Assembly: GCF_003555505.1 (NCBI RefSeq)
Contig: NZ_CP032152.1
Location: forward strand, 1,597,001 to 1,661,000
DNA from: Thermosynechococcus sichuanensis E542
Lineage (GTDB): Bacteria; Cyanobacteriota; Cyanobacteriia; Thermosynechococcales; Thermosynechococcaceae
Length of the DNA stretch: 64,000 nucleotides
Reading direction: 5' to 3'
Part shown: piece by piece, positions 1 to 64,000 of the stretch
Numbering within the stretch: the first letter of the stretch is position 1
Layout of the letters: every line of letters begins with the position of its first letter
Notes under the pieces: generated by a model
Told to the model about the DNA's origin: nothing
Databases searched by the model: none
Seen by the model: only the letters and a program-made list of their open reading frames with translations
Made by a program: the position numbers and the translations under genes

Positions 1-116
1 CCAGTCTGCCTTGGGCAGGCCAACCGCTGATTGCTCAAGTGAGTAAAGTGGAGGATCCGCCCCCTGTTCCCGTCGAACCCGAAGTCACCCTCTCAGACTT
101 ATCAAACTTGTTTTAG
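1..116 (+). CDS. C-terminal end of an unidentified operon gene (partial)
   Basis: An open frame enters from the left edge (codons in phase from base 3) and ends at TAG 114-116. The visible residues are about 37 codons, with a Pro/Val/Glu-rich stretch before a short hydrophobic tail ending SNLF. The stop codon overlaps the ribosome-binding site (AGGAG) of the next gene, so the two are almost certainly cotranscribed. By position in an slr0144-slr0152-like operon this should be an Slr0145- or Slr0144-type protein. Too little sequence is visible to confirm that by similarity. Confidence 0.6.
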   Translation, partial: SLPWAGQPLIAQVSKVEDPPPVPVEPEVTLSDLSNLF

Positions 117-125
117 GAGACCCCT

Positions 126-611
126 ATGCACACCGAGTTAATGAATCTCTACTACAAAGCCGAAGAAAACTACCTCAGCAATGTGGATATCAAAGTCTTC
201 CGCCACCACATCGAGTCGCTCCAGCAGCGGTTGAGCACCTATGAATTTCTGCGGGATCATGAAATTGAAATCTTTCAGCCCGTGGCCGACACCCTGCAAA
301 AGAAATACCCCACTGAAAATCCCCAAACCCTTGAGCAAGTGTTGCGGCAAGCGATCGCCCTCCTGCGCTATGCCGCCATGGCAATGCTGCTGAATAATCC
401 CGAGTTTTTGCAGCATCGGCTCCTCGAGTGGCTCACGGAAGTGGTCAACGCCCACCAAACTCAAACCCTATGGAGCAGTTGCCACGAGCTTCTTAGTGCC
501 CGCCTCAAGGAAATGCTCACCGATGCCGAGCAAGACTTGATTTTGCCGCTATTGGATCACGCCCAAGCGACCCTTGTGGGCTTGCCAGCGGTGGTTTCTG
601 TCCACGCCTAG
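126..611 (+). CDS. Phycobilisome-fold (globin-like) protein, Slr0146-like
   Basis: 161-residue, mostly helical protein without membrane segments. Its length and the N-terminal pattern (MNLYYKAEENYLSNVDIK) are those of the small phycobilisome/allophycocyanin-fold proteins found in the slr0144-slr0152 operon of Synechocystis, a cluster linked by published work to photosystem II assembly or repair. No obvious bilin-binding Cys is seen in the usual position, so a structural or assembly role is more likely than light harvesting. The start is supported by AGGAG nine bases upstream, overlapping the stop of the previous gene. The V4R gene follows after 50 nt. The assignment to Slr0146 rests on gene order and general resemblance. 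Confidence 0.75.
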   Translation: MHTELMNLYYKAEENYLSNVDIKVFRHHIESLQQRLSTYEFLRDHEIEIFQPVADTLQKKYPTENPQTLEQVLRQAIALLRYAAMAMLLNNPEFLQHRLLEWLTEVVNAHQTQTLWSSCHELLSARLKEMLTDAEQDLILPLLDHAQATLVGLPAVVSVHA

Positions 612-661
612 GTTGGAAGTCTGCTGCAAGTTCTTGTCATGCCGACGAATGAGGATGTCCT

Positions 662-1333
662 ATGATCTCCGTTGCTGATTTGGTTAAAGACCCCATCATC
701 CCCGGTAACTACTACGCTGCCGATGCTTATGTACAGGGGGATTTTGAAACGGGTCTGATTGAAAACCGCAAAGGGGCGCGTCTGATTGCCCTGCCCGATA
801 TTTTGCTCCAAGCCATCTATGCCGGTCTCGATCAAGAAGTGGGGCAAGCTAGTGGGGTCGTGCTTTTTAACTGTGGTCGCTGGTGGGGTAAGAACTTTTA
901 TCGCCGCTTTGTCGAAGAGGTTAGCGAATACTATCGCCGTCCCTTGGCGGAAATGGAAATGGTGGAGTTTCTCCAGTGCCTCAAGGAATGCTGGAAGACC
1001 CACGGTTGGGGCACGATTGATCTCGATGTCAGCTTCTACCAACAGGGCTTTTTGGTGGTGAAAACGTGGGACTCCCCCTTTGCGGCGGCGGCTCCCAAAA
1101 ATACGGGGCAGCCCCAATGTGCCGCCGAAGCAGGGATTTTAGAATCCTTCTTTAGCCAATTAACCGGTCGCGATCTCCACTGTGTGCAAACCGCCTGTGA
1201 AACCCTAGGGGCAGCCAATAACCTCTTTGTCTTGGGCTTGCGAGAGCGGGTTGAACCGGCCAAGGCTTGGCTGCAAGAGGGACAGGATCATGACACGATT
1301 ATGGAGCGGCTATGTCGCGCTCAAGCCGCTTAA
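662..1333 (+). CDS. V4R-domain protein, Slr0147-like
   Basis: 223-residue soluble protein with a V4R (4-vinyl reductase-type) domain. The N-terminal half carries the typical amphipathic helix and the aromatic segment NCGRWWGKNFYRRF (about residues 76-89). The C-terminal third holds the small-molecule-binding core, with several Cys and His. V4R domains are known in bacteriochlorophyll and regulatory proteins and are thought to bind hydrophobic ligands or tetrapyrroles. The gene sits between a phycobilisome-fold gene and a ferredoxin gene, as slr0147 does in Synechocystis. A GAGGA ribosome site precedes ATG 662. The likely role is in photosystem II or pigment-protein assembly, inferred from operon membership. 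Confidence 0.8.
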   Translation: MISVADLVKDPIIPGNYYAADAYVQGDFETGLIENRKGARLIALPDILLQAIYAGLDQEVGQASGVVLFNCGRWWGKNFYRRFVEEVSEYYRRPLAEMEMVEFLQCLKECWKTHGWGTIDLDVSFYQQGFLVVKTWDSPFAAAAPKNTGQPQCAAEAGILESFFSQLTGRDLHCVQTACETLGAANNLFVLGLRERVEPAKAWLQEGQDHDTIMERLCRAQAA

Positions 1334-1383
1334 GTATGATCCTAAAGTAACTCTCGATGCGTCATTAAAAGGAGAAAAGAGCA

Positions 1384-1866
1384 GTGGCCAAAGTTGTCAA
1401 ACTTGAACCTATCTCGCGGGAAACCACGATTAATACCAATGACAATTTGCTGTCTGCTCTATTGGACTCCGAACTTCATGTGTTGAAGGAGTGTGGCGGG
1501 CGCGGGATGTGTGCCACCTGCCATGTCTATATCAAAGAGGGGATGGAGAGCCTCTCCCCCATCAATAAGCGGGAGCAACGCACCCTTGAGGTGATTACCA
1601 CAGCGAATGCCACCTCTCGCTTGGCCTGTCAGGCACGGGTACTGGGGCCGGGGGTGGTGGTGGAGCTACCCTCAGGGATGTATGTCAACGCGGTTGAAGA
1701 TATTGAGTCTTTGATTGGGCGGCGGGCGGAGCAGGATATTTTGCACCCCCTCGATGGCCGCGTCTTGGTGGAGGCAGGTAAGCTCATTACCCGCACGATG
1801 ATTACCCAGTTGAAAGATACCCAAGTGCAGGTGGGGCAATATCTCGCCAATACGTCGGATGCCTAA
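1384..1866 (+). CDS. 2Fe-2S ferredoxin, Slr0148-like
   Basis: 160-residue plant-type-fold 2Fe-2S ferredoxin. The cluster ligands are visible as Cys37, Cys43 and Cys46 (ECGGRGMCATC) and Cys82 (RLACQ). It is longer than photosynthetic PetF because of a C-terminal extension of about 55 residues. The start is GTG, with a strong AAGGAG site upstream. In Synechocystis the corresponding ferredoxin (Slr0148, often called Fed5) has been reported as a target of the kinase SpkG, and an SpkG-like kinase lies two genes downstream here. The electron partner is unknown. The true start of the next gene (1904) lies 37 nt after this stop. Confidence 0.85.
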   Translation: MAKVVKLEPISRETTINTNDNLLSALLDSELHVLKECGGRGMCATCHVYIKEGMESLSPINKREQRTLEVITTANATSRLACQARVLGPGVVVELPSGMYVNAVEDIESLIGRRAEQDILHPLDGRVLVEAGKLITRTMITQLKDTQVQVGQYLANTSDA

Positions 1867-1903
1867 CCAACCACTTCATTTTCATCCTCAGGGAGGCACC
1901 ATT

Positions 1904-2689
1904 ATGGAAGACCGTCGTTTGAATTCTCGTAGGGGACTTGAACCCCTAGAATGGGGCGCAACGGGCTTAACCGTTGTCTTGGCGGTGGCGGCGGCTGCGA
2001 CCCAACAGACCATTTTGACAGCGATCGCTCCTTTGCCCCTGTCGTTGGCGGTGGGCTTAAACTTAGTGAGCCGTAAAAAACTGGATGACCGGTTCCAAGC
2101 CTTCGTGCAGCAACAGGAGGCGAAAATTGCTGAACTGGTTGCGTCCCAAGGGCAGCAGCAGTCAGAGTTGGGCAACCTCACCCTTGCCCTTAGCCAGGTG
2201 GGCGATCGCCTTGAGGATGTGCAGAAACAGGTCATGCAACTCAACCAAGGGGCACGGGATCTACACGACTACACTCGCATTCTCGACACAGAGCAAAAAC
2301 AAATTGAAGAAGTGCTAGATTGCTTGCGGGAAATCGAGAAAAATACCCAAGTGATCCAAGTGGATCCCAGCCATGCCAAGGCGTACTACAATCGCGGTCT
2401 GACCCATCAGCGTCTAGGGGATGCCGAAGCGGCGATTCTCGACTACTCCGAAGCCATTCGCATTAATGAAAACTATGCCAAGGCCTACCACAATCGCGGC
2501 GTTGCCCGCTCCACCCTTGGCGATCGCAAGGGAGCAGTAGAGGATCTGCGCACAGCGGCGAAGCTGTTCTTTGACCAAGGGGACATTAGCAGTTATCAGC
2601 GGGCACGGGATCTGGCCAAGCGTATCCATGAAGTGGGGAGTATTGAACAGGACAGTAAAGAGGTGCCCTTAGAAATCCTCTTCGCCTAG
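1904..2689 (+). CDS. Membrane-anchored TPR protein, Slr0151-like
   Basis: 261 residues. A hydrophobic region near residues 18-55 should form two short membrane segments. A coiled-coil stretch with repeated Gln/Leu heptads follows (about 60-135), then two TPR units (AKAYYNRGLTHQRLGDAEAA and AKAYHNRGVARSTLGDRKGA). Slr0151 of Synechocystis has this arrangement and has been linked to photosystem II repair and thylakoid organisation. I chose ATG 1904 because GGGAGG lies eight bases before it. An upstream in-frame ATG at 1859 would overlap the ferredoxin and lacks a ribosome site. Compared with Synechocystis, no Slr0149 or Slr0150 counterpart lies between the ferredoxin and this gene. Confidence 0.8.
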   Translation: MEDRRLNSRRGLEPLEWGATGLTVVLAVAAAATQQTILTAIAPLPLSLAVGLNLVSRKKLDDRFQAFVQQQEAKIAELVASQGQQQSELGNLTLALSQVGDRLEDVQKQVMQLNQGARDLHDYTRILDTEQKQIEEVLDCLREIEKNTQVIQVDPSHAKAYYNRGLTHQRLGDAEAAILDYSEAIRINENYAKAYHNRGVARSTLGDRKGAVEDLRTAAKLFFDQGDISSYQRARDLAKRIHEVGSIEQDSKEVPLEILFA

Positions 2690-2791
2690 GGGACAATTCA
2701 TTTTGCTTTCATTTTGCTGCTGACCCTGCATTGACAGGGGCGCGATCGCGAATCATTCTGAGAACTGTTTTTCGTTGATGGTTGAGGCTCG

Positions 2792-4585
2792 TTGTTGGCC
2801 ACGGCTCGTGCTGCCCAAACCTCCCGTTACCGACTGGTGGATCTAGCCGGTCAAGGCCAGTATGGACAAGTTTATCTAGCAGTCAATCGCGAGTCAGGTG
2901 AACTGGTGGCGATTAAGGTGCTCAACGAGCGGCAATTGCTGACCCGGGGCTTTTTGCGGGAGTTAAATTTTCTCCTGACGCTTCAGCATCCCCATGTGGT
3001 GGGTTGTCAGGCGATTGACTATATTCGCGTGCACCATAGCCCCCAAGTAAGCCGCAGTTTGGTGATGGACTATTGTGCTGGGGGGACATTGCGATCGCTC
3101 CTAGAGCAAGAACAGGCCTTACCCCTGACCACCGCTTTGCGCCTCACCTTGGATGTGCTGGCAGCTTTGACCTATGCCCACCATCGCGGCATTCTCCACT
3201 GCGATCTCAAACCGGAAAATATCCTGCTGGAGGTGACGGCGACCGGCTGGCAGGCCAAAGTGTCGGATTTTGGTGTTGCACGCCTCATTGAGGATGTCAA
3301 GGGCAGCGGCCAAACGGGATCCCCTGCCTATATGGCGCCGGAGCGTTTCTATGGTCAGACAATGCCCGCTTCGGATCTCTATGCAGTGGGGATTCTCATG
3401 TACGAAATGATTGTGGGCGATCGCCCCTTCCACGGCACACCTGCTGAACTGATGGTTGCCCACCTCAGCCGACCCTATACCCTTCCAGAGGGACTACCCT
3501 TTCTGGTGCGGCGTATTATTGCTAAGGCGTTGGATAAATTACCGCAGCGCCGCTATAAAAGTGCAGCGGAAATGACGATGGCGGTGCAATTAGCCCTAGA
3601 GGTTATCGAAGCAGAGCGTCATGAGCAGCCGCTATTGTTCTCTAGGTCACCGGCGGCGGTTTGGCTGGGGGAACCCCAAGGCTATGCTTTGCCGCTACCA
3701 CCCCAACAGGTTGCTAGTACCGCCACAAGGTTCTATGGAGTGGTGGGCGATCACCTCTGGGCTTGGCAAGCTAGGGAGACTGTGCCCGCAGAGATCGGTC
3801 AGTGGCCGCTACCACCGTTGCCCACTCAACTCTATAGCGGTGAAGTCAGTGCTTGGTTGCGAATCAACGGGCTGCCCCCGCAGCTTTTCTGCATCCATGA
3901 CCAGCTTATCCCCCTAGACTGTCATCTTCGCTCTACTCTGAACCGCTTAGCCATTGACGCCACTGGTTATTGGTGTGCAGAAACCCAGATTGATAGTGCA
4001 GCAGCAGAATTACAGCTTCATGTTCAACTGATCAATGGTCAAGGGCAGCGGACTCTCCGTTGTCAATGGCATGGACGAACTTTTGTGGATACCCTGCTCC
4101 TCAATCGTCGCTATGGCGTGGTGATTAGTCGATCGCAACATCCTGAGACGGTGCATGCCACCACCCACTTTCAACTCTTTGACCGCCGAGGACACTGGCG
4201 GCTATACACTCAACTGCCTGCCCACCTGACATTGTTTACCCCTGCCCACCACCAGCCATGGCAACTAGCGGCGTTTGAAGATCATCCGCAGCAACCTCTA
4301 TTGATGCTCCTCCATTTGCGACCTTGGCGGATTCAACGCTTGGGGCTGCGGTTTCGTCCCCAATTTCTCTGTGCTACGCCTTGGGGTTATGTGGTTGCGG
4401 GTCGCCATAGTTTGAATTTAGTCACCCACAGTGGCGAAATTGTCGGTACAGCAGAAAGTGAACAGGAGATTGATGGCCTCGGCTTTACGGGCGATCGCCA
4501 TCTGTGGTTGATTCGCCACCACCAAGGGGAGTCTGTATTGCAGACTTGGGATATTACCACGTGGGAGATTGACCTTATCCTCTAG
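2792..4585 (+). CDS. Ser/Thr protein kinase, SpkG-like, with C-terminal extension
   Basis: 597 residues. An N-terminal eukaryotic-type kinase domain (about 12-275) has the glycine loop GQGQYGQVY, Lys42 in VAIKVL, the catalytic loop HCDLKPEN with Asp138, DFG at 159-161 and the SPAYMAPE activation segment. All residues needed for activity are present. The remaining roughly 320 residues are beta-rich, without membrane segments, and resemble the propeller-like C-terminus of SpkG. The reading frame is closed by TGA at 2783, so translation must begin at TTG 2792 or TTG 2795; no in-frame ATG or GTG is usable. The spkG counterpart closes the slr0144-slr0152 cluster in Synechocystis. A probable substrate is the operon ferredoxin, from literature on SpkG. 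Confidence 0.85.
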   Translation: MLATARAAQTSRYRLVDLAGQGQYGQVYLAVNRESGELVAIKVLNERQLLTRGFLRELNFLLTLQHPHVVGCQAIDYIRVHHSPQVSRSLVMDYCAGGTLRSLLEQEQALPLTTALRLTLDVLAALTYAHHRGILHCDLKPENILLEVTATGWQAKVSDFGVARLIEDVKGSGQTGSPAYMAPERFYGQTMPASDLYAVGILMYEMIVGDRPFHGTPAELMVAHLSRPYTLPEGLPFLVRRIIAKALDKLPQRRYKSAAEMTMAVQLALEVIEAERHEQPLLFSRSPAAVWLGEPQGYALPLPPQQVASTATRFYGVVGDHLWAWQARETVPAEIGQWPLPPLPTQLYSGEVSAWLRINGLPPQLFCIHDQLIPLDCHLRSTLNRLAIDATGYWCAETQIDSAAAELQLHVQLINGQGQRTLRCQWHGRTFVDTLLLNRRYGVVISRSQHPETVHATTHFQLFDRRGHWRLYTQLPAHLTLFTPAHHQPWQLAAFEDHPQQPLLMLLHLRPWRIQRLGLRFRPQFLCATPWGYVVAGRHSLNLVTHSGEIVGTAESEQEIDGLGFTGDRHLWLIRHHQGESVLQTWDITTWEIDLIL

Positions 4586-4628
4586 ACCAGCAGCCTATGA
4601 TAGAAAGAATAGCCGTGGGATTTGACCC

Positions 4629-5567
4629 ATGAAACAGCCCCAGATTCTCAAAATTACCCGCAAAGCGGCCAGTCTCAAACAAAAGCAAAAGCAGCAGTCA
4701 TCTCCTGTAGCGCTTGATGTCACGGCGACAACGGCAGCTTCTGAACCCGTCGTTGAGGTGGGCGATCGCGACAGTGCTCAAGGGCGTCAACATTGGTGGA
4801 GCGAACGCTGGATTGGCGTCCTAGAGTCCTTTGGCTGGCGCCGCCGCCTAGAGCGGGCACGCAATTATGTCCGCGAAGGACGAGTTCTCACCTTGGAATT
4901 TAAGGGCAACCAAGTCCACGCCCAAGTGCAAGGCACGGCTCCCGAACCCTATCAGGTCAAACTGCATTTGGATGCCTTTAGCGAAGAGCAGTGGCAATAT
5001 GCCATTGACGGCATGGCCCAAAAAGCCTTCTACGCCGCGAAGCTCCTAGCGGGTGAACTGCCCCCCAGTATTGAGGAAGTCTTTACCCAAGCTGGACTGA
5101 GTTTATTTCCCTTTACCAAGTTCGACATCCATAGCCGCTGCAATTGCCCTGACCCCGTGAATCCCTGCAAACATATTGGCGCGGTTTATTACTTGCTGGG
5201 GCAATACTTCAACGAAGACCCCTTTTTACTCTTTCAATTGCGGGGCAAAACCAAAGGTGAGATTCTCCAACGCCTGCGCCACTATCGGGCAACGGCGACC
5301 ACGCCCTCTATGGTGCCCACCCCCCCACCCCTCTATGAGCCGCCGAAAACCGATGCTCCCTTTTGCCAATATCGCCAGCCCCTACCCCCAGAGTTAGTGG
5401 TGCTGGTTCCCAGTGGTCAACCCCATGGGGTGCTGTCAGTGTTACCCCCCTTTCCCCATGACGTTCCCAGTGAAGTAGCGCAGTTAATGGCCACCCTAGA
5501 GGAGATGTACAGCAGTGCCAGTCTTGCGGCCTGTCAGTTGGCCATGAGTGAACCGCCAGAGTCGTGA
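4629..5567 (+). CDS. SWIM zinc-finger protein
   Basis: 312 residues. A basic N-terminal tail is followed by a conserved domain containing a SWIM zinc motif, Cys171-x-Cys173-x6-Cys180-x-His182 (CNCPDPVNPCKH). SWIM fingers bind zinc and mediate DNA or protein contacts. In cyanobacteria and other bacteria this type of protein usually works beside a SWI2/SNF2-family helicase, but no such helicase is in this window. The C-terminal third is proline-rich and probably unstructured. The last 34 nt overlap the end of the convergent cobT-like gene. Start ATG 4629 follows the kinase gene by 43 nt, with no strong ribosome site visible. Confidence 0.8.
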   Translation: MKQPQILKITRKAASLKQKQKQQSSPVALDVTATTAASEPVVEVGDRDSAQGRQHWWSERWIGVLESFGWRRRLERARNYVREGRVLTLEFKGNQVHAQVQGTAPEPYQVKLHLDAFSEEQWQYAIDGMAQKAFYAAKLLAGELPPSIEEVFTQAGLSLFPFTKFDIHSRCNCPDPVNPCKHIGAVYYLLGQYFNEDPFLLFQLRGKTKGEILQRLRHYRATATTPSMVPTPPPLYEPPKTDAPFCQYRQPLPPELVVLVPSGQPHGVLSVLPPFPHDVPSEVAQLMATLEEMYSSASLAACQLAMSEPPES

Positions 5568-6634
5568 TAGCGATCGCCGAAGCGGTCAATAACATGCACC
5601 ATCTCTAAATTGCTCCAGCCCGTCAGCAGATGGGCAGCAATGGCACAGCCCCCTGCACCCACGCCTTCCTTGACAAACCCCTGCTCATAGGCACGCAGGG
5701 CAGGATGACGGGATTGATTGAAGTCAAGTTGGGTGTAAATGAGCGGACACTGGACACGCTCTGCCAAGCGGTGAATCTGAGCCGTTTGATCTTCAATCAG
5801 CCAGCGGGTGGTGCCCACCACGATGTGTTCGGGACACCAAGGAAGCTGACGCCAGTGGGCGATCGCCCGTGCCAAGGCATAAACCGCCATCATTTGTGAC
5901 CCCCCCGCCAGCAACACGCCACAGGTTTGACTCGCCCGCAGAGCCATAGCCGCAACCACCACCTGCATCGGATCGCCAATGGCCGCTACACACGTGAATG
6001 GATCCGCATCGGCAGGGAGATGGACAAGCCCCTGTTGCACCAGTTGCCACTTTTGGGCATGGTTACTGTGGCGATGGCTACTGCCGACACAATCGCGAGC
6101 GACAATCCCCAAACTTTCACAGAGGGCAAGGGCAGTGGTTGTGCCGCCCACGACACATTCGGCGATGATCAGCCACGGATATTGGCGGCTGAGCTTGGCT
6201 CCCCAAGACCATCCCTGTTCCCAAAGGTGCGCTACGGTTTGGGCTGTCATGGCTTGACCGGTGGTTAGGCAGCGCGCCGGTGCGCCCCCCAAGTCAATCA
6301 TCTCTGGCAAACGCGGCAGGGGTAAGCCGGCATCAAAGACATAGAGGGGCAATGCCAAAGCTTCAATGAGGGCACGACTAATCAGAGCAGGGGAAGCACC
6401 CGCTGTCAGGGGTGGCAGCGCGTAGTGGTAGTGGGGTTGAATGCCCCGCAGCAGGAACTCGCCATCGGCTAAGGCTGTGATCCGGCGATCGCTGGGAGTT
6501 TGACCTGCTGCCGAGATGCCGGCAATCAAGGCCGTTTCTGTAAAGCCAAGAACGCAAGCAATCGCAGGACGTTGGCAGTGATAGCGATCGCCCCACAATC
6601 GGGCGATGGATTCTCCTGTTGCAACGCCAATCAT
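5534..6634 (-). CDS. Nicotinate-nucleotide phosphoribosyltransferase-like protein (CobT/TIGR00303 type)
   Basis: 366 residues from ATG 6634. The family transfers a phosphoribosyl group from nicotinate mononucleotide to the lower-ligand base during corrinoid assembly. Cyanobacteria mostly make pseudocobalamin, so the base used here is not certain. Visible features are a glycine-rich N-terminal region and a C-terminal segment with GFVKEGVGAGG, matching the catalytic-glutamate region of the CobT family. An upstream GTG at 6661 would overlap pgeF by 25 nt; ATG 6634 begins two bases after the pgeF stop, so it is preferred. It is the last gene of a leftward pcyA - DUF1345 - pgeF - cobT-like run. 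Confidence 0.75.
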   Translation of the reverse strand: MIGVATGESIARLWGDRYHCQRPAIACVLGFTETALIAGISAAGQTPSDRRITALADGEFLLRGIQPHYHYALPPLTAGASPALISRALIEALALPLYVFDAGLPLPRLPEMIDLGGAPARCLTTGQAMTAQTVAHLWEQGWSWGAKLSRQYPWLIIAECVVGGTTTALALCESLGIVARDCVGSSHRHSNHAQKWQLVQQGLVHLPADADPFTCVAAIGDPMQVVVAAMALRASQTCGVLLAGGSQMMAVYALARAIAHWRQLPWCPEHIVVGTTRWLIEDQTAQIHRLAERVQCPLIYTQLDFNQSRHPALRAYEQGFVKEGVGAGGCAIAAHLLTGWSNLEMVHVIDRFGDRYHDSGGSLMAN

Positions 6635-6636
6635 AA

Positions 6637-7407
6637 CTAATGACTGACAATTCCCGACCACTGCACCTGCTTCAGGTGTTCACGGCGATAGGAGAAAAAG
6701 AACTCAGCATCACGAAACGTACAGTGGGGACACAGGGCAATTTGCTCCTCCTTTAACCCCAATTGCAGCAATTGCAAACGATTCACCCGTGCCACATCCA
6801 CCCGCAGTCGTTCAGGATCAGGATCAAGAAAGATGGCCTCTGGGTCTAGGGCAGCGAAACGCTGATAGAGATCATCGCGCTCAGTGGTTTCCGTTATCCC
6901 TTCAAGAATGGTCTGCCCCAAGGCACGGGCAACATTCAGCCCCACTTGATAGACTTCACCGCGAATGGCAGGCCCCATGGCAACCCGTAAATTGGCAAGA
7001 ACACTGCCGAAGGCTTGCATCTGCTGGAGCGTGGCCTTAGAGATTTGGATCGCTGTCCCCCGCCACCCCGCATGAATGGCTGCCACCCGTCCGCTCACCA
7101 CATCGGCAATCAGCAAGGGGACACAGTCAGCACTACACACCCAGAGGGCTTGATCAGACCCTGTGGCCACAAGGGCATCCGCTGCCAATCGTTCATCACT
7201 GGCCAAAACTTCTGCTGCCAAAGCAACGCGATCGCCATGCACCTGTTGTGTCCGCAGCGGTGTTGCTGTGGTTCCTAAGGCTGCGGTGAGGGTGCTGAGG
7301 TCTTGTCCTTGCCAATCGCGAGTAAAGAAGCCATGGGAAAACCCCTGCAAGAGATCGCAGGTGAGAAAGCGCCCAAGGTCAGTGGTTTGCCAGTGCCACA
7401 TCACCAC
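6637..7407 (-). CDS. pgeF: Peptidoglycan editing factor PgeF (YfiH/laccase-domain family)
   Basis: 256 residues. Family motifs are in order: QQVHGD (about 54-59), SADCVPLL, HAGWRG and GPAIRGEVYQVG. The metal-site His, Cys and His of the family are kept in the QVHG, ADC and HAGWRG motifs. The canonical GPC-C-Y segment is replaced by GPAIRGEVY, so the second Cys is absent. The family was first called polyphenol oxidase or laccase-like. YfiH has been shown to remove wrongly inserted serine from peptidoglycan precursors. The start overlaps the end of the DUF1345 gene by 7 nt, indicating translational coupling. Confidence 0.85.
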   Translation of the reverse strand: MVMWHWQTTDLGRFLTCDLLQGFSHGFFTRDWQGQDLSTLTAALGTTATPLRTQQVHGDRVALAAEVLASDERLAADALVATGSDQALWVCSADCVPLLIADVVSGRVAAIHAGWRGTAIQISKATLQQMQAFGSVLANLRVAMGPAIRGEVYQVGLNVARALGQTILEGITETTERDDLYQRFAALDPEAIFLDPDPERLRVDVARVNRLQLLQLGLKEEQIALCPHCTFRDAEFFFSYRREHLKQVQWSGIVSH

Positions 7408-8078
7408 AGATCTGCAATTACGTTGATTACCAAGCCGACAATGACACTGTAGAAGAAGAAGGAAACAATTTGGTGAAACAACACCAAGCGGCGAATGCGG
7501 CGCTCTTCAATGGCCACATCAGAAGTCTGTGAGGTCAAACTAATCGTGAAGGAAAAGTACATAAAGTCTAAGTAGTCCGGTTCCCCTTCCCCCGGAAAGT
7601 CAAGGCCGCCAGCATAACCAAAGTCATTGACCCTGGGGAAGTTGTCATCGTAGTAGTAGCGAGCATATTGCAGCGCAAAACTAGTGTGGGTCAAAAACCA
7701 AGCGGCTAGAACTGCCCAAGTGGCCAAGCCCACATCCAAGGAGAGTTGAGGATTGTTGGGGGTTTTGCCATAGGCCAAGATCAAGGCAGTGGCAATCATA
7801 CTGGCAATGGCTGTCAAGACAACAATCACCAGAATTGCTAGTGCGTTTGGTTCCCCCACTCGCGATCGCCGCTCGGTAGCGAGGCTATTGGCACTAACCA
7901 TCATCTGCAACAGCAAGACTAGATAGGTGCTGACCCCTACATCCCACCCTAACATCCATCGCTGTCCCACACTCAGCCAGTGACTTGTGACCCCAAGGGC
8001 GATCGCCCCTGCAAGGACGGCCAAGAGAATGCGCATTCCCAACGACATTTGACTGATCCACGGGCTGATGCGGTTCAT
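7401..8078 (-). CDS. DUF1345 integral membrane protein
   Basis: 225 residues with about five hydrophobic membrane segments (around 14-33, 42-60, 78-100, 118-138 and 200-222) and a charged central loop containing NFPRVNDFGYAGG. The loop-to-helix segment DFMYFSFTISLTSQTSDVAI is characteristic of DUF1345 proteins and recalls the pore-helix region of small ion channels, though no transport activity is established. It lies between pcyA and pgeF and overlaps pgeF by 7 nt. Physiological role unknown. Confidence 0.8.
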   Translation of the reverse strand: MNRISPWISQMSLGMRILLAVLAGAIALGVTSHWLSVGQRWMLGWDVGVSTYLVLLLQMMVSANSLATERRSRVGEPNALAILVIVVLTAIASMIATALILAYGKTPNNPQLSLDVGLATWAVLAAWFLTHTSFALQYARYYYDDNFPRVNDFGYAGGLDFPGEGEPDYLDFMYFSFTISLTSQTSDVAIEERRIRRLVLFHQIVSFFFYSVIVGLVINVIADLW

Positions 8079-8090
8079 CGGGGAGAGAGT

Positions 8091-8804
8091 CTAGGCAGCA
8101 GGGGGCAAGTCAAAGAGAACGGTGGTCATATAGCGTTCTGCCCAAGCGCTGCCAAAGGCTTTTTCAAGAACCCGGCGGGTTTTATCGTTCTGCTGTTGCT
8201 GGTGGCAATACTGCCGTTGCCCGGCAATGACGGCTTCCGGCTGATCCGTGGGCACAGCCTGCTGGCTAAGTTGACAGTGGAGTGTGAGGTACTCACCAAT
8301 GCGATCGAGAAATTGCTGTTCCTCCGTGTCTCCCTGTGGCCGAATAAAAATGCAAAAGGGCGAGAAGATATGTCCCCAAGGGGGCAGCTCACGGGGTTGG
8401 CTAAAGGTGAGCTGTGGCAACGCACTTAAGGCTGATGTATAGGCAGCGGGCAACTCACCCGTCACCGGCGAGAGATCCACAATCGCGGCACTAATTTGCC
8501 CCCGCCCACCCACGAGGTCACAGCCAAACATGGGTAGATCGTAGCGCGGCTCTGGAAACATGACGCAGTGCAAAATATCCAAACTTTCCCCCACCCGTGC
8601 CAGTTCAAGGTGGAGTTTGCGAAAGGGCGGCGCTTGGTAACAGTGGTTTTCTATCGTTAGCCGCTCCCCCTCCAGTTTGCCCTCTACATAACCCAGATCC
8701 TCAGGCAGGGTGTAGGGCGCTAAGGCCAGAAAAGTTCGCCAAATCTGCTCAATGCGATCGGCGAGCCGCTGAATCAGGGGATGCTGGTGTTGACGGAGAG
8801 ACAT
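8091..8804 (-). CDS. pcyA: Phycocyanobilin:ferredoxin oxidoreductase
   Basis: 237 residues, close to the usual size of about 245. PcyA reduces biliverdin by four electrons from ferredoxin to phycocyanobilin, the chromophore of phycobilisomes and phytochromes. The key pair is visible: His in LHCVMFP and Asp in FGCDLVG, 17 residues apart exactly as His88/Asp105 in Synechocystis PcyA. The frame is open to 8957, but ATG 8804 (MSLRQHQHP) matches the family N-terminus and leaves an 87-nt divergent promoter region with shc. The supply of bilin fits the phycobilisome genes elsewhere in the window. Confidence 0.93.
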
Positions 8805-8891
8805 AGCCTTGATCCTAACCCAAGTCTGTGCCGCTTGCGAGGGAGCGATCGCCCCCGCTAAACTAACCAAGAGTCTAACAGCCGAGGAATC

Positions 8892-10820
8892 ATGCCAACT
8901 CCACTTGCCGCTGCCATTGACCCAAAGCAACTCCAACAGGCGATTCGCGCCAGCCAAGACTTTCTCTTTTCACAGCAATATGCCGAGGGCTACTGGTGGG
9001 CGGAATTGGAGTCGAATGTGACCATGACCGCAGAGGTGATCCTCCTCCACAAAATCTGGGGCACCGAGCAGCGGCTCCCCTTGGCTAAAGCGGAACAGTA
9101 CTTGCGCAACCAGCAGCGGGATCACGGTGGTTGGGAGCTGTTTTATGGCGATGGTGGCGATCTCAGCACCAGTGTGGAAGCCTACATGGGACTGCGGCTC
9201 TTGGGCGTACCCGCAACGGATCCAGCCTTGGTGAAGGCACGTCAATTTATCCTTGCACGCGGTGGCATTAGCAAGACCCGCATCTTTACCAAACTGCACC
9301 TTGCCCTCATTGGCTGCTATGACTGGCGGGGGATTCCCTCTCTGCCCCCTTGGATCATGCTTCTGCCAGAGGGTAGCCCCTTCACCATTTATGAAATGTC
9401 CAGTTGGGCACGCAGCAGCACCGTGCCGCTGTTGATTGTCATGGATCGCAAGCCCGTTTATGCCATGGATCCGCCCATTACCCTCGATGAACTCTATGCC
9501 GAAGGGCGGGCAAATGTGGTCTGGGAGCTGCCCCGCCAAGGTGATTGGAGTGATGTCTTTATTGGTCTTGATCGCGTCTTCAAACTCTTTGAAACCCTGA
9601 ACATTCATCCCCTCAGAGAACAGGGGCTAAAAGCTGCCGAAGAATGGGTGCTGGAGCGTCAAGAAGCTAGTGGCGACTGGGGCGGCATTATTCCGGCGAT
9701 GCTCAACTCCCTATTGGCGTTGCGTGCCCTTGACTATGCTGTGGATGACCCCATTGTGCAGCGGGGCATGGCAGCAGTGGATCGCTTTGCCATTGAAACA
9801 GAGACCGAGTATCGCGTGCAGCCCTGTGTCTCCCCAGTTTGGGATACTGCCTTGGTCATGCGCGCCATGGTGGATTCAGGGGTTGCTCCAGATCATCCCG
9901 CCCTAGTCAAAGCTGGCGAATGGCTGCTCTCCAAGCAAATCCTCGACTATGGGGACTGGCACGTAAAAAACAAAAAAGGTCAGCCGGGGGGATGGGCCTT
10001 TGAATTTGAGAATCGCTTCTATCCCGATGTGGATGATACAGCGGTGGTGGTGATGGCGCTCCATGCGGTGAAGCTACCGGCTGAAAACCTAAAACGGCGA
10101 GCCATTGAGCGAGCGGTGGCTTGGATTGCCTCAATGCAGTGTCGGCCGGGGGGCTGGGCAGCCTTTGATTTGGACAATGACCAAGATTGGCTCAATGCCA
10201 TTCCCTACGGCGATCTCAAGGCAATGATTGACCCGAATACTGCTGATGTCACGGCACGGGTACTGGAGATGGTGGGGCGGTGTCAGTTGGCCTTTGACAG
10301 TAGCGCCCTCGATCGCGCCCTCGCTTACTTGCGCAATGAGCAGGAACCGGAAGGCTGTTGGTTTGGCCGCTGGGGAGTGAACTATCTCTATGGCACCAGC
10401 GGGGTTTTAGCTGCCCTCTCCCTTGTTGCCCCTCGCTACGATCGCTGGCGCATTCGCCGTGCCGCTGAGTGGTTGGTGCAGTGTCAAAATGCCGATGGCG
10501 GTTGGGGTGAGACTTGCTGGAGCTACAATGACCCTTCCCTTAAGGGCAAAGGGGATAGCACTGCTTCCCAAACGGCGTGGGCAATTATTGGCCTTTTGGC
10601 CGCTGGCGATGCCACGGGGGACTATGCCACAGAAGCCATTGAAAAGGGGATTGCTTACCTTCTTCAGACCCAGCGCGCCGATGGCACATGGCATGAGGAT
10701 TACTTCACTGGCACTGGCTTTCCTTGCCACTTTTACTTGAAGTACCACTACTACCAGCAGCACTTTCCACTGACGGCCTTGGGGCGCTATGCCCGCTGGC
10801 GCAATCTGTTGGCCAGTTAG
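8892..10820 (+). CDS. shc: Squalene-hopene cyclase
   Basis: 642 residues, the normal length. It cyclises squalene to hopene/hopanol, giving hopanoids that stiffen membranes, which is useful in a thermophile. The protonating DxDD motif is present as D379-V-D381-D382 (YPDVDDTA). Several QW repeats are visible, for example [19 protein letters not shown] and [10 protein letters not shown] hydrophobic stretch near [11 protein letters not shown] fits the monotopic membrane-anchoring region. The gene is divergent from pcyA and ends 6 nt from the convergent M48 protease gene. Confidence 0.95.
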
Positions 10821-10826
10821 GCGAGA

Positions 10827-11666
10827 TTAGAAGGAGCGCAGTTGTTGCTGATAGGCCAAGGTATCGGTGCCACAGAGGGGCTGGGGGGTAACCACGCATT
10901 CATTGCTGAGGCCAGAACGGATTAAATTTTCGGCAATTAACTGGCGATCGCGAGGCGCAGGGTGGGTACTCAAAATCGTTGGCGGTGCCCCTCCCTCCCG
11001 TTGCAATTTCTGGAGAAATGTCACCATTGCCCGGGGATCGTAGTTACTGCGAGCCAATAGACCCAGCCCATAGCGATCGGCTTCTAGTTCCTGCTCACGA
11101 CTGCGAGGACGCCGAAAGGCAAGTTCCATGGCCATTTGTAGCCCGCGATCGCGATCCAAACCCGCAGCCGTTATTAAGCCTTGGGCGATCGCCATTTGTT
11201 GCAGTTGACGAATCACATGGCGCTGATCAATGTGGCCAATTTCGTGGGCAATGACACTGGCCAGTTCCGCCTCATTTTCTGCCCGCAGCATTAGCCCAGT
11301 GGTCACATAGACAAAGCCCCCCATTGTCGCATAGGCATTCACTTGGCGGTCTTGGATGATGTGAAATTGATAGGGCAAACCTCGACGTTCGCCGACATTG
11401 ACCAAGCGGGCACCAATGCTATTCACATAGTTTTGCGCCGCAGGATTGCGAACAAGGCGCATCCCTTGCCGTAGCATCTGTTCATGGATCTGTTGCCCCA
11501 AGGCCACCTCTTGGCGGGGCGAGATATTGGATAGTTGGATGACCTGAATCCCCTGCAACAGTAACCGCTGCCAGAGATTTTGTGCCTGTGCAGCCACCGG
11601 ATGGAGGGCGATCGCCACCCCACAGACCAAGCTGGCAAAGAGGAGAAACCAACGTTGTTTTTTCAC
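10827..11666 (-). CDS. Exported M48-family metalloprotease
   Basis: 279 residues. The N-terminus is a typical signal peptide (KKQRWFLLFASLVCGVAIAL, then AAQAQ), so the enzyme acts in the periplasm. The zinc motif HEIGH (VIAHEIGHIDQRH) and a downstream Glu in EQELEADRYGLGL mark an M48 peptidase of the BepA/YfgC and Oma1 type, which performs quality control of envelope proteins. Two GTG starts are possible, 11666 and 11693; 11666 puts the positively charged n-region first, so I chose it, but the longer form cannot be excluded. It ends 6 nt from shc. Confidence 0.85.
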   Translation of the reverse strand: MKKQRWFLLFASLVCGVAIALHPVAAQAQNLWQRLLLQGIQVIQLSNISPRQEVALGQQIHEQMLRQGMRLVRNPAAQNYVNSIGARLVNVGERRGLPYQFHIIQDRQVNAYATMGGFVYVTTGLMLRAENEAELASVIAHEIGHIDQRHVIRQLQQMAIAQGLITAAGLDRDRGLQMAMELAFRRPRSREQELEADRYGLGLLARSNYDPRAMVTFLQKLQREGGAPPTILSTHPAPRDRQLIAENLIRSGLSNECVVTPQPLCGTDTLAYQQQLRSF

Positions 11667-11754
11667 GGCTAATATTTCGCGTAAATTCCACACCCACGCC
11701 TAGCGGCTACTTGCCCCCTTTTGACCCCTCTATTTTAGACATTGTTCCCAAGGC

Positions 11755-12744
11755 TTAACGTTTTTTAATTTCTGGCACCCGTAGCCCTTTACTGGCTAGC
11801 CACTCTGGGTTAAAGAGCCGTGATTGATAGCGGGCACCTCCATCACACAGCACGGTGACAATCGTGTGACCGGGTCCGAGTTCCTTGGCTAGGCGTACCG
11901 CTGCGCCGACATTAATACCCACGGAGCCACCCATAAAGAGGCCGTCGTAGTGCAGCAGTTGATAAATGATCTCAAGGCACTCTTGATCCTCAATTTGAAT
12001 CGCATCATCAATGGGAGCGCCTGCTAAGTTCGCTGTAATGCGGCTATTGCCAATGCCTTCAGTGATTGAACTACCCGTACTACAGAGAGTGCCTGTTTTC
12101 GCATAGCTATAGATGGCACTGCCCATAGGATCAGCAATTACGGTGCGGATGGCAGGATTTTTTTCCTTGAGAAACAGAGCCACACCTGCATAGGTGCCCC
12201 CAGTGCCAGTGGCTGCTACCCACGCATCAATGCGGCCATCGGTCTGCTGCCAAATTTCAGGGCCAGTGGTTTCGTAGTGGGCTTGGCGATTGGCAAGGTT
12301 ATCGAACTGGTTTGCCCAGATGGCATTCTCCATCTCAGCAGCAATACGGCCAGAGAGCTTCACATAGTTATTGGGGTCTTTGTAGGGCACAGCGGGAACT
12401 AGGCGCACCTCGGCACCGAGGGTACGCAACAGGTCAATTTTTTCTTGGGATTGGGTATTAGGAATAACAATTAAACACTTGTAGCCCTTGGCATTGCAGA
12501 TGTGGGCTAGGCCAATGCCCGTATTGCCTGCTGTGCCTTCGACCACCGTACCGCCGGGTTTGAGAAGGCCTTTTTTTTCAGCATCTTCAATAATGTAGAG
12601 GGCAGCCCGATCCTTGACAGAGCCACCGGGGTTGAGGAACTCTGCCTTACCGAGAATTTCACAGCCCGTGAGGTCACTAAAGTAGTTGAGGCGAATCAGC
12701 GGCGTCTGCCCGACGGTGCCGACAAAACCCTGTTTAATATCCAT
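11755..12744 (-). CDS. cysK: Cysteine synthase (O-acetylserine sulfhydrylase)
   Basis: 329 residues. A fold-type II PLP enzyme making L-cysteine from O-acetylserine and sulfide. The PLP lysine is Lys44 in NPGGSVKDRA, the substrate loop is EGTAGNTGIG (TAGNTG instead of the more usual TSGNTG) and the phosphate-binding glycine loop is ATGTGGTY. It is closest in style to the CysK-like group with a C-terminus ending in a charged VPEIKKR tail. A member of the cystathionine beta-synthase-like subgroup cannot be excluded. It stands alone as a leftward unit. Confidence 0.88.
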   Translation of the reverse strand: MDIKQGFVGTVGQTPLIRLNYFSDLTGCEILGKAEFLNPGGSVKDRAALYIIEDAEKKGLLKPGGTVVEGTAGNTGIGLAHICNAKGYKCLIVIPNTQSQEKIDLLRTLGAEVRLVPAVPYKDPNNYVKLSGRIAAEMENAIWANQFDNLANRQAHYETTGPEIWQQTDGRIDAWVAATGTGGTYAGVALFLKEKNPAIRTVIADPMGSAIYSYAKTGTLCSTGSSITEGIGNSRITANLAGAPIDDAIQIEDQECLEIIYQLLHYDGLFMGGSVGINVGAAVRLAKELGPGHTIVTVLCDGGARYQSRLFNPEWLASKGLRVPEIKKR

Positions 12745-12817
12745 GCCGTCGTTGTTTTAAGTTGACTGAATACTTTTATGGTAAAGGGGTTTGCCGCCAG
12801 AATTGCCTTGCGGGGGA

Positions 12818-12866
12818 GCGATCGCGAAGCGTGACGGAGTCAATCGCGAAGTGTGCCTTTGGCATT
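12818..12866. repeat. Short direct repeat around a HIP1-type core
   Basis: Between cysK and tRNA-Ser lie two near-identical 13-mers, ATCGCGAAGCGTG (12821-12833) and ATCGCGAAGTGTG (12843-12855), 22 bases apart. The first overlaps a GCGATCGC octamer. Short GCGAAGCGTG-type units are found as dispersed repeats in many cyanobacterial genomes. No function is visible. Confidence 0.5.
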
Positions 12867-12892
12867 TACCTTTGCTATGATTAGAGATCCGT

Positions 12893-12979
12893 GGAGAGGT
12901 GGCAGAGTGGTTGAATGCGCTTGACTCGAAATCAAGTTTAGGGTAACACCTAACGGGGGTTCGAATCCCCCCCTCTCCG
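12893..12979 (+). tRNA. tRNA-Ser (anticodon CGA)
   Basis: 87-nt class II tRNA. The acceptor stem is GGAGAGG (12893-12899) paired with CCTCTCC (12972-12978), with discriminator G. The anticodon arm is CTTGA-CTCGAAA-TCAAG, giving anticodon CGA. A long variable arm (TTTAGGGTAACACCTAA) as expected for serine and a T arm GGGGGTTCGAATCCCCC are present. The CCA end is not encoded. An AT-richer methyltransferase gene follows 113 nt downstream, on the opposite strand. Confidence 0.96.
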
Positions 12980-13092
12980 TTGATGTCCCCAATGGTTTAG
13001 CAAAGGGCGTGCCTTGCTTGAGCTAGCGACAGATGTAGTGGCACGACTGACCTAGAAGCTTAGCCAATAGAATTTGTGAATCTCGAAAAATC

Positions 13093-13887
13093 CTATAAAT
13101 TGATCACATCAAAAAGTGTGATCTCATTCAGGAGTCTCTCCTTTGCCAGTTCTGCATATCGAGGATCAATTTCAACGCCGACACCTTTTCGTTTATTAGC
13201 AAAAGCTTCCACCAGTGTTGTGCCGCTGCCACAAAAGGGATCAAAGACCATATCCCCCGGAAAACTAAAGAGCTTGATACATCGCCTCGGCAGTTCCCTT
13301 GGAAACGGTGCAGGGTGACCAATCTTCTTTTTGCTTTCGCCGCTAAATGTCCATAGACCGTTTGTCCATTCCAGAAATTCTTCGCGGGTAATATCGGCCT
13401 TTTCATCGGACTTGCGCCGCCACTCCCCTTTGTACAACACCACAATTAACTCTACAGGCGCAATCACATAGGGCGCTGCGGGTGACATCCATGATCCCCA
13501 AGCCGTCCGCCGCGAAATATTACCCTCATTCCAGATAACAGTGGACTGATACTTCCAGCCAACCTCTTGAGCCAAAACTGTCAAATCCGCGCCAACACTA
13601 CGCTGTCCCCCTTTGTTTTTATCCAGTGGAATGTTGAGACAAAAGCGCCCCCCCATTTTTGTCCAATTAAAACAGTTAGACATCCAAACTTTACTAAATT
13701 CCAAGTAGTCACTGTAGGGGACATCATCTTTGACTGAGCGATATTCAAGACCCACATTGTAGGGTGGAGAAGTCACAATCAGGTCAATAAAAGGCTCAGT
13801 AAATAAATCAGCATCAAGGCCATTGGCATTGAATAGCCATATATCCTTTATTTGAAAAAATGCTTCTTTTTTTGAGATGAATGGCAT
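13093..13887 (-). CDS. Solitary beta-class DNA methyltransferase
   Basis: 264 residues. The catalytic motif IV TSPPY (39-43) precedes the AdoMet motif DPFCGSGT (216-223), the beta-class order. TSPPY with this order is common among N4-cytosine methyltransferases but also occurs in N6-adenine enzymes, so the modified base is not decided by sequence alone. No restriction endonuclease is adjacent, so it is an orphan. The gene is AT-richer than its neighbours and contains no HIP1 octamer, which suggests transfer. Synechocystis has a conserved orphan N4-cytosine enzyme acting at GGCC (Sll0729); equivalence is possible but unproven. Confidence 0.88.
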   Translation of the reverse strand: MPFISKKEAFFQIKDIWLFNANGLDADLFTEPFIDLIVTSPPYNVGLEYRSVKDDVPYSDYLEFSKVWMSNCFNWTKMGGRFCLNIPLDKNKGGQRSVGADLTVLAQEVGWKYQSTVIWNEGNISRRTAWGSWMSPAAPYVIAPVELIVVLYKGEWRRKSDEKADITREEFLEWTNGLWTFSGESKKKIGHPAPFPRELPRRCIKLFSFPGDMVFDPFCGSGTTLVEAFANKRKGVGVEIDPRYAELAKERLLNEITLFDVINL

Positions 13888-13902
13888 TGAGTTTTCCCAA
13901 GA

Positions 13903-14445
13903 TTAATAGGGTTTCCATAGCTCTACCCCATCCCGCTGATCAATCCCCTGCAAGAGTACCTTGACCACTTCATCGCGAGCGGTGGGCAGCACTTTACCGG
14001 TAAAGTCGGGGTGAATTGGCAATTCGCGGTGCCCGCGATCGATCAGTACCAATAACCAAATGGCACTGGGGCGACCGTAGTCATGGACAGCATTGAGGGC
14101 AGAGCGAATAGTGCGGCCACTAAAAATCACATCATCCACCAAGACCACAATCCGCCCAGAGAGATCCACGGGAATCAAAGTCTGACGCGGTGTGCGCGGG
14201 CCAATGCGATCCAAGTCATCACGATAAAACGTAATATCCAATTCGCCAATGGGGAGGCTCACCCCTTCCAGTTGTTCAACCTGTTGCCCCAAGAGCTTGG
14301 CAAGGGGAACCCCACGGGTATGAATCCCCAGCAACACCAATGTGTCGAGGGCATCGCGAGCCTTCTCCACCACTTGGGAGGCTAAGCGCGTAACAGTGCG
14401 CCGTAGATCATCGGCACTGAGAATTTCAACGACTTCACCAGCCAT
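13903..14445 (-). CDS. pyrR: Pyr operon regulator / uracil phosphoribosyltransferase PyrR
   Basis: 180 residues, normal for PyrR. The PRPP-binding motif is [14 protein letters not shown] (about 100-113). PyrR proteins salvage uracil to UMP and in several bacteria bind pyr leader RNA to promote termination. ATG 14445 (MAGEVVEIL) matches the family N-terminus; the frame extends to 14595 but that part has no family resemblance. A hairpin followed by a T run lies 40-75 nt upstream on the same strand (separate entry), hinting at attenuation of this gene. No other pyr gene is next to it. Confidence 0.9.
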
Positions 14446-14805
14446 GGCCGTCACGGTAGGGAATTCCCAGATTTTAGCGAAATTCCCACAAAAAGAGACC
14501 CTACGCCAAGCGGGTAGGGTCAAAGACGCAGTTAGGAGGTATCTTGCTTCCCTACAGTACTGCCGATATTTTGAGCAAGCCAAAGCTTTTACCAATTCTT
14601 TAGATTTGGCGCAATTAACTGTTACAATACACGAGAAACTGTTATTTAGAATACCGAATTTTAGGGTTGTTTTCTAAAATGCGCCGGGATGGGGTTTTGA
14701 CCGTTTCAAGCGCCTTCAATCCTTCTGAAAGAAACGGTGGGTGGCTCGCTCCTCTGTCCCTCGACTACCCTAAAAGCTAGACAAGAGTTCTTTAGACATT
14801 GGGCA
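14446..14805. other. 360-nt divergent region between pyrR and uvrB
   Basis: Holds the pyrR leader hairpin described separately, a 10-nt palindrome GGGAATTCCC (near 14459-14468) and the AT-rich segment 14600-14690 where promoters for both genes probably lie. No LexA-like box recognisable to me and no convincing small ORF; the in-frame extensions of pyrR and uvrB into this region do not resemble their families. Confidence 0.6.
14487..14520 (-). promoter_or_regulatory. Terminator-like hairpin in the pyrR leader (candidate attenuator)
   Basis: Read on the minus strand: GACCCTAC, a 7-nt loop CCGCTTG region, then GTAGGGTC followed by TCTTTTTG. That is an 8-bp perfect stem plus U tract, the form of an intrinsic terminator, ending about 40 nt before the pyrR start. 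A second copy of GTAGGG lies upstream on the same strand (plus coordinates 14550-14555) and could pair with the CCCTAC arm instead, giving an antiterminator. Alternative: a simple terminator for a short upstream transcript. Confidence 0.55.
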
Positions 14806-16815
14806 ATGACCAGTACTCCCTTTCGGATTCACGCTCCCTTTGAACCCACGGGGGACCAACCCCAAGCCATTCAAAAGCTAGTCGCTGGCGTACGGGCAGG
14901 ACATCGCTTCCAAACACTGTTGGGGGCAACGGGCACCGGCAAAACCCACACGATCGCCCGCGTTATTGAGGCCCTTGGCCGCCCAACCCTTGTGCTGGCT
15001 CACAACAAAACCCTTGCGGCGCAACTGTGCAATGAACTGCGCTCCTTTTTTCCAGAAAATGCCGTGGAGTACTTTATTTCCTACTATGACTACTATCAAC
15101 CGGAGGCCTACATTCCCGTCACCGATACCTACATCGAAAAAAGTGCCTCCATTAACGAAGAAATTGATATGCTGCGGCACTCGGCTACCCGCTCCCTCTT
15201 TGAACGGCGGGATGTGATTGTGGTTGCCTCGATTAGTTGCATCTACGGTTTAGGCATTCCAGCGGAGTATCTCAAAGCAGCGATTCCCCTAGAGGTGGGC
15301 AGTGAAACGGATCTGCGACAACTGCTGCGGCAATTGGCCACCATTCAATACAGTCGCAACGATGTCGAACTGGGGCGGGGGCGCTTTCGCGTGAAGGGGG
15401 ATGTGCTGGAGATTGGCCCTGCCTATGAAGATCGCATCATTCGCGTCGAGTTCTTTGGGGATGAAATTGAAGCGATTCGCTATGTGGATCCGCTGACGGG
15501 GGAAACGTTGCAGAGCGTAGAACGCCTGAATATCTATCCCGCGAAGCACTTTGTCACCCCTGCTGAACGCCTTGAAGCGGCCTGCAAAGCAATTGAGGCG
15601 GAACTTGAAGAGCGAGTGGCTGAGCTAGAGGCAGAAAATAAGCTACTGGAGGCGCAACGTCTCAGTCAACGCACCCGCTATGATCTCGAAATGCTGCGGC
15701 AGGTGGGCTACTGCAATGGTGTGGAAAACTACTCACGCCATCTCGCAGGCCGGGCAGCGGGAGAACCGCCGGAGTGTTTGATTGATTATTTTCCTGAGGA
15801 TTGGCTCCTAGTGGTGGATGAGTCCCATGTGACGGTACCGCAAATTCGTGGGATGTTTAATGGCGACCAAGCGCGGAAAAAAGTGCTGATTGATCACGGC
15901 TTTCGGTTGCCCAGTGCGGCGGATAATCGCCCCCTGAAGGCGGAGGAATTTTGGCAAAAGGTGAAGCAATGTATTTTTGTCTCGGCAACCCCCGGCGATT
16001 GGGAATTGACGGTGTCTGCAGGGCACGTTGTCGAGCAAATTATTCGGCCAACGGGGGTCGTGGATCCAGAAATTTTTGTCCGTCCCACCCAAGGCCAGGT
16101 GGATGATCTCTATGGGGAGATTCGCTTGCGGTGCGATCGCCAAGAGCGGGTGCTGGTGACCACTCTCACGAAACGAATGGCCGAAGATCTCACGGAATAC
16201 TTCCAAGAACGGGGGGTGCGAGTGCGCTATCTGCACTCAGAAATCAATGCCATTGAGCGCATTGAGATTCTGGAAGCCCTCCGCCAAGGGGACTTTGATG
16301 TGCTGGTGGGGGTCAACCTGTTGCGGGAGGGACTGGATTTACCAGAGGTGTCCTTGGTGGCAATCCTTGATGCGGATAAAGAGGGCTTCCTGCGGGCGGA
16401 GCGATCGCTGATTCAAACCATTGGTCGCGCTGCACGGCACGTGCGGGGACAGGCGATTCTCTATGCCGACACCCTCACCGACAGTATGCAAAAAGCCATC
16501 CAAGAAACGGAGCGCCGCCGTGCCATTCAACTGGCCTACAACCAAGCCCACGGCATTACTCCCCAGCCCATTGTCAAGAAAACCAGTAATGCCATCTTGG
16601 CCTTTTTGGATGTCTCTCGCCGCCTCAATGCCGAGTCAGTGCCCATTTTATCTTCCCAAACTTTACAGGAACTGAGCCTAGAGGACATCCCCCAACTGAT
16701 CCAAGACCTTGAGGCGAAAATGAAGGCGGCTGCCCAAGAATTGGCCTTTGAGGAGGCCGCCCGCTACCGCGATCAAATTAAGCGTTTGCGCGATCGCTTG
16801 GTGGGGCACCCCTAG
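14806..16815 (+). CDS. uvrB: Excinuclease ABC subunit B
   Basis: 669 residues, full length. UvrB is the damage-verifying helicase-like subunit of nucleotide excision repair. Visible are Walker [11 protein letters not shown], the beta-hairpin [12 protein letters not shown] that inserts between DNA strands, the DESH motif II (VVDESHVTV), motif [11 protein letters not shown] and the C-terminal UVR domain ([20 protein letters not shown]). The frame is open back to 14737, but ATG 14806 ([12 protein letters not shown]) gives the family N-terminus. It is divergent from pyrR. Confidence 0.96.
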
Positions 16816-16973
16816 AATTATGAACTTTTGTAATAGTTCGCAACAGTCCGTAAACGGGAGCGAAGGGGGAGAAACCCTACCGTGATAAGCTAAGTACGAT
16901 TTTAGATCCGCGCAATTTCGGCTGGCGTTCGGGTTGACGCTAGTTTTACCAGTTCTAGGAGTAAGAAAAACCT

Positions 16974-17483
16974 ATGCGTGATGCCGTCACCACACTGATT
17001 AAAAACTATGACTCCACCGGTCGCTACCTCGATCGCGATGCTGTTGACAGTTTGCGCTCCTACTTTAATTCCGGTGCGGTACGGGTTAAAGCGGCGGCAG
17101 TGATCAATGCCGATGCCGCAGCCATTGTTAAGGAAGCGGGTTCTGCCCTCTTCACAGAGCAGCCGGAACTGATTCAACCCGGCGGCAATGCCTATACCAC
17201 CCGCCGCTACGCCACCTGCCTGCGGGATATGGACTACTACCTGCGCTATGCCACCTACGCCATTGTGGCCGGAGATGTGGATGTCCTCAACGAGCGTGTC
17301 CTTGAAGGTCTGCGGGAAACCTACAACTCCCTTGGGGTGCCCATTGGGCCAACGGTGCGCGGCATTCAAATCATGAAAGAGATTGTGCGCGATCGCGTCG
17401 CCGCTGCTGGCATTGAAGACACCAGTATTGTTGAACAACCCTTTGACTATATGTGCCGCCAACTGAGTGAAGTGAATATCTAG
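16974..17483 (+). CDS. apcF: Allophycocyanin beta-18 subunit
   Basis: 169 residues. ApcF is a minor beta-type subunit of the phycobilisome core that sits beside the core-membrane linker and takes part in energy transfer to the photosystems. The phycocyanobilin-binding Cys is Cys82 (YATCLRDMDYY). The preceding GGNAYTTRR contains the conserved Asn of beta subunits. The length and sequence distinguish it from ApcB (161 residues). A GGAG site lies before ATG 16974. As is common for apcF, it is separate from an apcABC operon. Confidence 0.93.
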   Translation: MRDAVTTLIKNYDSTGRYLDRDAVDSLRSYFNSGAVRVKAAAVINADAAAIVKEAGSALFTEQPELIQPGGNAYTTRRYATCLRDMDYYLRYATYAIVAGDVDVLNERVLEGLRETYNSLGVPIGPTVRGIQIMKEIVRDRVAAAGIEDTSIVEQPFDYMCRQLSEVNI

Positions 17484-17563
17484 GTTGGCCAAGGTCAAAG
17501 ACTCTGCAACAATAGAGGGCGGTGGCACTGGCGATCGCCCCTTCCTTGTCTTGTGCAGCAGCT

Positions 17564-18046
17564 ATGAAAATCCGCATTGGTAATGGCTACGACATCCATC
17601 AATTGGTGCCCCAGCGGCCACTGATTTTAGGCGGTGTCAAACTAGAACACACCCTAGGACTCTTGGGCCATAGTGATGCCGATGTCCTCACCCACGCCAT
17701 TATGGATGCCCTTTTGGGTGCCCTCAGCCTTGGTGATATTGGCCATTACTTTCCCCCCAGTGATCCGCAGTGGGCAGGGGCAGATAGCCAAGTCTTATTG
17801 GCGAAAGTGGCGGCATTGATTGCCGAACGGGGTTGGCAAGTGGGTAATATTGATGCGGTGGTGGTAGCGGAGCGTCCAAAGCTGAAACCCTACCTCGACC
17901 AGATGCGCGATCGCCTTGCAACCACCCTAGGGATTGATCGCGACCAAATTAGTATCAAAGCCACCACCAATGAAAAACTAGGACCAGTAGGGCGTGAAGA
18001 GGGCATTGCGGCCTATGCGGTGGCGCTGCTCCAGTCAGAAGCTTAG
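17564..18046 (+). CDS. ispF: 2-C-methyl-D-erythritol 2,4-cyclodiphosphate synthase
   Basis: 160 residues. IspF forms the cyclic diphosphate of the MEP isoprenoid pathway, feeding carotenoids, phytol and hopanoids. The metal-binding Asp-x-His is in GNGYDIHQL at the N-terminus, and [16 protein letters not shown] and [17 protein letters not shown] are the other family signatures. ATG 17564 is chosen over an upstream in-frame GTG (17522) because [12 protein letters not shown] is the normal family start. It ends 9 nt before the end of the convergent pentapeptide gene. Confidence 0.94.
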
Positions 18047-18055
18047 GATGAACCA

Positions 18056-18802
18056 CTAGCTAACGTAGAGGCTGTAGTGAAAGTCCGTTTGCTCGCACTG
18101 GCTTTGCTGGAGATTGGCATGGCGAAAATTAGCCCAGCGGCAGATGGCATGACTAAGGTTAGCGCGCACAAACAGGGCACGGGAAAAATACCCCTGCGTC
18201 AGCCCCGCATAGGCTAAGTTGGCGGCATAGAAGTTACAGCGATAGGCTTGAACCCCCTCAAGGGATGCCTGCACCAGTTGCGCAAAACGCAGCGTAGCCT
18301 CATTGAGACTGGCTCCCATCAGCAGGGCAAAGGAAAAATCACTGGCAGCAGCCCGAGCATGGCTGAGATCTGCTTGACACCAATTGCTGTGGCGACAATC
18401 CGCCTGCTCAAGGGTCACCCAAGAGAAATCCGCATAGGTCAACCGAGCATATTGCAAGTTAGCTAGTTGAAAATTTGCCCGCTGGGCAGTGGCGCGATCG
18501 CCCACCACTTTTAAGAACAACGCCCCTCGGCAATCGGCATCATTGAGGTTAGCTGCTGTCAGATCCGCCTCATAGAGGTTAGCAAAACGCAAATCCCCGT
18601 GGGCAAGGTTCACCTCTCGCAGACAGGCACGGCTAAGATTGCAGCCCCGCAGGTCATAGCCCCGCAGATCCATGCCCGTCAGATTCATGTCACTCAAATC
18701 TACAGTAAGCTGAGGATAAGCTTGCCGCCATTCGTTCCAGAGGTGTTTTCCCTCCCGCAGGCGATCGCTCACTACCTGATTTAAGTCCCCTTTGATCATC
18801 AT
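18056..18802 (-). CDS. Pentapeptide-repeat protein
   Basis: 248 residues from ATG 18802. After about 40 residues the protein consists of A(D/N)Lxx-type pentapeptides (for example LTGMDLRGYDLRGCNLSRAC and ADLTAANLNDADCRGAL), which fold as a right-handed quadrilateral beta-helix. No membrane segment or added domain. Such proteins are abundant in cyanobacteria; most have no known function, and a few mimic DNA or act on gyrase. Alternative starts are GTG 18823 and ATG 18799. It is divergent from the LysR gene across a palindromic region. Confidence 0.85.
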   Translation of the reverse strand: MMIKGDLNQVVSDRLREGKHLWNEWRQAYPQLTVDLSDMNLTGMDLRGYDLRGCNLSRACLREVNLAHGDLRFANLYEADLTAANLNDADCRGALFLKVVGDRATAQRANFQLANLQYARLTYADFSWVTLEQADCRHSNWCQADLSHARAAASDFSFALLMGASLNEATLRFAQLVQASLEGVQAYRCNFYAANLAYAGLTQGYFSRALFVRANLSHAICRWANFRHANLQQSQCEQTDFHYSLYVS

Positions 18803-18819
18803 TCTTGCCTTGAGATTCT

Positions 18820-18845
18820 TCACGTTTCGTTATCGTGACGCGAAA
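18820..18845. promoter_or_regulatory. Two nested inverted repeats between pentapeptide and LysR genes
   Basis: TCACG-N9-CGTGA (18820-18838) overlaps TTTCG-N11-CGAAA (18825-18845). The second has the T-N11-A spacing typical of LysR-family binding sites. It lies 46 nt before the LysR start, where an autoregulatory operator would be expected. Prediction from pattern only. Confidence 0.5.
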
Positions 18846-18891
18846 TTTGATAGAATTCCATCTATGTAGCCCTATCGCTGACGAAAGGAGA

Positions 18892-19854
18892 ATGGGTTTG
18901 AAACAAGCAACCCTACATCAGCTTAAGGTTTTTGAGGTCACTGCTCGCCACGGAAGTTTTACCCGCGCTGCTGAGGAACTCTTTCTGACGCAGCCCACCG
19001 TTTCGATTCAAATGAAGCAGTTGACCCGTGTCGTGGGTATGCCCCTCTTTGAGCAAGTGGGTAAGCGGCTCTATCTCACGGAAGCCGGCAAGGAACTGCT
19101 GGCCACCTGCCAAGACATCTTTGAGCGCCTTGAGCGGTTTGAAATGGCCATTGCCAATCTCAAGGGTCTCAAGCAGGGACACTTGCGGCTGTGTGTCATT
19201 ACCACAGCCAAATATGTGATTCCGCGGCTGCTAGGGCCATTTTGCCAGCGCTATCCGGGGATTGATGTCGCCCTGACGGTCACCAACCATGAACAGGTGG
19301 TGGAGCGTATCCGAGGCAATATGGACGATCTCTATATTCCCAGTTGCCCGCCAGAGAATGTGGACGTGGAGTGCCACCGCTTTTTGGATAATCCCTTAGT
19401 GGTGGTTGCCCCCAGTCACCATCGCCTCAGTGGCCGCAGTAAAATCCCGATCCAAGAACTGGCGGGAGAACCCTTTATTATGCGGGAGCAGGGGTCGGGC
19501 ACCCGCCAAGCGGTGGAGAAGCTCTTTGCGGCGCACGGGGTGCCAATCAATATCCGCCTTGAGCTGGGAAGTAACGAGTCCATTAAGCAGGCGATCGCCG
19601 GCGGCCTAGGGATTTCTGTCCTGTCCCATCATTGCTTAGCCCTTGATCGCGAGTCCAGCCAGTTGACAATTCTCGATGTCGAACATTTCCCGATTCAGCG
19701 GCACTGGCATCTGGTCTATCCTGCGGGCAAACAACTCTCGGTCGTGGCTCAGGCCTTCTTTGACTACGTGTCCACCGAGGGTCGGGAGATGATTGAATCG
19801 AGCCTCACCTATCCCAGTGCGGCGGCGCCGGCCAAGGAACTCAACCCTGTCTAA
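18892..19854 (+). CDS. LysR-family transcription regulator, CmpR/RbcR-like
   Basis: 320 residues. The winged-helix DNA-binding domain occupies about 5-65 (FTRAAEELFLTQPTVSIQMK) and the effector-binding periplasmic-protein-like fold the rest (VITTAKYVIPRLLG, SNESIKQAIAGGLGISVLS). The sequence is of the cyanobacterial carbon-metabolism group that includes CmpR and RbcR, closest in my judgement to CmpR, which activates bicarbonate-transport genes. The target genes are not adjacent here. ATG 18892 follows AAAGGAG by one base; the frame extends to GTG 18835, which would cover the palindrome. Confidence 0.85.
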   Translation: MGLKQATLHQLKVFEVTARHGSFTRAAEELFLTQPTVSIQMKQLTRVVGMPLFEQVGKRLYLTEAGKELLATCQDIFERLERFEMAIANLKGLKQGHLRLCVITTAKYVIPRLLGPFCQRYPGIDVALTVTNHEQVVERIRGNMDDLYIPSCPPENVDVECHRFLDNPLVVVAPSHHRLSGRSKIPIQELAGEPFIMREQGSGTRQAVEKLFAAHGVPINIRLELGSNESIKQAIAGGLGISVLSHHCLALDRESSQLTILDVEHFPIQRHWHLVYPAGKQLSVVAQAFFDYVSTEGREMIESSLTYPSAAAPAKELNPV

Positions 19855-19855
19855 C

Positions 19856-20500
19856 ATGGTCAAACTCCAATTTCTCACCCTTCCCGATCCGCCGATCGCG
19901 GCAGATCATAGCCTTCTATTGCTCCACGGCTGGGGTGCCAATGCCGCCGATCTCATTTCCCTTGGATCGTTGCTGGCGCCCCAAGCCCAAACCTATGCAG
20001 CGGAAGCCCCCTTTCCCCATCCCTACGTTCCCCAAGGGCGGATGTGGTATGACCTGAATCAGCACAATGCCCTCAGTGGCTCATTACTGCTGGATGAGCA
20101 AGCCACGGATCTCGCCACCAGTGAAGCGGCACTGCGGGAGTGGATTGCCAGTTTGCCCATTGATCTCAGCCGCACCATTTTAGGGGGATTTTCCCAAGGG
20201 GGAGCACTGACATTGGCTGTGGGGTTAACGTTGCCTTTAGCCGGATTATTGGTCTTTAGTGGCTATTTGGTGCGCCCGCCAACAGTGACAGTCACCTCAC
20301 CGCCCGTGTTGATGATCCATGGCACAGCGGATCCTGTGGTGCCCTTTGCCAGTGCCCAAGCCAGTTGGCAAACCCTGCAAGCCGCAGGAGTCAAGGGAGC
20401 CTTTCATGCCCTACCCATGGCCCATGAAATTAATGGAGAAGCAATCGCGATCGCCCGCCAGTTTATTGAGAAGACCCTTCCTAACATCAACTCAAATTGA
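19856..20500 (+). CDS. Alpha/beta hydrolase, phospholipase/carboxylesterase type
   Basis: 215 residues. The nucleophile elbow is GGFSQGGAL, the oxyanion region LLLHGWGANAADL, and the acid and His are expected in HGTADPVVP and MAHEING. This matches the small esterase group (YpfH-, EstB- and carboxylesterase 2-like). The substrate is unknown. ATG 19856 lies one base after the LysR stop, so the two are cotranscribed. The 3' end overlaps the phytol-kinase-like gene by 14 nt. Confidence 0.82.
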   Translation: MVKLQFLTLPDPPIAADHSLLLLHGWGANAADLISLGSLLAPQAQTYAAEAPFPHPYVPQGRMWYDLNQHNALSGSLLLDEQATDLATSEAALREWIASLPIDLSRTILGGFSQGGALTLAVGLTLPLAGLLVFSGYLVRPPTVTVTSPPVLMIHGTADPVVPFASAQASWQTLQAAGVKGAFHALPMAHEINGEAIAIARQFIEKTLPNINSN

Positions 20501-21137
20501 GTAACCCATAGGCAAGCAAAGCGCTACCGATCGGCACTGTGAGATTATCAATCCCTCGCCAAGCAATCAGTTCCAACAGGGTGGCACCGAGACCCACCAA
20601 GGGGGCAATCCAGAACCACTCTAAGGCGGCAATGGGGGTGAGGGATAGAGCCGCCACCAAGGTACTCACACAGAACATGGTCAGGGTTCCTTCCCAGCTT
20701 TTACTGGTTCGCGGTAGGGGATGGCGTCCCCAGTTAATCCCCACAAGGGCAGCCAAGCCATCTCCCCAAGCCATGACTAAAATTCCCAGAACTGCCAGTT
20801 CCGGCAGTGTGTCCCAAAAGAGTGCCATTAATGTGCCAATACTCACCGCATAAAAAAAGGTGCCCCAGCTTTGGCGCCCCACGGCACTAATACTGGCAAA
20901 AATCGGCACCCAATGGGACACAAGGGTAATCACACCAGCGATCGCTGCGGCCACAATTCCCCAACTGGTGGGTACCCCTAGGGCATAGGCAATGAGAATC
21001 ACTTGACCCGCACCAATGTGAACCACTTTCCGTGACCATTCTTTGGCATTGGGAAACCAAGCGTGAACCAGTTCTGCGGTTAACAGCACCAAGCCCAGCC
21101 AACTGGTGACTAAAATTCCTGCCCGGAACATTGTCAT
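20487..21137 (-). CDS. Phytol kinase-like membrane protein
   Basis: 216 residues with about six membrane segments. KVVHIGAGQ near residue 36, WGDGLAALVG and the SWEGTLTMF motif place it in the dolichol/phytol kinase family that contains plant VTE5 and Synechocystis Slr1652. It would phosphorylate phytol released from chlorophyll, using CTP, for reuse in tocopherol, phylloquinone or chlorophyll. Start ATG 21137 has GAGGA six bases before it. Farnesol kinase activity is an alternative within the family. Confidence 0.82.
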   Translation of the reverse strand: MTMFRAGILVTSWLGLVLLTAELVHAWFPNAKEWSRKVVHIGAGQVILIAYALGVPTSWGIVAAAIAGVITLVSHWVPIFASISAVGRQSWGTFFYAVSIGTLMALFWDTLPELAVLGILVMAWGDGLAALVGINWGRHPLPRTSKSWEGTLTMFCVSTLVAALSLTPIAALEWFWIAPLVGLGATLLELIAWRGIDNLTVPIGSALLAYGLLNLS

Positions 21138-21163
21138 TGCTATCCTCAGATGGCCGTGGCTCC

Positions 21164-22288
21164 TTACTGTGTCTGCTGGGCAAAAAACTGGGTCACAATC
21201 TCAAGGATGCGATCGCTGGCATGACCATCACCAAAGGGGTTAATCGCTGTTGCCATGCGGTTGTAGGCCACTGCATCCGTAAGCAATTCAATTGCTGCCG
21301 CTGCAATTGTATCCGCAAAGGTGCCCACCAGTTTAGCCGTGCCAGCGGTGACCGCTTCCGGGCGTTCAGTGGTTTCTCGCAACACCAGTACCGGTTTACC
21401 GAGGCTAGGGGCTTCCTCTTGGAGGCCACCGGAATCTGTCAGCAAGAGCGTTGATCCCTTAATCGCTGCCACAAGGGCAGGATAGTCCAGTGGCTCGGTG
21501 AGAAAAACACGGGGATGATGCTCTAAATAGGCTTTGAGGGGTTCACGCACAGTGGGATTGCGGTGCAGGGGCAAGAGCAAGGCCGTATCAGGAATCGTAT
21601 TTAAGATTTTCAGGAAGCCATTGGCAATGTCTTCTAGGGGGGCACCCCAGTTTTCACGGCGGTGAACGGTGGCAAGGAGCACCCGATACTGTTGCCAGTC
21701 AAGGCCGGGAACATGGCACACCGGCTGGCGATCGGCCACCTGGAAGAGGGCATCAATCACGGTATTGCCCGTCAAGTGAATGCTACCTGTGACCCCGGCG
21801 GCCTGAAGATTCTTGACGGCTTGTTCCGTAGGGGCAAAATGCAACTGTGCCAATTGGGAAATCAGGCGGCGGTTGGCTTCTTCTGGATAGGGGTTGTAGA
21901 GATCGTCGGTGCGCAAGCCCGCTTCCACATGACCGACGGGAATTTGCTGATAAAAGGCGGCAAGGGTAGCGGCAAAGGCAGTTGTCGTATCCCCCTGTAC
22001 CAAAACAAGACGGGGCAGGAGTTCTTGATAGAGTTGCTCGAGGCCTTGCAGAGCACGGCAGGTAATTTCCGTCAGGGTTTGCTTTGGCTGCATAATGGCC
22101 AAGTCCCGATCGGCCCGCAGGTCAAACAGTGCCATCACTTGATCCACCATCTCGCGGTGCTGCCCCGTGAGGACAATGTAGGGTTCAAAAAGGGGCGATC
22201 GCTGGAAAGCTTGAATAACTGGTGCCAATTTGATTGCCTCCGGGCGCGTACCCAATGTAATGCAGATCGGGATTGGGGAAGCAACCAT
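21164..22288 (-). CDS. wecB: UDP-N-acetylglucosamine 2-epimerase (non-hydrolysing)
   Basis: 374 residues. Interconverts UDP-GlcNAc and UDP-ManNAc for surface polysaccharide synthesis. Family motifs include TLGTRPEAIKLAP at the N-terminus, VQGDTTTAFA, HVEAGLRTDDLYNPYPEE, VTVHRREN-like TVHRRENWG and LLTDSGGLQEEAPSLGKP. It is far from the polysaccharide cluster at 36-46 kb but could feed it. It lies 26 nt downstream of the next leftward gene's start region, so it is its own leftward unit together with the phytol-kinase-like gene. Confidence 0.93.
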   Translation of the reverse strand: MVASPIPICITLGTRPEAIKLAPVIQAFQRSPLFEPYIVLTGQHREMVDQVMALFDLRADRDLAIMQPKQTLTEITCRALQGLEQLYQELLPRLVLVQGDTTTAFAATLAAFYQQIPVGHVEAGLRTDDLYNPYPEEANRRLISQLAQLHFAPTEQAVKNLQAAGVTGSIHLTGNTVIDALFQVADRQPVCHVPGLDWQQYRVLLATVHRRENWGAPLEDIANGFLKILNTIPDTALLLPLHRNPTVREPLKAYLEHHPRVFLTEPLDYPALVAAIKGSTLLLTDSGGLQEEAPSLGKPVLVLRETTERPEAVTAGTAKLVGTFADTIAAAAIELLTDAVAYNRMATAINPFGDGHASDRILEIVTQFFAQQTQ

Positions 22289-22413
22289 GGCCGTCTAAAT
22301 GCTAAGAACAATAACTCTTAGTGTACCGAGAAGCGAGCGTGCCATCCTTGTGACAGGGACTGTATGTTAATAATAGAAGGGAATGCACCGCCATTGCGCT
22401 CGCTGAGGTGGCC

Positions 22414-22929
22414 ATGATTGAAATGACCGTTGCTGGGATTGCCCTCGATGCCACTAACCGTCGCACTCCGATTGTGTTGCTTAAAGATGGTGCTGGACGG
22501 CGAGCACTGCCCATCTGGATTGGCGATAATGAGGCGCGGGCAATTTTAATGGCCTTGGAAAATCAACGGGCACCGCGACCCATGACCCATGATCTCATGG
22601 CGAATATTCTCAATGAATGGAATATGACCCTAGAGCGGGTGGTGATCCACTCCCTTGAAGACAACACCTACTATGCGGTGCTGACGCTGCGCCAAGGAGA
22701 AACTCGCAAAGAGATTGATGCTCGTCCCAGTGATGCCATTGCCCTTGCTCTGCGCTGTGATTGCCCGATTTGGGTGATGGAAGCGGTGGTTGCCGATGCC
22801 TCGATTCCCGTCGATCGCGATGCTGACGAGGAAGAACGCCAAGCCTTTCGCCGCTTTTTAGATTCGATTCGCCCCGAAGATTTTATTCAGCAGGGACGGG
22901 GAATGGAAGAGGATTCCTCCGCCGGCTAG
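22414..22929 (+). CDS. Bifunctional nuclease family protein (DUF151)
   Basis: 171 residues. An N-terminal DUF151 domain (about 1-125) has LLKDGAGRRALPIWIGDNEA and ARPSDAIALALR, followed by a short acidic segment with a UVR-like RRFLDSIRPEDF. Plant and Thermotoga members have nuclease activity on DNA and RNA; the bacterial role is unclear. ATG 22414 is preferred to GTG 22408. The next gene starts one base after the stop, so they form an operon. Confidence 0.85.
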   Translation: MIEMTVAGIALDATNRRTPIVLLKDGAGRRALPIWIGDNEARAILMALENQRAPRPMTHDLMANILNEWNMTLERVVIHSLEDNTYYAVLTLRQGETRKEIDARPSDAIALALRCDCPIWVMEAVVADASIPVDRDADEEERQAFRRFLDSIRPEDFIQQGRGMEEDSSAG

Positions 22930-22930
22930 A

Positions 22931-24052
22931 ATGCGCTATCGCCGCTTTGGTCGCACGGGACTAAACCTCTCGGTGTTTTCCCTCGGAACAATGCGTGCCT
23001 TGGGCAGTCCAGAGGTCATGCAGGCGGTCATTGAGGGGGCGATCGCCCACGGCATTAACCACATTGAAACTGCTGCCGCCTACGGGGCTAGTGAAACCTA
23101 CATTGGTCGTGCCCTTAAGGCATTGGGTCAACCTCCCGTTTTTATCACTACCAAGCTATTGCCCCAAGGGGATGGGGATCACGTCCAGCGGCAAATTGCT
23201 CAATCCCTTGAGCGTCTCCAAGTCTCACGGTTAGACGGTGTCGCCCTCCATGGCCTAAACACCCCTGAGCATCTCGCATGGCTGAGCACTGAGGGGATGG
23301 CAATGCTGCGGCAGTTGCAAGCACAGGGGCTAATTGGTGCTTTGGGCTTCTCCAGTCATGGATCGTTGGCTGTGATTTTACAGGCGATCGCCAGCAATCA
23401 ATTCGACTTTGTTAATCTACATTACACCTACTTTCAGCAACGCAATGCGCCAGCGATCGCCGCTGCCGCTGAACGGGATATGGGCATTTTTATCATCTCT
23501 CCGGCCGATAAGGGGGGACAACTCTACCAGCCTTCCCAACGGCTCCAAGACCTCTGTGCGCCTTTTCACCCTCTCCATTGGAGCTATCGCTGGTTACTGA
23601 GTCAGCCTGCCATCACCACGCTGAGTATTGGGCCTGCCACCGTTGCCGAGTTGGCCTTTCCCCTAGCCGTGGCCGATCAGGTGGCACCCCTGAGCGCTGA
23701 AGAGCAAGCGGTGGGCGATCGCCTACAAGCGGTGATGCAAGAAACCCTAGGCAGAGATTTGTGTCAACAATGTTATGCCTGTTTGCCCTGCCCTGAGGAG
23801 ATTCATATCCCCGAAGTGTTGCGGTTGCACAACTTGGCCGTCGCCTACGACATGAGGGAGTTTGGCAAGTATCGCTATGGCATGTTTGGCCGCGCCGGGC
23901 ATTGGTTTCCCGGTCAGCCCGCGAACCGTTGTACTGAGTGTGGCGATTGTTTGCCCCGCTGTCCCAGTGGTTTGGAGATTCCCCGCCTATTGCGTGAAAC
24001 CCATGAACAGTTGCACGGTACCTCGCGATCGCGCCTTTGGCAGAATATTTGA
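22931..24052 (+). CDS. Aldo/keto reductase with C-terminal 4Fe-4S ferredoxin domain
   Basis: 373 residues. The first 260 form an aldo/keto reductase barrel: the Asp of the tetrad lies in HIETAAAYG and the Lys in FITTKLLPQ, with a His in VALHGL. The C-terminal 100 residues have a Cys set CQQCYACLPCP and a second set CTECGDCLPRCP, enough for iron-sulfur clusters. This fused type is widespread in cyanobacteria; the substrate and electron role are not known. It starts one base after the bifunctional nuclease gene. Confidence 0.87.
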   Translation: MRYRRFGRTGLNLSVFSLGTMRALGSPEVMQAVIEGAIAHGINHIETAAAYGASETYIGRALKALGQPPVFITTKLLPQGDGDHVQRQIAQSLERLQVSRLDGVALHGLNTPEHLAWLSTEGMAMLRQLQAQGLIGALGFSSHGSLAVILQAIASNQFDFVNLHYTYFQQRNAPAIAAAAERDMGIFIISPADKGGQLYQPSQRLQDLCAPFHPLHWSYRWLLSQPAITTLSIGPATVAELAFPLAVADQVAPLSAEEQAVGDRLQAVMQETLGRDLCQQCYACLPCPEEIHIPEVLRLHNLAVAYDMREFGKYRYGMFGRAGHWFPGQPANRCTECGDCLPRCPSGLEIPRLLRETHEQLHGTSRSRLWQNI

Positions 24053-24070
24053 TGGAAAATAAAAAACTTC

Positions 24071-24148
24071 CTATAGGGTATTGAATTTCTCGTTGGTGGT
24101 TGCTTGATTGGTTTTCACCTCAAGGGTCAATTCGTCGGTGAGAATCAT
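24071..24148 (-). CDS. Possible 25-codon small ORF (tentative)
   Basis: Leftward ATG 24148 to TAG 24071, encoding a hydrophilic 25-residue peptide beginning MILTDELTLEV. A TATAAT hexamer ends seven bases before the ATG, so a leaderless transcript is conceivable. No ribosome site, no hydrophobic segment and no recognised family. It could be chance; the rest of the 24053-24291 gap contains a TATAGT hexamer that may serve alaS. Confidence 0.2.
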   Translation of the reverse strand: MILTDELTLEVKTNQATTNEKFNTL

Positions 24149-24291
24149 GTTGTCGATTATAGTCTGAGTCTCAAGGCCAGAGCTGCAATTACCCACACCA
24201 CTAAACTACGCTATAGTGGCAATACCCTTGCGAAGTTTATGATGGAATAGTATTTTTGCTGTTTGTTGCGCTCCGTTGAGACTTTGTTCCA

Positions 24292-26967
24292 ATGACCTCG
24301 TCCCCTTCTGCGTCGGCGACAACTGCCCTCACAGGTGATCAAATTCGCCAAAAATTCCTTGACTTCTATGCCGCCAAGGGACACACGATTTTGCCCAGTG
24401 CCTCGCTGATTCCAGAGGATCCGACGGTGCTGCTGACGATCGCTGGCATGCTCCCCTTCAAACCGATTTTCCTCGGTCAAGAAGCCCCCAAAGTGCCCCG
24501 TGCCACTACTGCCCAGAAATGTCTGCGCACCAATGACATCGAAAATGTAGGCCGCACCGCTCGCCACCACACCTTCTTTGAAATGTTGGGTAACTTCAGC
24601 TTTGGCGACTACTTCAAGGCGGAGGCCATTGCTTGGGCATGGGAGCTGATGACCACGGTTTATGGTTTGCCCCCAGAACGGCTCTTGGTGAGCGTCTTTG
24701 AAAATGACGATGAGGCCTACGAGATTTGGCATCGCCAAGTGGGCTTGCCCAAGGAGCGCATCCAGCGCATGGGGGAGGAGAGTAACTTTTGGACGGCTGG
24801 GCCAACGGGTCCCTGTGGCCCCTGTTCTGAGATTTACTACGACTTCTACCCGGAAAAGGGGTTAGCTGCCGTTGATCTCGATGACGATCGCCGCTTCATC
24901 GAACTCTACAACTTGGTGTTCATGGAGTTGAACCAGGACGACCAAGGGCGCCGCACCCCCCTTAAGGCAAAAAACATTGATACGGGCATGGGGCTAGAGC
25001 GGATGGCACAGGTTCTCCAAGGGGTGCCCAACAACTACGAAACGGATTTAATTTTCCCGATTATTGAGGCGGCAGCGCAGCGAGCTGGGATTCAGTACCG
25101 CAAAGCCAATGCCAGCACCAAAACCTCCCTCAAGGTGATTGGCGATCACACCCGTGCAGTGGTTCATCTCATTGCCGATGGCGTCACCGCCAGTAATGTG
25201 GGACGTGGCTATGTGCTGCGGCGATTGATTCGGCGCATTGTCCGCCATAGTCGCCTGTTGGGGATGAATGAACTGGTGACCCCTGCTTTAGCTCAAGTGG
25301 CGATTGATCTGGCTGCCAACGTCTATCCCAATGTGCGCGAGCGGCAGGCAGTGATTCTCAGCGAACTCCAGCGGGAGGAGGAGCAATTTCTCAAGACCTT
25401 GGATCGGGGTGAGAAGCTCTTGGCGGAAATGCTGGCTCCCCTGAAGACAGCTAAGGGTAAAAAACGCAGTAAACCGCAATTGGCGGGACGCGATGCCTTT
25501 GTTCTTTTTGATACCTATGGCTTCCCCTTGGAGTTGACCCAAGAGATTGCCGCCGAGCAAGGCATTGGTGTGGATGTGGCTGAGTTTGAAGCCTGTATGG
25601 CCGAGCAGCGGCAACGCTCCCAAGCAGCCCATGAAACCATTGATATTACGGTGCAAGAGGGGATTGACTCCCTAGCGGATCAACTGCATCCGACGCAATT
25701 TCGCGGCTACGACGAGTTGAGTTTGACCACGACGGTGACAGCGATTTTAGTGGCGGGTCATCCAGTGACAACGGCAACGGCGGGGACAGAGGTGCAGGTC
25801 ATCCTTGAGGAAACCCCCTTCTATGCGGAATCCGGCGGCCAAATTGGCGATCGCGGGTACTTGGCCACCAGTGATGCCCTCGTGCAAATCCACGATGTGC
25901 AAAAGCAAAAAGAATTGTTTGTTCACTATGGCAAAGTGGAGCGGGGCAGCCTTAGTGTCGGCGATCGCGTCAGCGCCCAGATTGATCTCAGTTGTCGGCG
26001 GCGAGTACAAGCACACCACACGGCAACGCACCTCTTGCAGGCGGCCTTGAAAAAGCTCATTGATGAGAACATTTCCCAAGCAGGGTCCTTAGTGGCCTTT
26101 GATCGGCTGCGGTTTGACTTTAACTGCCCCCGTGCCCTCACTCGTGAGGAGCTGCAACAGATTGAAGATCAAATTAATACGTGGATTAGTGAAAGCCACG
26201 CCACCCACACCAGTATCATGGCGCTCAATGAAGCCAAGGCCAAGGGGGCGATCGCCATGTTTGGCGAAAAATACGGTGAGCAGGTGCGCGTCCTCGACAT
26301 TCCGGGCGTTTCTATGGAACTCTGTGGTGGCACCCATGTCCACAACACCGCTGAAATTGGCCTCTTTAAGATCATTAGTGAGAGTGGGGTGGCCGCTGGC
26401 ATTCGCCGCATTGAAGCCATTGCTGGACCGGCGGTGCGGGACTATTTGCAACAGCGCGATAGCATTGTTCGCGAGCTGTGCGATCGCTTCAAAGCGAAAC
26501 CAGAAGAGGTTCTCGATCGCATTAGCCAACTCCAAGCGGATCTCAAAGCCCAGCAAAAGGAACTAGAACACCTCAAAGCCGAATTGGCTCTTGCCAAAAC
26601 CCAAGCCCTCTTGGAGCAGGCGGAAGCCGTCAGCAATACCCATCTTCTCATTGCCTCCCTAGCAGGCGTAGATCCCCAAGGACTAAAAACGGCTGCCGAA
26701 TGGCTCCTCAATAAATTGGGTAGTGGTGCTGTGGTGTTGGCCACTCAGCCTGCTGCTGACAAAGTGAACCTTTTAGTTGCCGCCAGTCAAGACGTTGTGC
26801 AGCGGGGGGTGCATGCCGGTCAACTGGTGGCGGAACTCGCCCAAGTCTGTGGTGGGCGCGGTGGCGGGCGTCCCAACTTTGCCCAAGCGGGGGGATCTCA
26901 ACCTGAAAAATTGCCCGCGGCGTTGGAATTGGCGCACTCTCGCCTCAAAGGGATCCTTGAATCCTGA
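24292..26967 (+). CDS. alaS: Alanine--tRNA ligase
   Basis: 891 residues, full length. The catalytic domain (about 15-280) includes [17 protein letters not shown] and [14 protein letters not shown]. The editing domain has the zinc/editing motifs [12 protein letters not shown] and CGGTHVHNT. The C-terminal domain ends with [15 protein letters not shown], the DHHA1/C-Ala region. Cytoplasmic. The first ten or so residues are low complexity ([10 protein letters not shown]), so the exact start within this stretch is open; ATG 24292 is used. Confidence 0.96.
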
Positions 26968-27000
26968 TATATTGACCTTCTGTTCTCACTCAGCAGCACT

Positions 27001-28233
27001 ATGGCTTTTGTTAACGCAAACTACCTCAAACTCAAGGCAGGGTATCTCTTTCCAGAAATTGCCCGCCGTGTCAATCAATTCTTGCAGAGCCATCCCGATG
27101 TCCCCCTGATTCGTCTCGGCATTGGGGATGTCACTGAACCGCTGCCAGCAGCCTGTCGCCAAGCGATGATTCAAGCCGTCGAAGAAATGGGCGATCGCGC
27201 CACCTTCAAAGGCTATGGCCCTGAGCAGGGGTATCCTTGGCTGCGGGAAAAAATTGCCGCTCACGACTTCCAAGCCCGAGGCTGCGACATTGATGCCAGT
27301 GAAATTTTTATCTCCGATGGCTCTAAGTGCGACACGGGCAATATCCTCGACATTTTTGGCGACGGCAACCGCATTGCCGTTACTGACCCCGTTTATCCCG
27401 TCTATGTGGATACTAATGTGATGGCAGGGCACACGGGGGAAGCCAATGAACGCGGCGAGTACGCTGGACTGGTCTATTTGCCGCTTACCGCTGAAAATCA
27501 CTTCACCGCCACGCTGCCCAGTGAACCCGTGGATTTAATCTACCTCTGCTTCCCCAACAATCCCACCGGTGCCGTGGCCACCCGGGAGCATTTACAGGCG
27601 TGGGTGGACTATGCCCGTGCCCACAACGCGATTATTTTCTTTGATGCCGCCTACGAAGCCTTTATTACCGATCCCGCTATTCCCCACTCGATCTATGAAA
27701 TTCCCGGTGCCCGCGAGTGCGCCATTGAATTTCGCTCCTTCTCAAAAAATGCCGGATTTACGGGAACCCGCTGTGCCTTTACCGTGGTGCCTAAGGGTCT
27801 CAAGGGACAAACCCCCAGCGGTGAAGCGGTGGAACTCTGGTCGCTGTGGCAGCGGCGGCAATCCACCAAGTTTAATGGCGTGTCCTACATTGTGCAGCGG
27901 GGTGCTGAGGCGGTTTACTCTGAAGCGGGTCAAGCCCAAGTACGGGAACTGGTGGCCTTCTATATGGAAAATGCCCGTCTCATTCGCGAAAAACTCACCC
28001 AAGCAGGCTTTGCAGTCTATGGCGGCGTCAATGCCCCCTACGTTTGGCTAAAAACGCCCCAAGGGACTGGCAGTTGGGACTTTTTCGATAAATTACTGCA
28101 CACTTGCTATGTCGTGGGTACCCCGGGTGCTGGCTTTGGGGCAGCAGGTGAGGGCTATCTGCGCCTTTCGGCCTTCAATAGTCGCGAAAATGTGGTTGAA
28201 GCCATGAACCGAGTGGTCGCGGCCTTTGGCTAG
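27001..28233 (+). CDS. dapL: LL-diaminopimelate aminotransferase
   Basis: 410 residues. A PLP enzyme that makes LL-diaminopimelate from tetrahydrodipicolinate in one step, the route used by cyanobacteria and plants for lysine and peptidoglycan. The Schiff-base Lys is in [12 protein letters not shown], and [15 protein letters not shown] and [12 protein letters not shown] are family signatures. It follows alaS by 33 nt on the same strand. Confidence 0.95.
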
Positions 28234-28294
28234 GGGGACGTAGGCTAAAATCGGGAAGCAGTGCGGTAACCCTTGGCCTCATTTTGGGACGCTC

Positions 28295-30790
28295 ATGACA
28301 GCAAGACACTGGGGCGAACAGGCGGCTAAACAGGAGGGTGTTCTGTTGGGGCTGCTCACGGCAGCCGGCTATGCCTTTTTTACCCTCCTACCCGATAGTC
28401 ACAGTCTAATGGTGGCGTGGCCTTGGGTTTTGCTCTGGCAGGCAGCGCTGGGGGTGCCGCTGCTCTGGTTTTTGCAGGTGTTGGCCTATCAACGGCGAGT
28501 GCAGCCCTTGGGTAATGGCTTTGATGGCGTGGTGCTGTTACTCCTGTTGGCATTGGCGATTTCAGGGACGCTGAGCGCTTTTCCTAATCAAGCTCGCTGG
28601 TATGGCTGGGCACTTTTGGGAGGCATCGCTGTCCTTTATCCCCTCGGGGCTTGGTTGCGCACTCCGGAACGGCGCTGGCAAATCGTGCGCTTTCAAGGCT
28701 ATCTTACTGCCCTCGTGATCCTTGTCAGTTTAGGCCTTTGGGTGGGCACAACGATCGCCCCGGCAATTTTCGCGACTCCCCAAGGATTCACCCCCCACCT
28801 CAACGTGGACACTTTGGAACTCCGCAACTGGGCACCCTTTGGCCACCAAAACTACGTGGCGGGCTATCTCCTCTTGGCTCTACCCTTGGTGGGACTTTTG
28901 GCCATAGAAGCAGAGGGGACTCAACCGTGGGGGCGATCGCGCCGGTTTTGGATGGCTGTGCTGCTGTTGGGTCTAGTTACCCTCTATACAACATTTTCAC
29001 GGGGGGGCGGCCTCGGGTTGCTGGCAATGGTCATTCCCCTTGGCGTGGGTTGGATTTGGCACTATCGCCGCCTGCGCCGCTCTTGGTGGGGATTCTTGGC
29101 TTTGGCGGGCTTAGCGGTGGTCGCCTTGGCTAACGAGCGCCTGCGACGCAGTTTAGTGGCTCTCTTTCAAGGGGGACAAGGCAGCGAACTGGCCTACCGC
29201 TGGATTACCAGTATTGTGGGTTGGCGGATGGGGGCAGCACATCCTCTCAGTGGTAATGGCTTGGGCAGTGTGCCCCTGTGGTACCAGCACTATCGCCCCG
29301 GCTGGGCGGGTCGTGAAGCAGAGTGGATCTATCAACTCCACAGTACCCCCGTCCAACTGTGGGCAGAACTTGGGCTTTGGGGCATGGCTGTGTTCTTCTT
29401 GGGGGTGGGGCTACTGGTCTATTGGGGAATGCGCTACCGGCGCTGGTGGCTGAGCCTAGAACAACGGGAACAACGGCTGGCGATCGCTCTCTACCTTGCT
29501 CTTTGGGGCTACGGCGTGCTCAGTCTTACGGATTTTCAACTGGACAATGTCGGCATTGGTGGCCTCTTCCTAATTGAACTCACCCTCCTGACGACCTTGA
29601 TTCGCACAGGCCAAGGGCAAACTCCTCCCGAACGGTTACGGGTACGCTGGGCACTCTCGCTGGTGGGTGTGGGTTTGGGAATCATCCTAGTGATGGTGGG
29701 GTGGCTGACACCGATTCACCGTGCTTGGGCAAGTAGCAGCGAAGGCTTTCTAGCCCTGTTGGAAACCCCTCCCGACTGGAATCGTTTCACAGAGAAGCTT
29801 TTCCATGCTCAGGAACTCGCCCCTTGGGAACCCTACTATCCGCTGCAACTGGGCTGGAACTATGGCCAGCGGGGCATGATGGCAGATAATCCCGAAGCAC
29901 GGACAAACCTGTTGCGCACGGCAATGGTTCAGTTTGAGAAAGGCATCGAGCTATCCCCCTACTCAGAGTTTGCTTATAGTAACTTGGCATGGCTTTACTG
30001 GCGGGATGGCAATTTTGGGGCGGCAGCACAGACATTTGCTAAAGCTGCTCAACTCGTACCCGCTAAACGGGGCAATTTTCTGGGGTTAGGATTAGCCCTC
30101 ATTGGCGAGAATCAACTCCAACTGGCCACCCAAGCCCTCACCCTTGAGGTGCTGCGCTATCCCCTCTTCATCACCAGTCCGGCGTGGCGCGTCGCTCCCT
30201 TGGCACCCTTTTATCAACCAGTTCTCACAGCGGTCACAGAGCGTTATCGTCAGCTTGCCCAGGACATTGCCAGCGATCGCCCCTCTGGAGCCTATGTACA
30301 CCAAGTATTAACCCTGCTGCGCTGGTGGCAAGGGGAATTACCCCTCGATAACAACCCTTTAACTGCATGGCTGCAACCTTTAGCAAACCCTAAAGAGGCT
30401 GCCTCGAACGCCCCCGCAACCCTACAAATCTTTCTCAAGGCATGGGATGACCCCAACCGTCGCCGTGACCTCTTGGCCTCCATTTGGTCGGGTAGCCCAG
30501 AGCAACTGGAACAGATTGTGCGCTCCATGGCCGGTCAGCCAACTCCCCTTGCTTGGTTACGTTCTGCGGCACCGGCCGTTGCCATTACCTATACCCGTGC
30601 CGGTTTTGGTGTGAATAGCCGCCACATTGATGGCCCGCAACCCACGGACTTTTTTATTGCCATCGACAACTTGCCGATGGTGACGTTGTTTGCATCGCTG
30701 TGGCCAGACAGCTACTTTGTGCCCGAACTGGATCAAGCCCTTGAGGGCGATCGCCGGCGTCTTTTGGCTGCCGTTGACCAAATCCCCTAA
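28295..30790 (+). CDS. O-antigen ligase-like membrane protein with large C-terminal domain
   Basis: 831 residues. The N-terminal half (about 20-460) has ten or more membrane segments and a large periplasmic loop with the Wzy_C/O-antigen ligase pattern (for example SRGGGLGLLAM and HPLSGNGLGSVPLWYQHY). The C-terminal 370 residues are soluble and contain TPR-like helices (SEFAYSNLAWLYWRDGNFG). It may join or export a surface glycan; IctB-type cyanobacterial relatives are shorter. It shares a CTAA tetranucleotide of stop codons with the convergent chaperone-like gene. Confidence 0.78.
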   Translation: MTARHWGEQAAKQEGVLLGLLTAAGYAFFTLLPDSHSLMVAWPWVLLWQAALGVPLLWFLQVLAYQRRVQPLGNGFDGVVLLLLLALAISGTLSAFPNQARWYGWALLGGIAVLYPLGAWLRTPERRWQIVRFQGYLTALVILVSLGLWVGTTIAPAIFATPQGFTPHLNVDTLELRNWAPFGHQNYVAGYLLLALPLVGLLAIEAEGTQPWGRSRRFWMAVLLLGLVTLYTTFSRGGGLGLLAMVIPLGVGWIWHYRRLRRSWWGFLALAGLAVVALANERLRRSLVALFQGGQGSELAYRWITSIVGWRMGAAHPLSGNGLGSVPLWYQHYRPGWAGREAEWIYQLHSTPVQLWAELGLWGMAVFFLGVGLLVYWGMRYRRWWLSLEQREQRLAIALYLALWGYGVLSLTDFQLDNVGIGGLFLIELTLLTTLIRTGQGQTPPERLRVRWALSLVGVGLGIILVMVGWLTPIHRAWASSSEGFLALLETPPDWNRFTEKLFHAQELAPWEPYYPLQLGWNYGQRGMMADNPEARTNLLRTAMVQFEKGIELSPYSEFAYSNLAWLYWRDGNFGAAAQTFAKAAQLVPAKRGNFLGLGLALIGENQLQLATQALTLEVLRYPLFITSPAWRVAPLAPFYQPVLTAVTERYRQLAQDIASDRPSGAYVHQVLTLLRWWQGELPLDNNPLTAWLQPLANPKEAASNAPATLQIFLKAWDDPNRRRDLLASIWSGSPEQLEQIVRSMAGQPTPLAWLRSAAPAVAITYTRAGFGVNSRHIDGPQPTDFFIAIDNLPMVTLFASLWPDSYFVPELDQALEGDRRRLLAAVDQIP

Positions 30791-31557
30791 CGGCAAATCC
30801 CCGTGGAACGCTCAATTTGGGTGGTGGGGGGATGAGCAGCAATGTCTAGGACAATCTGTAGGCTGCGCACGTCTCGACAGTGGTCTTGGGGTAAGGGCAT
30901 TGGCCGCAAAGAGCGCGTCACCCCCGCAAGGATATATTCCCGTTGCGGGTGCATCTCAAAAAGGCGTTGACCCTTTTCGCTAAAGGCTGTCACTTTGATC
31001 TGATCAGCCTCGATATGCACATTGCCCTGATTGCTGACGGTGATTTCGAGTGCTCCCTGCTGCACTTGAGCATTGAGGAGTTGCCCCTGCCGACGAATCA
31101 CCGCTGGTTTGATAAATACGGGTAGGCTATGCACCGTGACAAGGCGCGTTTCCGATTCCAGACCGCTAGGGGCTGGGGGAATTTCCGCCACCAAGAGCCG
31201 ATAGGTTCGCTCCACATCAGTGGGAGGCAAGCGATGGCCAATGCGAATTTCAGCCCGCTCGCCCACGGCCAGATGTAGGAGGTTGGGAAAGGCGACTAGC
31301 TCCAGACTATTCAAAGGTAAAAGATGGAATTCATCTTGGCCAGTTGCCCGCTGTTGCCACTGCTGCACTCGCACCTTAAAGTCAAGGGGGATATTCCCCG
31401 TGTTGGCGATCGCCAGTACTGCAAAAGGTTCTTGGGGAGCCAGTTCAACCTTCAGCGCACTCAGGCGATACTGAGCTGTCTGCGCCGTGGCCATGCCTAG
31501 AATGAGACTAGGGCAAGGAACTAAGAAAGCTAGGAAACTCCAGAATCGGTTGAACAT
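30787..31557 (-). CDS. Exported PapD-like (pilus chaperone-type) protein
   Basis: 256 residues. A signal peptide (FNRFWSFLAFLVPCPSLILG, then ATAQT) is followed by two beta-rich domains with the fimbrial-chaperone pattern, such as FAVLAIANTGN and RTYRLLVAEIPPAP. Classical chaperones have usher and pilin partners nearby; none is present, so an envelope scaffolding role is equally possible. Starts ATG 31557 or 31560 lie only 3-7 nt after the 3' end of tRNA-fMet on the same strand, leaving no ribosome site. The frame open upstream runs through the tRNA and is not used. Confidence 0.72.
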   Translation of the reverse strand: MFNRFWSFLAFLVPCPSLILGMATAQTAQYRLSALKVELAPQEPFAVLAIANTGNIPLDFKVRVQQWQQRATGQDEFHLLPLNSLELVAFPNLLHLAVGERAEIRIGHRLPPTDVERTYRLLVAEIPPAPSGLESETRLVTVHSLPVFIKPAVIRRQGQLLNAQVQQGALEITVSNQGNVHIEADQIKVTAFSEKGQRLFEMHPQREYILAGVTRSLRPMPLPQDHCRDVRSLQIVLDIAAHPPTTQIERSTGICR

Positions 31558-31563
31558 CATGAA

Positions 31564-31637
<74 letters not shown>

Positions 31638-31831
31638 TTGCTCTAGCTTATCTAACATAGCGTATGGGCTAGAGAATTGGCAAGCGATCGCCAAAGGATT
31701 TATAAAGCGTTATCAAAATGTTCAGTTTTTTTTAGGTGAACTGTAGCAGTGTTTACTTGCATTTTTGCGAAAAACAAATATAAAGAAATTATTAAAATTC
31801 GTCGGGGTTGCCTAGATTCACTCCTTCAGCA
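31638..31831. other. Divergent region between tRNA-fMet and a hypothetical gene
   Basis: AT-rich 194 nt. It contains the inverted repeat CTCTAGC/GCTAGAG (about 31642-31676), a HIP1-like GCGATCGC within TTGGC/GCCAA arms (about 31679-31695) and a GTTCA/TGAAC pair around an eight-T run (about 31720-31741). It must include the tRNA promoter reading leftward. No gene seen. Confidence 0.4.
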
Positions 31832-32437
31832 ATGCTCCTACCTCCTCTCCTCCTAGATGTCCTCAGGGAAATTTATCAGCGTCAGGCCTCACCGCTCTCT
31901 GACAATCCCCTGCGAACTGAAAATCAGCTTCTTCTCTTTATTGAGGCACTTCCAGAAGCAACCCGTGCCACCCTAGAAACCTTACTGACTGCCTATTGTC
32001 GGGCTAAAGCGTCTCTCCCTCTTAACATGGCCTATCTCTTGGCACTGGAGGGTGAAATTTTAGCGCTGATTGGACTGATTCCATTGAAATCCTCCTTACC
32101 CGAATTTCCCAGTTGCAGCAGGTTACAGGATTACCTGCCATGGTTTAGAAAGGCCAGTCAGATCGTCCAGAATCGCCTCGATCGCGCCCTTGTGCGTAAC
32201 TACTGGTTGATTACCCGCCCGACTCATCCTTGGCTGCGCACCATTCAGGTTGAGATATTCTATAGCGAGCAAGTGCCCTCTCGCGATCGCTACCTCAACG
32301 AGGAGCAGCAAGACCTGCTGCAAACATGGTTAGAGCAGTTTATTCTCTCCTGTTATCGCCTTGTACCCACACTGCCAGCGGAGGCGATCGCAGCGGGGAT
32401 TCCGGTGCCGCCTCAGTTGCTACAAGCAGCGGCCTAA
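31832..32437 (+). CDS. Hypothetical protein
   Basis: 201 residues from ATG 31832 (a TTG at 31808 is an alternative). Predicted mainly helical and soluble, leucine-rich, with a central basic and aromatic segment (RNYWLITRPTHPWLRTIQVE). No motif I recognise. The response regulator gene follows after 51 nt on the same strand, so the two may be cotranscribed, but the sequence gives no hint of a kinase or phosphotransfer role. Confidence 0.6.
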   Translation: MLLPPLLLDVLREIYQRQASPLSDNPLRTENQLLLFIEALPEATRATLETLLTAYCRAKASLPLNMAYLLALEGEILALIGLIPLKSSLPEFPSCSRLQDYLPWFRKASQIVQNRLDRALVRNYWLITRPTHPWLRTIQVEIFYSEQVPSRDRYLNEEQQDLLQTWLEQFILSCYRLVPTLPAEAIAAGIPVPPQLLQAAA

Positions 32438-32488
32438 CTCAAGAGGATTTCGCTAAAATTTTGGTGTCCATCGGCCATTACTTCAGTT

Positions 32489-33187
32489 GTGGAGCACATT
32501 TTGCTGCTAGAGGATGAAACGGAGCTAGCCGATCCCTTGGGTCACATCCTGCGCCAACAGGGCTACCACGTTGACGTGGCCTACGATGGTGAAACGGCTC
32601 AAACCTACTGGCAAACGCAGCGCCCCTACCACCTCCTGATTTTGGATTGGATGGTGCCACCGCCCACGGGGCTAGAACTCTGTCAACGACTGCGCCAAGC
32701 CGGTGATGAGACTCCCGTTCTCTTTCTCACTGCGCGGGATACAGTGGACGACCGGGTATGCGGTCTGGATGCCGGTGCCGATGATTACTTGGTTAAGCCC
32801 TTTGAACTGCGGGAACTATTAGCACGGGTACGAGCGCTCCTGCGACGGCGGCATCCCACAGGATGTACAACCCCGATTCTCTGCTGGCAGGATTTGCGTT
32901 TAGATGTCGAAGGTCGTCTGCTCTACCGGGGGCAACAGTGCATCGGTCTCTCGGAAAAGGAAACGGCACTTTTGGCGTTGTTCCTCAAGCACCCCACGGA
33001 ACTCCTCAGCCATGAATTCATTGCCAGTCAACTGTGGCCCGATCAACCCTGTGTCAATCGCAACCTATTGGCAGCCCAGATTCGGCTCCTACGCCGCAAA
33101 ATTGAGCATGCGGATGAACCCTCCCTGATTCAAACAGTCTATGGTCAAGGCTATCGGCTACGCCCCGTTGCAGCACCGCAAAGCTAA
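32489..33187 (+). CDS. OmpR/PhoB-family response regulator
   Basis: 232 residues. The receiver domain has Asp9/Glu10 acidic residues, phospho-acceptor Asp53 (LLILDWMVPP), Thr81 and Lys103 (LVKPFEL). A winged-helix DNA-binding domain (about 130-228) ends with the usual TVYGQGYRL. The start is GTG 32489. No histidine kinase gene adjoins it, so its partner is unlinked. The style is that of RppA-type cyanobacterial regulators, but I cannot name an orthologue. Confidence 0.9.
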   Translation: MEHILLLEDETELADPLGHILRQQGYHVDVAYDGETAQTYWQTQRPYHLLILDWMVPPPTGLELCQRLRQAGDETPVLFLTARDTVDDRVCGLDAGADDYLVKPFELRELLARVRALLRRRHPTGCTTPILCWQDLRLDVEGRLLYRGQQCIGLSEKETALLALFLKHPTELLSHEFIASQLWPDQPCVNRNLLAAQIRLLRRKIEHADEPSLIQTVYGQGYRLRPVAAPQS

Positions 33188-33260
33188 GACCACCGTTGCG
33201 GCATCTTGGAGAGCAACGTGCCAGATACAATAGATAAGCTGTTCTTTCGGGAAAACTGTT

Positions 33261-35828
33261 GTGGACGATCGCTACGACCCCCAAGTGATTGAGGCCAAGT
33301 GGCAACGGGAATGGGCTGCACGCCAGATCGATCGCACCGCCACCGATCCGCAAAAGCCCAAGTTCTACGCCCTCTCGATGTTTCCCTACCCCTCTGGGAA
33401 TCTGCACATGGGGCATGTCCGCAACTATACGATTACCGATGTCATTGCCCGCTGTCGGCGGATGCAGGGCTATCGCGTTCTCCACCCGATGGGCTGGGAT
33501 GCCTTTGGCCTACCGGCGGAAAATGCCGCCATTGAACGGGGGATTCATCCTCGCGTCTGGACACAGCAAAACATTGCCCAAATGCGCCAAGAACTGCAAC
33601 GCCTTGGCCTTTCCTACGACTGGGAACGGGAAGTGACCACCTGTCACCCCGACTACTACCGCTGGACGCAATGGCTATTTTTGGAGTTTTTTGAGGCGGG
33701 CTTGGCCTACCAGAAGGAAGCGGCAGTCAACTGGGATCCGGTAGATCAGACGGTTCTGGCCAATGAGCAGGTGGATAGCGAAGGGCGATCGTGGCGATCG
33801 GGTGCCTTGGTGGAGCGGCGACTGCTCAAGCAATGGTTTCTGAAAATTACTGCCTACGCTGAGGAACTATTGAACGACTTGGAGCAACTGACGGGCTGGC
33901 CAGAGCGGGTGAAATTGATGCAGGCCAACTGGATCGGTCAGTCCACCGGTGCCTATCTGGAATTTCCCATTGTGGGCAGTGATGAAAAAATTGCTGTTTT
34001 TACCACCCGTCCCGATACCGTCTATGGGGTGACCTACGTGGTGCTAGCACCCGAACATCCTCTAACGCTGCAAGTGACCACCAGCCGCCGCCGCAAAACG
34101 GTTGAGGCCTTTATTGCCAGTGTGCAACAGGAAAGTGAACTGGAACGCACAGCCGGCGATCGCCCCAAGCGCGGTGTAGCTACCGGTGGCAAAGCCCTGA
34201 ACCCCTTTACTGGTGAAGAAATCCCCATCTGGATTGCCGATTATGTCCTCTACGAATACGGTACCGGTGCTGTGATGGGCGTACCTGCCCACGATGAGCG
34301 TGATTTTCAGTTTGCCAAAGCCCACAAGCTCCCCATTCGCCCAGTGATCATCCCCCCAGACGGCACAGCCAGTACCCGCCTTAAGGCTGCCTATACCGAG
34401 CCGGGAAGATTAATCAACAGTGGCCCATTTGATGGCATGGACTCCACCGCAGCTAAAGCAGCGATTACCGAGTACGCGGCCACCCAAGGCTGGGGACGGG
34501 AGCAAGTGCAATATCGGCTGCGGGATTGGCTCATTTCCCGCCAGCGCTACTGGGGTGTCCCCATTCCCATCATTCACTGTCCGCAGTGTGGAGCCGTGCC
34601 CGTGCCGCGCTCAGAATTGCCCGTGCTGCTCCCAGAGGAAGTGGAGTTTACGGGTCGTGGTCCTTCTCCCTTGGCGAAGCTTGAGGCGTGGCGCAATGTC
34701 CCGTGCCCGAAATGTGGCACCCCTGCCCAGCGGGAAACGGATACGATGGACACTTTTATTGACTCCTCTTGGTACTACTTCCGCTATGCTGATGCTCGCA
34801 ATAGTGAAGCCCCCTTTGACCCCGCAGCCATCAAGGACTGGTTACCGGTGGATCAGTACGTGGGGGGGATTGAGCATGCCATTCTTCACTTGCTCTACTC
34901 CCGCTTTTTTACTAAAGTCTTGCGCGATCGCGGGCTAGTGCATGTGAGTGAACCCTTTCAACGTCTCCTCACCCAGGGCATGGTGCAGGGACGCACCTAT
35001 AAAAACCCCCGCACCGGTAAGTATGTGATTCCTTCGCAAATTGCCGATCTCAGCCAACCCACCGACCCCGACACTGGCGAACCCCTAGAGGTCGTCTATG
35101 AAAAAATGTCCAAGTCCAAGTACAACGGCGTTGCCCCCGGCGATGTTATCCAACAGTACGGTGCCGACACAGCACGGATGTTTATCCTCTTCAAAGCGCC
35201 CCCCGAAAAAGACCTCGAATGGGACGATGCTGATGTTGAAGGCCAATTCCGCTTCCTCAACCGCGTTTGGCGCCTCGTGCAAACCTTCAAAGCCAACGGT
35301 GGTCAACTGGGTCAACCCCTGCCTACGACCCTGACAAAAGCGGAAAAAGACCTCCGCCGTGCTATCCACACTGCCATCAAAGAAATTAGCGACGATCTCG
35401 AAGGCGACTATCAACTCAACACCGCTGTCGCCGAACTCATGAAACTCAGTAATGCCCTTGGCAGCGCTGACTGCTACACTTCAGGCGTGTATAGCGAGGG
35501 CATCCAAACCCTACTCACCCTGCTCGCCCCCTTTGCCCCCCACATCAGCGAAGAACTCTGGCAACAACTGGGCGGCACTGACTCCATCCACCGCCAACCT
35601 TGGCCCAAAGCAGACCCCACTGCCCTCGTGGCCGATGAAATCACCCTTGTCATTCAGGTCATGGGCAAAACCCGTGGCGCAATTCAAGTGCCTGCTACGG
35701 CTAGCCAAGCCGAACTTGAGGCAGCCGCCAAACAGTCAGAGATTGGCCAGCGCTACCTAGCGGGTAAAACGATCAAAAAAGTGATTGTTGTTCCCGGCAA
35801 GTTAGTGAACTTTGTCTTAGCCCCCTAA
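33261..35828 (+). CDS. leuS: Leucine--tRNA ligase
   Basis: 855 residues, full length. The class I HIGH motif appears as [13 protein letters not shown], the KMSKS loop as [10 protein letters not shown], and the editing domain CP1 has [13 protein letters not shown] zinc-type Cys set is seen in [10 protein letters not shown] and [10 protein letters not shown]. The start is GTG 33261. The stop shares CTAA with the convergent Wzc-type gene. Confidence 0.96.
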
Positions 35829-38155
35829 ACACTCACTGGTTGCCGCAGTCCACCGGCAGGAATATCCGATTCTCGCTCCCGCTTTGCAGTGGTTTTGGGC
35901 GTAGGTGCCCCATTGACCACAATCCCCAGAAGCTTGTTGGGAAAATTGAGACTATAGTCCTTGCAGACATTCGTGAAGGCTTCCCGCTCCGTGTGGTTGA
36001 GCCGCAAGACCAAGAGAGCACCATCAACAACGGTTAGCAGGCGATTGGTCTCCGAATCAGTCAACTGCGGCGGCGTATCCAGAATCACCCAGTCAAAGGC
36101 TGCTTTCATCTCCTGTAGCAGTGCTACACCCACTTCCGAACTCAAGCGACCACTGCCTTGCCCTGCCGTCAATACCCACAAACGCTCCGAATGCTGCTGT
36201 AGGAGTCCTTGCCAGTAGGGAGGCGGCGTTGACCCTGCCAGTAGTTCTCCCACCCCCGATGTATTGGCAATTCCCAAGGCAGTATGCAGTCCCGGTTCCC
36301 GCAGATTGGCATCGACTAGAAGCACCCGCTGTCCCAGCGAAGCTGCTGCTAGTGCCAAATAAAGGGCGATCGTGGTTCGTCCTGCCCCTGCTTCTGCCGA
36401 TGTAATCGCAATTATTCCCCGCTGGCGCTGCTGCTGTATCCGTCCCACCAAGAATAGAAAGCTCTCCTGAAAAGCTTGGGGGCTATTGGGCAAATGGTGC
36501 TGTAACCCCCACAGTGCTACAGGTTGTTCCAAACGATTAAACGAGAATTGATCCCACTCTGTCGTTAAAGGCACTTGACCGATCACAGGCGCCGGCATAC
36601 GCTTGAGCACCTGTTGCAGATCTTGAAACCGTGGATCCATCAGATCCAGCACAATAGCCAGCACTGCTCCCGAAAAGCCTCCCAACACCATCGCTAGGAT
36701 CAACGCCACGAGGAGCCGCATCGTCACCTCATACTGTTCTTCGTCATTGATGTCGGAGAGCAACTGCCATGCAAAGTCTTGCTGGGCAATTTGCAGTTGG
36801 AGTGATTGCCTAGTTTGTAACAGTAACTGCAAGGCCTGCTGCGCCGCTGCAATTCGCTGTTCAATTTTACGAAAACCCAGTGTTAAATTAATTGTGCGAT
36901 TAATTTGAGCCTCTACCTGCCGAATTTGTTCCTGTAAGCGAGTGTTGACCCGCTGTAAGGACTCATACTCAACTCCTGCGGTAATGTAATTCGTAATCAA
37001 ATCTGCTGATGTTGAGCTTTGATAGCCTATTAAATTCTCTGGGTTGTTGACGGCATTCCGTTGAGCAATGGTGCGTGCTTCAGATTGCAGTTGCTGCACT
37101 AGTTGCTGCCGCTCTGCCTCTACCTGTTGTACCATGGGTGAGTTGGCTGGAAATAAACTCATTTGCTCAGCTAGACGTTGCTCAACTTGGCGCAGTGCCC
37201 CTAGCTGGGAAGTATAACTAGGGGAAGTACTTAAATTGACAGCTACTAAGGCCTGTTGAGGTGTCATTCCTAATTCTTCCTCAAGAGCACGGAAACGCTG
37301 CTGAATGGCATCCATTTTAGATTCATTATCACTTTTAGCTTGTCGTAGCGCTGTCAATTGCGATCGCCATTCATCGGCATCTTTGGTAGGAGAAAACACT
37401 CGATTGGCTGCTCTAAAATCCCGTAAATCTTGCTCTAGTTCTTCGATTTGTCGAATAGTCTTACTGATTTCATTATTAACATAGCGTAAATTTTGCTGAA
37501 TTTGCCTATTTTTCTGCTGCTCATTAAAGTTAATAAGATAATCTGAGAGTAGATTAAGAAGAGAGCGAATTTTATCTTTATCCTTTGCTTGAAACTGAAT
37601 TTTAATGATTTTAGAATTAGAAGAACCTATTAACCTTCCTGCTCCAGGACTTTCGGCAGTAATCGATAAACTTTTAATAAAACTCTTGTAAGGATAGTTT
37701 TCACGATTCAACTCATCTGGGTATTCAGCTAGAAACTTTTCATAAATCGGTCGCAACACTAAGTCACTATTGAGAATTTGCACAAGGGTTTGGCTATCGC
37801 CACTCGTTTGACCTGAGAGCAGGGGTAAGCTTTGAATCCCTTGTAAGGTATCAGAGATTGCTTGCAGTTGTGCTCCAGAGCGCGCCCCTGGCTGTCGAAT
37901 GGCCTCAACTTGCATCAGAATTGAATACCGGTATGCGCGGAAGCCCAAGAAGTAGCCAACAAGAACAAGGCCTGCCACACATCCTGCAGTGAGTACCCCT
38001 ACTTTCCAGCGACGCTTAATACCACCTAAAAGCTGGCGCAGGTCAATCTCATCTTCATCTGACTCCTGAACAGCGGGGGCAGGTTCATAGACACCATTCT
38101 GGAGCCGACCATTTTGGTAGGCAGGGTTTGTCGGGAGTGTGGATTCCTCAATCAC
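35825..38155 (-). CDS. Wzc-type polysaccharide co-polymerase with P-loop domain (Walker A Lys replaced)
   Basis: 776 residues. An N-terminal membrane segment (about 52-72), a long periplasmic coiled-coil Wzz/GNVR domain and a second membrane segment (about 485-508) are followed by a cytoplasmic BY-kinase-like domain. It controls chain length and export of capsular or exopolysaccharide. The P loop reads [10 protein letters not shown]: the essential lysine is Arg593 (CGA, 36377-36379). Walker A' ([11 protein letters not shown]) and Walker B (WVILDTPP) are present. No tyrosine cluster is at the C-terminus. The start is GTG with GAGGA upstream. It is divergent from the sugar-transferase gene, 122 nt apart. 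The middle of the gene is AT-richer than its ends. Confidence 0.88.
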
Positions 38156-38277
38156 GTGGATTTGTCCTCTGATCTAAAGAACAGCGAGTAAGTGCGACTG
38201 TAGCATCGGTGTTGACTTGATTTTAGACGACGCATTGCTATACTGGCTACCAAGCTAACTCATGGCCTTGATCATAG

Positions 38278-39669
38278 ATGAATCACCTTGGAACGAACGC
38301 TTCCCTAATTACTCGTATTACAGATGGGCTGGCGATCGCTGGGCTAGCAGTCGTTGACTTATGGTTTCTTGAGCGAGGCACGCTGGCTCCCCCCTCCTTC
38401 AGCGTTGTACTACTCAGCATTATGCTGTTTTGGGTCTTTACCGAACTCTGGGGGGGCTATCAGGACTTGCGGATTCGTCCTTTCTGGGTGGAGGTGCGAC
38501 GGATCAGTGCAGCATGGCTCTCTACAGGGCTGACTTTACTTGTTTTGGGTTGGATTTTCAAGCTCACTGCTGCTTATTCACGGCAAGGGATGGCACTCTG
38601 GTTTTTGCTCACACTTTTCCTACTCCTAGTTGGGCGATATAGTATCCGCCAAATTCTCAAAGCACTTCGTCGCAAGGGGAAAAACCGTCGCCGTGCTGTG
38701 ATTATTGGTGCAGGTCAGCTAGGACAACGTTGGTTGAGAACACTGCACCGCCATTCCCATCTGGGTATTGATGTTCTGGCTTTTTTTGATGACGCTCCAG
38801 AGTTATGCAATACCTTGATAGAGGGCATTCCTGTCCAAGGCAGTACGGAAGCCGCAGCCCAATTTGTTGCGGAAAAGAAAGTTGACTTGGTTTATCTAGC
38901 ATTGCCCTTAAGAGCAGAAGAGCGGCTACGGCAAATCATGCAGCAGTTTCATGACTCAACCGCAACAGTGTACTTACTCCCCAATATTTTTGTCTTCGAG
39001 CTGCTAAATCTGCGCCTTTTTCAAGTGGATGGCGTTCCTCTCATTGCCCTATCAGAATCACCCCTGACGACTTACAATGCATTGATGAAACGGCTAGAAG
39101 ATTTAATTTTAGGAACGATAGCTTTACTAATTTTTTCTCCTGTAATGCTTCTTATAGCTGTTTTAGTTAAACTCGAGTCACAGGGTTCCGTATTCTTTAT
39201 TCAAGATCGTTATGGCTTAAATGGCGAGAAAATAAGAGTATGGAAGTTTCGCACCATGAGAATTTGTGACAAAGGAGACCCACGCAACCCTGTGCAACAA
39301 TCTGATCAACGAGTAACCAGAATAGGTAGAATTTTACGCAAAACCTCATTAGATGAGCTACCACAACTTTTTAATGTAATTAAAGGCGAAATGAGCCTAG
39401 TTGGTCCAAGACCTCATGCTGTAACATTTGATCAATACTATCGAGACTATCTACGGGAAAAATGTTACATATGGCGCTACCAAGTTAAGCCAGGTATTAC
39501 AGGTTGGGCACAGGTTAATGGCTGGAGGGGAGATCGAGGTAGCCTTGAAGAAATAGAAAAGCGCCTTGAATGCGATTTATTTTATATTAGAAACTGGTCT
39601 TTATCTCTTGATTTCTACATTTTGTGGCTCACCATTTGGCGAGGATTTACTCATAAAAATGCTTATTAG
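38278..39669 (+). CDS. Undecaprenyl-phosphate sugar phosphotransferase (initiating enzyme)
   Basis: 463 residues. Membrane segments at the N-terminus (about 10-105), a CoA-binding-like domain ([15 protein letters not shown]), a fifth hydrophobic segment (about 280-300) and the catalytic bacterial sugar-transferase domain with [20 protein letters not shown] and [11 protein letters not shown]. It transfers the first hexose-1-phosphate to undecaprenyl phosphate (WbaP/WcaJ/CpsE family), so it starts the repeat unit built by the following glycosyltransferases. Base composition shifts from native to AT-rich near 39.1 kb, that is, at the start of the catalytic domain. Confidence 0.9.
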
Positions 39670-39693
39670 AACTGTAGCCTAGGAAAGCCGAAT

Positions 39694-41313
39694 ATGATTA
39701 AAGTCAGTAGTATTTCAATTCAAAACTATCGGTGTATTGATCAAGCTGTCAAGATTAATATCGAGCCTTTAGCAGTGTTGGTCGGCAAGAATGATACGGG
39801 AAAATCAACGATTCTACGAGCACTAGAAAGCTTTTTTAATCCAAAACAATTTGACTGGGATGACCAGCATACTCAAGGTGAGCCAACAGAAATCAGTGTA
39901 ACTTGCGAACTAACTACTTCACATCAATTTGGTGAGAGGCTAAGAAAGATAAATTTACTCAGCCAAGAAAATACTTTCAGAATGCGTCGTGTATGGGAAC
40001 AACGAGGGCGTGGATGCCGAACATCACTATGGAATTTCTGTAGTAGTGAATGGATCGATGTTCCTAGTTCTGGAAATTCAGCAATTCGTGAGATTGCCCA
40101 TGAACTCGTAGAAGTTTTACCTAGTTATCAGTATTTCCATGCTCGTGGCACCCTTCAAGAAGCAGAAAGTGCTATTCAGCAATATCTACGAAGAATCATC
40201 CAGAAAGAATGTGAAACGAATCCGGCTGTTCTCGAACTACAAAAGAAACTAGAGACAGTGATTGAAAAGGAGCTAGAATCAATTACTGAAAAAATTAGAG
40301 CAGCAACATCTAGCCCAGAAACACTAAATGCCAAACGAGATTTTAATTGGTCAAAAGTGCTTGATATTAAGTTTACGATAGGAGAGAAAGACTTAGCTAT
40401 CAATAGTCGTGGTGATGGGTTTCAGCGCATTACCATGCTATCCTACTTTGAGTACTTAGCTGAGAGAAGTATATCCAGCAGTAATACACAAAAGCAGGAA
40501 ATTATTTTCGCAATTGAAGAGCCTGAAACCTATTTACACCCTTCGGCCCAAGAAACCTTATTTTCTCGTCTAGTCGAACTTACGCATTTGGGCTATCAAG
40601 TTCTCATAACTTCCCATTCACCGATTATCGTTGCCCAAGTACCACTGTCCTCTTTAATTCATGTGCAACGTCAAAATAACCTTGTTCATTATCAAACAGA
40701 AAATCTTGCTTTAGAGTTAATTATCCGTGATCTAGGTATTGCACCAGATAGTCAGCTAACTAGTTTGTTAATACAACACAAAGGATTTATTTTAGTAGAA
40801 GGCAAGGATGATGTCATTGCTTTGAGCCATGCGAGTCAAGTCTATAAAAAAGCAGGAGAAATTGAAAAAACGTTTGAAGAAATGGGTGTTATTATTTTAC
40901 CTGTTGGTGGTTGTGGAAATATTAAACATTGGCTGAACCTGCAAATCATTCATCGGCTTAATAAACCATTCATTGTATTCTTTGACTCCGATAGAGAATC
41001 AAGAGACAGTCTATCACCACGGCAGAAAGAACTAGAGAGACTTGATCATCTTGACCCTTCCGTTATTTTTGTTACCCGAAAGAGGGCAATAGAAAACTAT
41101 ATTCTTGATTCTGTAGTTAATCGCCTGAATCCATCACTCAATTTGAATTATACAGATTTCGATAATGTAAAAAAATTACCGAAAGCAGGTAACTTGATCG
41201 AAAAATACTTTGAGCGACTGACGTTTACTGATCTAAAAGCTGCATTTGTAACCAATAATGAAGAAGATGAGTTTTTAGAGTTGTATAGAAAAATCTCTAG
41301 TATGATCGCTTGA
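39694..41313 (+). CDS. AAA ATPase-TOPRIM protein (OLD or fused PARIS-like), probable defence nuclease
   Basis: 539 residues. N-terminal ABC/AAA-type ATPase: Walker A GKNDTGKS (31-38) and Walker B with AIEEPETYLHP (about 273-283), followed by LITSHSP. The C-terminal TOPRIM part has Glu369 in LVEGKDD, Asp431/Asp433 in FFDSD, and an IENYI motif near 466-470. This is the architecture of OLD nucleases; the IENYI block also recalls DUF4435 in PARIS AriB, so a fused AriA-AriB is an alternative. No UvrD-like helicase is adjacent, which argues against a Gabija/class 2 OLD pair. AT-rich and inside a glycan cluster; its 3' end overlaps a glycosyltransferase by 17 nt. Confidence 0.85.
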   Translation: MIKVSSISIQNYRCIDQAVKINIEPLAVLVGKNDTGKSTILRALESFFNPKQFDWDDQHTQGEPTEISVTCELTTSHQFGERLRKINLLSQENTFRMRRVWEQRGRGCRTSLWNFCSSEWIDVPSSGNSAIREIAHELVEVLPSYQYFHARGTLQEAESAIQQYLRRIIQKECETNPAVLELQKKLETVIEKELESITEKIRAATSSPETLNAKRDFNWSKVLDIKFTIGEKDLAINSRGDGFQRITMLSYFEYLAERSISSSNTQKQEIIFAIEEPETYLHPSAQETLFSRLVELTHLGYQVLITSHSPIIVAQVPLSSLIHVQRQNNLVHYQTENLALELIIRDLGIAPDSQLTSLLIQHKGFILVEGKDDVIALSHASQVYKKAGEIEKTFEEMGVIILPVGGCGNIKHWLNLQIIHRLNKPFIVFFDSDRESRDSLSPRQKELERLDHLDPSVIFVTRKRAIENYILDSVVNRLNPSLNLNYTDFDNVKKLPKAGNLIEKYFERLTFTDLKAAFVTNNEEDEFLELYRKISSMIA

Positions 41314-42415
41314 ATTTTTCCCACTCTCGATCAACTAAAGCAGAAAATTGATTTCTAAAGCGTTCAGCAGAAAATTTCTCGGCTTGTTGACGAATTAAAT
41401 AAGGATCAAACCGATTACATTCAAAATACTCAACAGCATCTATAATAGTTTTTGGATTTTGATAGTCAAAAAATACACCTGTTTGATCTGCAACTACTGA
41501 CTCAGTAACACCACCTCGACCATAAGCAATCACTGGTGTACCACAGGACATTGCTTCAACAGGCAAAATTCCAAAATCTTCTTCTGCAGCAAAGATAAAA
41601 GCACGAGCATTTTCAAGATAAGATTTAAGTACTTCAAATGGTTGATAGCCTAGAATTCGGATATTTTTAGCATTACGCGCCTTTTGCTTAATTTTAGACA
41701 TTTCAGAACCGTCACCAATTACAACTAGTTGACGATTTGGCATTTGGCAAAAAGCTTCAACAATTAGATCGATACGTTTATAGGGAACCATGCGACTAGC
41801 AGTTAAATAAAAGTCTTGCTTAACAGTCTGAAGGTTAAATTTCTGAACGTCAACTGGTGGATAAATCACATGAGAATCACGACGATAAACTTTCTGGATA
41901 CGTCGAGCAATATATTTAGAGTTTGCAACAAGAACATCTGGCCTTTGTCCAGCCACTTGATCCCATATACGAAGATAATGAAAAATGAGTCGTGCTATTA
42001 CTCCCTTAACTCCTTTATCAAGATTGGCCTCTTTAAGATACTGTGCTTGTAGGTCCCAAGCGTACCGTGGTGGAGAATGAATGTAAGAAATATGGAGTGT
42101 GTCAGGTCCTGTAATTACACCCTTACTGACTAGATGAGAATCACTAATAACTAAATTATAGTTGCGCAGATCAAAAGTTTCAATAGCGTAAGGCATAAAA
42201 ACAAGTAATTTTTGATAGAAATTCTTAACATTTGGAAATTTTTGTAAAAAAGAAGTAGTTAATTTGTGCGAACTAATAATCGATTGAGATTTAGTAGAAA
42301 GATACTCAATTAACGAAAAAACATCAGCTTCTGGAAACAAATTACTAATCTCGCCAAAAACATTTTCAGCACCAGCTAGTACTACAAACCATTCGTGAAT
42401 TAATGCTATTTTCAT
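41297..42415 (-). CDS. Family 4 glycosyltransferase
   Basis: 372 residues. GT-B fold enzyme of the WbaZ/mannosyltransferase type; the N-terminal IHEWFVVLAGAENVF and C-terminal donor-site pattern LPVEAMSCGTPVIAYGRGG are visible, with the EX7E-type acidic residues. It is cytoplasmic and should add a sugar to the lipid-linked repeat unit. AT-rich codon use contrasts with the native genes. It is the last gene of a leftward run from 46661 to 41297. Confidence 0.88.
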   Translation of the reverse strand: MKIALIHEWFVVLAGAENVFGEISNLFPEADVFSLIEYLSTKSQSIISSHKLTTSFLQKFPNVKNFYQKLLVFMPYAIETFDLRNYNLVISDSHLVSKGVITGPDTLHISYIHSPPRYAWDLQAQYLKEANLDKGVKGVIARLIFHYLRIWDQVAGQRPDVLVANSKYIARRIQKVYRRDSHVIYPPVDVQKFNLQTVKQDFYLTASRMVPYKRIDLIVEAFCQMPNRQLVVIGDGSEMSKIKQKARNAKNIRILGYQPFEVLKSYLENARAFIFAAEEDFGILPVEAMSCGTPVIAYGRGGVTESVVADQTGVFFDYQNPKTIIDAVEYFECNRFDPYLIRQQAEKFSAERFRNQFSALVDREWEKFKRSY

Positions 42416-42442
42416 ATGTCGTTATTAAATCTTATTATATTC

Positions 42443-43456
42443 CTAAATTGTGATTGAGTCAATAACATCTACTATTTTTTTTACAGTTATATCCCAAGAA
42501 AATTTTCTGGACTGTTTCAACCCCTTATCAATCATTTGGCAACGCAAACTTTGATCTTCAACTATTCTATTCATTGCTGAAATAATTTCATCTAAGCTGT
42601 GTGGATCAACTAAAAGAGCAGCATCACCTGCAATTTCTGGCAGGGAGGTAATGTTGGAAGTAATTACAGGTGTCCCACAAGCCATAGCCTCTACTACAGG
42701 TAGGCCAAAACCTTCGTAAAAGGATGGAAACAAAAGTGCAACTGCTCCTCGATACATTGATGCAAGTTCCTGATCACTAATACCATGAATAAAATTTACA
42801 TCATCACCTAGGTTATTTATATTAATATACTTTTTCAGTTCAGGAGTTAGGTACGCAACGCAGACCAAAGAGAAGTGATATTTCGATCTAAACTGCTTGA
42901 ATGCTTTTAATACACCAATTATATTTTTGTGTGGTTTTGAATTGCCAACATAAAGAAAATAAGGTTTTTTGTAGATTAATTTTGAAGCTTTTTCATTAAA
43001 GCAAGTACTAATACCATTACCAATCACTGTGATCTTGTTTGAATCTACAGTAAAGTATTCTATAATTTCACGTCTAGAAAATTCTGAAACAGTAAATATA
43101 TGGAGGGCATTTTTAATGCCTAGTCTAACTACCGTATTGTAGTAAAGAAATTTACTCAAATTCTTGCTACGAGGATACTTTACATGAATAAGATCATGAA
43201 TAGTAAAAGCAAAAGAAATTTTTGAGAAAATAGGAGGTGTGAAACTTGGGGAAAAAAACAAATGGTTACTATAAATACTCGAAGTATATAGAAAATCTTT
43301 ATTAAGAATTATGTTTCCTAAGATAGATACAGGACTATAATGAGAAGTATAATCATTAACCTTATAGTAATTTGATAGCCTATTTCTAATTTCTGCACTA
43401 AATCTTCCAATTCCATGACTACCTGTCCACCTAGAGTCATAAATAACGGTTAACAT
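42443..43456 (-). CDS. Family 4 glycosyltransferase
   Basis: 337 residues. GT-B enzyme. The acceptor domain contains FTIHDLIHVKYP, and the donor domain FEGFGLPVVEAMACGTPVI and SLPEIAGDAALLVDP, resembling mannosyl- or rhamnosyl-transferases. The start overlaps the end of the polymerase gene by 7 nt, so the two are translationally coupled. Sugar specificity cannot be read from sequence. Confidence 0.88.
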   Translation of the reverse strand: MLTVIYDSRWTGSHGIGRFSAEIRNRLSNYYKVNDYTSHYSPVSILGNIILNKDFLYTSSIYSNHLFFSPSFTPPIFSKISFAFTIHDLIHVKYPRSKNLSKFLYYNTVVRLGIKNALHIFTVSEFSRREIIEYFTVDSNKITVIGNGISTCFNEKASKLIYKKPYFLYVGNSKPHKNIIGVLKAFKQFRSKYHFSLVCVAYLTPELKKYININNLGDDVNFIHGISDQELASMYRGAVALLFPSFYEGFGLPVVEAMACGTPVITSNITSLPEIAGDAALLVDPHSLDEIISAMNRIVEDQSLRCQMIDKGLKQSRKFSWDITVKKIVDVIDSITI

Positions 43457-44721
43457 AACCCCTCTCTCTTCCTATCTAAAAGCACGAGACCAAAAACAAG
43501 TGCTAATACAGGTTCTTCCAAAATATTAACAATGTTACCATATATAAGAATGAATAATATAATACAAAATTTGAATTTATTTATTTTACTATACAACATC
43601 GATTTCGATGTTTTTATTAGTATCAATATTACCGATAGAAGGCTCAGAATAGCAATAGGTAATCCGAATAGAACACATAGGTAAACAAACAAGTTATCAG
43701 CAGGCAAATACCGCGAACTTTCAAAATACTGCTGAGGAGCACCTATACCGCCAATACCACGGCCAAATAACCAATAAAAAAGGTTGTTCAGTAAGTCAAA
43801 TGATGCTGGCCAAACTGATATCAAACGATCTTCAAAGCTTGCTAATAGTATGAGAGATAAATCATTAGTATAATCAATTGAATAGTGAGTATAGAGTGTT
43901 GAAATAGGGAGAATAACCATAGTCAAAGATAAAATAATCGCAATTATTGTCCAAGATAAACAAAAAAACCTTTTCTCTTTCACTGGAATGAGTGTAATAA
44001 AAAATAAGGTGAGAACTATCCAAGAAAATATGCATCCTTTTGAATTCGTTAAGTAAATCGCAAATCCTGATAATAACCAAACGAAAACTTTTAAAGATTT
44101 AAATTCAGTAAAAATAGTCGAATAAATTGCTAGAACTAGAGTTTGTGAAGCTGCATTAAATGAAGCTCTTGAAAATCCTGCATACCGTTCTACTCCAAAT
44201 GCCGTCCATTGCCTTGACACTTCAATTACTTGGCCACCTATCTCAATAGTCAAACCACTCCACGGAAAGGTTAAAAGCACATTTAAGAGAACGCCAAGAC
44301 TCGCAGAAAAAAATAGAAATATAAGGATTGTTTTTTGCTGTCTCAAATCAATCAGCTTGGAAGACCATAGACCTACCAGAAAAGGTGCTAGTACCCAAAG
44401 ACCGAAGAGTGCCTGTACAAGGTTCTTTAAATTAATTATTCCCCAAATAGTATACAAAGCAAAAAAAATAGTTATTAGTAAAACTTTTTGGTTGACTTTT
44501 GGTTTTATTAGAGGAATTATAAAAATAAGTAAGAAAAAGCTTAGCCTAGGAAGATATATCAGTGGTTCTAAACGAATCAAGAGTAATAACCAGCGCAATA
44601 GACCTTGAAATACTTCAAATAATATGAATAACAAAACTGTAAGTAAAATAAAATTTCTGAAGCCAAAAAATTTGAGTTTTTTAGAATGTGCTTTTTCTTT
44701 TGGAAGATACAGGTTACTCAT
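43450..44721 (-). CDS. Wzy-type O-antigen/exopolysaccharide polymerase
   Basis: 423 residues with about eleven hydrophobic segments and a periplasmic loop including FGRGIGGIGAPQQYFESSRY, of the O-antigen polymerase/ligase superfamily. Wzy enzymes join flipped repeat units in the periplasm before Wzc-controlled chain extension. ATG 44721 (MSNLYLPKEK) is preferred to an upstream ATG at 44778, which would overlap the next gene by 65 nt. It overlaps that gene by 8 nt. Wzy sequences are very diverse, so the call rests on topology and neighbours. Confidence 0.8.
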   Translation of the reverse strand: MSNLYLPKEKAHSKKLKFFGFRNFILLTVLLFILFEVFQGLLRWLLLLIRLEPLIYLPRLSFFLLIFIIPLIKPKVNQKVLLITIFFALYTIWGIINLKNLVQALFGLWVLAPFLVGLWSSKLIDLRQQKTILIFLFFSASLGVLLNVLLTFPWSGLTIEIGGQVIEVSRQWTAFGVERYAGFSRASFNAASQTLVLAIYSTIFTEFKSLKVFVWLLSGFAIYLTNSKGCIFSWIVLTLFFITLIPVKEKRFFCLSWTIIAIILSLTMVILPISTLYTHYSIDYTNDLSLILLASFEDRLISVWPASFDLLNNLFYWLFGRGIGGIGAPQQYFESSRYLPADNLFVYLCVLFGLPIAILSLLSVILILIKTSKSMLYSKINKFKFCIILFILIYGNIVNILEEPVLALVFGLVLLDRKREGLC

Positions 44722-45928
44722 GATTTTGATGTAGAACTTGTCGGTAGAGTTCTTCGTATGCATTGACCCATGAATCAATATTCAAGAAGTAGGAGCTACT
44801 TTTTTTCGAATTCTTAGATAAAGAATATCTTAAATTTTGATCATAGTAAACGCGATGAATGCAGGATATTAATTCACTAACACTATCTGGATCAAAGAGT
44901 AATCCATTTTCTCCATCATTAATCATTTCTGGAATACCGCCTCGCTTAGACGCAATTACTGGTTTACCAAATGCAAAAGCTTCTGGAATAACCATTCCTT
45001 GCGATTCTTGGCAAATTGACGGCACAACTAAAATATTTATTTTGGGATAAAACTCTGATGGTTTGACTCTGCCCATAAAGACTATCCTAGGATCACAACT
45101 CGCCTTGGTTTTTAGATATTTTTCGTAATCTTCTTTGCCGTCTCCTGCTATCCATAACTGAGCACTAGGTAAGTTTGCTTGGAGATAGGCGTCTATCAAT
45201 CGCTCTATGCCTTTAGCTGGATCTAGACGGCCAATGTAACCTATTTTGAATATCCTATGCTGCTCTTCGCTATAGTCAGTTTTTGATTTAACCAACTGAG
45301 GATCTACAGAATTATATATAACTTTTTTTATTGGTACTTGACTAAAGTAACCCAGTTCTAGATGTCTGTGTAAAATATAGTTACTAACACCAACAACAGC
45401 GTCTACGTTTTGACTTAAGTACTTATGAGGAAACCTTAGTAGCTTACACTGATAGCATTGCAAGTTGCAGTTTTTGCCATCTATTGACATTGTAGCCCTT
45501 GGACAGCATGTATAGTGGTCGTGCAAAACTTGTAACATAGGAATATGAAGATTTTTCAGTGTTCTCCATACAGCTCCTGACCAACCCGGTAAGTTATGTA
45601 TTGAAGCAATATGAGGTTTCTCCATATGTACGACTTTATAAACATAATTCTGCATAAAAATGTTATAAACATCTAAGAGATGCCAAATAAACTTACCAGC
45701 TTTACTTATTTTTTGGTTTGTATAAGGCCAATATAGATTTCTAATATTTGCCAACCATACACTTGTTTCACCAACTTTAGTGCATTTTAGACCTTTGTGG
45801 TTGCTTGTAGCCAATAATATACATTTATGCCCTTTATTTTCTAAAGCTTTTATTTGATTCCAAAGAGACTGTTCAGCACCACCACCTTTATCGCTTTCAC
45901 TAAGTGAACTTATAAATAAGATAGTCAT
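44714..45928 (-). CDS. Family 4 glycosyltransferase
   Basis: 404 residues from ATG 45928 (MTILFISSLS), with ATGs at 45949 and 45961 as alternatives. GT-B enzyme with N-terminal SDKGGGAEQSLW and donor site IPEAFAFGKPVIASKRGGIP. A Cys cluster CNLQCYQCK lies in the acceptor half, similar to a group of GT4 enzymes with a CxxCxxC zinc-type motif. It is the second gene of the leftward run. The sugar transferred is unknown. Confidence 0.86.
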   Translation of the reverse strand: MTILFISSLSESDKGGGAEQSLWNQIKALENKGHKCILLATSNHKGLKCTKVGETSVWLANIRNLYWPYTNQKISKAGKFIWHLLDVYNIFMQNYVYKVVHMEKPHIASIHNLPGWSGAVWRTLKNLHIPMLQVLHDHYTCCPRATMSIDGKNCNLQCYQCKLLRFPHKYLSQNVDAVVGVSNYILHRHLELGYFSQVPIKKVIYNSVDPQLVKSKTDYSEEQHRIFKIGYIGRLDPAKGIERLIDAYLQANLPSAQLWIAGDGKEDYEKYLKTKASCDPRIVFMGRVKPSEFYPKINILVVPSICQESQGMVIPEAFAFGKPVIASKRGGIPEMINDGENGLLFDPDSVSELISCIHRVYYDQNLRYSLSKNSKKSSSYFLNIDSWVNAYEELYRQVLHQNHE

Positions 45929-45935
45929 TTTTCTA

Positions 45936-46661
45936 TTAATACTTTGCATAGGTTTTTGCAAGACGATAGTATAGTAACATTAGCTGTATTGTCTTAGGAT
46001 AGAATTTGCTTTGAACTAAAAAAAAATCAAATATTGACCAAGCAATATTTACGTTAGACAGACCACCTAGTGCATACTCTCCAGCAATAAAAGGAACAAC
46101 TTGTAAACTAGCCCTATTTCTAATGGCTTTTAGTATAAAGTCTGCATCAGCACAGATTGGATAATTAACATCATAAAGGCCATATTGTTCATGTAAATCT
46201 TTTTTGATCAATGTTCCTACTGCATGTGAAGTAACAAACGACCAAGCTCCATAAATCCATGACATGCCCTTTTTAGGTTTGATTGTTTTATTACCAACTT
46301 TTACATATGCAGACACTAAATCTGTCTCTTTCCTTGATAAAACCCGTTGGTAGTTTTCTATTGCGTCAGCATTAAGCCTATCGTCAGCACCTACAACCAA
46401 GTAGTAATCTGTTTTACAGCGCTTAATACCCTTATTTAGAGCATCGTAGATTCCACAATCCGTCTCACTAATGTAGTCTGTGATAACATCACGAGCATCT
46501 TCTATAATCTTCACTGTTCCGTCTTGAGAAGCACCATCAATAACAATCCATTCAAAGTCCTTATCTGTTTGTTGACGAATAGATTCGATTAGACTAGGTA
46601 AATGTTCAGCAGCATTATATGTTGCTGTGATGATTGAAATTGATGGCACTTTTCCAGTCAT
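45936..46661 (-). CDS. Family 2 glycosyltransferase
   Basis: 241 residues. GT-A fold: nucleotide-binding start ISIITATYNAAEHL, the motif WIVIDGASQDGTV and the metal-binding ADD of LVVGADDRL. It resembles small colanic acid-type GT2 enzymes (WcaA/WcaE). It is the first gene of the leftward run; its promoter should lie in 46662-46780. AT-rich like the rest of the run. Confidence 0.88.
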   Translation of the reverse strand: MTGKVPSISIITATYNAAEHLPSLIESIRQQTDKDFEWIVIDGASQDGTVKIIEDARDVITDYISETDCGIYDALNKGIKRCKTDYYLVVGADDRLNADAIENYQRVLSRKETDLVSAYVKVGNKTIKPKKGMSWIYGAWSFVTSHAVGTLIKKDLHEQYGLYDVNYPICADADFILKAIRNRASLQVVPFIAGEYALGGLSNVNIAWSIFDFFLVQSKFYPKTIQLMLLYYRLAKTYAKY

Positions 46662-46994
46662 CTTTGCACTTTCTGATACTCTATCCTAGGTAACCTAGTC
46701 TTAGGCAGTACAGCATGGAGTATATCGTAGCACCTCAATTTTATACAACCCTAAGACTTAACTCTCTTGTTCATGATCCTCCTGGTGGTGGCAAGACAAC
46801 GCTGGCTCCCTATGTCCACAAGTAACTTCGGGCGGTTGGCCATGCCGTTCAACTTCTAGATTGAGGAGAGTGCGGCTAAGGTGTTGCAAAAGCTGGCGGA
46901 GTTTGGTGTGATGTGCTCAGTCGTTGAGTCCTAGGGGGTCGATCGCCCCCCAAAAGCGTCTAGGATAGGGACTGTAACCGTTCGAGCAGCGAGT
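46662..46994. other. 333-nt gap at the right edge of the AT-rich island
   Basis: From left to right it contains the probable promoter of the leftward glycosyltransferase run (AT-rich, to about 46750), a decayed P-loop gene remnant (separate entry), a GGGGGTCGATCGCCCCC inverted repeat at about 46934-46950, and the short leader of the DUF2839 gene. Composition returns to native within this gap. Confidence 0.6.
46768..46934 (+). pseudogene. Decayed P-loop protein remnant
   Basis: Rightward reading gives VHDPPGGGKTTLAPYVHK, a stop at 46823-46825, then LRAVGHAVQLLD and another stop; a shift of one base continues as IEESAAKVLQKLAEFGVMCS to a stop near 46934. The GGGKTTLA P loop followed by a GHAVQLLD strand resembles nucleotide or sulfate kinases of the P-loop class. 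Two stops and a frameshift mark it as broken. The parent family is not identified. Confidence 0.45.
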
Positions 46995-47201
46995 ATGGGT
47001 GAGGCAAAACGGCGCAAAGAAACCCTCGGTGATGCCTACGGTCAAGAAAAGGGGAGTTGGCTCAAGAAGGAGCAACTGCTGCTGATTCAGAAGTGGGTGA
47101 CGCGGGGCACGTGGGTGGGCATTGGCCTACTGGTGCTCATTTGGCTCACGGTTCGCTTTATTGGCCCAAGTCTGGGATGGTGGCAATTGGCGGCAAATTA
47201 G
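46995..47201 (+). CDS. Small membrane protein, DUF2839 family
   Basis: 68 residues: a basic N-terminal tail (MGEAKRRKETLG) and one membrane segment (about 37-57, GTWVGIGLLVLIWLTVRFIG). This matches the small cyanobacterial DUF2839 family, whose function is unknown. The dacB start lies 8 nt after its stop, so the two are cotranscribed, perhaps with herA-like as well. Confidence 0.82.
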   Translation: MGEAKRRKETLGDAYGQEKGSWLKKEQLLLIQKWVTRGTWVGIGLLVLIWLTVRFIGPSLGWWQLAAN

Positions 47202-47208
47202 GGCGGAG

Positions 47209-48456
47209 ATGTTAGAGCTTTTGGCAACGCTGGTATGGTACTGGGGACAGCCGCGCATTGAGGAACTCCAGCTACTACTTTTTCCGCCGGAAGTGGCATT
47301 GCATCAGTATCGCGATCGCTACCTGCAAACGCTGGCTCAAGAAGGTTTCTCCCCTAGTCAACAGGGGATTTGGGTTCAAAGTACACAACAGCTCCTCGTG
47401 AATCACCAAGGCGATCGCCCCCTTTCTGCTGCCTCGGTCACTAAAATCGCCACGAGCCTCGCCGTTCTGGATCAATACCCCTTTGACTATCAGTTCCTGA
47501 CTCGCATCGGCACCACAGGCACGCTAGAAAATGGTGTCCTCAGGGGGGATTTGGTCTTGATTGGCGGCAATGATCCCCTCTTTGTCTGGGAGGAAGCGAT
47601 CGCCATCGGTAATGCCCTCAATCGCTTGGGGATTCGTCAAGTGGCAGGGAATTTAGTCATCGTCCCCCCTTTTATGATGAACTTTTACCGTGAGCCGCAA
47701 ACTGCCGCAGCGCTATTCAGACTGGCCTTGGATCAGCACCGTTGGACACCTGAAATTCAAGCGGCCTATGCCGAGCACCTGAAGGCACAACCGCGACCCC
47801 AAGTGAGTATCAGAGGTGAAACACGCCTCCAAAGCACAATCCCCAGCAATGTCACAATTCGCCTAGAGCATCGCTCACTCCCCTTGGGGGAAATTGTGCG
47901 GCAAATGAATATCTACAGCAACAATGAGATTGCGGAAACGCTAGCAGAAATGGCAGGGGGTGCTGCAACCGTGGCTCAAGTCGCCGCTCGTAAAGCCAAT
48001 GTGCCCCCCAGTGAGATTCAACTGGTTAACGGCTCCGGTCTGGGGGAGGAAAATCGAATTTCGCCGCGGGCGGCTTGTGGGATGCTCTTTGCGCTCCAAG
48101 AGATGCTTGCTCAGAAAAACCATAGCCTAGCAGATGTGCTCCCCATGGCCGGGCGCGATCGCGGTACGTTAGAGTATCGTCAACTGCCTGCGGCAACGCT
48201 CGTGAAAACAGGATCCCTTTGGAATGTGAGTGCGTTGGTTGGCGTCTTACCTACAGCGAAATACGGCACCGTCTGTTTTGCCCTCCTCAATGGCGGTGGC
48301 ACCCTAGAGGGCTTTCGGCGGGCACAGGATCGCTATGTGCAGCACCTCAGTCAAACGTTACAACCGACTCAAAGACCGGGGGCGGAATTCCGCAGCCAAG
48401 CTGCCCCTCCGCGCTTGGGGGATCCACAGCGCATTCAACTGGTGACGGCTCAATAA
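47209..48456 (+). CDS. dacB: D-alanyl-D-alanine carboxypeptidase / PBP4-type peptidase
   Basis: 415 residues from ATG 47209. S13-family motifs: SVTK with the nucleophile Ser (AASVTKIATSLAVLD), the YSNNEIAE second Ser/Asn site and the VKTGSL box. It trims or hydrolyses peptidoglycan cross-links in the periplasm. No clear N-terminal signal peptide is seen at ATG 47209; the first 30 residues are only mildly hydrophobic, so export may need a more upstream start (47122 overlaps DUF2839). HerA-like gene follows after 3 nt. Confidence 0.88.
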   Translation: MLELLATLVWYWGQPRIEELQLLLFPPEVALHQYRDRYLQTLAQEGFSPSQQGIWVQSTQQLLVNHQGDRPLSAASVTKIATSLAVLDQYPFDYQFLTRIGTTGTLENGVLRGDLVLIGGNDPLFVWEEAIAIGNALNRLGIRQVAGNLVIVPPFMMNFYREPQTAAALFRLALDQHRWTPEIQAAYAEHLKAQPRPQVSIRGETRLQSTIPSNVTIRLEHRSLPLGEIVRQMNIYSNNEIAETLAEMAGGAATVAQVAARKANVPPSEIQLVNGSGLGEENRISPRAACGMLFALQEMLAQKNHSLADVLPMAGRDRGTLEYRQLPAATLVKTGSLWNVSALVGVLPTAKYGTVCFALLNGGGTLEGFRRAQDRYVQHLSQTLQPTQRPGAEFRSQAAPPRLGDPQRIQLVTAQ

Positions 48457-48459
48457 CCA

Positions 48460-50091
48460 ATGACCGCTCAACAATTGGGAATTGTCATTCAAGGCTCCCT
48501 CAGTCAAGGCTTGGAAGTGCGCCTCAGTGGCAATGTCTCCGTGGAGGAACTGCGGGTTGGCCAATTTTTGGTGGTGCAAGGCCAGCGATCGCGCTTCTTT
48601 TGTCTGCTAACGGATGTTGCACTTGGCACGGCTAATCCCCGCATTCTCCTGAATCCCCCAGCCCTTGAGGACACCTTTTTGCAGGAGGTACTGGCGGGTA
48701 CAGGTACGTTTGCGACGCTGAGTGTGGCACCGATGTTGATGATTCTCAAGGATGAGCAGGATTTACTGCCCGTCAAAACCATCCCTGCCCATTTTAGTCC
48801 TGTCTATGAAGCCAGTGAACGGGACTTTCGCGCCGTCTTTGGTTGGGAGGACGATCCGCAGCGGCGTAATTTTGCCATTGGTACCCCCTTGGATATGCAG
48901 GTACCCATTTGCTTGGATTTGGATCGCTTTGTCGAGCGCAGCAATGGCGTATTTGGCAAGTCGGGAACCGGCAAGTCCTTTTTGACGCGGCTACTGCTGT
49001 CGGGGATTATCCGCAAACAGGCGGCGGTGAACTTGATTTTTGATATGCACTCAGAGTATGGCTGGGAAGCAACCCGTGAAGGCAAACAACTGAGTACTGT
49101 TAAAGGATTGCGGCAACTGTTTCCCCGCCAAGTAAAGATCTATACCCTTGACCCTGAATCTACCCAACGGCGAGGGGTGCGTGATGCCCAAGAACTGTAC
49201 ATTGGCTTTGATCAAATTGAGGTGGAAGACTTGGCCTTGGTGCAAGCAGAACTCAATCTCTCGGAGGCCAGTCTTGAAAATGCCATTATTCTGCGCAATG
49301 AGTTTGGCAAGGGCTGGATTAGTCGTCTTTTGGTGATGACAAATCAGGAGATTCAGGAGTTTTGCGAAACCAAGATGGGCAGCAAAGCCTCGATCATGGC
49401 GCTGCAACGGAAACTGACACGGCTAGAACAACTGAAGTATCTCCGCAACACCTGTACCAAGAACTACATTGGCCAGATTTTGGACACCCTTGCGGCGGGT
49501 CAACATGTGGTGATTGAGTTTGGCTCCCAAGCAAATATGCTCTCCTATATGCTGGCGACGAATATTATTGCCCGCCGCATTCACCAAGCCTACGTGCAGC
49601 AGTCGGAGGTGTTTCTGCAAACCAAAAATCCCAGCGATCGCCCACGTCAACTGGTGATTACGATTGAAGAAGCCCATCGTTTCTTGGATCCAGCGACGGT
49701 GAAACAAACCATTTTTGGCACGATCGCCCGCGAAATGCGTAAGTACTTTGTCACGCTCCTTGTTGTAGATCAGCGCCCTTCAGGGATTGACAGCGAGATC
49801 ATGTCACAAATTGGCACCCGTATCACCGCACTCCTCAACGATGAAAAGGACATCGAGGCCATCTTCACTGGGGTGGCGGGTTCACAGCAGTTGCGCTCCG
49901 TTTTGGCCAAGCTGGATTCCAAACAACAGGCGCTTGTCCTTGGTCATGCGGTACCAATGCCCGTGGTGATCCAAACGCGAAGTTATGACGAAACCTTCTA
50001 TGCTGAGATCGGCGATCGCGACTGGGAGGAGCTACCTACACCCATGTTATTAGAGGCAGCTCAAGCGGCCAAGTCAGATCTGGGGATCTAG
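48460..50091 (+). CDS. HerA-like ATPase (DUF87/FtsK-HerA superfamily)
   Basis: 543 residues. N-terminal HAS-barrel-like beta domain (about 1-110), then a RecA-like motor: Walker A FGKSGTGKSFL (about 165-175), Walker B LVITIEEAHRFLD, and an arginine-finger region near IGTRITALLNDEKD. Archaeal HerA translocates DNA with the nuclease NurA in end resection, and bacterial HerA-like proteins also appear in defence systems. No NurA or SIR2 partner lies nearby. It follows dacB by 3 nt and may be a cyanobacterial core gene; its role is not established. Confidence 0.85.
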   Translation: MTAQQLGIVIQGSLSQGLEVRLSGNVSVEELRVGQFLVVQGQRSRFFCLLTDVALGTANPRILLNPPALEDTFLQEVLAGTGTFATLSVAPMLMILKDEQDLLPVKTIPAHFSPVYEASERDFRAVFGWEDDPQRRNFAIGTPLDMQVPICLDLDRFVERSNGVFGKSGTGKSFLTRLLLSGIIRKQAAVNLIFDMHSEYGWEATREGKQLSTVKGLRQLFPRQVKIYTLDPESTQRRGVRDAQELYIGFDQIEVEDLALVQAELNLSEASLENAIILRNEFGKGWISRLLVMTNQEIQEFCETKMGSKASIMALQRKLTRLEQLKYLRNTCTKNYIGQILDTLAAGQHVVIEFGSQANMLSYMLATNIIARRIHQAYVQQSEVFLQTKNPSDRPRQLVITIEEAHRFLDPATVKQTIFGTIAREMRKYFVTLLVVDQRPSGIDSEIMSQIGTRITALLNDEKDIEAIFTGVAGSQQLRSVLAKLDSKQQALVLGHAVPMPVVIQTRSYDETFYAEIGDRDWEELPTPMLLEAAQAAKSDLGI

Positions 50092-50142
50092 CCGAGGGCT
50101 TTAGAATTGATTCTGAATCAACTCTCAATGAGGAGAAACACT

Positions 50143-50370
50143 GTGGCGCACACCATTGTCACGAATACCTGCGAAGGGGTTGCCGATTGTGTAGAGGCCT
50201 GCCCAGTGGCCTGTATTCATCCGGGGCCGGGCAAAAATGCCAAGGGCACCGATTGGTACTGGATTGATTTTGCCACCTGTATTGACTGCGGCATTTGTTT
50301 GCAAGTGTGTCCTGTGGAGGGGGCGATCGTCCCTGAAGAACGGCCTGATCTGCAAGCAACACCGGCATGA
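50143..50370 (+). CDS. Bacterial-type dicluster ferredoxin
   Basis: 75 residues. Two iron-sulfur cluster Cys sets: CEGVADCVEACPVACIHPG (a 3Fe/4Fe-type spacing with CxxxxxC) and CIDCGICLQVCPVEGAI. This matches the small 7Fe/8Fe ferredoxins of cyanobacteria with a proline after the last Cys. GTG 50143 has GAGGAGAAA before it; the frame extends to 50107 without a better signal. It overlaps nagA by 4 nt (ATGA), so both are translated from one message. Confidence 0.9.
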   Translation: MAHTIVTNTCEGVADCVEACPVACIHPGPGKNAKGTDWYWIDFATCIDCGICLQVCPVEGAIVPEERPDLQATPA

Positions 50371-51548
50371 TGGCAGTGCAGTGGCTGGATCGCGTGCGGC
50401 TTTTGGGGAGCGATCGCTGGCAACAGATACAACTCACGAATGGCAAAGTGACGGCGATCGGCACCGACCTGATTCCCCCCGATTACTCTGAGGTACTGGA
50501 CTTCGGCGGCGATTATCTCTCCCTTGGGGGCGTTGATCTGCAAATTAACGGTGCCTTGGGCATGCCCTTTCCTTGGCTAAAAACAACTGAGCCGTTGCCA
50601 GAAATTGGCCGCTATCTTTGGCAACAGGGGATTGATGCCTACGCCCCGACAATTGTGACTGCGCCCCTCGCTGCAATTCACACTGCCTTGAGGGTGATCC
50701 ACGAATACGCCCCCAATGGACAAGAGCCTGAGGCCAAGATTTTGGGTGTGCATTTGGAGGGGCCATTTCTCAATCCCCAGAAACGCGGTGCCCATCCTCG
50801 GTCTCATCTTCAGCCCTTGAGCCTAGAAAGGGTGCAAACCGTTCTCGGGGAGTTTAGTGATGCCGTTCAGATTCTCACCCTCGCTCCAGAATTAGATGAC
50901 AGTGGTGAAGTGCTGCCCTATCTGCGGCAGTTGGGGATCACCGTGAGTTTGGGTCACTCTTTGGCCACCGTGGAGGAAGCGCAGGCAGCTTTTGATGCCG
51001 GTGCCACAATGATTACCCATGCCTTTAATGCCATGCCGCCTCTGCATCATCGCGAGCCGGGGTTGTTGGCGGCGGCCTTGACGGATCAGCGGGTCTGGTG
51101 CGGTGTGATTGGTGATGGGGTTCATGTTCATCCCCAAATGCTGAAGGTCTTGTGGCAGTGTGCGGGCGATCGCCTGTTTTTGGTCAGTGATGCCTTAGCA
51201 CCCCTTGGCTTGGGGGATGGCATTTATCCATGGGATCAACGGCACATTGCAGTGAAAAATGGCACCGCACGCCTTGAGGATGGGACTCTCTGTGGCACAA
51301 CCGTTCCCCTCTTGGCCATGGTGGGGCGCTTGGTGGATTGGGGGGTGTGTGATTTTGAAGCGGCTCTTGCCTTGGCAACACTAAACCCTCGCCGTGCCAT
51401 TGGTTTGACGACGGCGTTACTCGGGCAACCAGTGAGTCATCTCCTGCGCTGGCGATCGCCCCACCATTACGAGCGCTTGGTCAATGATCTAGATGCCACC
51501 TTGCTCAGCCACGATCGCGAGAATCATGAGGATGGCATAAATCGCTGA
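50367..51548 (+). CDS. nagA: N-acetylglucosamine-6-phosphate deacetylase
   Basis: 393 residues. Amidohydrolase-fold enzyme. LHLEGPFLNPQKRGAHP carries the metal-site Glu, SLGHSLATVEEA and THAFNAMPPLHHREPG carry the His residues, and VSDALAPLG the catalytic Asp. It removes acetate from GlcNAc-6-P in amino-sugar recycling. No nagB is adjacent. Its start overlaps the ferredoxin gene by 4 nt, and its 3' end overlaps the CD225 gene on the other strand by 60 nt. Confidence 0.92.
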   Translation: MMAVQWLDRVRLLGSDRWQQIQLTNGKVTAIGTDLIPPDYSEVLDFGGDYLSLGGVDLQINGALGMPFPWLKTTEPLPEIGRYLWQQGIDAYAPTIVTAPLAAIHTALRVIHEYAPNGQEPEAKILGVHLEGPFLNPQKRGAHPRSHLQPLSLERVQTVLGEFSDAVQILTLAPELDDSGEVLPYLRQLGITVSLGHSLATVEEAQAAFDAGATMITHAFNAMPPLHHREPGLLAAALTDQRVWCGVIGDGVHVHPQMLKVLWQCAGDRLFLVSDALAPLGLGDGIYPWDQRHIAVKNGTARLEDGTLCGTTVPLLAMVGRLVDWGVCDFEAALALATLNPRRAIGLTTALLGQPVSHLLRWRSPHHYERLVNDLDATLLSHDRENHEDGINR

Positions 51549-51758
51549 GCCAAGAAATCCCAAGATAAAGGCAATCAATGTGAATAGCTTTGCTTTATTC
51601 GAGGCATCCAATGCCCCAGCGCGATCGCCTGCCGCTAACCTTGAATTAACTTGGGCAGCAAAAATAATAGCGACAATACCGAAGGGCAAACAGCAGCAAA
51701 TCGTGGACAGAATCGCTGGAACCATATAATTGGGAATATTTTCATTTGAAGGGTTCAT
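51489..51758 (-). CDS. CD225/dispanin-family small membrane protein
   Basis: 89 residues with two hydrophobic segments (about 12-37 and 60-86) joined by a loop with the CD225 signature: CCCLPFGIVAIIFAAQV and DASNKAKLFTLIAF. The family includes vertebrate interferon-induced transmembrane proteins, which block virus entry, and many bacterial members of unknown function. A Cys run (CCC) at the first segment is a possible lipidation-like feature. The last 60 nt lie antisense to the end of nagA. Confidence 0.88.
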   Translation of the reverse strand: MNPSNENIPNYMVPAILSTICCCLPFGIVAIIFAAQVNSRLAAGDRAGALDASNKAKLFTLIAFILGFLGSAIYAILMILAIVAEQGGI

Positions 51759-51974
51759 TGTTAAATTTCCTTAAAAATCAGGTTTGAAAGGGTTTAGAAA
51801 ATTGCCAGCAATTGATTAGCTATCTTTGAACAAGCACAGGCTAGCCTATTTTTTCTCTAAAGGCAATCATCTGCCTTCCACTTTTGCCAAGAGTCGTCCT
51901 CAGTCACCGCAAACGTCGGTAGGGTATGGCAAACTAAAGAGGAATTCACTTAGCTTGCAACACGGAAACTGATC

Positions 51975-52850
51975 GTGCCTAAAATGCTTGCCCGTTTCAC
52001 CCTAAGTCTGGGTCTTGTTCTCCTGAGTGGCAGTCTGGCAACGGCACAAGTGGTGTTACCGCGCACCCTTGAACTCAATGCCAAGGAGATGGAGCAAAAT
52101 GGCTTTATCGTGGCGCAAGAAGCCCTGCAACTGGCGCAGTTCCAGCAATTTCAAGATGCGTTGGTGCGGGCAAAACTGGCAGTGCAGTTGGCTCCTCAAG
52201 CCCACGAAATTTGGGCATTGCTGGGGGGACTCTACCTTACCGTCAATCAACCCAAGGATGCGGTGCCAGCCCTAGAGCAGTCTTTGAAACTCAATGATAA
52301 GAATCCCGGAGCTTATTTTAATTTAGGCTCTGCCCATTTTCGCTTGGGACAGTATGGAGCATCGGTGCGGGCGATCGAGCAGGGATTGGCACTGAAACCC
52401 GATGCCACCGAGGAATGGTTTAACCTTGGCAATGCCTATCTCAAGTTGGGACAAAAGGATCGGGCGATCGAACAGTATCGCCGCTCATTACGCTTGGATC
52501 GACGGTTTTGGCCAGCCTACACCAACATTGGTCTTGTGCTCTACGAACAGGGGAATATCCGCCAAGCAGCTAAAAACTGGGAACAGGCGGCAGACATTGA
52601 CCCCAAGGCAAGTGAACCGAAACTGGCTCTAGCCACTGCCTTGCTGCAACTAGGGAATGAAGCAAGAGCACTACAACTAGCGGAGGAAGCCCTGCGCCTT
52701 GATAGCCGCTATGGCACGGTGGAGTTTCAACGGGAAAACCTCTGGGGCGATCGCTTGGTAGCAGATACGCAAGTCCTATTGGCCAAGCCCCCCCTGCGGG
52801 CACTGATGAGCCAACTCCAACCTGAGCAATCTGCCCTGCCTCAGCCCTAG
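51975..52850 (+). CDS. Exported TPR protein
   Basis: 291 residues. A signal peptide (LARFTLSLGLVLLSGSLATA) is followed by about five tetratricopeptide units (for example PGAYFNLGSAHFRLGQYGAS, TEEWFNLGNAYLKLGQKDRA, WPAYTNIGLVLYEQGNIRQA). It is a scaffold in the periplasm or thylakoid lumen. Start GTG 51975 or ATG 51984 cannot be separated; GTG has a GGA nearer. The GNAT gene starts two bases after the stop, so they form an operon. Confidence 0.82.
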   Translation: MPKMLARFTLSLGLVLLSGSLATAQVVLPRTLELNAKEMEQNGFIVAQEALQLAQFQQFQDALVRAKLAVQLAPQAHEIWALLGGLYLTVNQPKDAVPALEQSLKLNDKNPGAYFNLGSAHFRLGQYGASVRAIEQGLALKPDATEEWFNLGNAYLKLGQKDRAIEQYRRSLRLDRRFWPAYTNIGLVLYEQGNIRQAAKNWEQAADIDPKASEPKLALATALLQLGNEARALQLAEEALRLDSRYGTVEFQRENLWGDRLVADTQVLLAKPPLRALMSQLQPEQSALPQP

Positions 52851-52851
52851 G

Positions 52852-53391
52852 ATGATTGAAATTCGCCTAGCAGAGATTACCGACTTACCCAAGGTGGCTC
52901 AACTTGTGGCGCTGAGTTTTCATCCCGGTGGCGGTTGGCAAGCCCTTTGGCGCAGTTTTGTCCAGTTGGGGATTGAGCAGGATTTGCGCGATCGCTGGCA
53001 GCGTGAGCGTCCCCACTACCACTGTTGGCTAGCCGTCCTATCCACGGGTAGATCTACTTTATGTGTGGGAAGTGTTGAAGTACAGCTCCGCGAGATCAAG
53101 GGTAAACCAAAACCTTATCTTTCTAATTTGGCGGTTCACCCTGACTACCGGCGTCGAGGGATTGGCCGGCGGCTATTGCACACTGTTGAAGCCAGCCTTT
53201 GCGCCACCTATTCCGATCTCTATCTTCACGTCCTCGCGCAAAATGAAGCGGCGCAGCAGTTATATGCCCGCTGTGGCTTTGAAGTCGTTGAGGAAGGCTT
53301 TACGTTTTGGAGAGAACGCAAATTACTTCTGCGCAAGTCCCTAGTGGGCGATCGCCCCTATTCCCCTTCAGCCATGTCATCTTGGGTATGA
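52852..53391 (+). CDS. GNAT-family N-acetyltransferase
   Basis: 179 residues. A GNAT fold with the acetyl-CoA loop [18 protein letters not shown] (R/Q-x-x-G-x-G/A motif) and C-terminal [16 protein letters not shown]. The style is that of RimI-like or thylakoid/chloroplast-type acetyltransferases. The substrate is not known. Its last 34 nt overlap the recA 3' end on the other strand. Confidence 0.87.
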
Positions 53392-54416
53392 GTCACCCTA
53401 TTGGCAGAGACGGCTGCCCCTTGATCGAGCTTTTGCCGTACCTGCTGCTCCACCTCTTGGGCAAAGGCAGGGTTTTCTTCCATGTACTTAATTGTGTTGT
53501 CACGGCCTTGGGCAAGATTTTCGCCGTTGTAGGAATACCAAGCCCCTTTGCGGGTCATAACACCCGTTTCTTCGGCCATATCGAGAATGCAGCCGAGATT
53601 GGAAATGCCCTTGCCAAAAATGATGTCAAATTCGGCAATGCGAAAGGGCGGTGCCACCTTGTTTTTGGCCACCTTGACTTTGGCGCGAATCCCAAATTCC
53701 TCCGTTCCCTTTTTCAGGGTTTGCACCCGCCGAATATCCAAACGTACTGAGGCATAGAACTTGAGGGCGGTTCCCCCCGTTGTTGTTTCTGGGTTACCGT
53801 AGGTGACGCCAATCTTTTGCCGCAATTGGTTCAGGAAAATCACGGTGCAGCCCGTTTTACCAATATTGCCGGTAATTTTGCGCAGGGCTTGGCTCATGAG
53901 GCGGGCTTGCAGCCCCACGTGGCTATCCCCCATGTCCCCCTCAATTTCGGCGCGGGGCACCAACGCGGCAACGGAGTCCACCACCACAATATCTACGGCT
54001 GTGGAGCGCACCAGTTGATCAACGATTTCTAGACCCGCTTCCCCAGTATCTGGCTGAGCCACCAGTAGGTTTTCAATGTCCACGCCGAGGGCAGCCGCAT
54101 AGGTGGGATCAAGGGCATGTTCAGCATCGACAAAGGCCGCTACCCCACCGGCTTTTTGCACTTCGGCCACGGCATGGAGCGCCAAGGTGGTTTTCCCTGA
54201 ACTTTCAGGGCCATAAATTTCAATGATCCGCCCCTTCGGCAGGCCACCGCCCAAAGCCAGGTCAAGGGTAAGTGCCCCACTGGAAATGGTCTCCACCTTC
54301 ATACGGGTGGCATCTCCAAGGCGCATGATGCTGCCCTTACCAAAAGTCCGCTCAATTTGGGAGACGGCAAGCTCAAGGGCTTTGCGCTTTTCGGGAGAGA
54401 GGGTGGTGTCACTCAT
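53358..54416 (-). CDS. recA: Recombinase A
   Basis: 352 residues. Strand exchange and LexA/UmuD co-protease. Walker [11 protein letters not shown] (about 66-75), Walker [14 protein letters not shown], the L2 loop with [20 protein letters not shown], and the usual acidic C-terminus ([11 protein letters not shown]). Leftward, 73 nt after the end of the gene at 54490. No LexA-type box was recognised in that gap. Confidence 0.96.
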
Positions 54417-54489
54417 AGAAAGCTGAAGAAGTTGGCACTTTTCTAGGTTAGCGGATTGGCGAAATTGATCACTAAGCTGAGAAAGTAAA

Positions 54490-55284
54490 TTAGATCAGCT
54501 TGCGACGCACAACAATGGCATTGTCACCCACCACCGGATCGCGGACAAGCTGCCGTCCTTCAGTATCCACAACAATCACAGTCTGATACCCCAAATCATG
54601 GGCGGTTTGCCAAAGGTTTTGGGCTAGTTGATCCTGCTTTGTAGGACTGAGATCATACCAACTGTTGGCCAGCATCAGTTCCAAGCGCTGTTCGTTGGGG
54701 GTGAGGGTTAGGGTGGGATCAAGGGCGTTGCTGTAGCGATCGCAAATGGCCAGCAATTGCTGGCGGACGGTGAGGCTGTCACTGACGAAGGCGGAATTGG
54801 CGATCAACCCTGGTGATGGAGTGGGTGTTGGTGTCGGCTTTGGCATCGGGGCGGGTGGGGGCGTTGCCGCTATTGGTGTGGGTGCCGGGCGGGGTTGCAC
54901 AAGAACGCTGGGTTGGGGACGCTTGACCTCTTTCACCGTCGGCCGCGGGGGAGATTGAAACCAACTGAGGGGATTCAACCAGAGCAGAATCAGCAGTAGG
55001 GCGATCGCGATCCCTGTTAATGTGGCGCGGTTATAACGCTCCTGTAGATGACTCGGCAGCCGTTGCTGTACCCAGCCTATTCCTTGCCACCAGAGGGCTG
55101 CCCCTCGACCAACCCATGAATGTTCGGGATTGAACTGCTCTGGGGCGATCGCCCGTTGTGTGGCCACTCCCTTGAGTTGCTCTGTGGCCTTGTTGAGCAG
55201 TTCACTGATCCCCTGAAGGGTGGCGATCGCTTCCCGTAACAGCAGGGGGAAAAGTTGTTGCCAAAGGGTGGGCTTGGGGGTCAT
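54490..55284 (-). CDS. Hypothetical membrane protein with proline-rich linker
   Basis: 264 residues. An N-terminal amphipathic helical part, one membrane segment (about 92-108, [18 protein letters not shown]), a Pro/Ala/Thr-rich linker (about 135-165, for example [15 protein letters not shown]) and a C-terminal domain of about 95 residues ending [14 protein letters not shown]. The orientation would place the C-terminal domain outside the cytoplasm. The family is not recognised. Divergent from the thioredoxin-like gene. Confidence 0.6.
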
Positions 55285-55406
55285 TGGGGAGCGCCAATCG
55301 ATCGTCTGAGCTATTTTTGATCCTACGGCATCCTATGGCCGCAAATCGCTGCTGCAAAACCGCCGCTGACTGCTACCATGATCCCAAGACAAAACGAGAT
55401 AACAAC

Positions 55407-55775
55407 GTGAAGGGCATTCAGCAATTTAATATTGAAGGATTCCAGCGGCAAATTCGCAGTGCCCCCGTGCCTGTGATCGTGCATTTTTGGGCCCCTTGGT
55501 GTGGCCTCTGCCGCCTGATTGATCCCCTGCTGGATCAACTGGAGCAGTCACTGCCCCAACGGTTGCAAATTCTCAGGATCAATGCCGATGAGAATTTTGC
55601 TCTCAGTCGTCACTTTCAACTGACGAGCTTGCCAACCCTTCTTTTTTTTGATCATGGGGAATTGGTGCAGCGGTTTGACCCTGCTCTTGTGAAGGGGGAC
55701 TTTCGTCAAGCGTTGCAGCAACTGCTTGCCCACTCGTTTCCTAGCTTGTCCCCTGTTGAATCACGCCACTCCTAA
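55407..55775 (+). CDS. Thioredoxin-like protein with WCGLC active site
   Basis: 122 residues from GTG 55407. The thioredoxin fold is clear: VIVHFWAPWCGLCRLIDPLL, the cis-Pro in LTSLPTLLFFDHGE, and the C-terminal helix. The redox motif is Cys-Gly-Leu-Cys rather than Cys-Gly-Pro-Cys; replacing the Pro normally changes the redox potential. The frame is open to 55284 and has ATG 55335, but the family fold begins at the GTG. The DUF58 gene follows after 14 nt. Confidence 0.78.
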   Translation: MKGIQQFNIEGFQRQIRSAPVPVIVHFWAPWCGLCRLIDPLLDQLEQSLPQRLQILRINADENFALSRHFQLTSLPTLLFFDHGELVQRFDPALVKGDFRQALQQLLAHSFPSLSPVESRHS

Positions 55776-55789
55776 GGCCAAACGTTCCG

Positions 55790-56947
55790 ATGAGGAAGCT
55801 GCGTCGCCTCAATCAGTTTTTAGAGGAACGCTGGGTGACCCCCGCCTATGCTGGACTGCTGCTGTTGGGGATGAATCTGTTTCTTTTTGCGGCAGCCATT
55901 AATTCGATGGCGGGTTGGCTGTACGTGATTACAGGGATCATTTTCGGTCTGCTTTTGGTGGCCGCGATTCTACCGCCGCGCTATTTGCGGGGATTGGTGC
56001 TGGAGCGAGCCAAGGTGGAGCCAGTTCATGCGGGCGATCGCCTACGCCTCACGGTCTTTCTCAGCAATGCCACCCAAACGCCTCGCCACAATTTGCAAGT
56101 GATTGACCCCGTTCCCCGTGGTCTCTGGTCAGCTACCCAGCGCGAATCTCCCCAACAGGCGATCGAGCGGCTGCCACCGCAGGAAACAATCACTTGGCAG
56201 TACGATCTCATCCCGCCGCGTCGGGGGATTTATGAGTGGCAACAACTTCGGTTACGCACTGCCGCCCCCTTGGGCCTCTTTTGGTGTCAGCGTTCATTTC
56301 GCGTACCGCAGCAGGTGGTGGTTTATCCACAGGTTCTGCAATTGCAACAGTGTCCTTTGCTGGATCAACTGGGGCAAGAGATCTCCCAAGAGTGGCGTGA
56401 TCGCCGGCATCATCTTCACGTTGCTCAGGAAGGCATTACCCGCGCCTTACGTCCCTACCGCTGGGGAGACCCGTTGCGTTTGGTGCATTGGCGCACCAGC
56501 GCCCGGTATGGGGAACTGCGGGTACGCGAGTTTGACACCTTTAGTGGGGGCAATGCCGTGACTGTTGCCCTCGATACCCGTCCCCACTGGCGCGAGGAAG
56601 ACTTTGAACAAGCGGTGATTGCGGCGGCCAGCCTCTACCTTTACAGTTTGCAACAGCAAATTCCCGTGCAGTTTTGGAGTCCGGCGACGGGGATGCTCCA
56701 CGGTCAGCCAACGGTACTGCGGGCACTGGCGGCGATCGCCCCCTGCGACAGGTCTGCTGAGTATCCGATTGATTCCCTTGTCTGGCTTACCAGTCAATGG
56801 CCTAGCCCTCAACCTCTGCCCGCCGGCAGTGTCACCGTGCTCTGGGGAGAGCCACCCCCACGGCAGCAAGGGGCAATTCTCTGGATTGATCGCGATCGCC
56901 CCCTCGGCAGCCAATTACAAACCGCTGTCAGCTATCCCCTGCCTTAG
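55790..56947 (+). CDS. DUF58-domain membrane protein
   Basis: 385 residues. Two membrane segments at the N-terminus (about 18-37 and 42-62), a beta-sandwich part, then DUF58 (vWA-like) with YRWGDPLRLVHWRTSARYGELRV-type signature at about 222-245 (quoted in part: GDPLRLVHWRTSA). DUF58 proteins usually pair with a MoxR AAA ATPase; here the only MoxR is 5 kb away beside a second DUF58 gene. The stop shares TTAG with the convergent CHAT gene. Confidence 0.85.
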   Translation: MRKLRRLNQFLEERWVTPAYAGLLLLGMNLFLFAAAINSMAGWLYVITGIIFGLLLVAAILPPRYLRGLVLERAKVEPVHAGDRLRLTVFLSNATQTPRHNLQVIDPVPRGLWSATQRESPQQAIERLPPQETITWQYDLIPPRRGIYEWQQLRLRTAAPLGLFWCQRSFRVPQQVVVYPQVLQLQQCPLLDQLGQEISQEWRDRRHHLHVAQEGITRALRPYRWGDPLRLVHWRTSARYGELRVREFDTFSGGNAVTVALDTRPHWREEDFEQAVIAAASLYLYSLQQQIPVQFWSPATGMLHGQPTVLRALAAIAPCDRSAEYPIDSLVWLTSQWPSPQPLPAGSVTVLWGEPPPRQQGAILWIDRDRPLGSQLQTAVSYPLP

Positions 56948-59634
56948 GGCAGCGGACGCCACTCACCACTGCTGACAAAGGCAGCCCAAAAGTAGGGAAT
57001 TTGCTTACTGGGATCATTCATTAACTGCAACTGCGCTTGCCGTAGGGCTTCACTGCGTCCCTTACCAGCCGCCAGATTTTGATAAAAGGCCACCATCAGT
57101 TGTTGGGTCGTCGTGTCATCCACCTTCCAAAGGGAACTCACTTGGGTGCGCGCCCCCGCCAAGGTAAAGGCTCGCCGCAATCCATAGACGCCATCGCCAT
57201 TGAGAATATCGCCCCGCCCCGTATCACAGGCGGACATTACCACTAACTCGGTGCCATCGAGGTTGATGCCGGTGACTTCAAAGGCCGTTAACACCCCATC
57301 ATCTACCCCACTCTGCCGTTGATTGAAGCCCGCTAACGCAAGGCCAGAGCGCAAGAGGGGATTTTCACCGCCAAAGGGGACATAGGCATTAAGGCCACGG
57401 GTATTTTGCAGGACTTGGGGAGAGACGGGCGGACTTTCCAAGAAAAATCCGTGGGTAGCCAAGTGGAGAACGCGGGGGCGTCGGGTTTCTTTGACTGCCG
57501 TTTCCGTGGCATCGCTGCCTGTGAGCACTTGCGCCTGAGGCAAGAGACTGCTCAGAGTTTTCACCTCGGTGGCTGTTCCCGGCAGTTCTGTAAATGTCAG
57601 GCTGCGCAAATCCAGCGATCGCGGGTTTACCCCCCGCTGGCTCCCTGCCACGGCACGACCACTCCCTTGACTAAACGTAGGATTACCCACCACCAAGGGG
57701 GGATTTGCAGGTTTGCCCCGCTGTTGTAGCCGCAGTAAGTCGCGGCCTGAGGTCAGCAGGGTGATTGTATAGGACTGCACCAGATAGCGATCCTGGCGAT
57801 CCACCAAGGCCTCAAAGGGCAGGGTGTTCAACTGGCCATCGGGGGCGACTAGGAGATGGGTACTGCCCGCGAGGAAGGGTTCCAGAGGAGCCAAGAGGCG
57901 CTCATAGGCTGCTTTCAAAGAGGGCTTCGTTGCCGTAGCGGGCAATCTGGGATCCGCCATCCGCTGGCGTGCGGCTTTGATGACCGTATCCAGATCAGCG
58001 ACTGTCCCCAAGTCTCGCCATTGGGGGGCACCCCTATTTTTCAGGGCATAGAGGGCATAGCGGGGGGCTTCCCAGCGGTTGGTTTTCGGGTTGTAGGGCA
58101 CATATTCAATAAACTCCAGCAGCACGGCATTGGCGGGAATTGCTTGCTGCACCGCACTGAGGGTGACGGGGGTAACTTCCAAACGGAAGTTGGCATTTTG
58201 GCTCACCAGTTGGGCTTCCAGTTGGTTGGCCCGCTGTTCCAGTTGGCTAATTTGGCTGGCCGGGGGTGGGCGATCGCGCACAAAGGTGAGACTGGCAATC
58301 TGGGTTCGCACACGAATCAATTCATCCAGTTGCTGCTGCCCCGAGACATCCAGTTGATTGCGTAGGCGACTGGCCGTTGCCGCTAAAACATCCAACAACC
58401 GACCTTTACGGCGCAAAATGGTTGTCAAGGCTAGGTTGGCCACCGCTGGATTCTGGGGATTCCCCTGCAAATGGAAGGAAATAGCGGTGTTGGTGGAGTC
58501 TTGAAACGTGGCCAGATAGTTGCGTTTATATTCCTCGGAACCAACCACTAGATTACGGCTAAGGTTGACCTCTTCAATGTCAAGGGCACGGTTGAGCGCC
58601 GTTAAGGCCTCATTGATCGTCCCCTGCGCCCAGTAGGATTTTGCTAAATTGGCAAGACTGAGGGCCAAGTAGGGATGCTCGCCACCAAGGGTACGCTGCC
58701 GCAGGGCAATACTGCGTTGATAGAGGGGCAGCGCCGCCCCGTAATTGCCTTGGACTCGATAGAGTTCAGCCAAGTTGTTAAGGCTCGTAGCCACATCCGG
58801 ATGATCTGTCCCCAGCACCTTTTCACGGATCGCCAAACTGCGTTGATAGAGGGGAAGCGCTGCGCCATAATTCCCTTGAGCACGATAGAGTTCGGCAAGG
58901 TTATTCAACACTGTTGCCACAAGGGGATGCTCTGCTCCTAAGGTAGGTTCGAGTAGGCCAAGACTGCGCTGGTAGAGGGGCAAGGCGGTGGTTAGGCTGC
59001 CCTGCAAATGGTACATCACTGCCAAGTTGTGCACACTCAAGCCCACATCGGGATGGGTCTTGCCAAGGGCTTGTTCACGAATCGCAAGGGCGCGTTGATA
59101 GAGGGGTAAGGCCTCGCCATAGTTGCCTTGATCGGTGTAGAGGTTAGCGAGGTTATTGAGGCTGGTGGCAACATCAGGGTGATTGGCGCCAAGGGCTTTT
59201 TCACGGATGGCCAAGCTGCGCTGATAGAGGGGAATCGCCTCACTAAAGTTGCCCAGTTCTTTGTAGGTGACGGCGAGGTTATTTAAGGTTGCAGCAAGAG
59301 TGGGGTGATTGGGGCCTAGAACCCGTTCGGCGATCGCCACCAATTCCCGCGAGGGTGCCACCGCTGCGCCATAATTCCCCTGTTTTTGCAACTGCTCAAT
59401 CTGATTGGTGAGGGCAATGACATTGTTACTCTCACCGCCAAAGGGCGTTTTGCGAATCACGTCTAGTTCACTGACGGCGGCACGATAGCGCTGTTGCAGG
59501 GCATCCAACCGCTGCATAATATCGCGCAACTGTTGAGCTTCGTTTTGGGCGAGTCCCCGCTGGCAAAATCCGGTGGTTGTGGCCATCGCCAACAGAATCG
59601 CGAAACAACACCGCTGCCTCAACAACCGTTTCAT
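56944..59634 (-). CDS. Exported TPR-CHAT caspase-like protease
   Basis: 896 residues. A signal-peptide-like N-terminus (KRLLRQRCCFAILLAMATT, then FCQRGLAQ) is followed by a short coiled coil, six kinesin-light-chain-type 42-residue TPRs (about 108-360), a helical linker, and a C-terminal CHAT domain (about 600-895). The caspase-type dyad is intact: His728 in LHLATHGFF and Cys803 in VVMSACDTGRGD. CHAT peptidases cleave partner proteins after an activating signal; this type is common in cyanobacteria but mostly uncharacterised. If the signal works, it acts outside the cytoplasm. Its neighbours are two DUF58 genes and a MoxR gene. Confidence 0.9.
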   Translation of the reverse strand: MKRLLRQRCCFAILLAMATTTGFCQRGLAQNEAQQLRDIMQRLDALQQRYRAAVSELDVIRKTPFGGESNNVIALTNQIEQLQKQGNYGAAVAPSRELVAIAERVLGPNHPTLAATLNNLAVTYKELGNFSEAIPLYQRSLAIREKALGANHPDVATSLNNLANLYTDQGNYGEALPLYQRALAIREQALGKTHPDVGLSVHNLAVMYHLQGSLTTALPLYQRSLGLLEPTLGAEHPLVATVLNNLAELYRAQGNYGAALPLYQRSLAIREKVLGTDHPDVATSLNNLAELYRVQGNYGAALPLYQRSIALRQRTLGGEHPYLALSLANLAKSYWAQGTINEALTALNRALDIEEVNLSRNLVVGSEEYKRNYLATFQDSTNTAISFHLQGNPQNPAVANLALTTILRRKGRLLDVLAATASRLRNQLDVSGQQQLDELIRVRTQIASLTFVRDRPPPASQISQLEQRANQLEAQLVSQNANFRLEVTPVTLSAVQQAIPANAVLLEFIEYVPYNPKTNRWEAPRYALYALKNRGAPQWRDLGTVADLDTVIKAARQRMADPRLPATATKPSLKAAYERLLAPLEPFLAGSTHLLVAPDGQLNTLPFEALVDRQDRYLVQSYTITLLTSGRDLLRLQQRGKPANPPLVVGNPTFSQGSGRAVAGSQRGVNPRSLDLRSLTFTELPGTATEVKTLSSLLPQAQVLTGSDATETAVKETRRPRVLHLATHGFFLESPPVSPQVLQNTRGLNAYVPFGGENPLLRSGLALAGFNQRQSGVDDGVLTAFEVTGINLDGTELVVMSACDTGRGDILNGDGVYGLRRAFTLAGARTQVSSLWKVDDTTTQQLMVAFYQNLAAGKGRSEALRQAQLQLMNDPSKQIPYFWAAFVSSGEWRPLP
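58555..59313 (-). repeat. Six 126-bp tandem TPR-coding repeats
   Basis: Within the TPR-CHAT gene the 42-codon unit (core YQRSLAIREK ALG..HPDVATSLNNLA, ALPLYQ) repeats six times. Neighbouring copies, especially the second, fourth and fifth, are nearly identical at protein and DNA level, which makes copy-number change by recombination likely. Confidence 0.85.
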
Positions 59635-60019
59635 AGGGCACCTGCTGCTGTTGCTACTTCCATCCTAGATAGCGAGGCTTGAAATGGGTTGTGATGTAAC
59701 AACAGATTACAGTTATCTCCCAGCTCATAGCGGTTGTTTATAATAGAAGTGTTACGGTTGTTAACAATTGCCAAAAATCTCTCAGCTTGATACTGTCTCA
59801 GCAAGCTCAAGCACAGGCCACAGGCCTTTTCTAAAAATTCCTAAACATTAGGATATAGCCTTCCGCAGGGGGATGCTAAGTTATTTGCACAGTATTAATT
59901 CTCATTTCAATTCTTGTGCACAAGGTTGTAAATACCGCCGCATGTAAGTGTGTTCCAAATCTGTGAAATGATCTGTATTTAAGATTATTATCTGCGTCAA
60001 CCTAACTGAGAACAATTTT
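59635..60019. other. 385-nt AT-rich divergent region
   Basis: Between the CHAT gene (leftward) and a small hypothetical gene (rightward). It has an inverted repeat TGTAA-N7-TTACA (59696-59712), a TATAAT at 59739-59744, a candidate short RNA with a terminal hairpin (separate entry) and an AT-rich stretch 59835-60019 likely to hold the promoter of the 60020 gene. No ORF of note. Confidence 0.55.
59751..59832 (+). ncRNA. Candidate small RNA of about 80 nt
   Basis: A -10 hexamer TATAAT (59739-59744) is followed by a segment with a 6-bp hairpin AGCTTG/CAAGCT (about 59785-59808) and a terminal hairpin AGGCC-ACA-GGCCT with TTT (59815-59830). The order promoter, hairpin, terminator fits a small RNA. 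There is no convincing -35 and the U tract is short. It could also be leader sequence for the 60020 gene. Confidence 0.25.
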
Positions 60020-60280
60020 ATGGATAGTGATGGTTATCTACCGGAGATTCTTACCCTTCTGCGCCAGTTGTTGCCTTTGCTGATTAGTCTGTTGGATGAT
60101 GCCTTTGCTGTTGTTCTCACTCGCCTTGGCTGCCATCTTCCTTGGCTAGAGAAGCTCATGCCTTTTGTCCTCAGTGGGGTGACGCTCTATGTGATTATTC
60201 ATGGCGGTAAGGTGATCTACGAGTTTTGCCAGCAGAAATGGCAATCACCCCAATCCCCGAATGTATCCCCGTTGCAATAG
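60020..60280 (+). CDS. Small single-pass membrane protein, hypothetical
   Basis: 86 residues: a leucine-rich N-terminal amphipathic part (about 8-38) and one membrane segment (about 46-64, MPFVLSGVTLYVIIHGGKV), then a short polar tail. ATG 60020 is preceded by AGAAC without a strong ribosome site. No family recognised. It stands between the CHAT gene and a DUF58-MoxR pair. Confidence 0.55.
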   Translation: MDSDGYLPEILTLLRQLLPLLISLLDDAFAVVLTRLGCHLPWLEKLMPFVLSGVTLYVIIHGGKVIYEFCQQKWQSPQSPNVSPLQ

Positions 60281-60445
60281 TGTTAGGAAATCCCCACAAA
60301 TCCCACTGCATTTTGGTAGTCATTTTTACAATCGCGGGCGATCGCCCTTAAGATCAGTATTGAGGCCTATGACCAATTGAATGTGAGTGTGGGAAGCGTA
60401 CGGAAGCCTGTGTCGCCGTGAACAACGGTGAATGCGAGGCAACCT

Positions 60446-60661
60446 ATGGAACTGCAACGTTCAGTCCCCCCAGCAATTGAGCAAGAATTTATTCAACGTC
60501 AGGTGGTGAGTCAACTGCTGCAAGCACGTTTGCGGGCAACTTGTGGGCTAACGCAGACCTCGACACCCCTTCCCCTAGCAACACCAACGGGCGATCGCCC
60601 ACCTCTGCGGCCATTGCCAGAAACGAGGGAGACCAGTGTGATGGCGCCTAGCCAGTCCTAG
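60446..60661 (+). CDS. Small hypothetical protein
   Basis: 71 residues from ATG 60446 (an earlier GTG at 60428 is in frame). Helical N-terminal half (AIEQEFIQRQVVSQLLQARL), then a Pro/Thr-rich tail. No family recognised. The stop TAG 60659-60661 interlocks with the TAG of the convergent DUF58 gene (shared CTAG). GAGGCAA precedes the start. It may be a real small gene, but evidence is limited to frame, codon use and position. Confidence 0.45.
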   Translation: MELQRSVPPAIEQEFIQRQVVSQLLQARLRATCGLTQTSTPLPLATPTGDRPPLRPLPETRETSVMAPSQS

Positions 60662-62115
60662 AGTCGGCCACGGGCTTTCAGCAGCAAATAGCGATCCACC
60701 AGTTGCTCACTCATTTGATCCGCAGGAGCGTCGAGGACAAGAACCCCCTGTTGCTCTAGGTGGGCAAAGGCACGCTGTCGCTGATGCAGGAGATCGAGGG
60801 CTACGGCCTGTTCATAGAGACTGGAAATTTGATCTACGGCAGCCAAGGGCTGTGGCACCAACGGGCGGTGGGCAAGGGTTTCAATGTGGCGATCGCGCAA
60901 AGCGACACAGAAGGGTAGAAAACGCGGCGTGAGACAAGCCATGGCCGCGAGGAGTTCTTGGGAGGCCACCTCATCAATCACTTCCGTGAGAACCACCACA
61001 AGGGCACGGCGAGTATAGTGTCCCAAAATCGTGCTGACTGTGCCCACATAGTCGGATTCTTCGAGGATGGGTTCACAGCCATAGACCTGACTGAGAATCT
61101 GCCCCAGATGGGAATCCCCACTTTGAGGCGCAATCCACGTGTGCAGTTGCTGATCAAAAATCCCCAAGCCTACCTTATCCCCCCGTCGCAAGGCCGTCAG
61201 TGCTAGGGCTAATGCCGCGTTTAAGCCCCAGTCAAAGCGTTTCAAACCTGCCACAGTAGCGGTCATCAAGCGGCCTCGATCCAGCAGAATGATGAGGGAT
61301 TGATCCCGCTCTGGCTCCATGGCGCGCACAAGCGGCCGCCCGCGGCGGGCACTGGCTTTCCAATCCATAAGGCGCAGATCATCCCCCAGATGGTACTCTC
61401 GCAATTCGGCAAACTCGGTGCCCCCCAAGGCATAGCGTCGCCGCCGTAAGCTGCCACTGGACTCTAAACTGAGGCGAATCGAGAGCGATCGCAACCCAAT
61501 CAAATCGGGATAGACTTCCACTTCAGTCACAACGGGTGCAAACCAGCGTCGCCACGCCAAGCCCCAAGAACTGCACAGCCGCACATCGCAGCCTGACCAT
61601 TGAAAGGCACCCCGTCGCGGTGGAAACACATGGTACAGCAATTCCAACCTACTCTGGGCTGAGGCCGTAAAGGCAAAGTAGGGGGTTTCGCCCGTAAACT
61701 CAGCAGGCACATAGTCGTAGAGTTCAACCCTAATCTGAGCACTCAAGGGAATGTTGCCATGGGTGTGGAGCCTGAGGCGAATTGGGTTTTGCCGACCAAT
61801 GGAGAGCCGTGACTCACAGGCGCGATCGAGGGTTAGTTGCCAGCGGCCGATGCGGACGTAGTCCCACAGGGACAGGCCGAAAATCACCAGATCGTACAGT
61901 CCCATCAAGACCCATCCCAGCCCTAGAGGCCAGTCGTGCAACCATTGCCGCAACTTCCCTTGGGGAACCGCCTCGGCGATCGGCCATAGCTCTGCTGGCA
62001 GAAAGCTGGTCAGGAGAGGAAAGAGAACCCCCAGCAGCAAGAGACCATAGAAGCGAACCGTGGGCACCCAACGGGGGCGATGGCGACCAAACTGGTAACT
62101 GGCAGGTGCTTTCAT
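60658..62115 (-). CDS. DUF58-domain membrane protein
   Basis: 485 residues. Two membrane segments (about 20-42 and 65-85), a beta-rich region, and DUF58 with REYHLGDDLRLMDWKASARR (the GDDLRLMDWKASAR signature) followed by a vWA-like domain with a DRGRLM metal-site-type motif. DUF58-MoxR pairs are thought to act as metal-chelation or envelope-remodelling machines. Start ATG 62115 overlaps the MoxR stop by 4 nt (ATGA), so they are coupled. The C-terminus is longer than in the paralogue at 55790. Confidence 0.87.
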   Translation of the reverse strand: MKAPASYQFGRHRPRWVPTVRFYGLLLLGVLFPLLTSFLPAELWPIAEAVPQGKLRQWLHDWPLGLGWVLMGLYDLVIFGLSLWDYVRIGRWQLTLDRACESRLSIGRQNPIRLRLHTHGNIPLSAQIRVELYDYVPAEFTGETPYFAFTASAQSRLELLYHVFPPRRGAFQWSGCDVRLCSSWGLAWRRWFAPVVTEVEVYPDLIGLRSLSIRLSLESSGSLRRRRYALGGTEFAELREYHLGDDLRLMDWKASARRGRPLVRAMEPERDQSLIILLDRGRLMTATVAGLKRFDWGLNAALALALTALRRGDKVGLGIFDQQLHTWIAPQSGDSHLGQILSQVYGCEPILEESDYVGTVSTILGHYTRRALVVVLTEVIDEVASQELLAAMACLTPRFLPFCVALRDRHIETLAHRPLVPQPLAAVDQISSLYEQAVALDLLHQRQRAFAHLEQQGVLVLDAPADQMSEQLVDRYLLLKARGRL

Positions 62116-63053
62116 CGAGGGACAGCAACTTTAGCAAGAATACCTTGGATCACTTGGGGCAGCGTGGTGCCGTCTAACTGGGCTTCGGGCTTGAGGATCA
62201 AACGGTGTTGCAGTAGCGGGGTGGCGATCGCCTTCACATCCTCAGGGGTCACATAGGCACGATCCTCTAACCATGCCTGTGCTTGGCTGGCGCGTAACCA
62301 ACCCACTGCCGCTCGTGGGGAAGCCCCCAACAACAGTTCGGGATGTTGGCGACTGGCCTGCACCAAGGCCAAAAGATAATCCAGCACCGCAGGCTCCACA
62401 TGGACTTGCCGCACTTGCTGCCGTGCCTCTAGGACTTGCTCAACGGTAATCAATGGCTGCAAATTCAGTTGATCAAGATCCCGCGCCTCAAAGCCCCCAA
62501 GGGCATTCTCCAGCATTTGCCGTTCCGAGGTTGGCTCTGGGTAGGGCACGACTAGCTTAAATAGGAAGCGATCCAGTTGAGCTTCTGGCAGCGGATAGGT
62601 TCCTTCAAATTCCAAGGGGTTTTGGGTGGCCACTGTCCAAAATAAACCCGAGAGGGGGAGAGTGGTGCCGTCAAGGGTCACCTGCCGTTCTTCCATGGCT
62701 TCGAGGAGGGCTGCTTGGGTTTTAGGCGGTGTGCGGTTAATTTCATCCGCCAGCAGCACTTGCGTAAAAATCGGTCCCTTGCGCAGGCGAAAGGTGCGAC
62801 TGTTGAAGTCAAAGATGCTCGTACCGAGAATATCAGCGGGGAGGACATCGGGGGTGAGTTGAATACGGCGAAACTCCGCTGCAATCAGGCGAGCGAGGAG
62901 CTTGACAAGGAGGGTTTTAGCAGTTCCCGGCACCCCCTCAAGGATGACATGGCCTTCGGCGAGGAGCGCCACAATTAATCCTTGGGCGATCGCCCCTTGA
63001 CCGACAACAATCTGATTAAGACGCTGCTGAAGGCTCCGAAAAAGCTCTTTCAC
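62112..63053 (-). CDS. MoxR-family AAA ATPase
   Basis: 313 residues. Walker A GVPGTAKTLL, Walker B VLLADEINRTPPK, and sensor region WTVATQNPLEFEGTYPLPEAQ are the MoxR hallmarks; the C-terminal helical lid has LLGASPRAAVGWLRASQA. It drives the neighbouring DUF58/vWA protein in the usual model. I favour GTG 63053 (VKELFRSLQQRL) as start because the family begins there and AGGAG lies upstream; TTG 63083 is the alternative. Confidence 0.9.
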   Translation of the reverse strand: MKELFRSLQQRLNQIVVGQGAIAQGLIVALLAEGHVILEGVPGTAKTLLVKLLARLIAAEFRRIQLTPDVLPADILGTSIFDFNSRTFRLRKGPIFTQVLLADEINRTPPKTQAALLEAMEERQVTLDGTTLPLSGLFWTVATQNPLEFEGTYPLPEAQLDRFLFKLVVPYPEPTSERQMLENALGGFEARDLDQLNLQPLITVEQVLEARQQVRQVHVEPAVLDYLLALVQASRQHPELLLGASPRAAVGWLRASQAQAWLEDRAYVTPEDVKAIATPLLQHRLILKPEAQLDGTTLPQVIQGILAKVAVPR

Positions 63054-63183
63054 ACCCGTTCTGTCGCTCCTAGACTTTCCCAATGCTAGCAGAGGCGTTC
63101 ACAGTCTCCCTTGGATGACAGGCAATAAATTGCTGCCTAGGAAAATTGGCTAAAATACAAATCGAGGGACTTTTGGCCAACCT

Positions 63184-63924
63184 GTGACCACAACGACTTC
63201 TCCGATTGCCACCGCTGCCCAACAAATCGTCCAGCACCCGCAGCACAGCCGTCTTTTTAAGCTACTGTATGCCCTGCAGCGGAATCAGTGGCCGACCCAA
63301 GCACCGTCGTGGAGCGTGAACGAGGTGCAACAGGCTGTACTCCAAATCCTTGAGCGGCTGAAAACCCCTACCCTCTTGGGAGAACGCCTAACTGCCATTG
63401 TCAATAGTCTCAACAAAGCACCGGCCTATCAGATTCTCTCAGCGACACTACTGCAAATTTTGGTGCCCCTCTACACCCAATCCCCGACGGCCACACTGAC
63501 CATCGAGGCACCCACCCTCAGCACCGCCGATCTCTACGATTTGCGCTTGGAAGTCACCCGCTACTGCACCCCCCTGCATATGAAGCTGCTTGTGGCTGCC
63601 CTGTTGACCAACAAACCGGTGCATGCCCAAGGCTTAGAGCGATTTACGCTCCTAGATTTACTGCAACGGCTGACCCGCCGCTATGGGGATTTAGAGATCT
63701 TGCAGACGCAGATGGCCGCTGCTTTGGCGCGTTTGCCCGATGACCCCCTCTATGCCAGTAGCGGCGATCGCCTGATCAAACTGCTGAGTACGCTTTATCA
63801 ACGCTATCAACAAAGCCAGACGCCAGAGGCTACCCTTGGCGGTACGCCACCCACTGTTGCCCCACCTGACCCCCCAGAGGCCGAGGAAGAACTCACCTGC
63901 CAACTGTTTCCCCACAGTCCATGA
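63184..63924 (+). CDS. Hypothetical protein
   Basis: 246 residues from GTG 63184. Helical N-terminal two thirds, then a low-complexity Pro/Glu/Thr tail (about 212-240). No membrane segment, signal peptide or motif that I recognise. Leucine-rich helices such as LKLLVAALLTNKP hint at an all-helical fold. It is divergent from the MoxR gene by about 130 nt. Confidence 0.6.
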   Translation: MTTTTSPIATAAQQIVQHPQHSRLFKLLYALQRNQWPTQAPSWSVNEVQQAVLQILERLKTPTLLGERLTAIVNSLNKAPAYQILSATLLQILVPLYTQSPTATLTIEAPTLSTADLYDLRLEVTRYCTPLHMKLLVAALLTNKPVHAQGLERFTLLDLLQRLTRRYGDLEILQTQMAAALARLPDDPLYASSGDRLIKLLSTLYQRYQQSQTPEATLGGTPPTVAPPDPPEAEEELTCQLFPHSP

Positions 63925-63927
63925 ACG

Positions 63928-64000
63928 CTAGGGAAGCGCTTCCCCCTCTTTGCTAGTAAAGAGATTCTGTACTTCGCGGGGAATCCTTGGCGATCGCGGT
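63928..64000 (-). CDS. C-terminal end of a leftward gene (partial, tentative)
   Basis: Leftward frame open from the right edge to TAG (63928-63930); its residues end IPREVQNLFTSKEGEALP, a plausible soluble C-terminus. Its end would lie 3 nt from the end of the rightward gene, as in the other convergent pairs here. Only 24 codons are visible. A GGGAAGCGCTTCCC palindrome inside it could alternatively belong to a terminator. Confidence 0.4.
   Translation of the reverse strand, partial: PRSPRIPREVQNLFTSKEGEALP

What the first reader, a model, noticed from the sequence alone, without database searches (positions are those of the whole stretch)
38278..39669. Sugar transferase is a compositional mosaic
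The first 0.8 kb (membrane and CoA-binding-like domains) is native in composition and holds a HIP1 octamer at 38333; from about 39,100, where the catalytic domain begins, the sequence turns AT-rich and stays so for the whole island. This looks like recombination inside the gene that swapped the catalytic domain, and so the first sugar, together with the downstream genes.
Basis: seen in the sequence. Interest (0 to 1): 0.55.

Follow-up and report, generated by a model that had tools for sequence, protein, structure and literature searches.

The report
Composition break inside polysaccharide-initiating sugar transferase
The gene that starts a surface-sugar polymer in a hot-spring cyanobacterium changes DNA composition where its catalytic part begins, probably an old recombination seam inside a strain-variable sugar-polymer island; the predicted first sugar is glucose on both sides, so this is an ordinary kind of event.

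Summary
The compositional step is real. Third-position GC in the gene drops from 0.47 to 0.28 at codon 272 (window 39,094), next to the start of the catalytic Pfam domain (codon 271). None of 116 homologues has so large a 5'/3' difference, and no native gene tested has so strong a step. But the first 0.8 kb is not native: its codon usage sits at the 1% tail of native segments, and it is missing from all 10 congeneric genomes. The whole gene belongs to an 11-kb exopolysaccharide island between leuS and dacB. Six of 10 congeners have an empty site there; two keep only relics of the neighbouring wzc end. So the predicted pattern, 5' conserved and 3' variable, fails. Both halves separately score best as WcaJ-type glucose-1-phosphate transferase, so a swapped first sugar is not supported. 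Intragenic recombination at the domain boundary remains the likeliest cause of the step (about 50%). It is not proven: 3 of 30 other exopolysaccharide genes of the genus have an equal or stronger step, and N- and C-domain trees are unresolved with overlapping neighbours. Ordinary biology; low interest.

The parts
38278..39093 (+). 5' part of the sugar transferase gene (membrane bundle and PF13727 CoA_binding_3 domain), GC3 0.47, codon usage intermediate between native and AT-rich
39094..39669 (+). 3' part (PF02397 Bac_transf catalytic domain, Asp-Glu at residues 359-360), GC3 0.28, codon usage like the AT-rich island genes
39046..39118 (.). approximate 95% support interval of the codon-usage break (best 39,094)
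38332..38339 (+). HIP1 octamer GCGATCGC; the only other one in the island is at 37360 in wzc
35825..38155 (-). wzc-type chain-length/tyrosine autokinase gene; left end of the island; relics of its 3' end remain in G008 and G001
39694..41313 (+). OLD-family ATPase/TOPRIM nuclease gene, no strong relative in the other 387 genomes of the class searched
41297..42415 (-). GT4 glycosyltransferase; matches at E 1e-70 in 306 of 388 genomes of the class (own included) but in none of the 10 congeners
42443..43456 (-). GT4 glycosyltransferase
43450..44778 (-). 442-aa membrane protein with about 9 hydrophobic segments, Wzy-polymerase-like by position only (no Pfam or NCBIfam hit)
44714..45961 (-). GT4 glycosyltransferase
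45936..46661 (-). GT2 glycosyltransferase
33261..35828 (+). leuS (named from the translation), left conserved flank
47122..48456 (+). dacB-like gene (name recalled from the translation, not looked up), right conserved flank; shared sequence with the nine relatives in which it was aligned next to or near this edge starts at about 46,864-46,995

Best explanation
The gene encodes a large monotopic phosphoglycosyl transferase of the WcaJ type, which starts a Wzx/Wzy-type polymer by moving glucose-1-phosphate onto undecaprenyl phosphate (function inferred from family, not tested). It sits in an 11-kb exopolysaccharide island between leuS and dacB that is variably kept or lost in the genus. The wzc end is an old resident of the site. 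The step at codon 272 most likely marks an intragenic recombination seam: homologous exchange at the conserved start of the catalytic domain joined an older wzc plus 5'-transferase block to an AT-rich block carrying the catalytic domain and the downstream genes. Both donors were WcaJ-type, so the first sugar probably did not change. Shown: the step, the island, the relics, both halves WcaJ by profile. Inferred: that recombination made the step, in which lineage, and from which donor.
For: Break at codon 272 by GC3 and, independently of amino acids, by codon usage, coinciding with the PF02397 start at 271. Larger than in 116 of 116 homologues and 16 of 16 native genes of at least 350 codons. 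Codon usage of the 3' part is like that of the downstream island genes, while the 5' part has values like the start of wzc. wzc relics downstream of leuS in G008 and G001 show that end of the locus is old. A UDP-glucose dehydrogenase gene of the genus's other exopolysaccharide locus has an intragenic recombination point at codon 243 (max z 7.5, 0 of 5000 permutations), near its own GC3 steps at codons 247-256.
Against: No relative carries only one of the halves, so no seam is seen directly. N and C trees (57 of 117 rows given) place the protein without support and with overlapping nearest rows. N/C identity proportions are normal for the family. Three of 30 exopolysaccharide genes elsewhere in the genus have an equal or stronger GC3 step; two of those are wzc, whose step is shared among paralogues and so is not a fresh seam. 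In the UDP-glucose dehydrogenase control all three copies carry the step, so step and breakpoint are not strictly the same thing.
Confidence: 0.5

Rival explanations
1. The step is compositional heterogeneity of exopolysaccharide genes, not a recombination seam: such loci in this genus are AT-rich with uneven GC3 along genes, and the transferase was inherited or acquired in one piece.
For: 3 of 30 exopolysaccharide genes in four other loci have steps of LR at least 18.6 and 6 of 30 at least 14. The wzc trough is shared by paralogues. Other exopolysaccharide genes of the genus have GC3 0.22-0.50 against 0.53-0.62 in their flanks. Identity of the two halves to homologues is in the usual proportion.
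Against: In the transferase family itself none of 116 homologues shows it; the step is sharp, coincides with the domain boundary, and the two sides match two different neighbourhoods in codon usage.
Confidence: 0.3
2. The whole island, seam included, arrived from another cyanobacterium as one piece, so the recombination happened in a donor and not at this site.
For: Six of 10 congeners have a near-empty leuS-dacB site. The 5' part is not native in codon usage. Neither 38156-39100 nor the rest of the gene has a DNA match in any congener.
Against: wzc relics at this exact site in G008 and G001 show the wzc end predates their split; HIP1 octamers at 37360 and 38332 fit residence in a HIP1-rich genome.
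Confidence: 0.17
3. One reading: a native, conserved 5' part with a catalytic domain of different sugar specificity swapped in.
For: The step itself and the HIP1 octamer.
Against: 5' part absent from 10 of 10 congeners, not native in codon usage, and both halves separately best match WcaJ: N 151.0 against 85.9 bits for WbaP, C 328.9 against 182.6.
Confidence: 0.03

Closest known systems
WcaJ-type undecaprenyl-phosphate glucose phosphotransferase (TIGR03023), a large monotopic phosphoglycosyl transferase
   Same: Scores 498.3 bits against a cut-off of 410.75 over residues 38-463; membrane bundle, PF13727 and PF02397 in the usual order
   Different: Only a two-part DNA composition that 116 homologues do not show
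Serotype-type replacement islands of capsule/exopolysaccharide loci
   Same: Conserved flanks, variable AT-rich glycosyltransferase centre, wzc and initiating transferase at one edge
   Different: Seam apparently inside the initiating transferase; comparison from general knowledge plus a search listing with abstracts only, no capsule paper was read
The described Thermosynechococcus exopolysaccharide cluster with asnB (PMC9403480, section 19 read)
   Same: Variable content, gene-tree conflict for which the authors consider recombination; the own-genome copy is in L143 with its own wzc, 52% identical
   Different: The island here is a second, separate cluster beside leuS; that section speaks of one cluster in most genomes and of asnB, which this island lacks

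Membership tests
WcaJ (TIGR03023) glucose-1-phosphate transferase | whole-protein score above the curated cut-off | tested here: met
   498.3 against 410.75 bits
WcaJ (TIGR03023) glucose-1-phosphate transferase | catalytic Bac_transf domain with Asp-Glu pair | tested here: met
   PF02397 E 4.4e-65; one DE, at 359-360; that this is the catalytic dyad is inferred from the phosphoglycosyl transferase literature (passage seen)
WcaJ (TIGR03023) glucose-1-phosphate transferase | transfers glucose-1-phosphate | not testable with these tools
   needs an enzyme assay
Recombinant (mosaic) gene | composition break beyond chance | tested here: met
Recombinant (mosaic) gene | halves have different nearest relatives | tested here: inconclusive
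   nearest rows overlap, no supported placement
Recombinant (mosaic) gene | 5' part conserved and 3' part variable among related strains | tested here: not met
   5' part absent in all 10 congeners
Exopolysaccharide genomic island | empty or different site in relatives | tested here: met
Exopolysaccharide genomic island | complete Wzx/Wzy set | tested here: not met
   no flippase family among the 8 proteins scanned, polymerase only by position

The most novel reading that the evidence does not exclude
In thermophilic cyanobacteria, exopolysaccharide type may be changed by exchange of a block whose edge lies exactly at the catalytic-domain start of the initiating transferase, so that the regulatory/membrane half stays with the resident export gene wzc while the catalytic half travels with its glycosyltransferases.
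Probability: 0.2. Interest if true: 0.45.

Novelty: new member of a known kind. Interest (0 to 1): 0.22.

Why it matters
If the seam is real it shows that surface-polymer loci in hot-spring cyanobacteria are remodelled by exchange inside the first enzyme of the pathway, keeping its regulatory half with the local wzc. As it stands it documents a variable exopolysaccharide island with old relics in relatives, and it warns that GC steps inside such genes are common (3 of 30) and are weak evidence for recombination on their own.

Tried and rejected
Tried without gain: a scan of viral contigs for relatives (none). A genome-contig scan gave only distant homologues, 27-48% identity in the best segment. 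The family of the best match, G110, was only 2 genomes with nothing closer. No repeats of note within either island edge (each edge was scanned alone, the two edges were not compared with each other). The only tRNA in 30-52 kb, tRNA-Met at 31564-31637, is not at an island end.

Considered and rejected: a family-intrinsic GC step (rejected by 116 homologues); an amino-acid composition effect (the codon-usage test conditions on amino acid); wzc as a second seam (its step is shared by paralogues); change of first sugar; HIP1 as a discriminator inside the gene: the 5' part has 1 in 816 bases and the AT-rich 3' part is too short for its zero to mean anything; only the zero over 39,094-46,869 is telling.

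Rows dropped: 12 of 129 reading frames fell outside 420-560 residues, and the window's own copy was not counted as a homologue, 57 of 117 rows were used; one search used 30 chosen genes of four loci (L139, L143, L145, L146), and the short ORFs there were left out; one search tested 9 of the 10 congeners (not G009).

Full report
WHAT IS THERE. The window lies at 1,597,001-1,661,000 of a 2,650,294-base single-contig genome. That length is exactly the one listed for Thermosynechococcus elongatus PKUAC-SCTE542 in Table 1 of PMC9403480 (passage seen); the lengths of G005 and G006 equal those of CL-1 and BP-1 there. The gene at 38278-39669 is an intact 463-codon frame with PF13727 at residues 57-235 and PF02397 at 271-456. 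It passes the curated cut-off of TIGR03023, WcaJ glucose phosphotransferase (498.3 against 410.75 bits).

THE STEP. Splitting the gene at its best point gives GC3 0.47 before and 0.28 after codon 272, window 39,094. Codon permutations reach this in 0 of 500 and 28 of 40,000. With codon usage conditioned on amino acid the break is again after codon 272, approximate 95% support 257-280, 0 of 300 permutations. The Pfam catalytic domain starts at residue 271. Among 116 homologues of 420-560 residues cut at the same boundary, the GC3 difference averages -0.008, sd 0.053, maximum 0.12; here it is +0.19. Among 16 native genes of at least 350 codons the strongest step statistic is 6.2, against 18.6 here.

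THE 5' PART IS NOT NATIVE. Its mean native-versus-island codon score is 0.093; native 100-codon segments average 0.395 (n = 104) and island segments -0.311 (n = 21). The segments wholly inside it lie at the 0.01 native quantile and above all island segments. The beginning of wzc, on the other side of the divergent intergenic region, has a similar intermediate value. The HIP1 octamer at 38332 fits residence in a HIP1-rich genome; the island has 2 in 11 kb, 0 of them in 39,094-46,869, against 1.5-1.9 per kb in the flanks.

RELATIVES. No congener has the gene: protein search gives, in 10 of 10, only a C-terminal match of 44-45% to another transferase (matches within residues 251-453), the N-terminal 270 residues find nothing at 1e-15 in the 10 congeners, and the DNA of 38156-39100 finds nothing in them at E 0.001. 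leuS and the gene at 47122 are next to each other in six congeners, with about 39-256 unaligned bases between the aligned flanks (G005, G006, G002, G004, G007, G009). In G001 there are about 1.36 kb between them, holding a broken AAA-ATPase gene; in G003 and G010 the two flanks are far apart. G008, the closest by leuS (97%), has contig ends at the site that match wzc at 36454-36595 (89%) and 36615-36724 (77%) and lack the rest. Directly after leuS, G008 and G001 both retain sequence matching the wzc 3' end (scores 66 and 39 against shuffle maxima of 15 and 12, 0 of 500 shuffles each); the other seven congeners tested show no clear relic (G009 was not tested; G007 was reached by 2 of 500 shuffles, G006 by 24, G005 by 27, the rest by more). 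So the wzc end of the locus predates those splits and the island was lost more than once, or replaced.

WAS THE CATALYTIC DOMAIN SWAPPED? In favour: the sharpness and position of the step, the two sides matching two different neighbourhoods in codon usage, and evidence that intragenic recombination happens in exopolysaccharide genes of this genus: the UDP-glucose dehydrogenase genes of L143, L145 and L146 (function named by me from the translations) show a recombination point at codon 243, z 7.5, 0 of 5000 permutations, 205 informative sites. Against or neutral: N- and C-half trees of 57 of 117 rows leave the protein unplaced, with G110 and G011 among the nearest rows of both halves; N identity at given C identity is at or slightly above the family norm; and 3 of 30 exopolysaccharide genes in four other loci of the genus have an equal or stronger GC3 step (29.1, 24.8, 20.3). 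Two of these are wzc, whose AT trough is shared by paralogues. I therefore put recombination at this point at about one half.

WAS THE FIRST SUGAR CHANGED? Scanned separately, the N half scores TIGR03023 151.0 bits against 85.9 for WbaP (TIGR03022), and the C half 328.9 against 182.6; a homologue from G110 behaves alike. Both halves belong to the same functional class, so there is no sign of a change from or to galactose. In WbaP the N-terminal domain is reported to sense nucleotides and the surroundings of the catalytic dyad are thought to set specificity (PMC10942596, passages seen); that makes a domain exchange mechanically plausible but is not evidence for it here.

THE ISLAND. 35825 to about 46,870 holds wzc, the transferase, an OLD-family nuclease (PADLOC Old, E 3.6e-46; no relative at 1e-60 in the other 387 genomes searched), three GT4 and one GT2 glycosyltransferases and a 442-residue membrane protein without family hit. 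The GT4 at 41297-42415 has matches at 1e-70 in 306 of 388 genomes of the class, own included (listed relatives up to 58% identical), but in none of the 10 congeners, so the AT-rich block has a cyanobacterial flavour. AT-richness is normal for exopolysaccharide genes of this genus (GC3 0.22-0.50 in L139, L143, L145 and L146) and is not by itself a sign of recent import.

LITERATURE. Section 19 of PMC9403480 (read) describes one asnB-bearing exopolysaccharide cluster in most Thermosynechococcus genomes and considers recombination in it; the cluster here is a second one. Searches for recombination in capsule initiating transferases listed no paper that I could tell from title and start of abstract to report a seam at the catalytic-domain boundary; these papers were not read except for passages of PMC10942596 and PMC12802240. 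Passages of PMC3025956 on HIP1 scarcity and codon usage as signs of transfer were seen, and of PMC8209445.

VERDICT. A real intragenic composition step in a WcaJ-type gene within a variable exopolysaccharide island. The reading of a native 5' part with a swapped sugar specificity is not supported; a recombination seam between two WcaJ-type genes is likely but unproven.

Noticed in passing
L143:7554-8840, L145:10767-12080, L146:5110-6426: UDP-glucose dehydrogenase genes (named by me) of the genus's other exopolysaccharide locus are recombinant at codon 243: the L145 copy resembles L146 before and L143 after.
   Followed up: yes
window 39694-41313: OLD-family ATPase/TOPRIM nuclease, a probable defence gene, sits inside the exopolysaccharide island right after the transferase; no strong relative in the other 387 genomes of the class searched.
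   Followed up: partly
L132:3985-5200 (G001): The same leuS-dacB site in G001 holds a different, broken AAA-ATPase gene, so the site may be an insertion hotspot for defence-like genes.
   Followed up: partly
window 46770-46930: Remnant of a P-loop ATPase gene (HDPPGGGKTTLAPYVHK, then stops) at the right island edge, running into the conserved flank.
   Followed up: no
L139:4530-19763 (G010): In G010 an exopolysaccharide cluster with a wzc 53% identical lies beside leuS, whereas in the window's genome the wzc/epimerase/dehydrogenase-type cluster lies beside a leuA-like gene (L143; names from the translations); the locus seems to have moved.
   Followed up: no
L139:18564-19763: A glycosyltransferase gene with the strongest intragenic GC3 step seen (LR 29.1, 0.30 to 0.57 at codon 237 of 399).
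   Followed up: no
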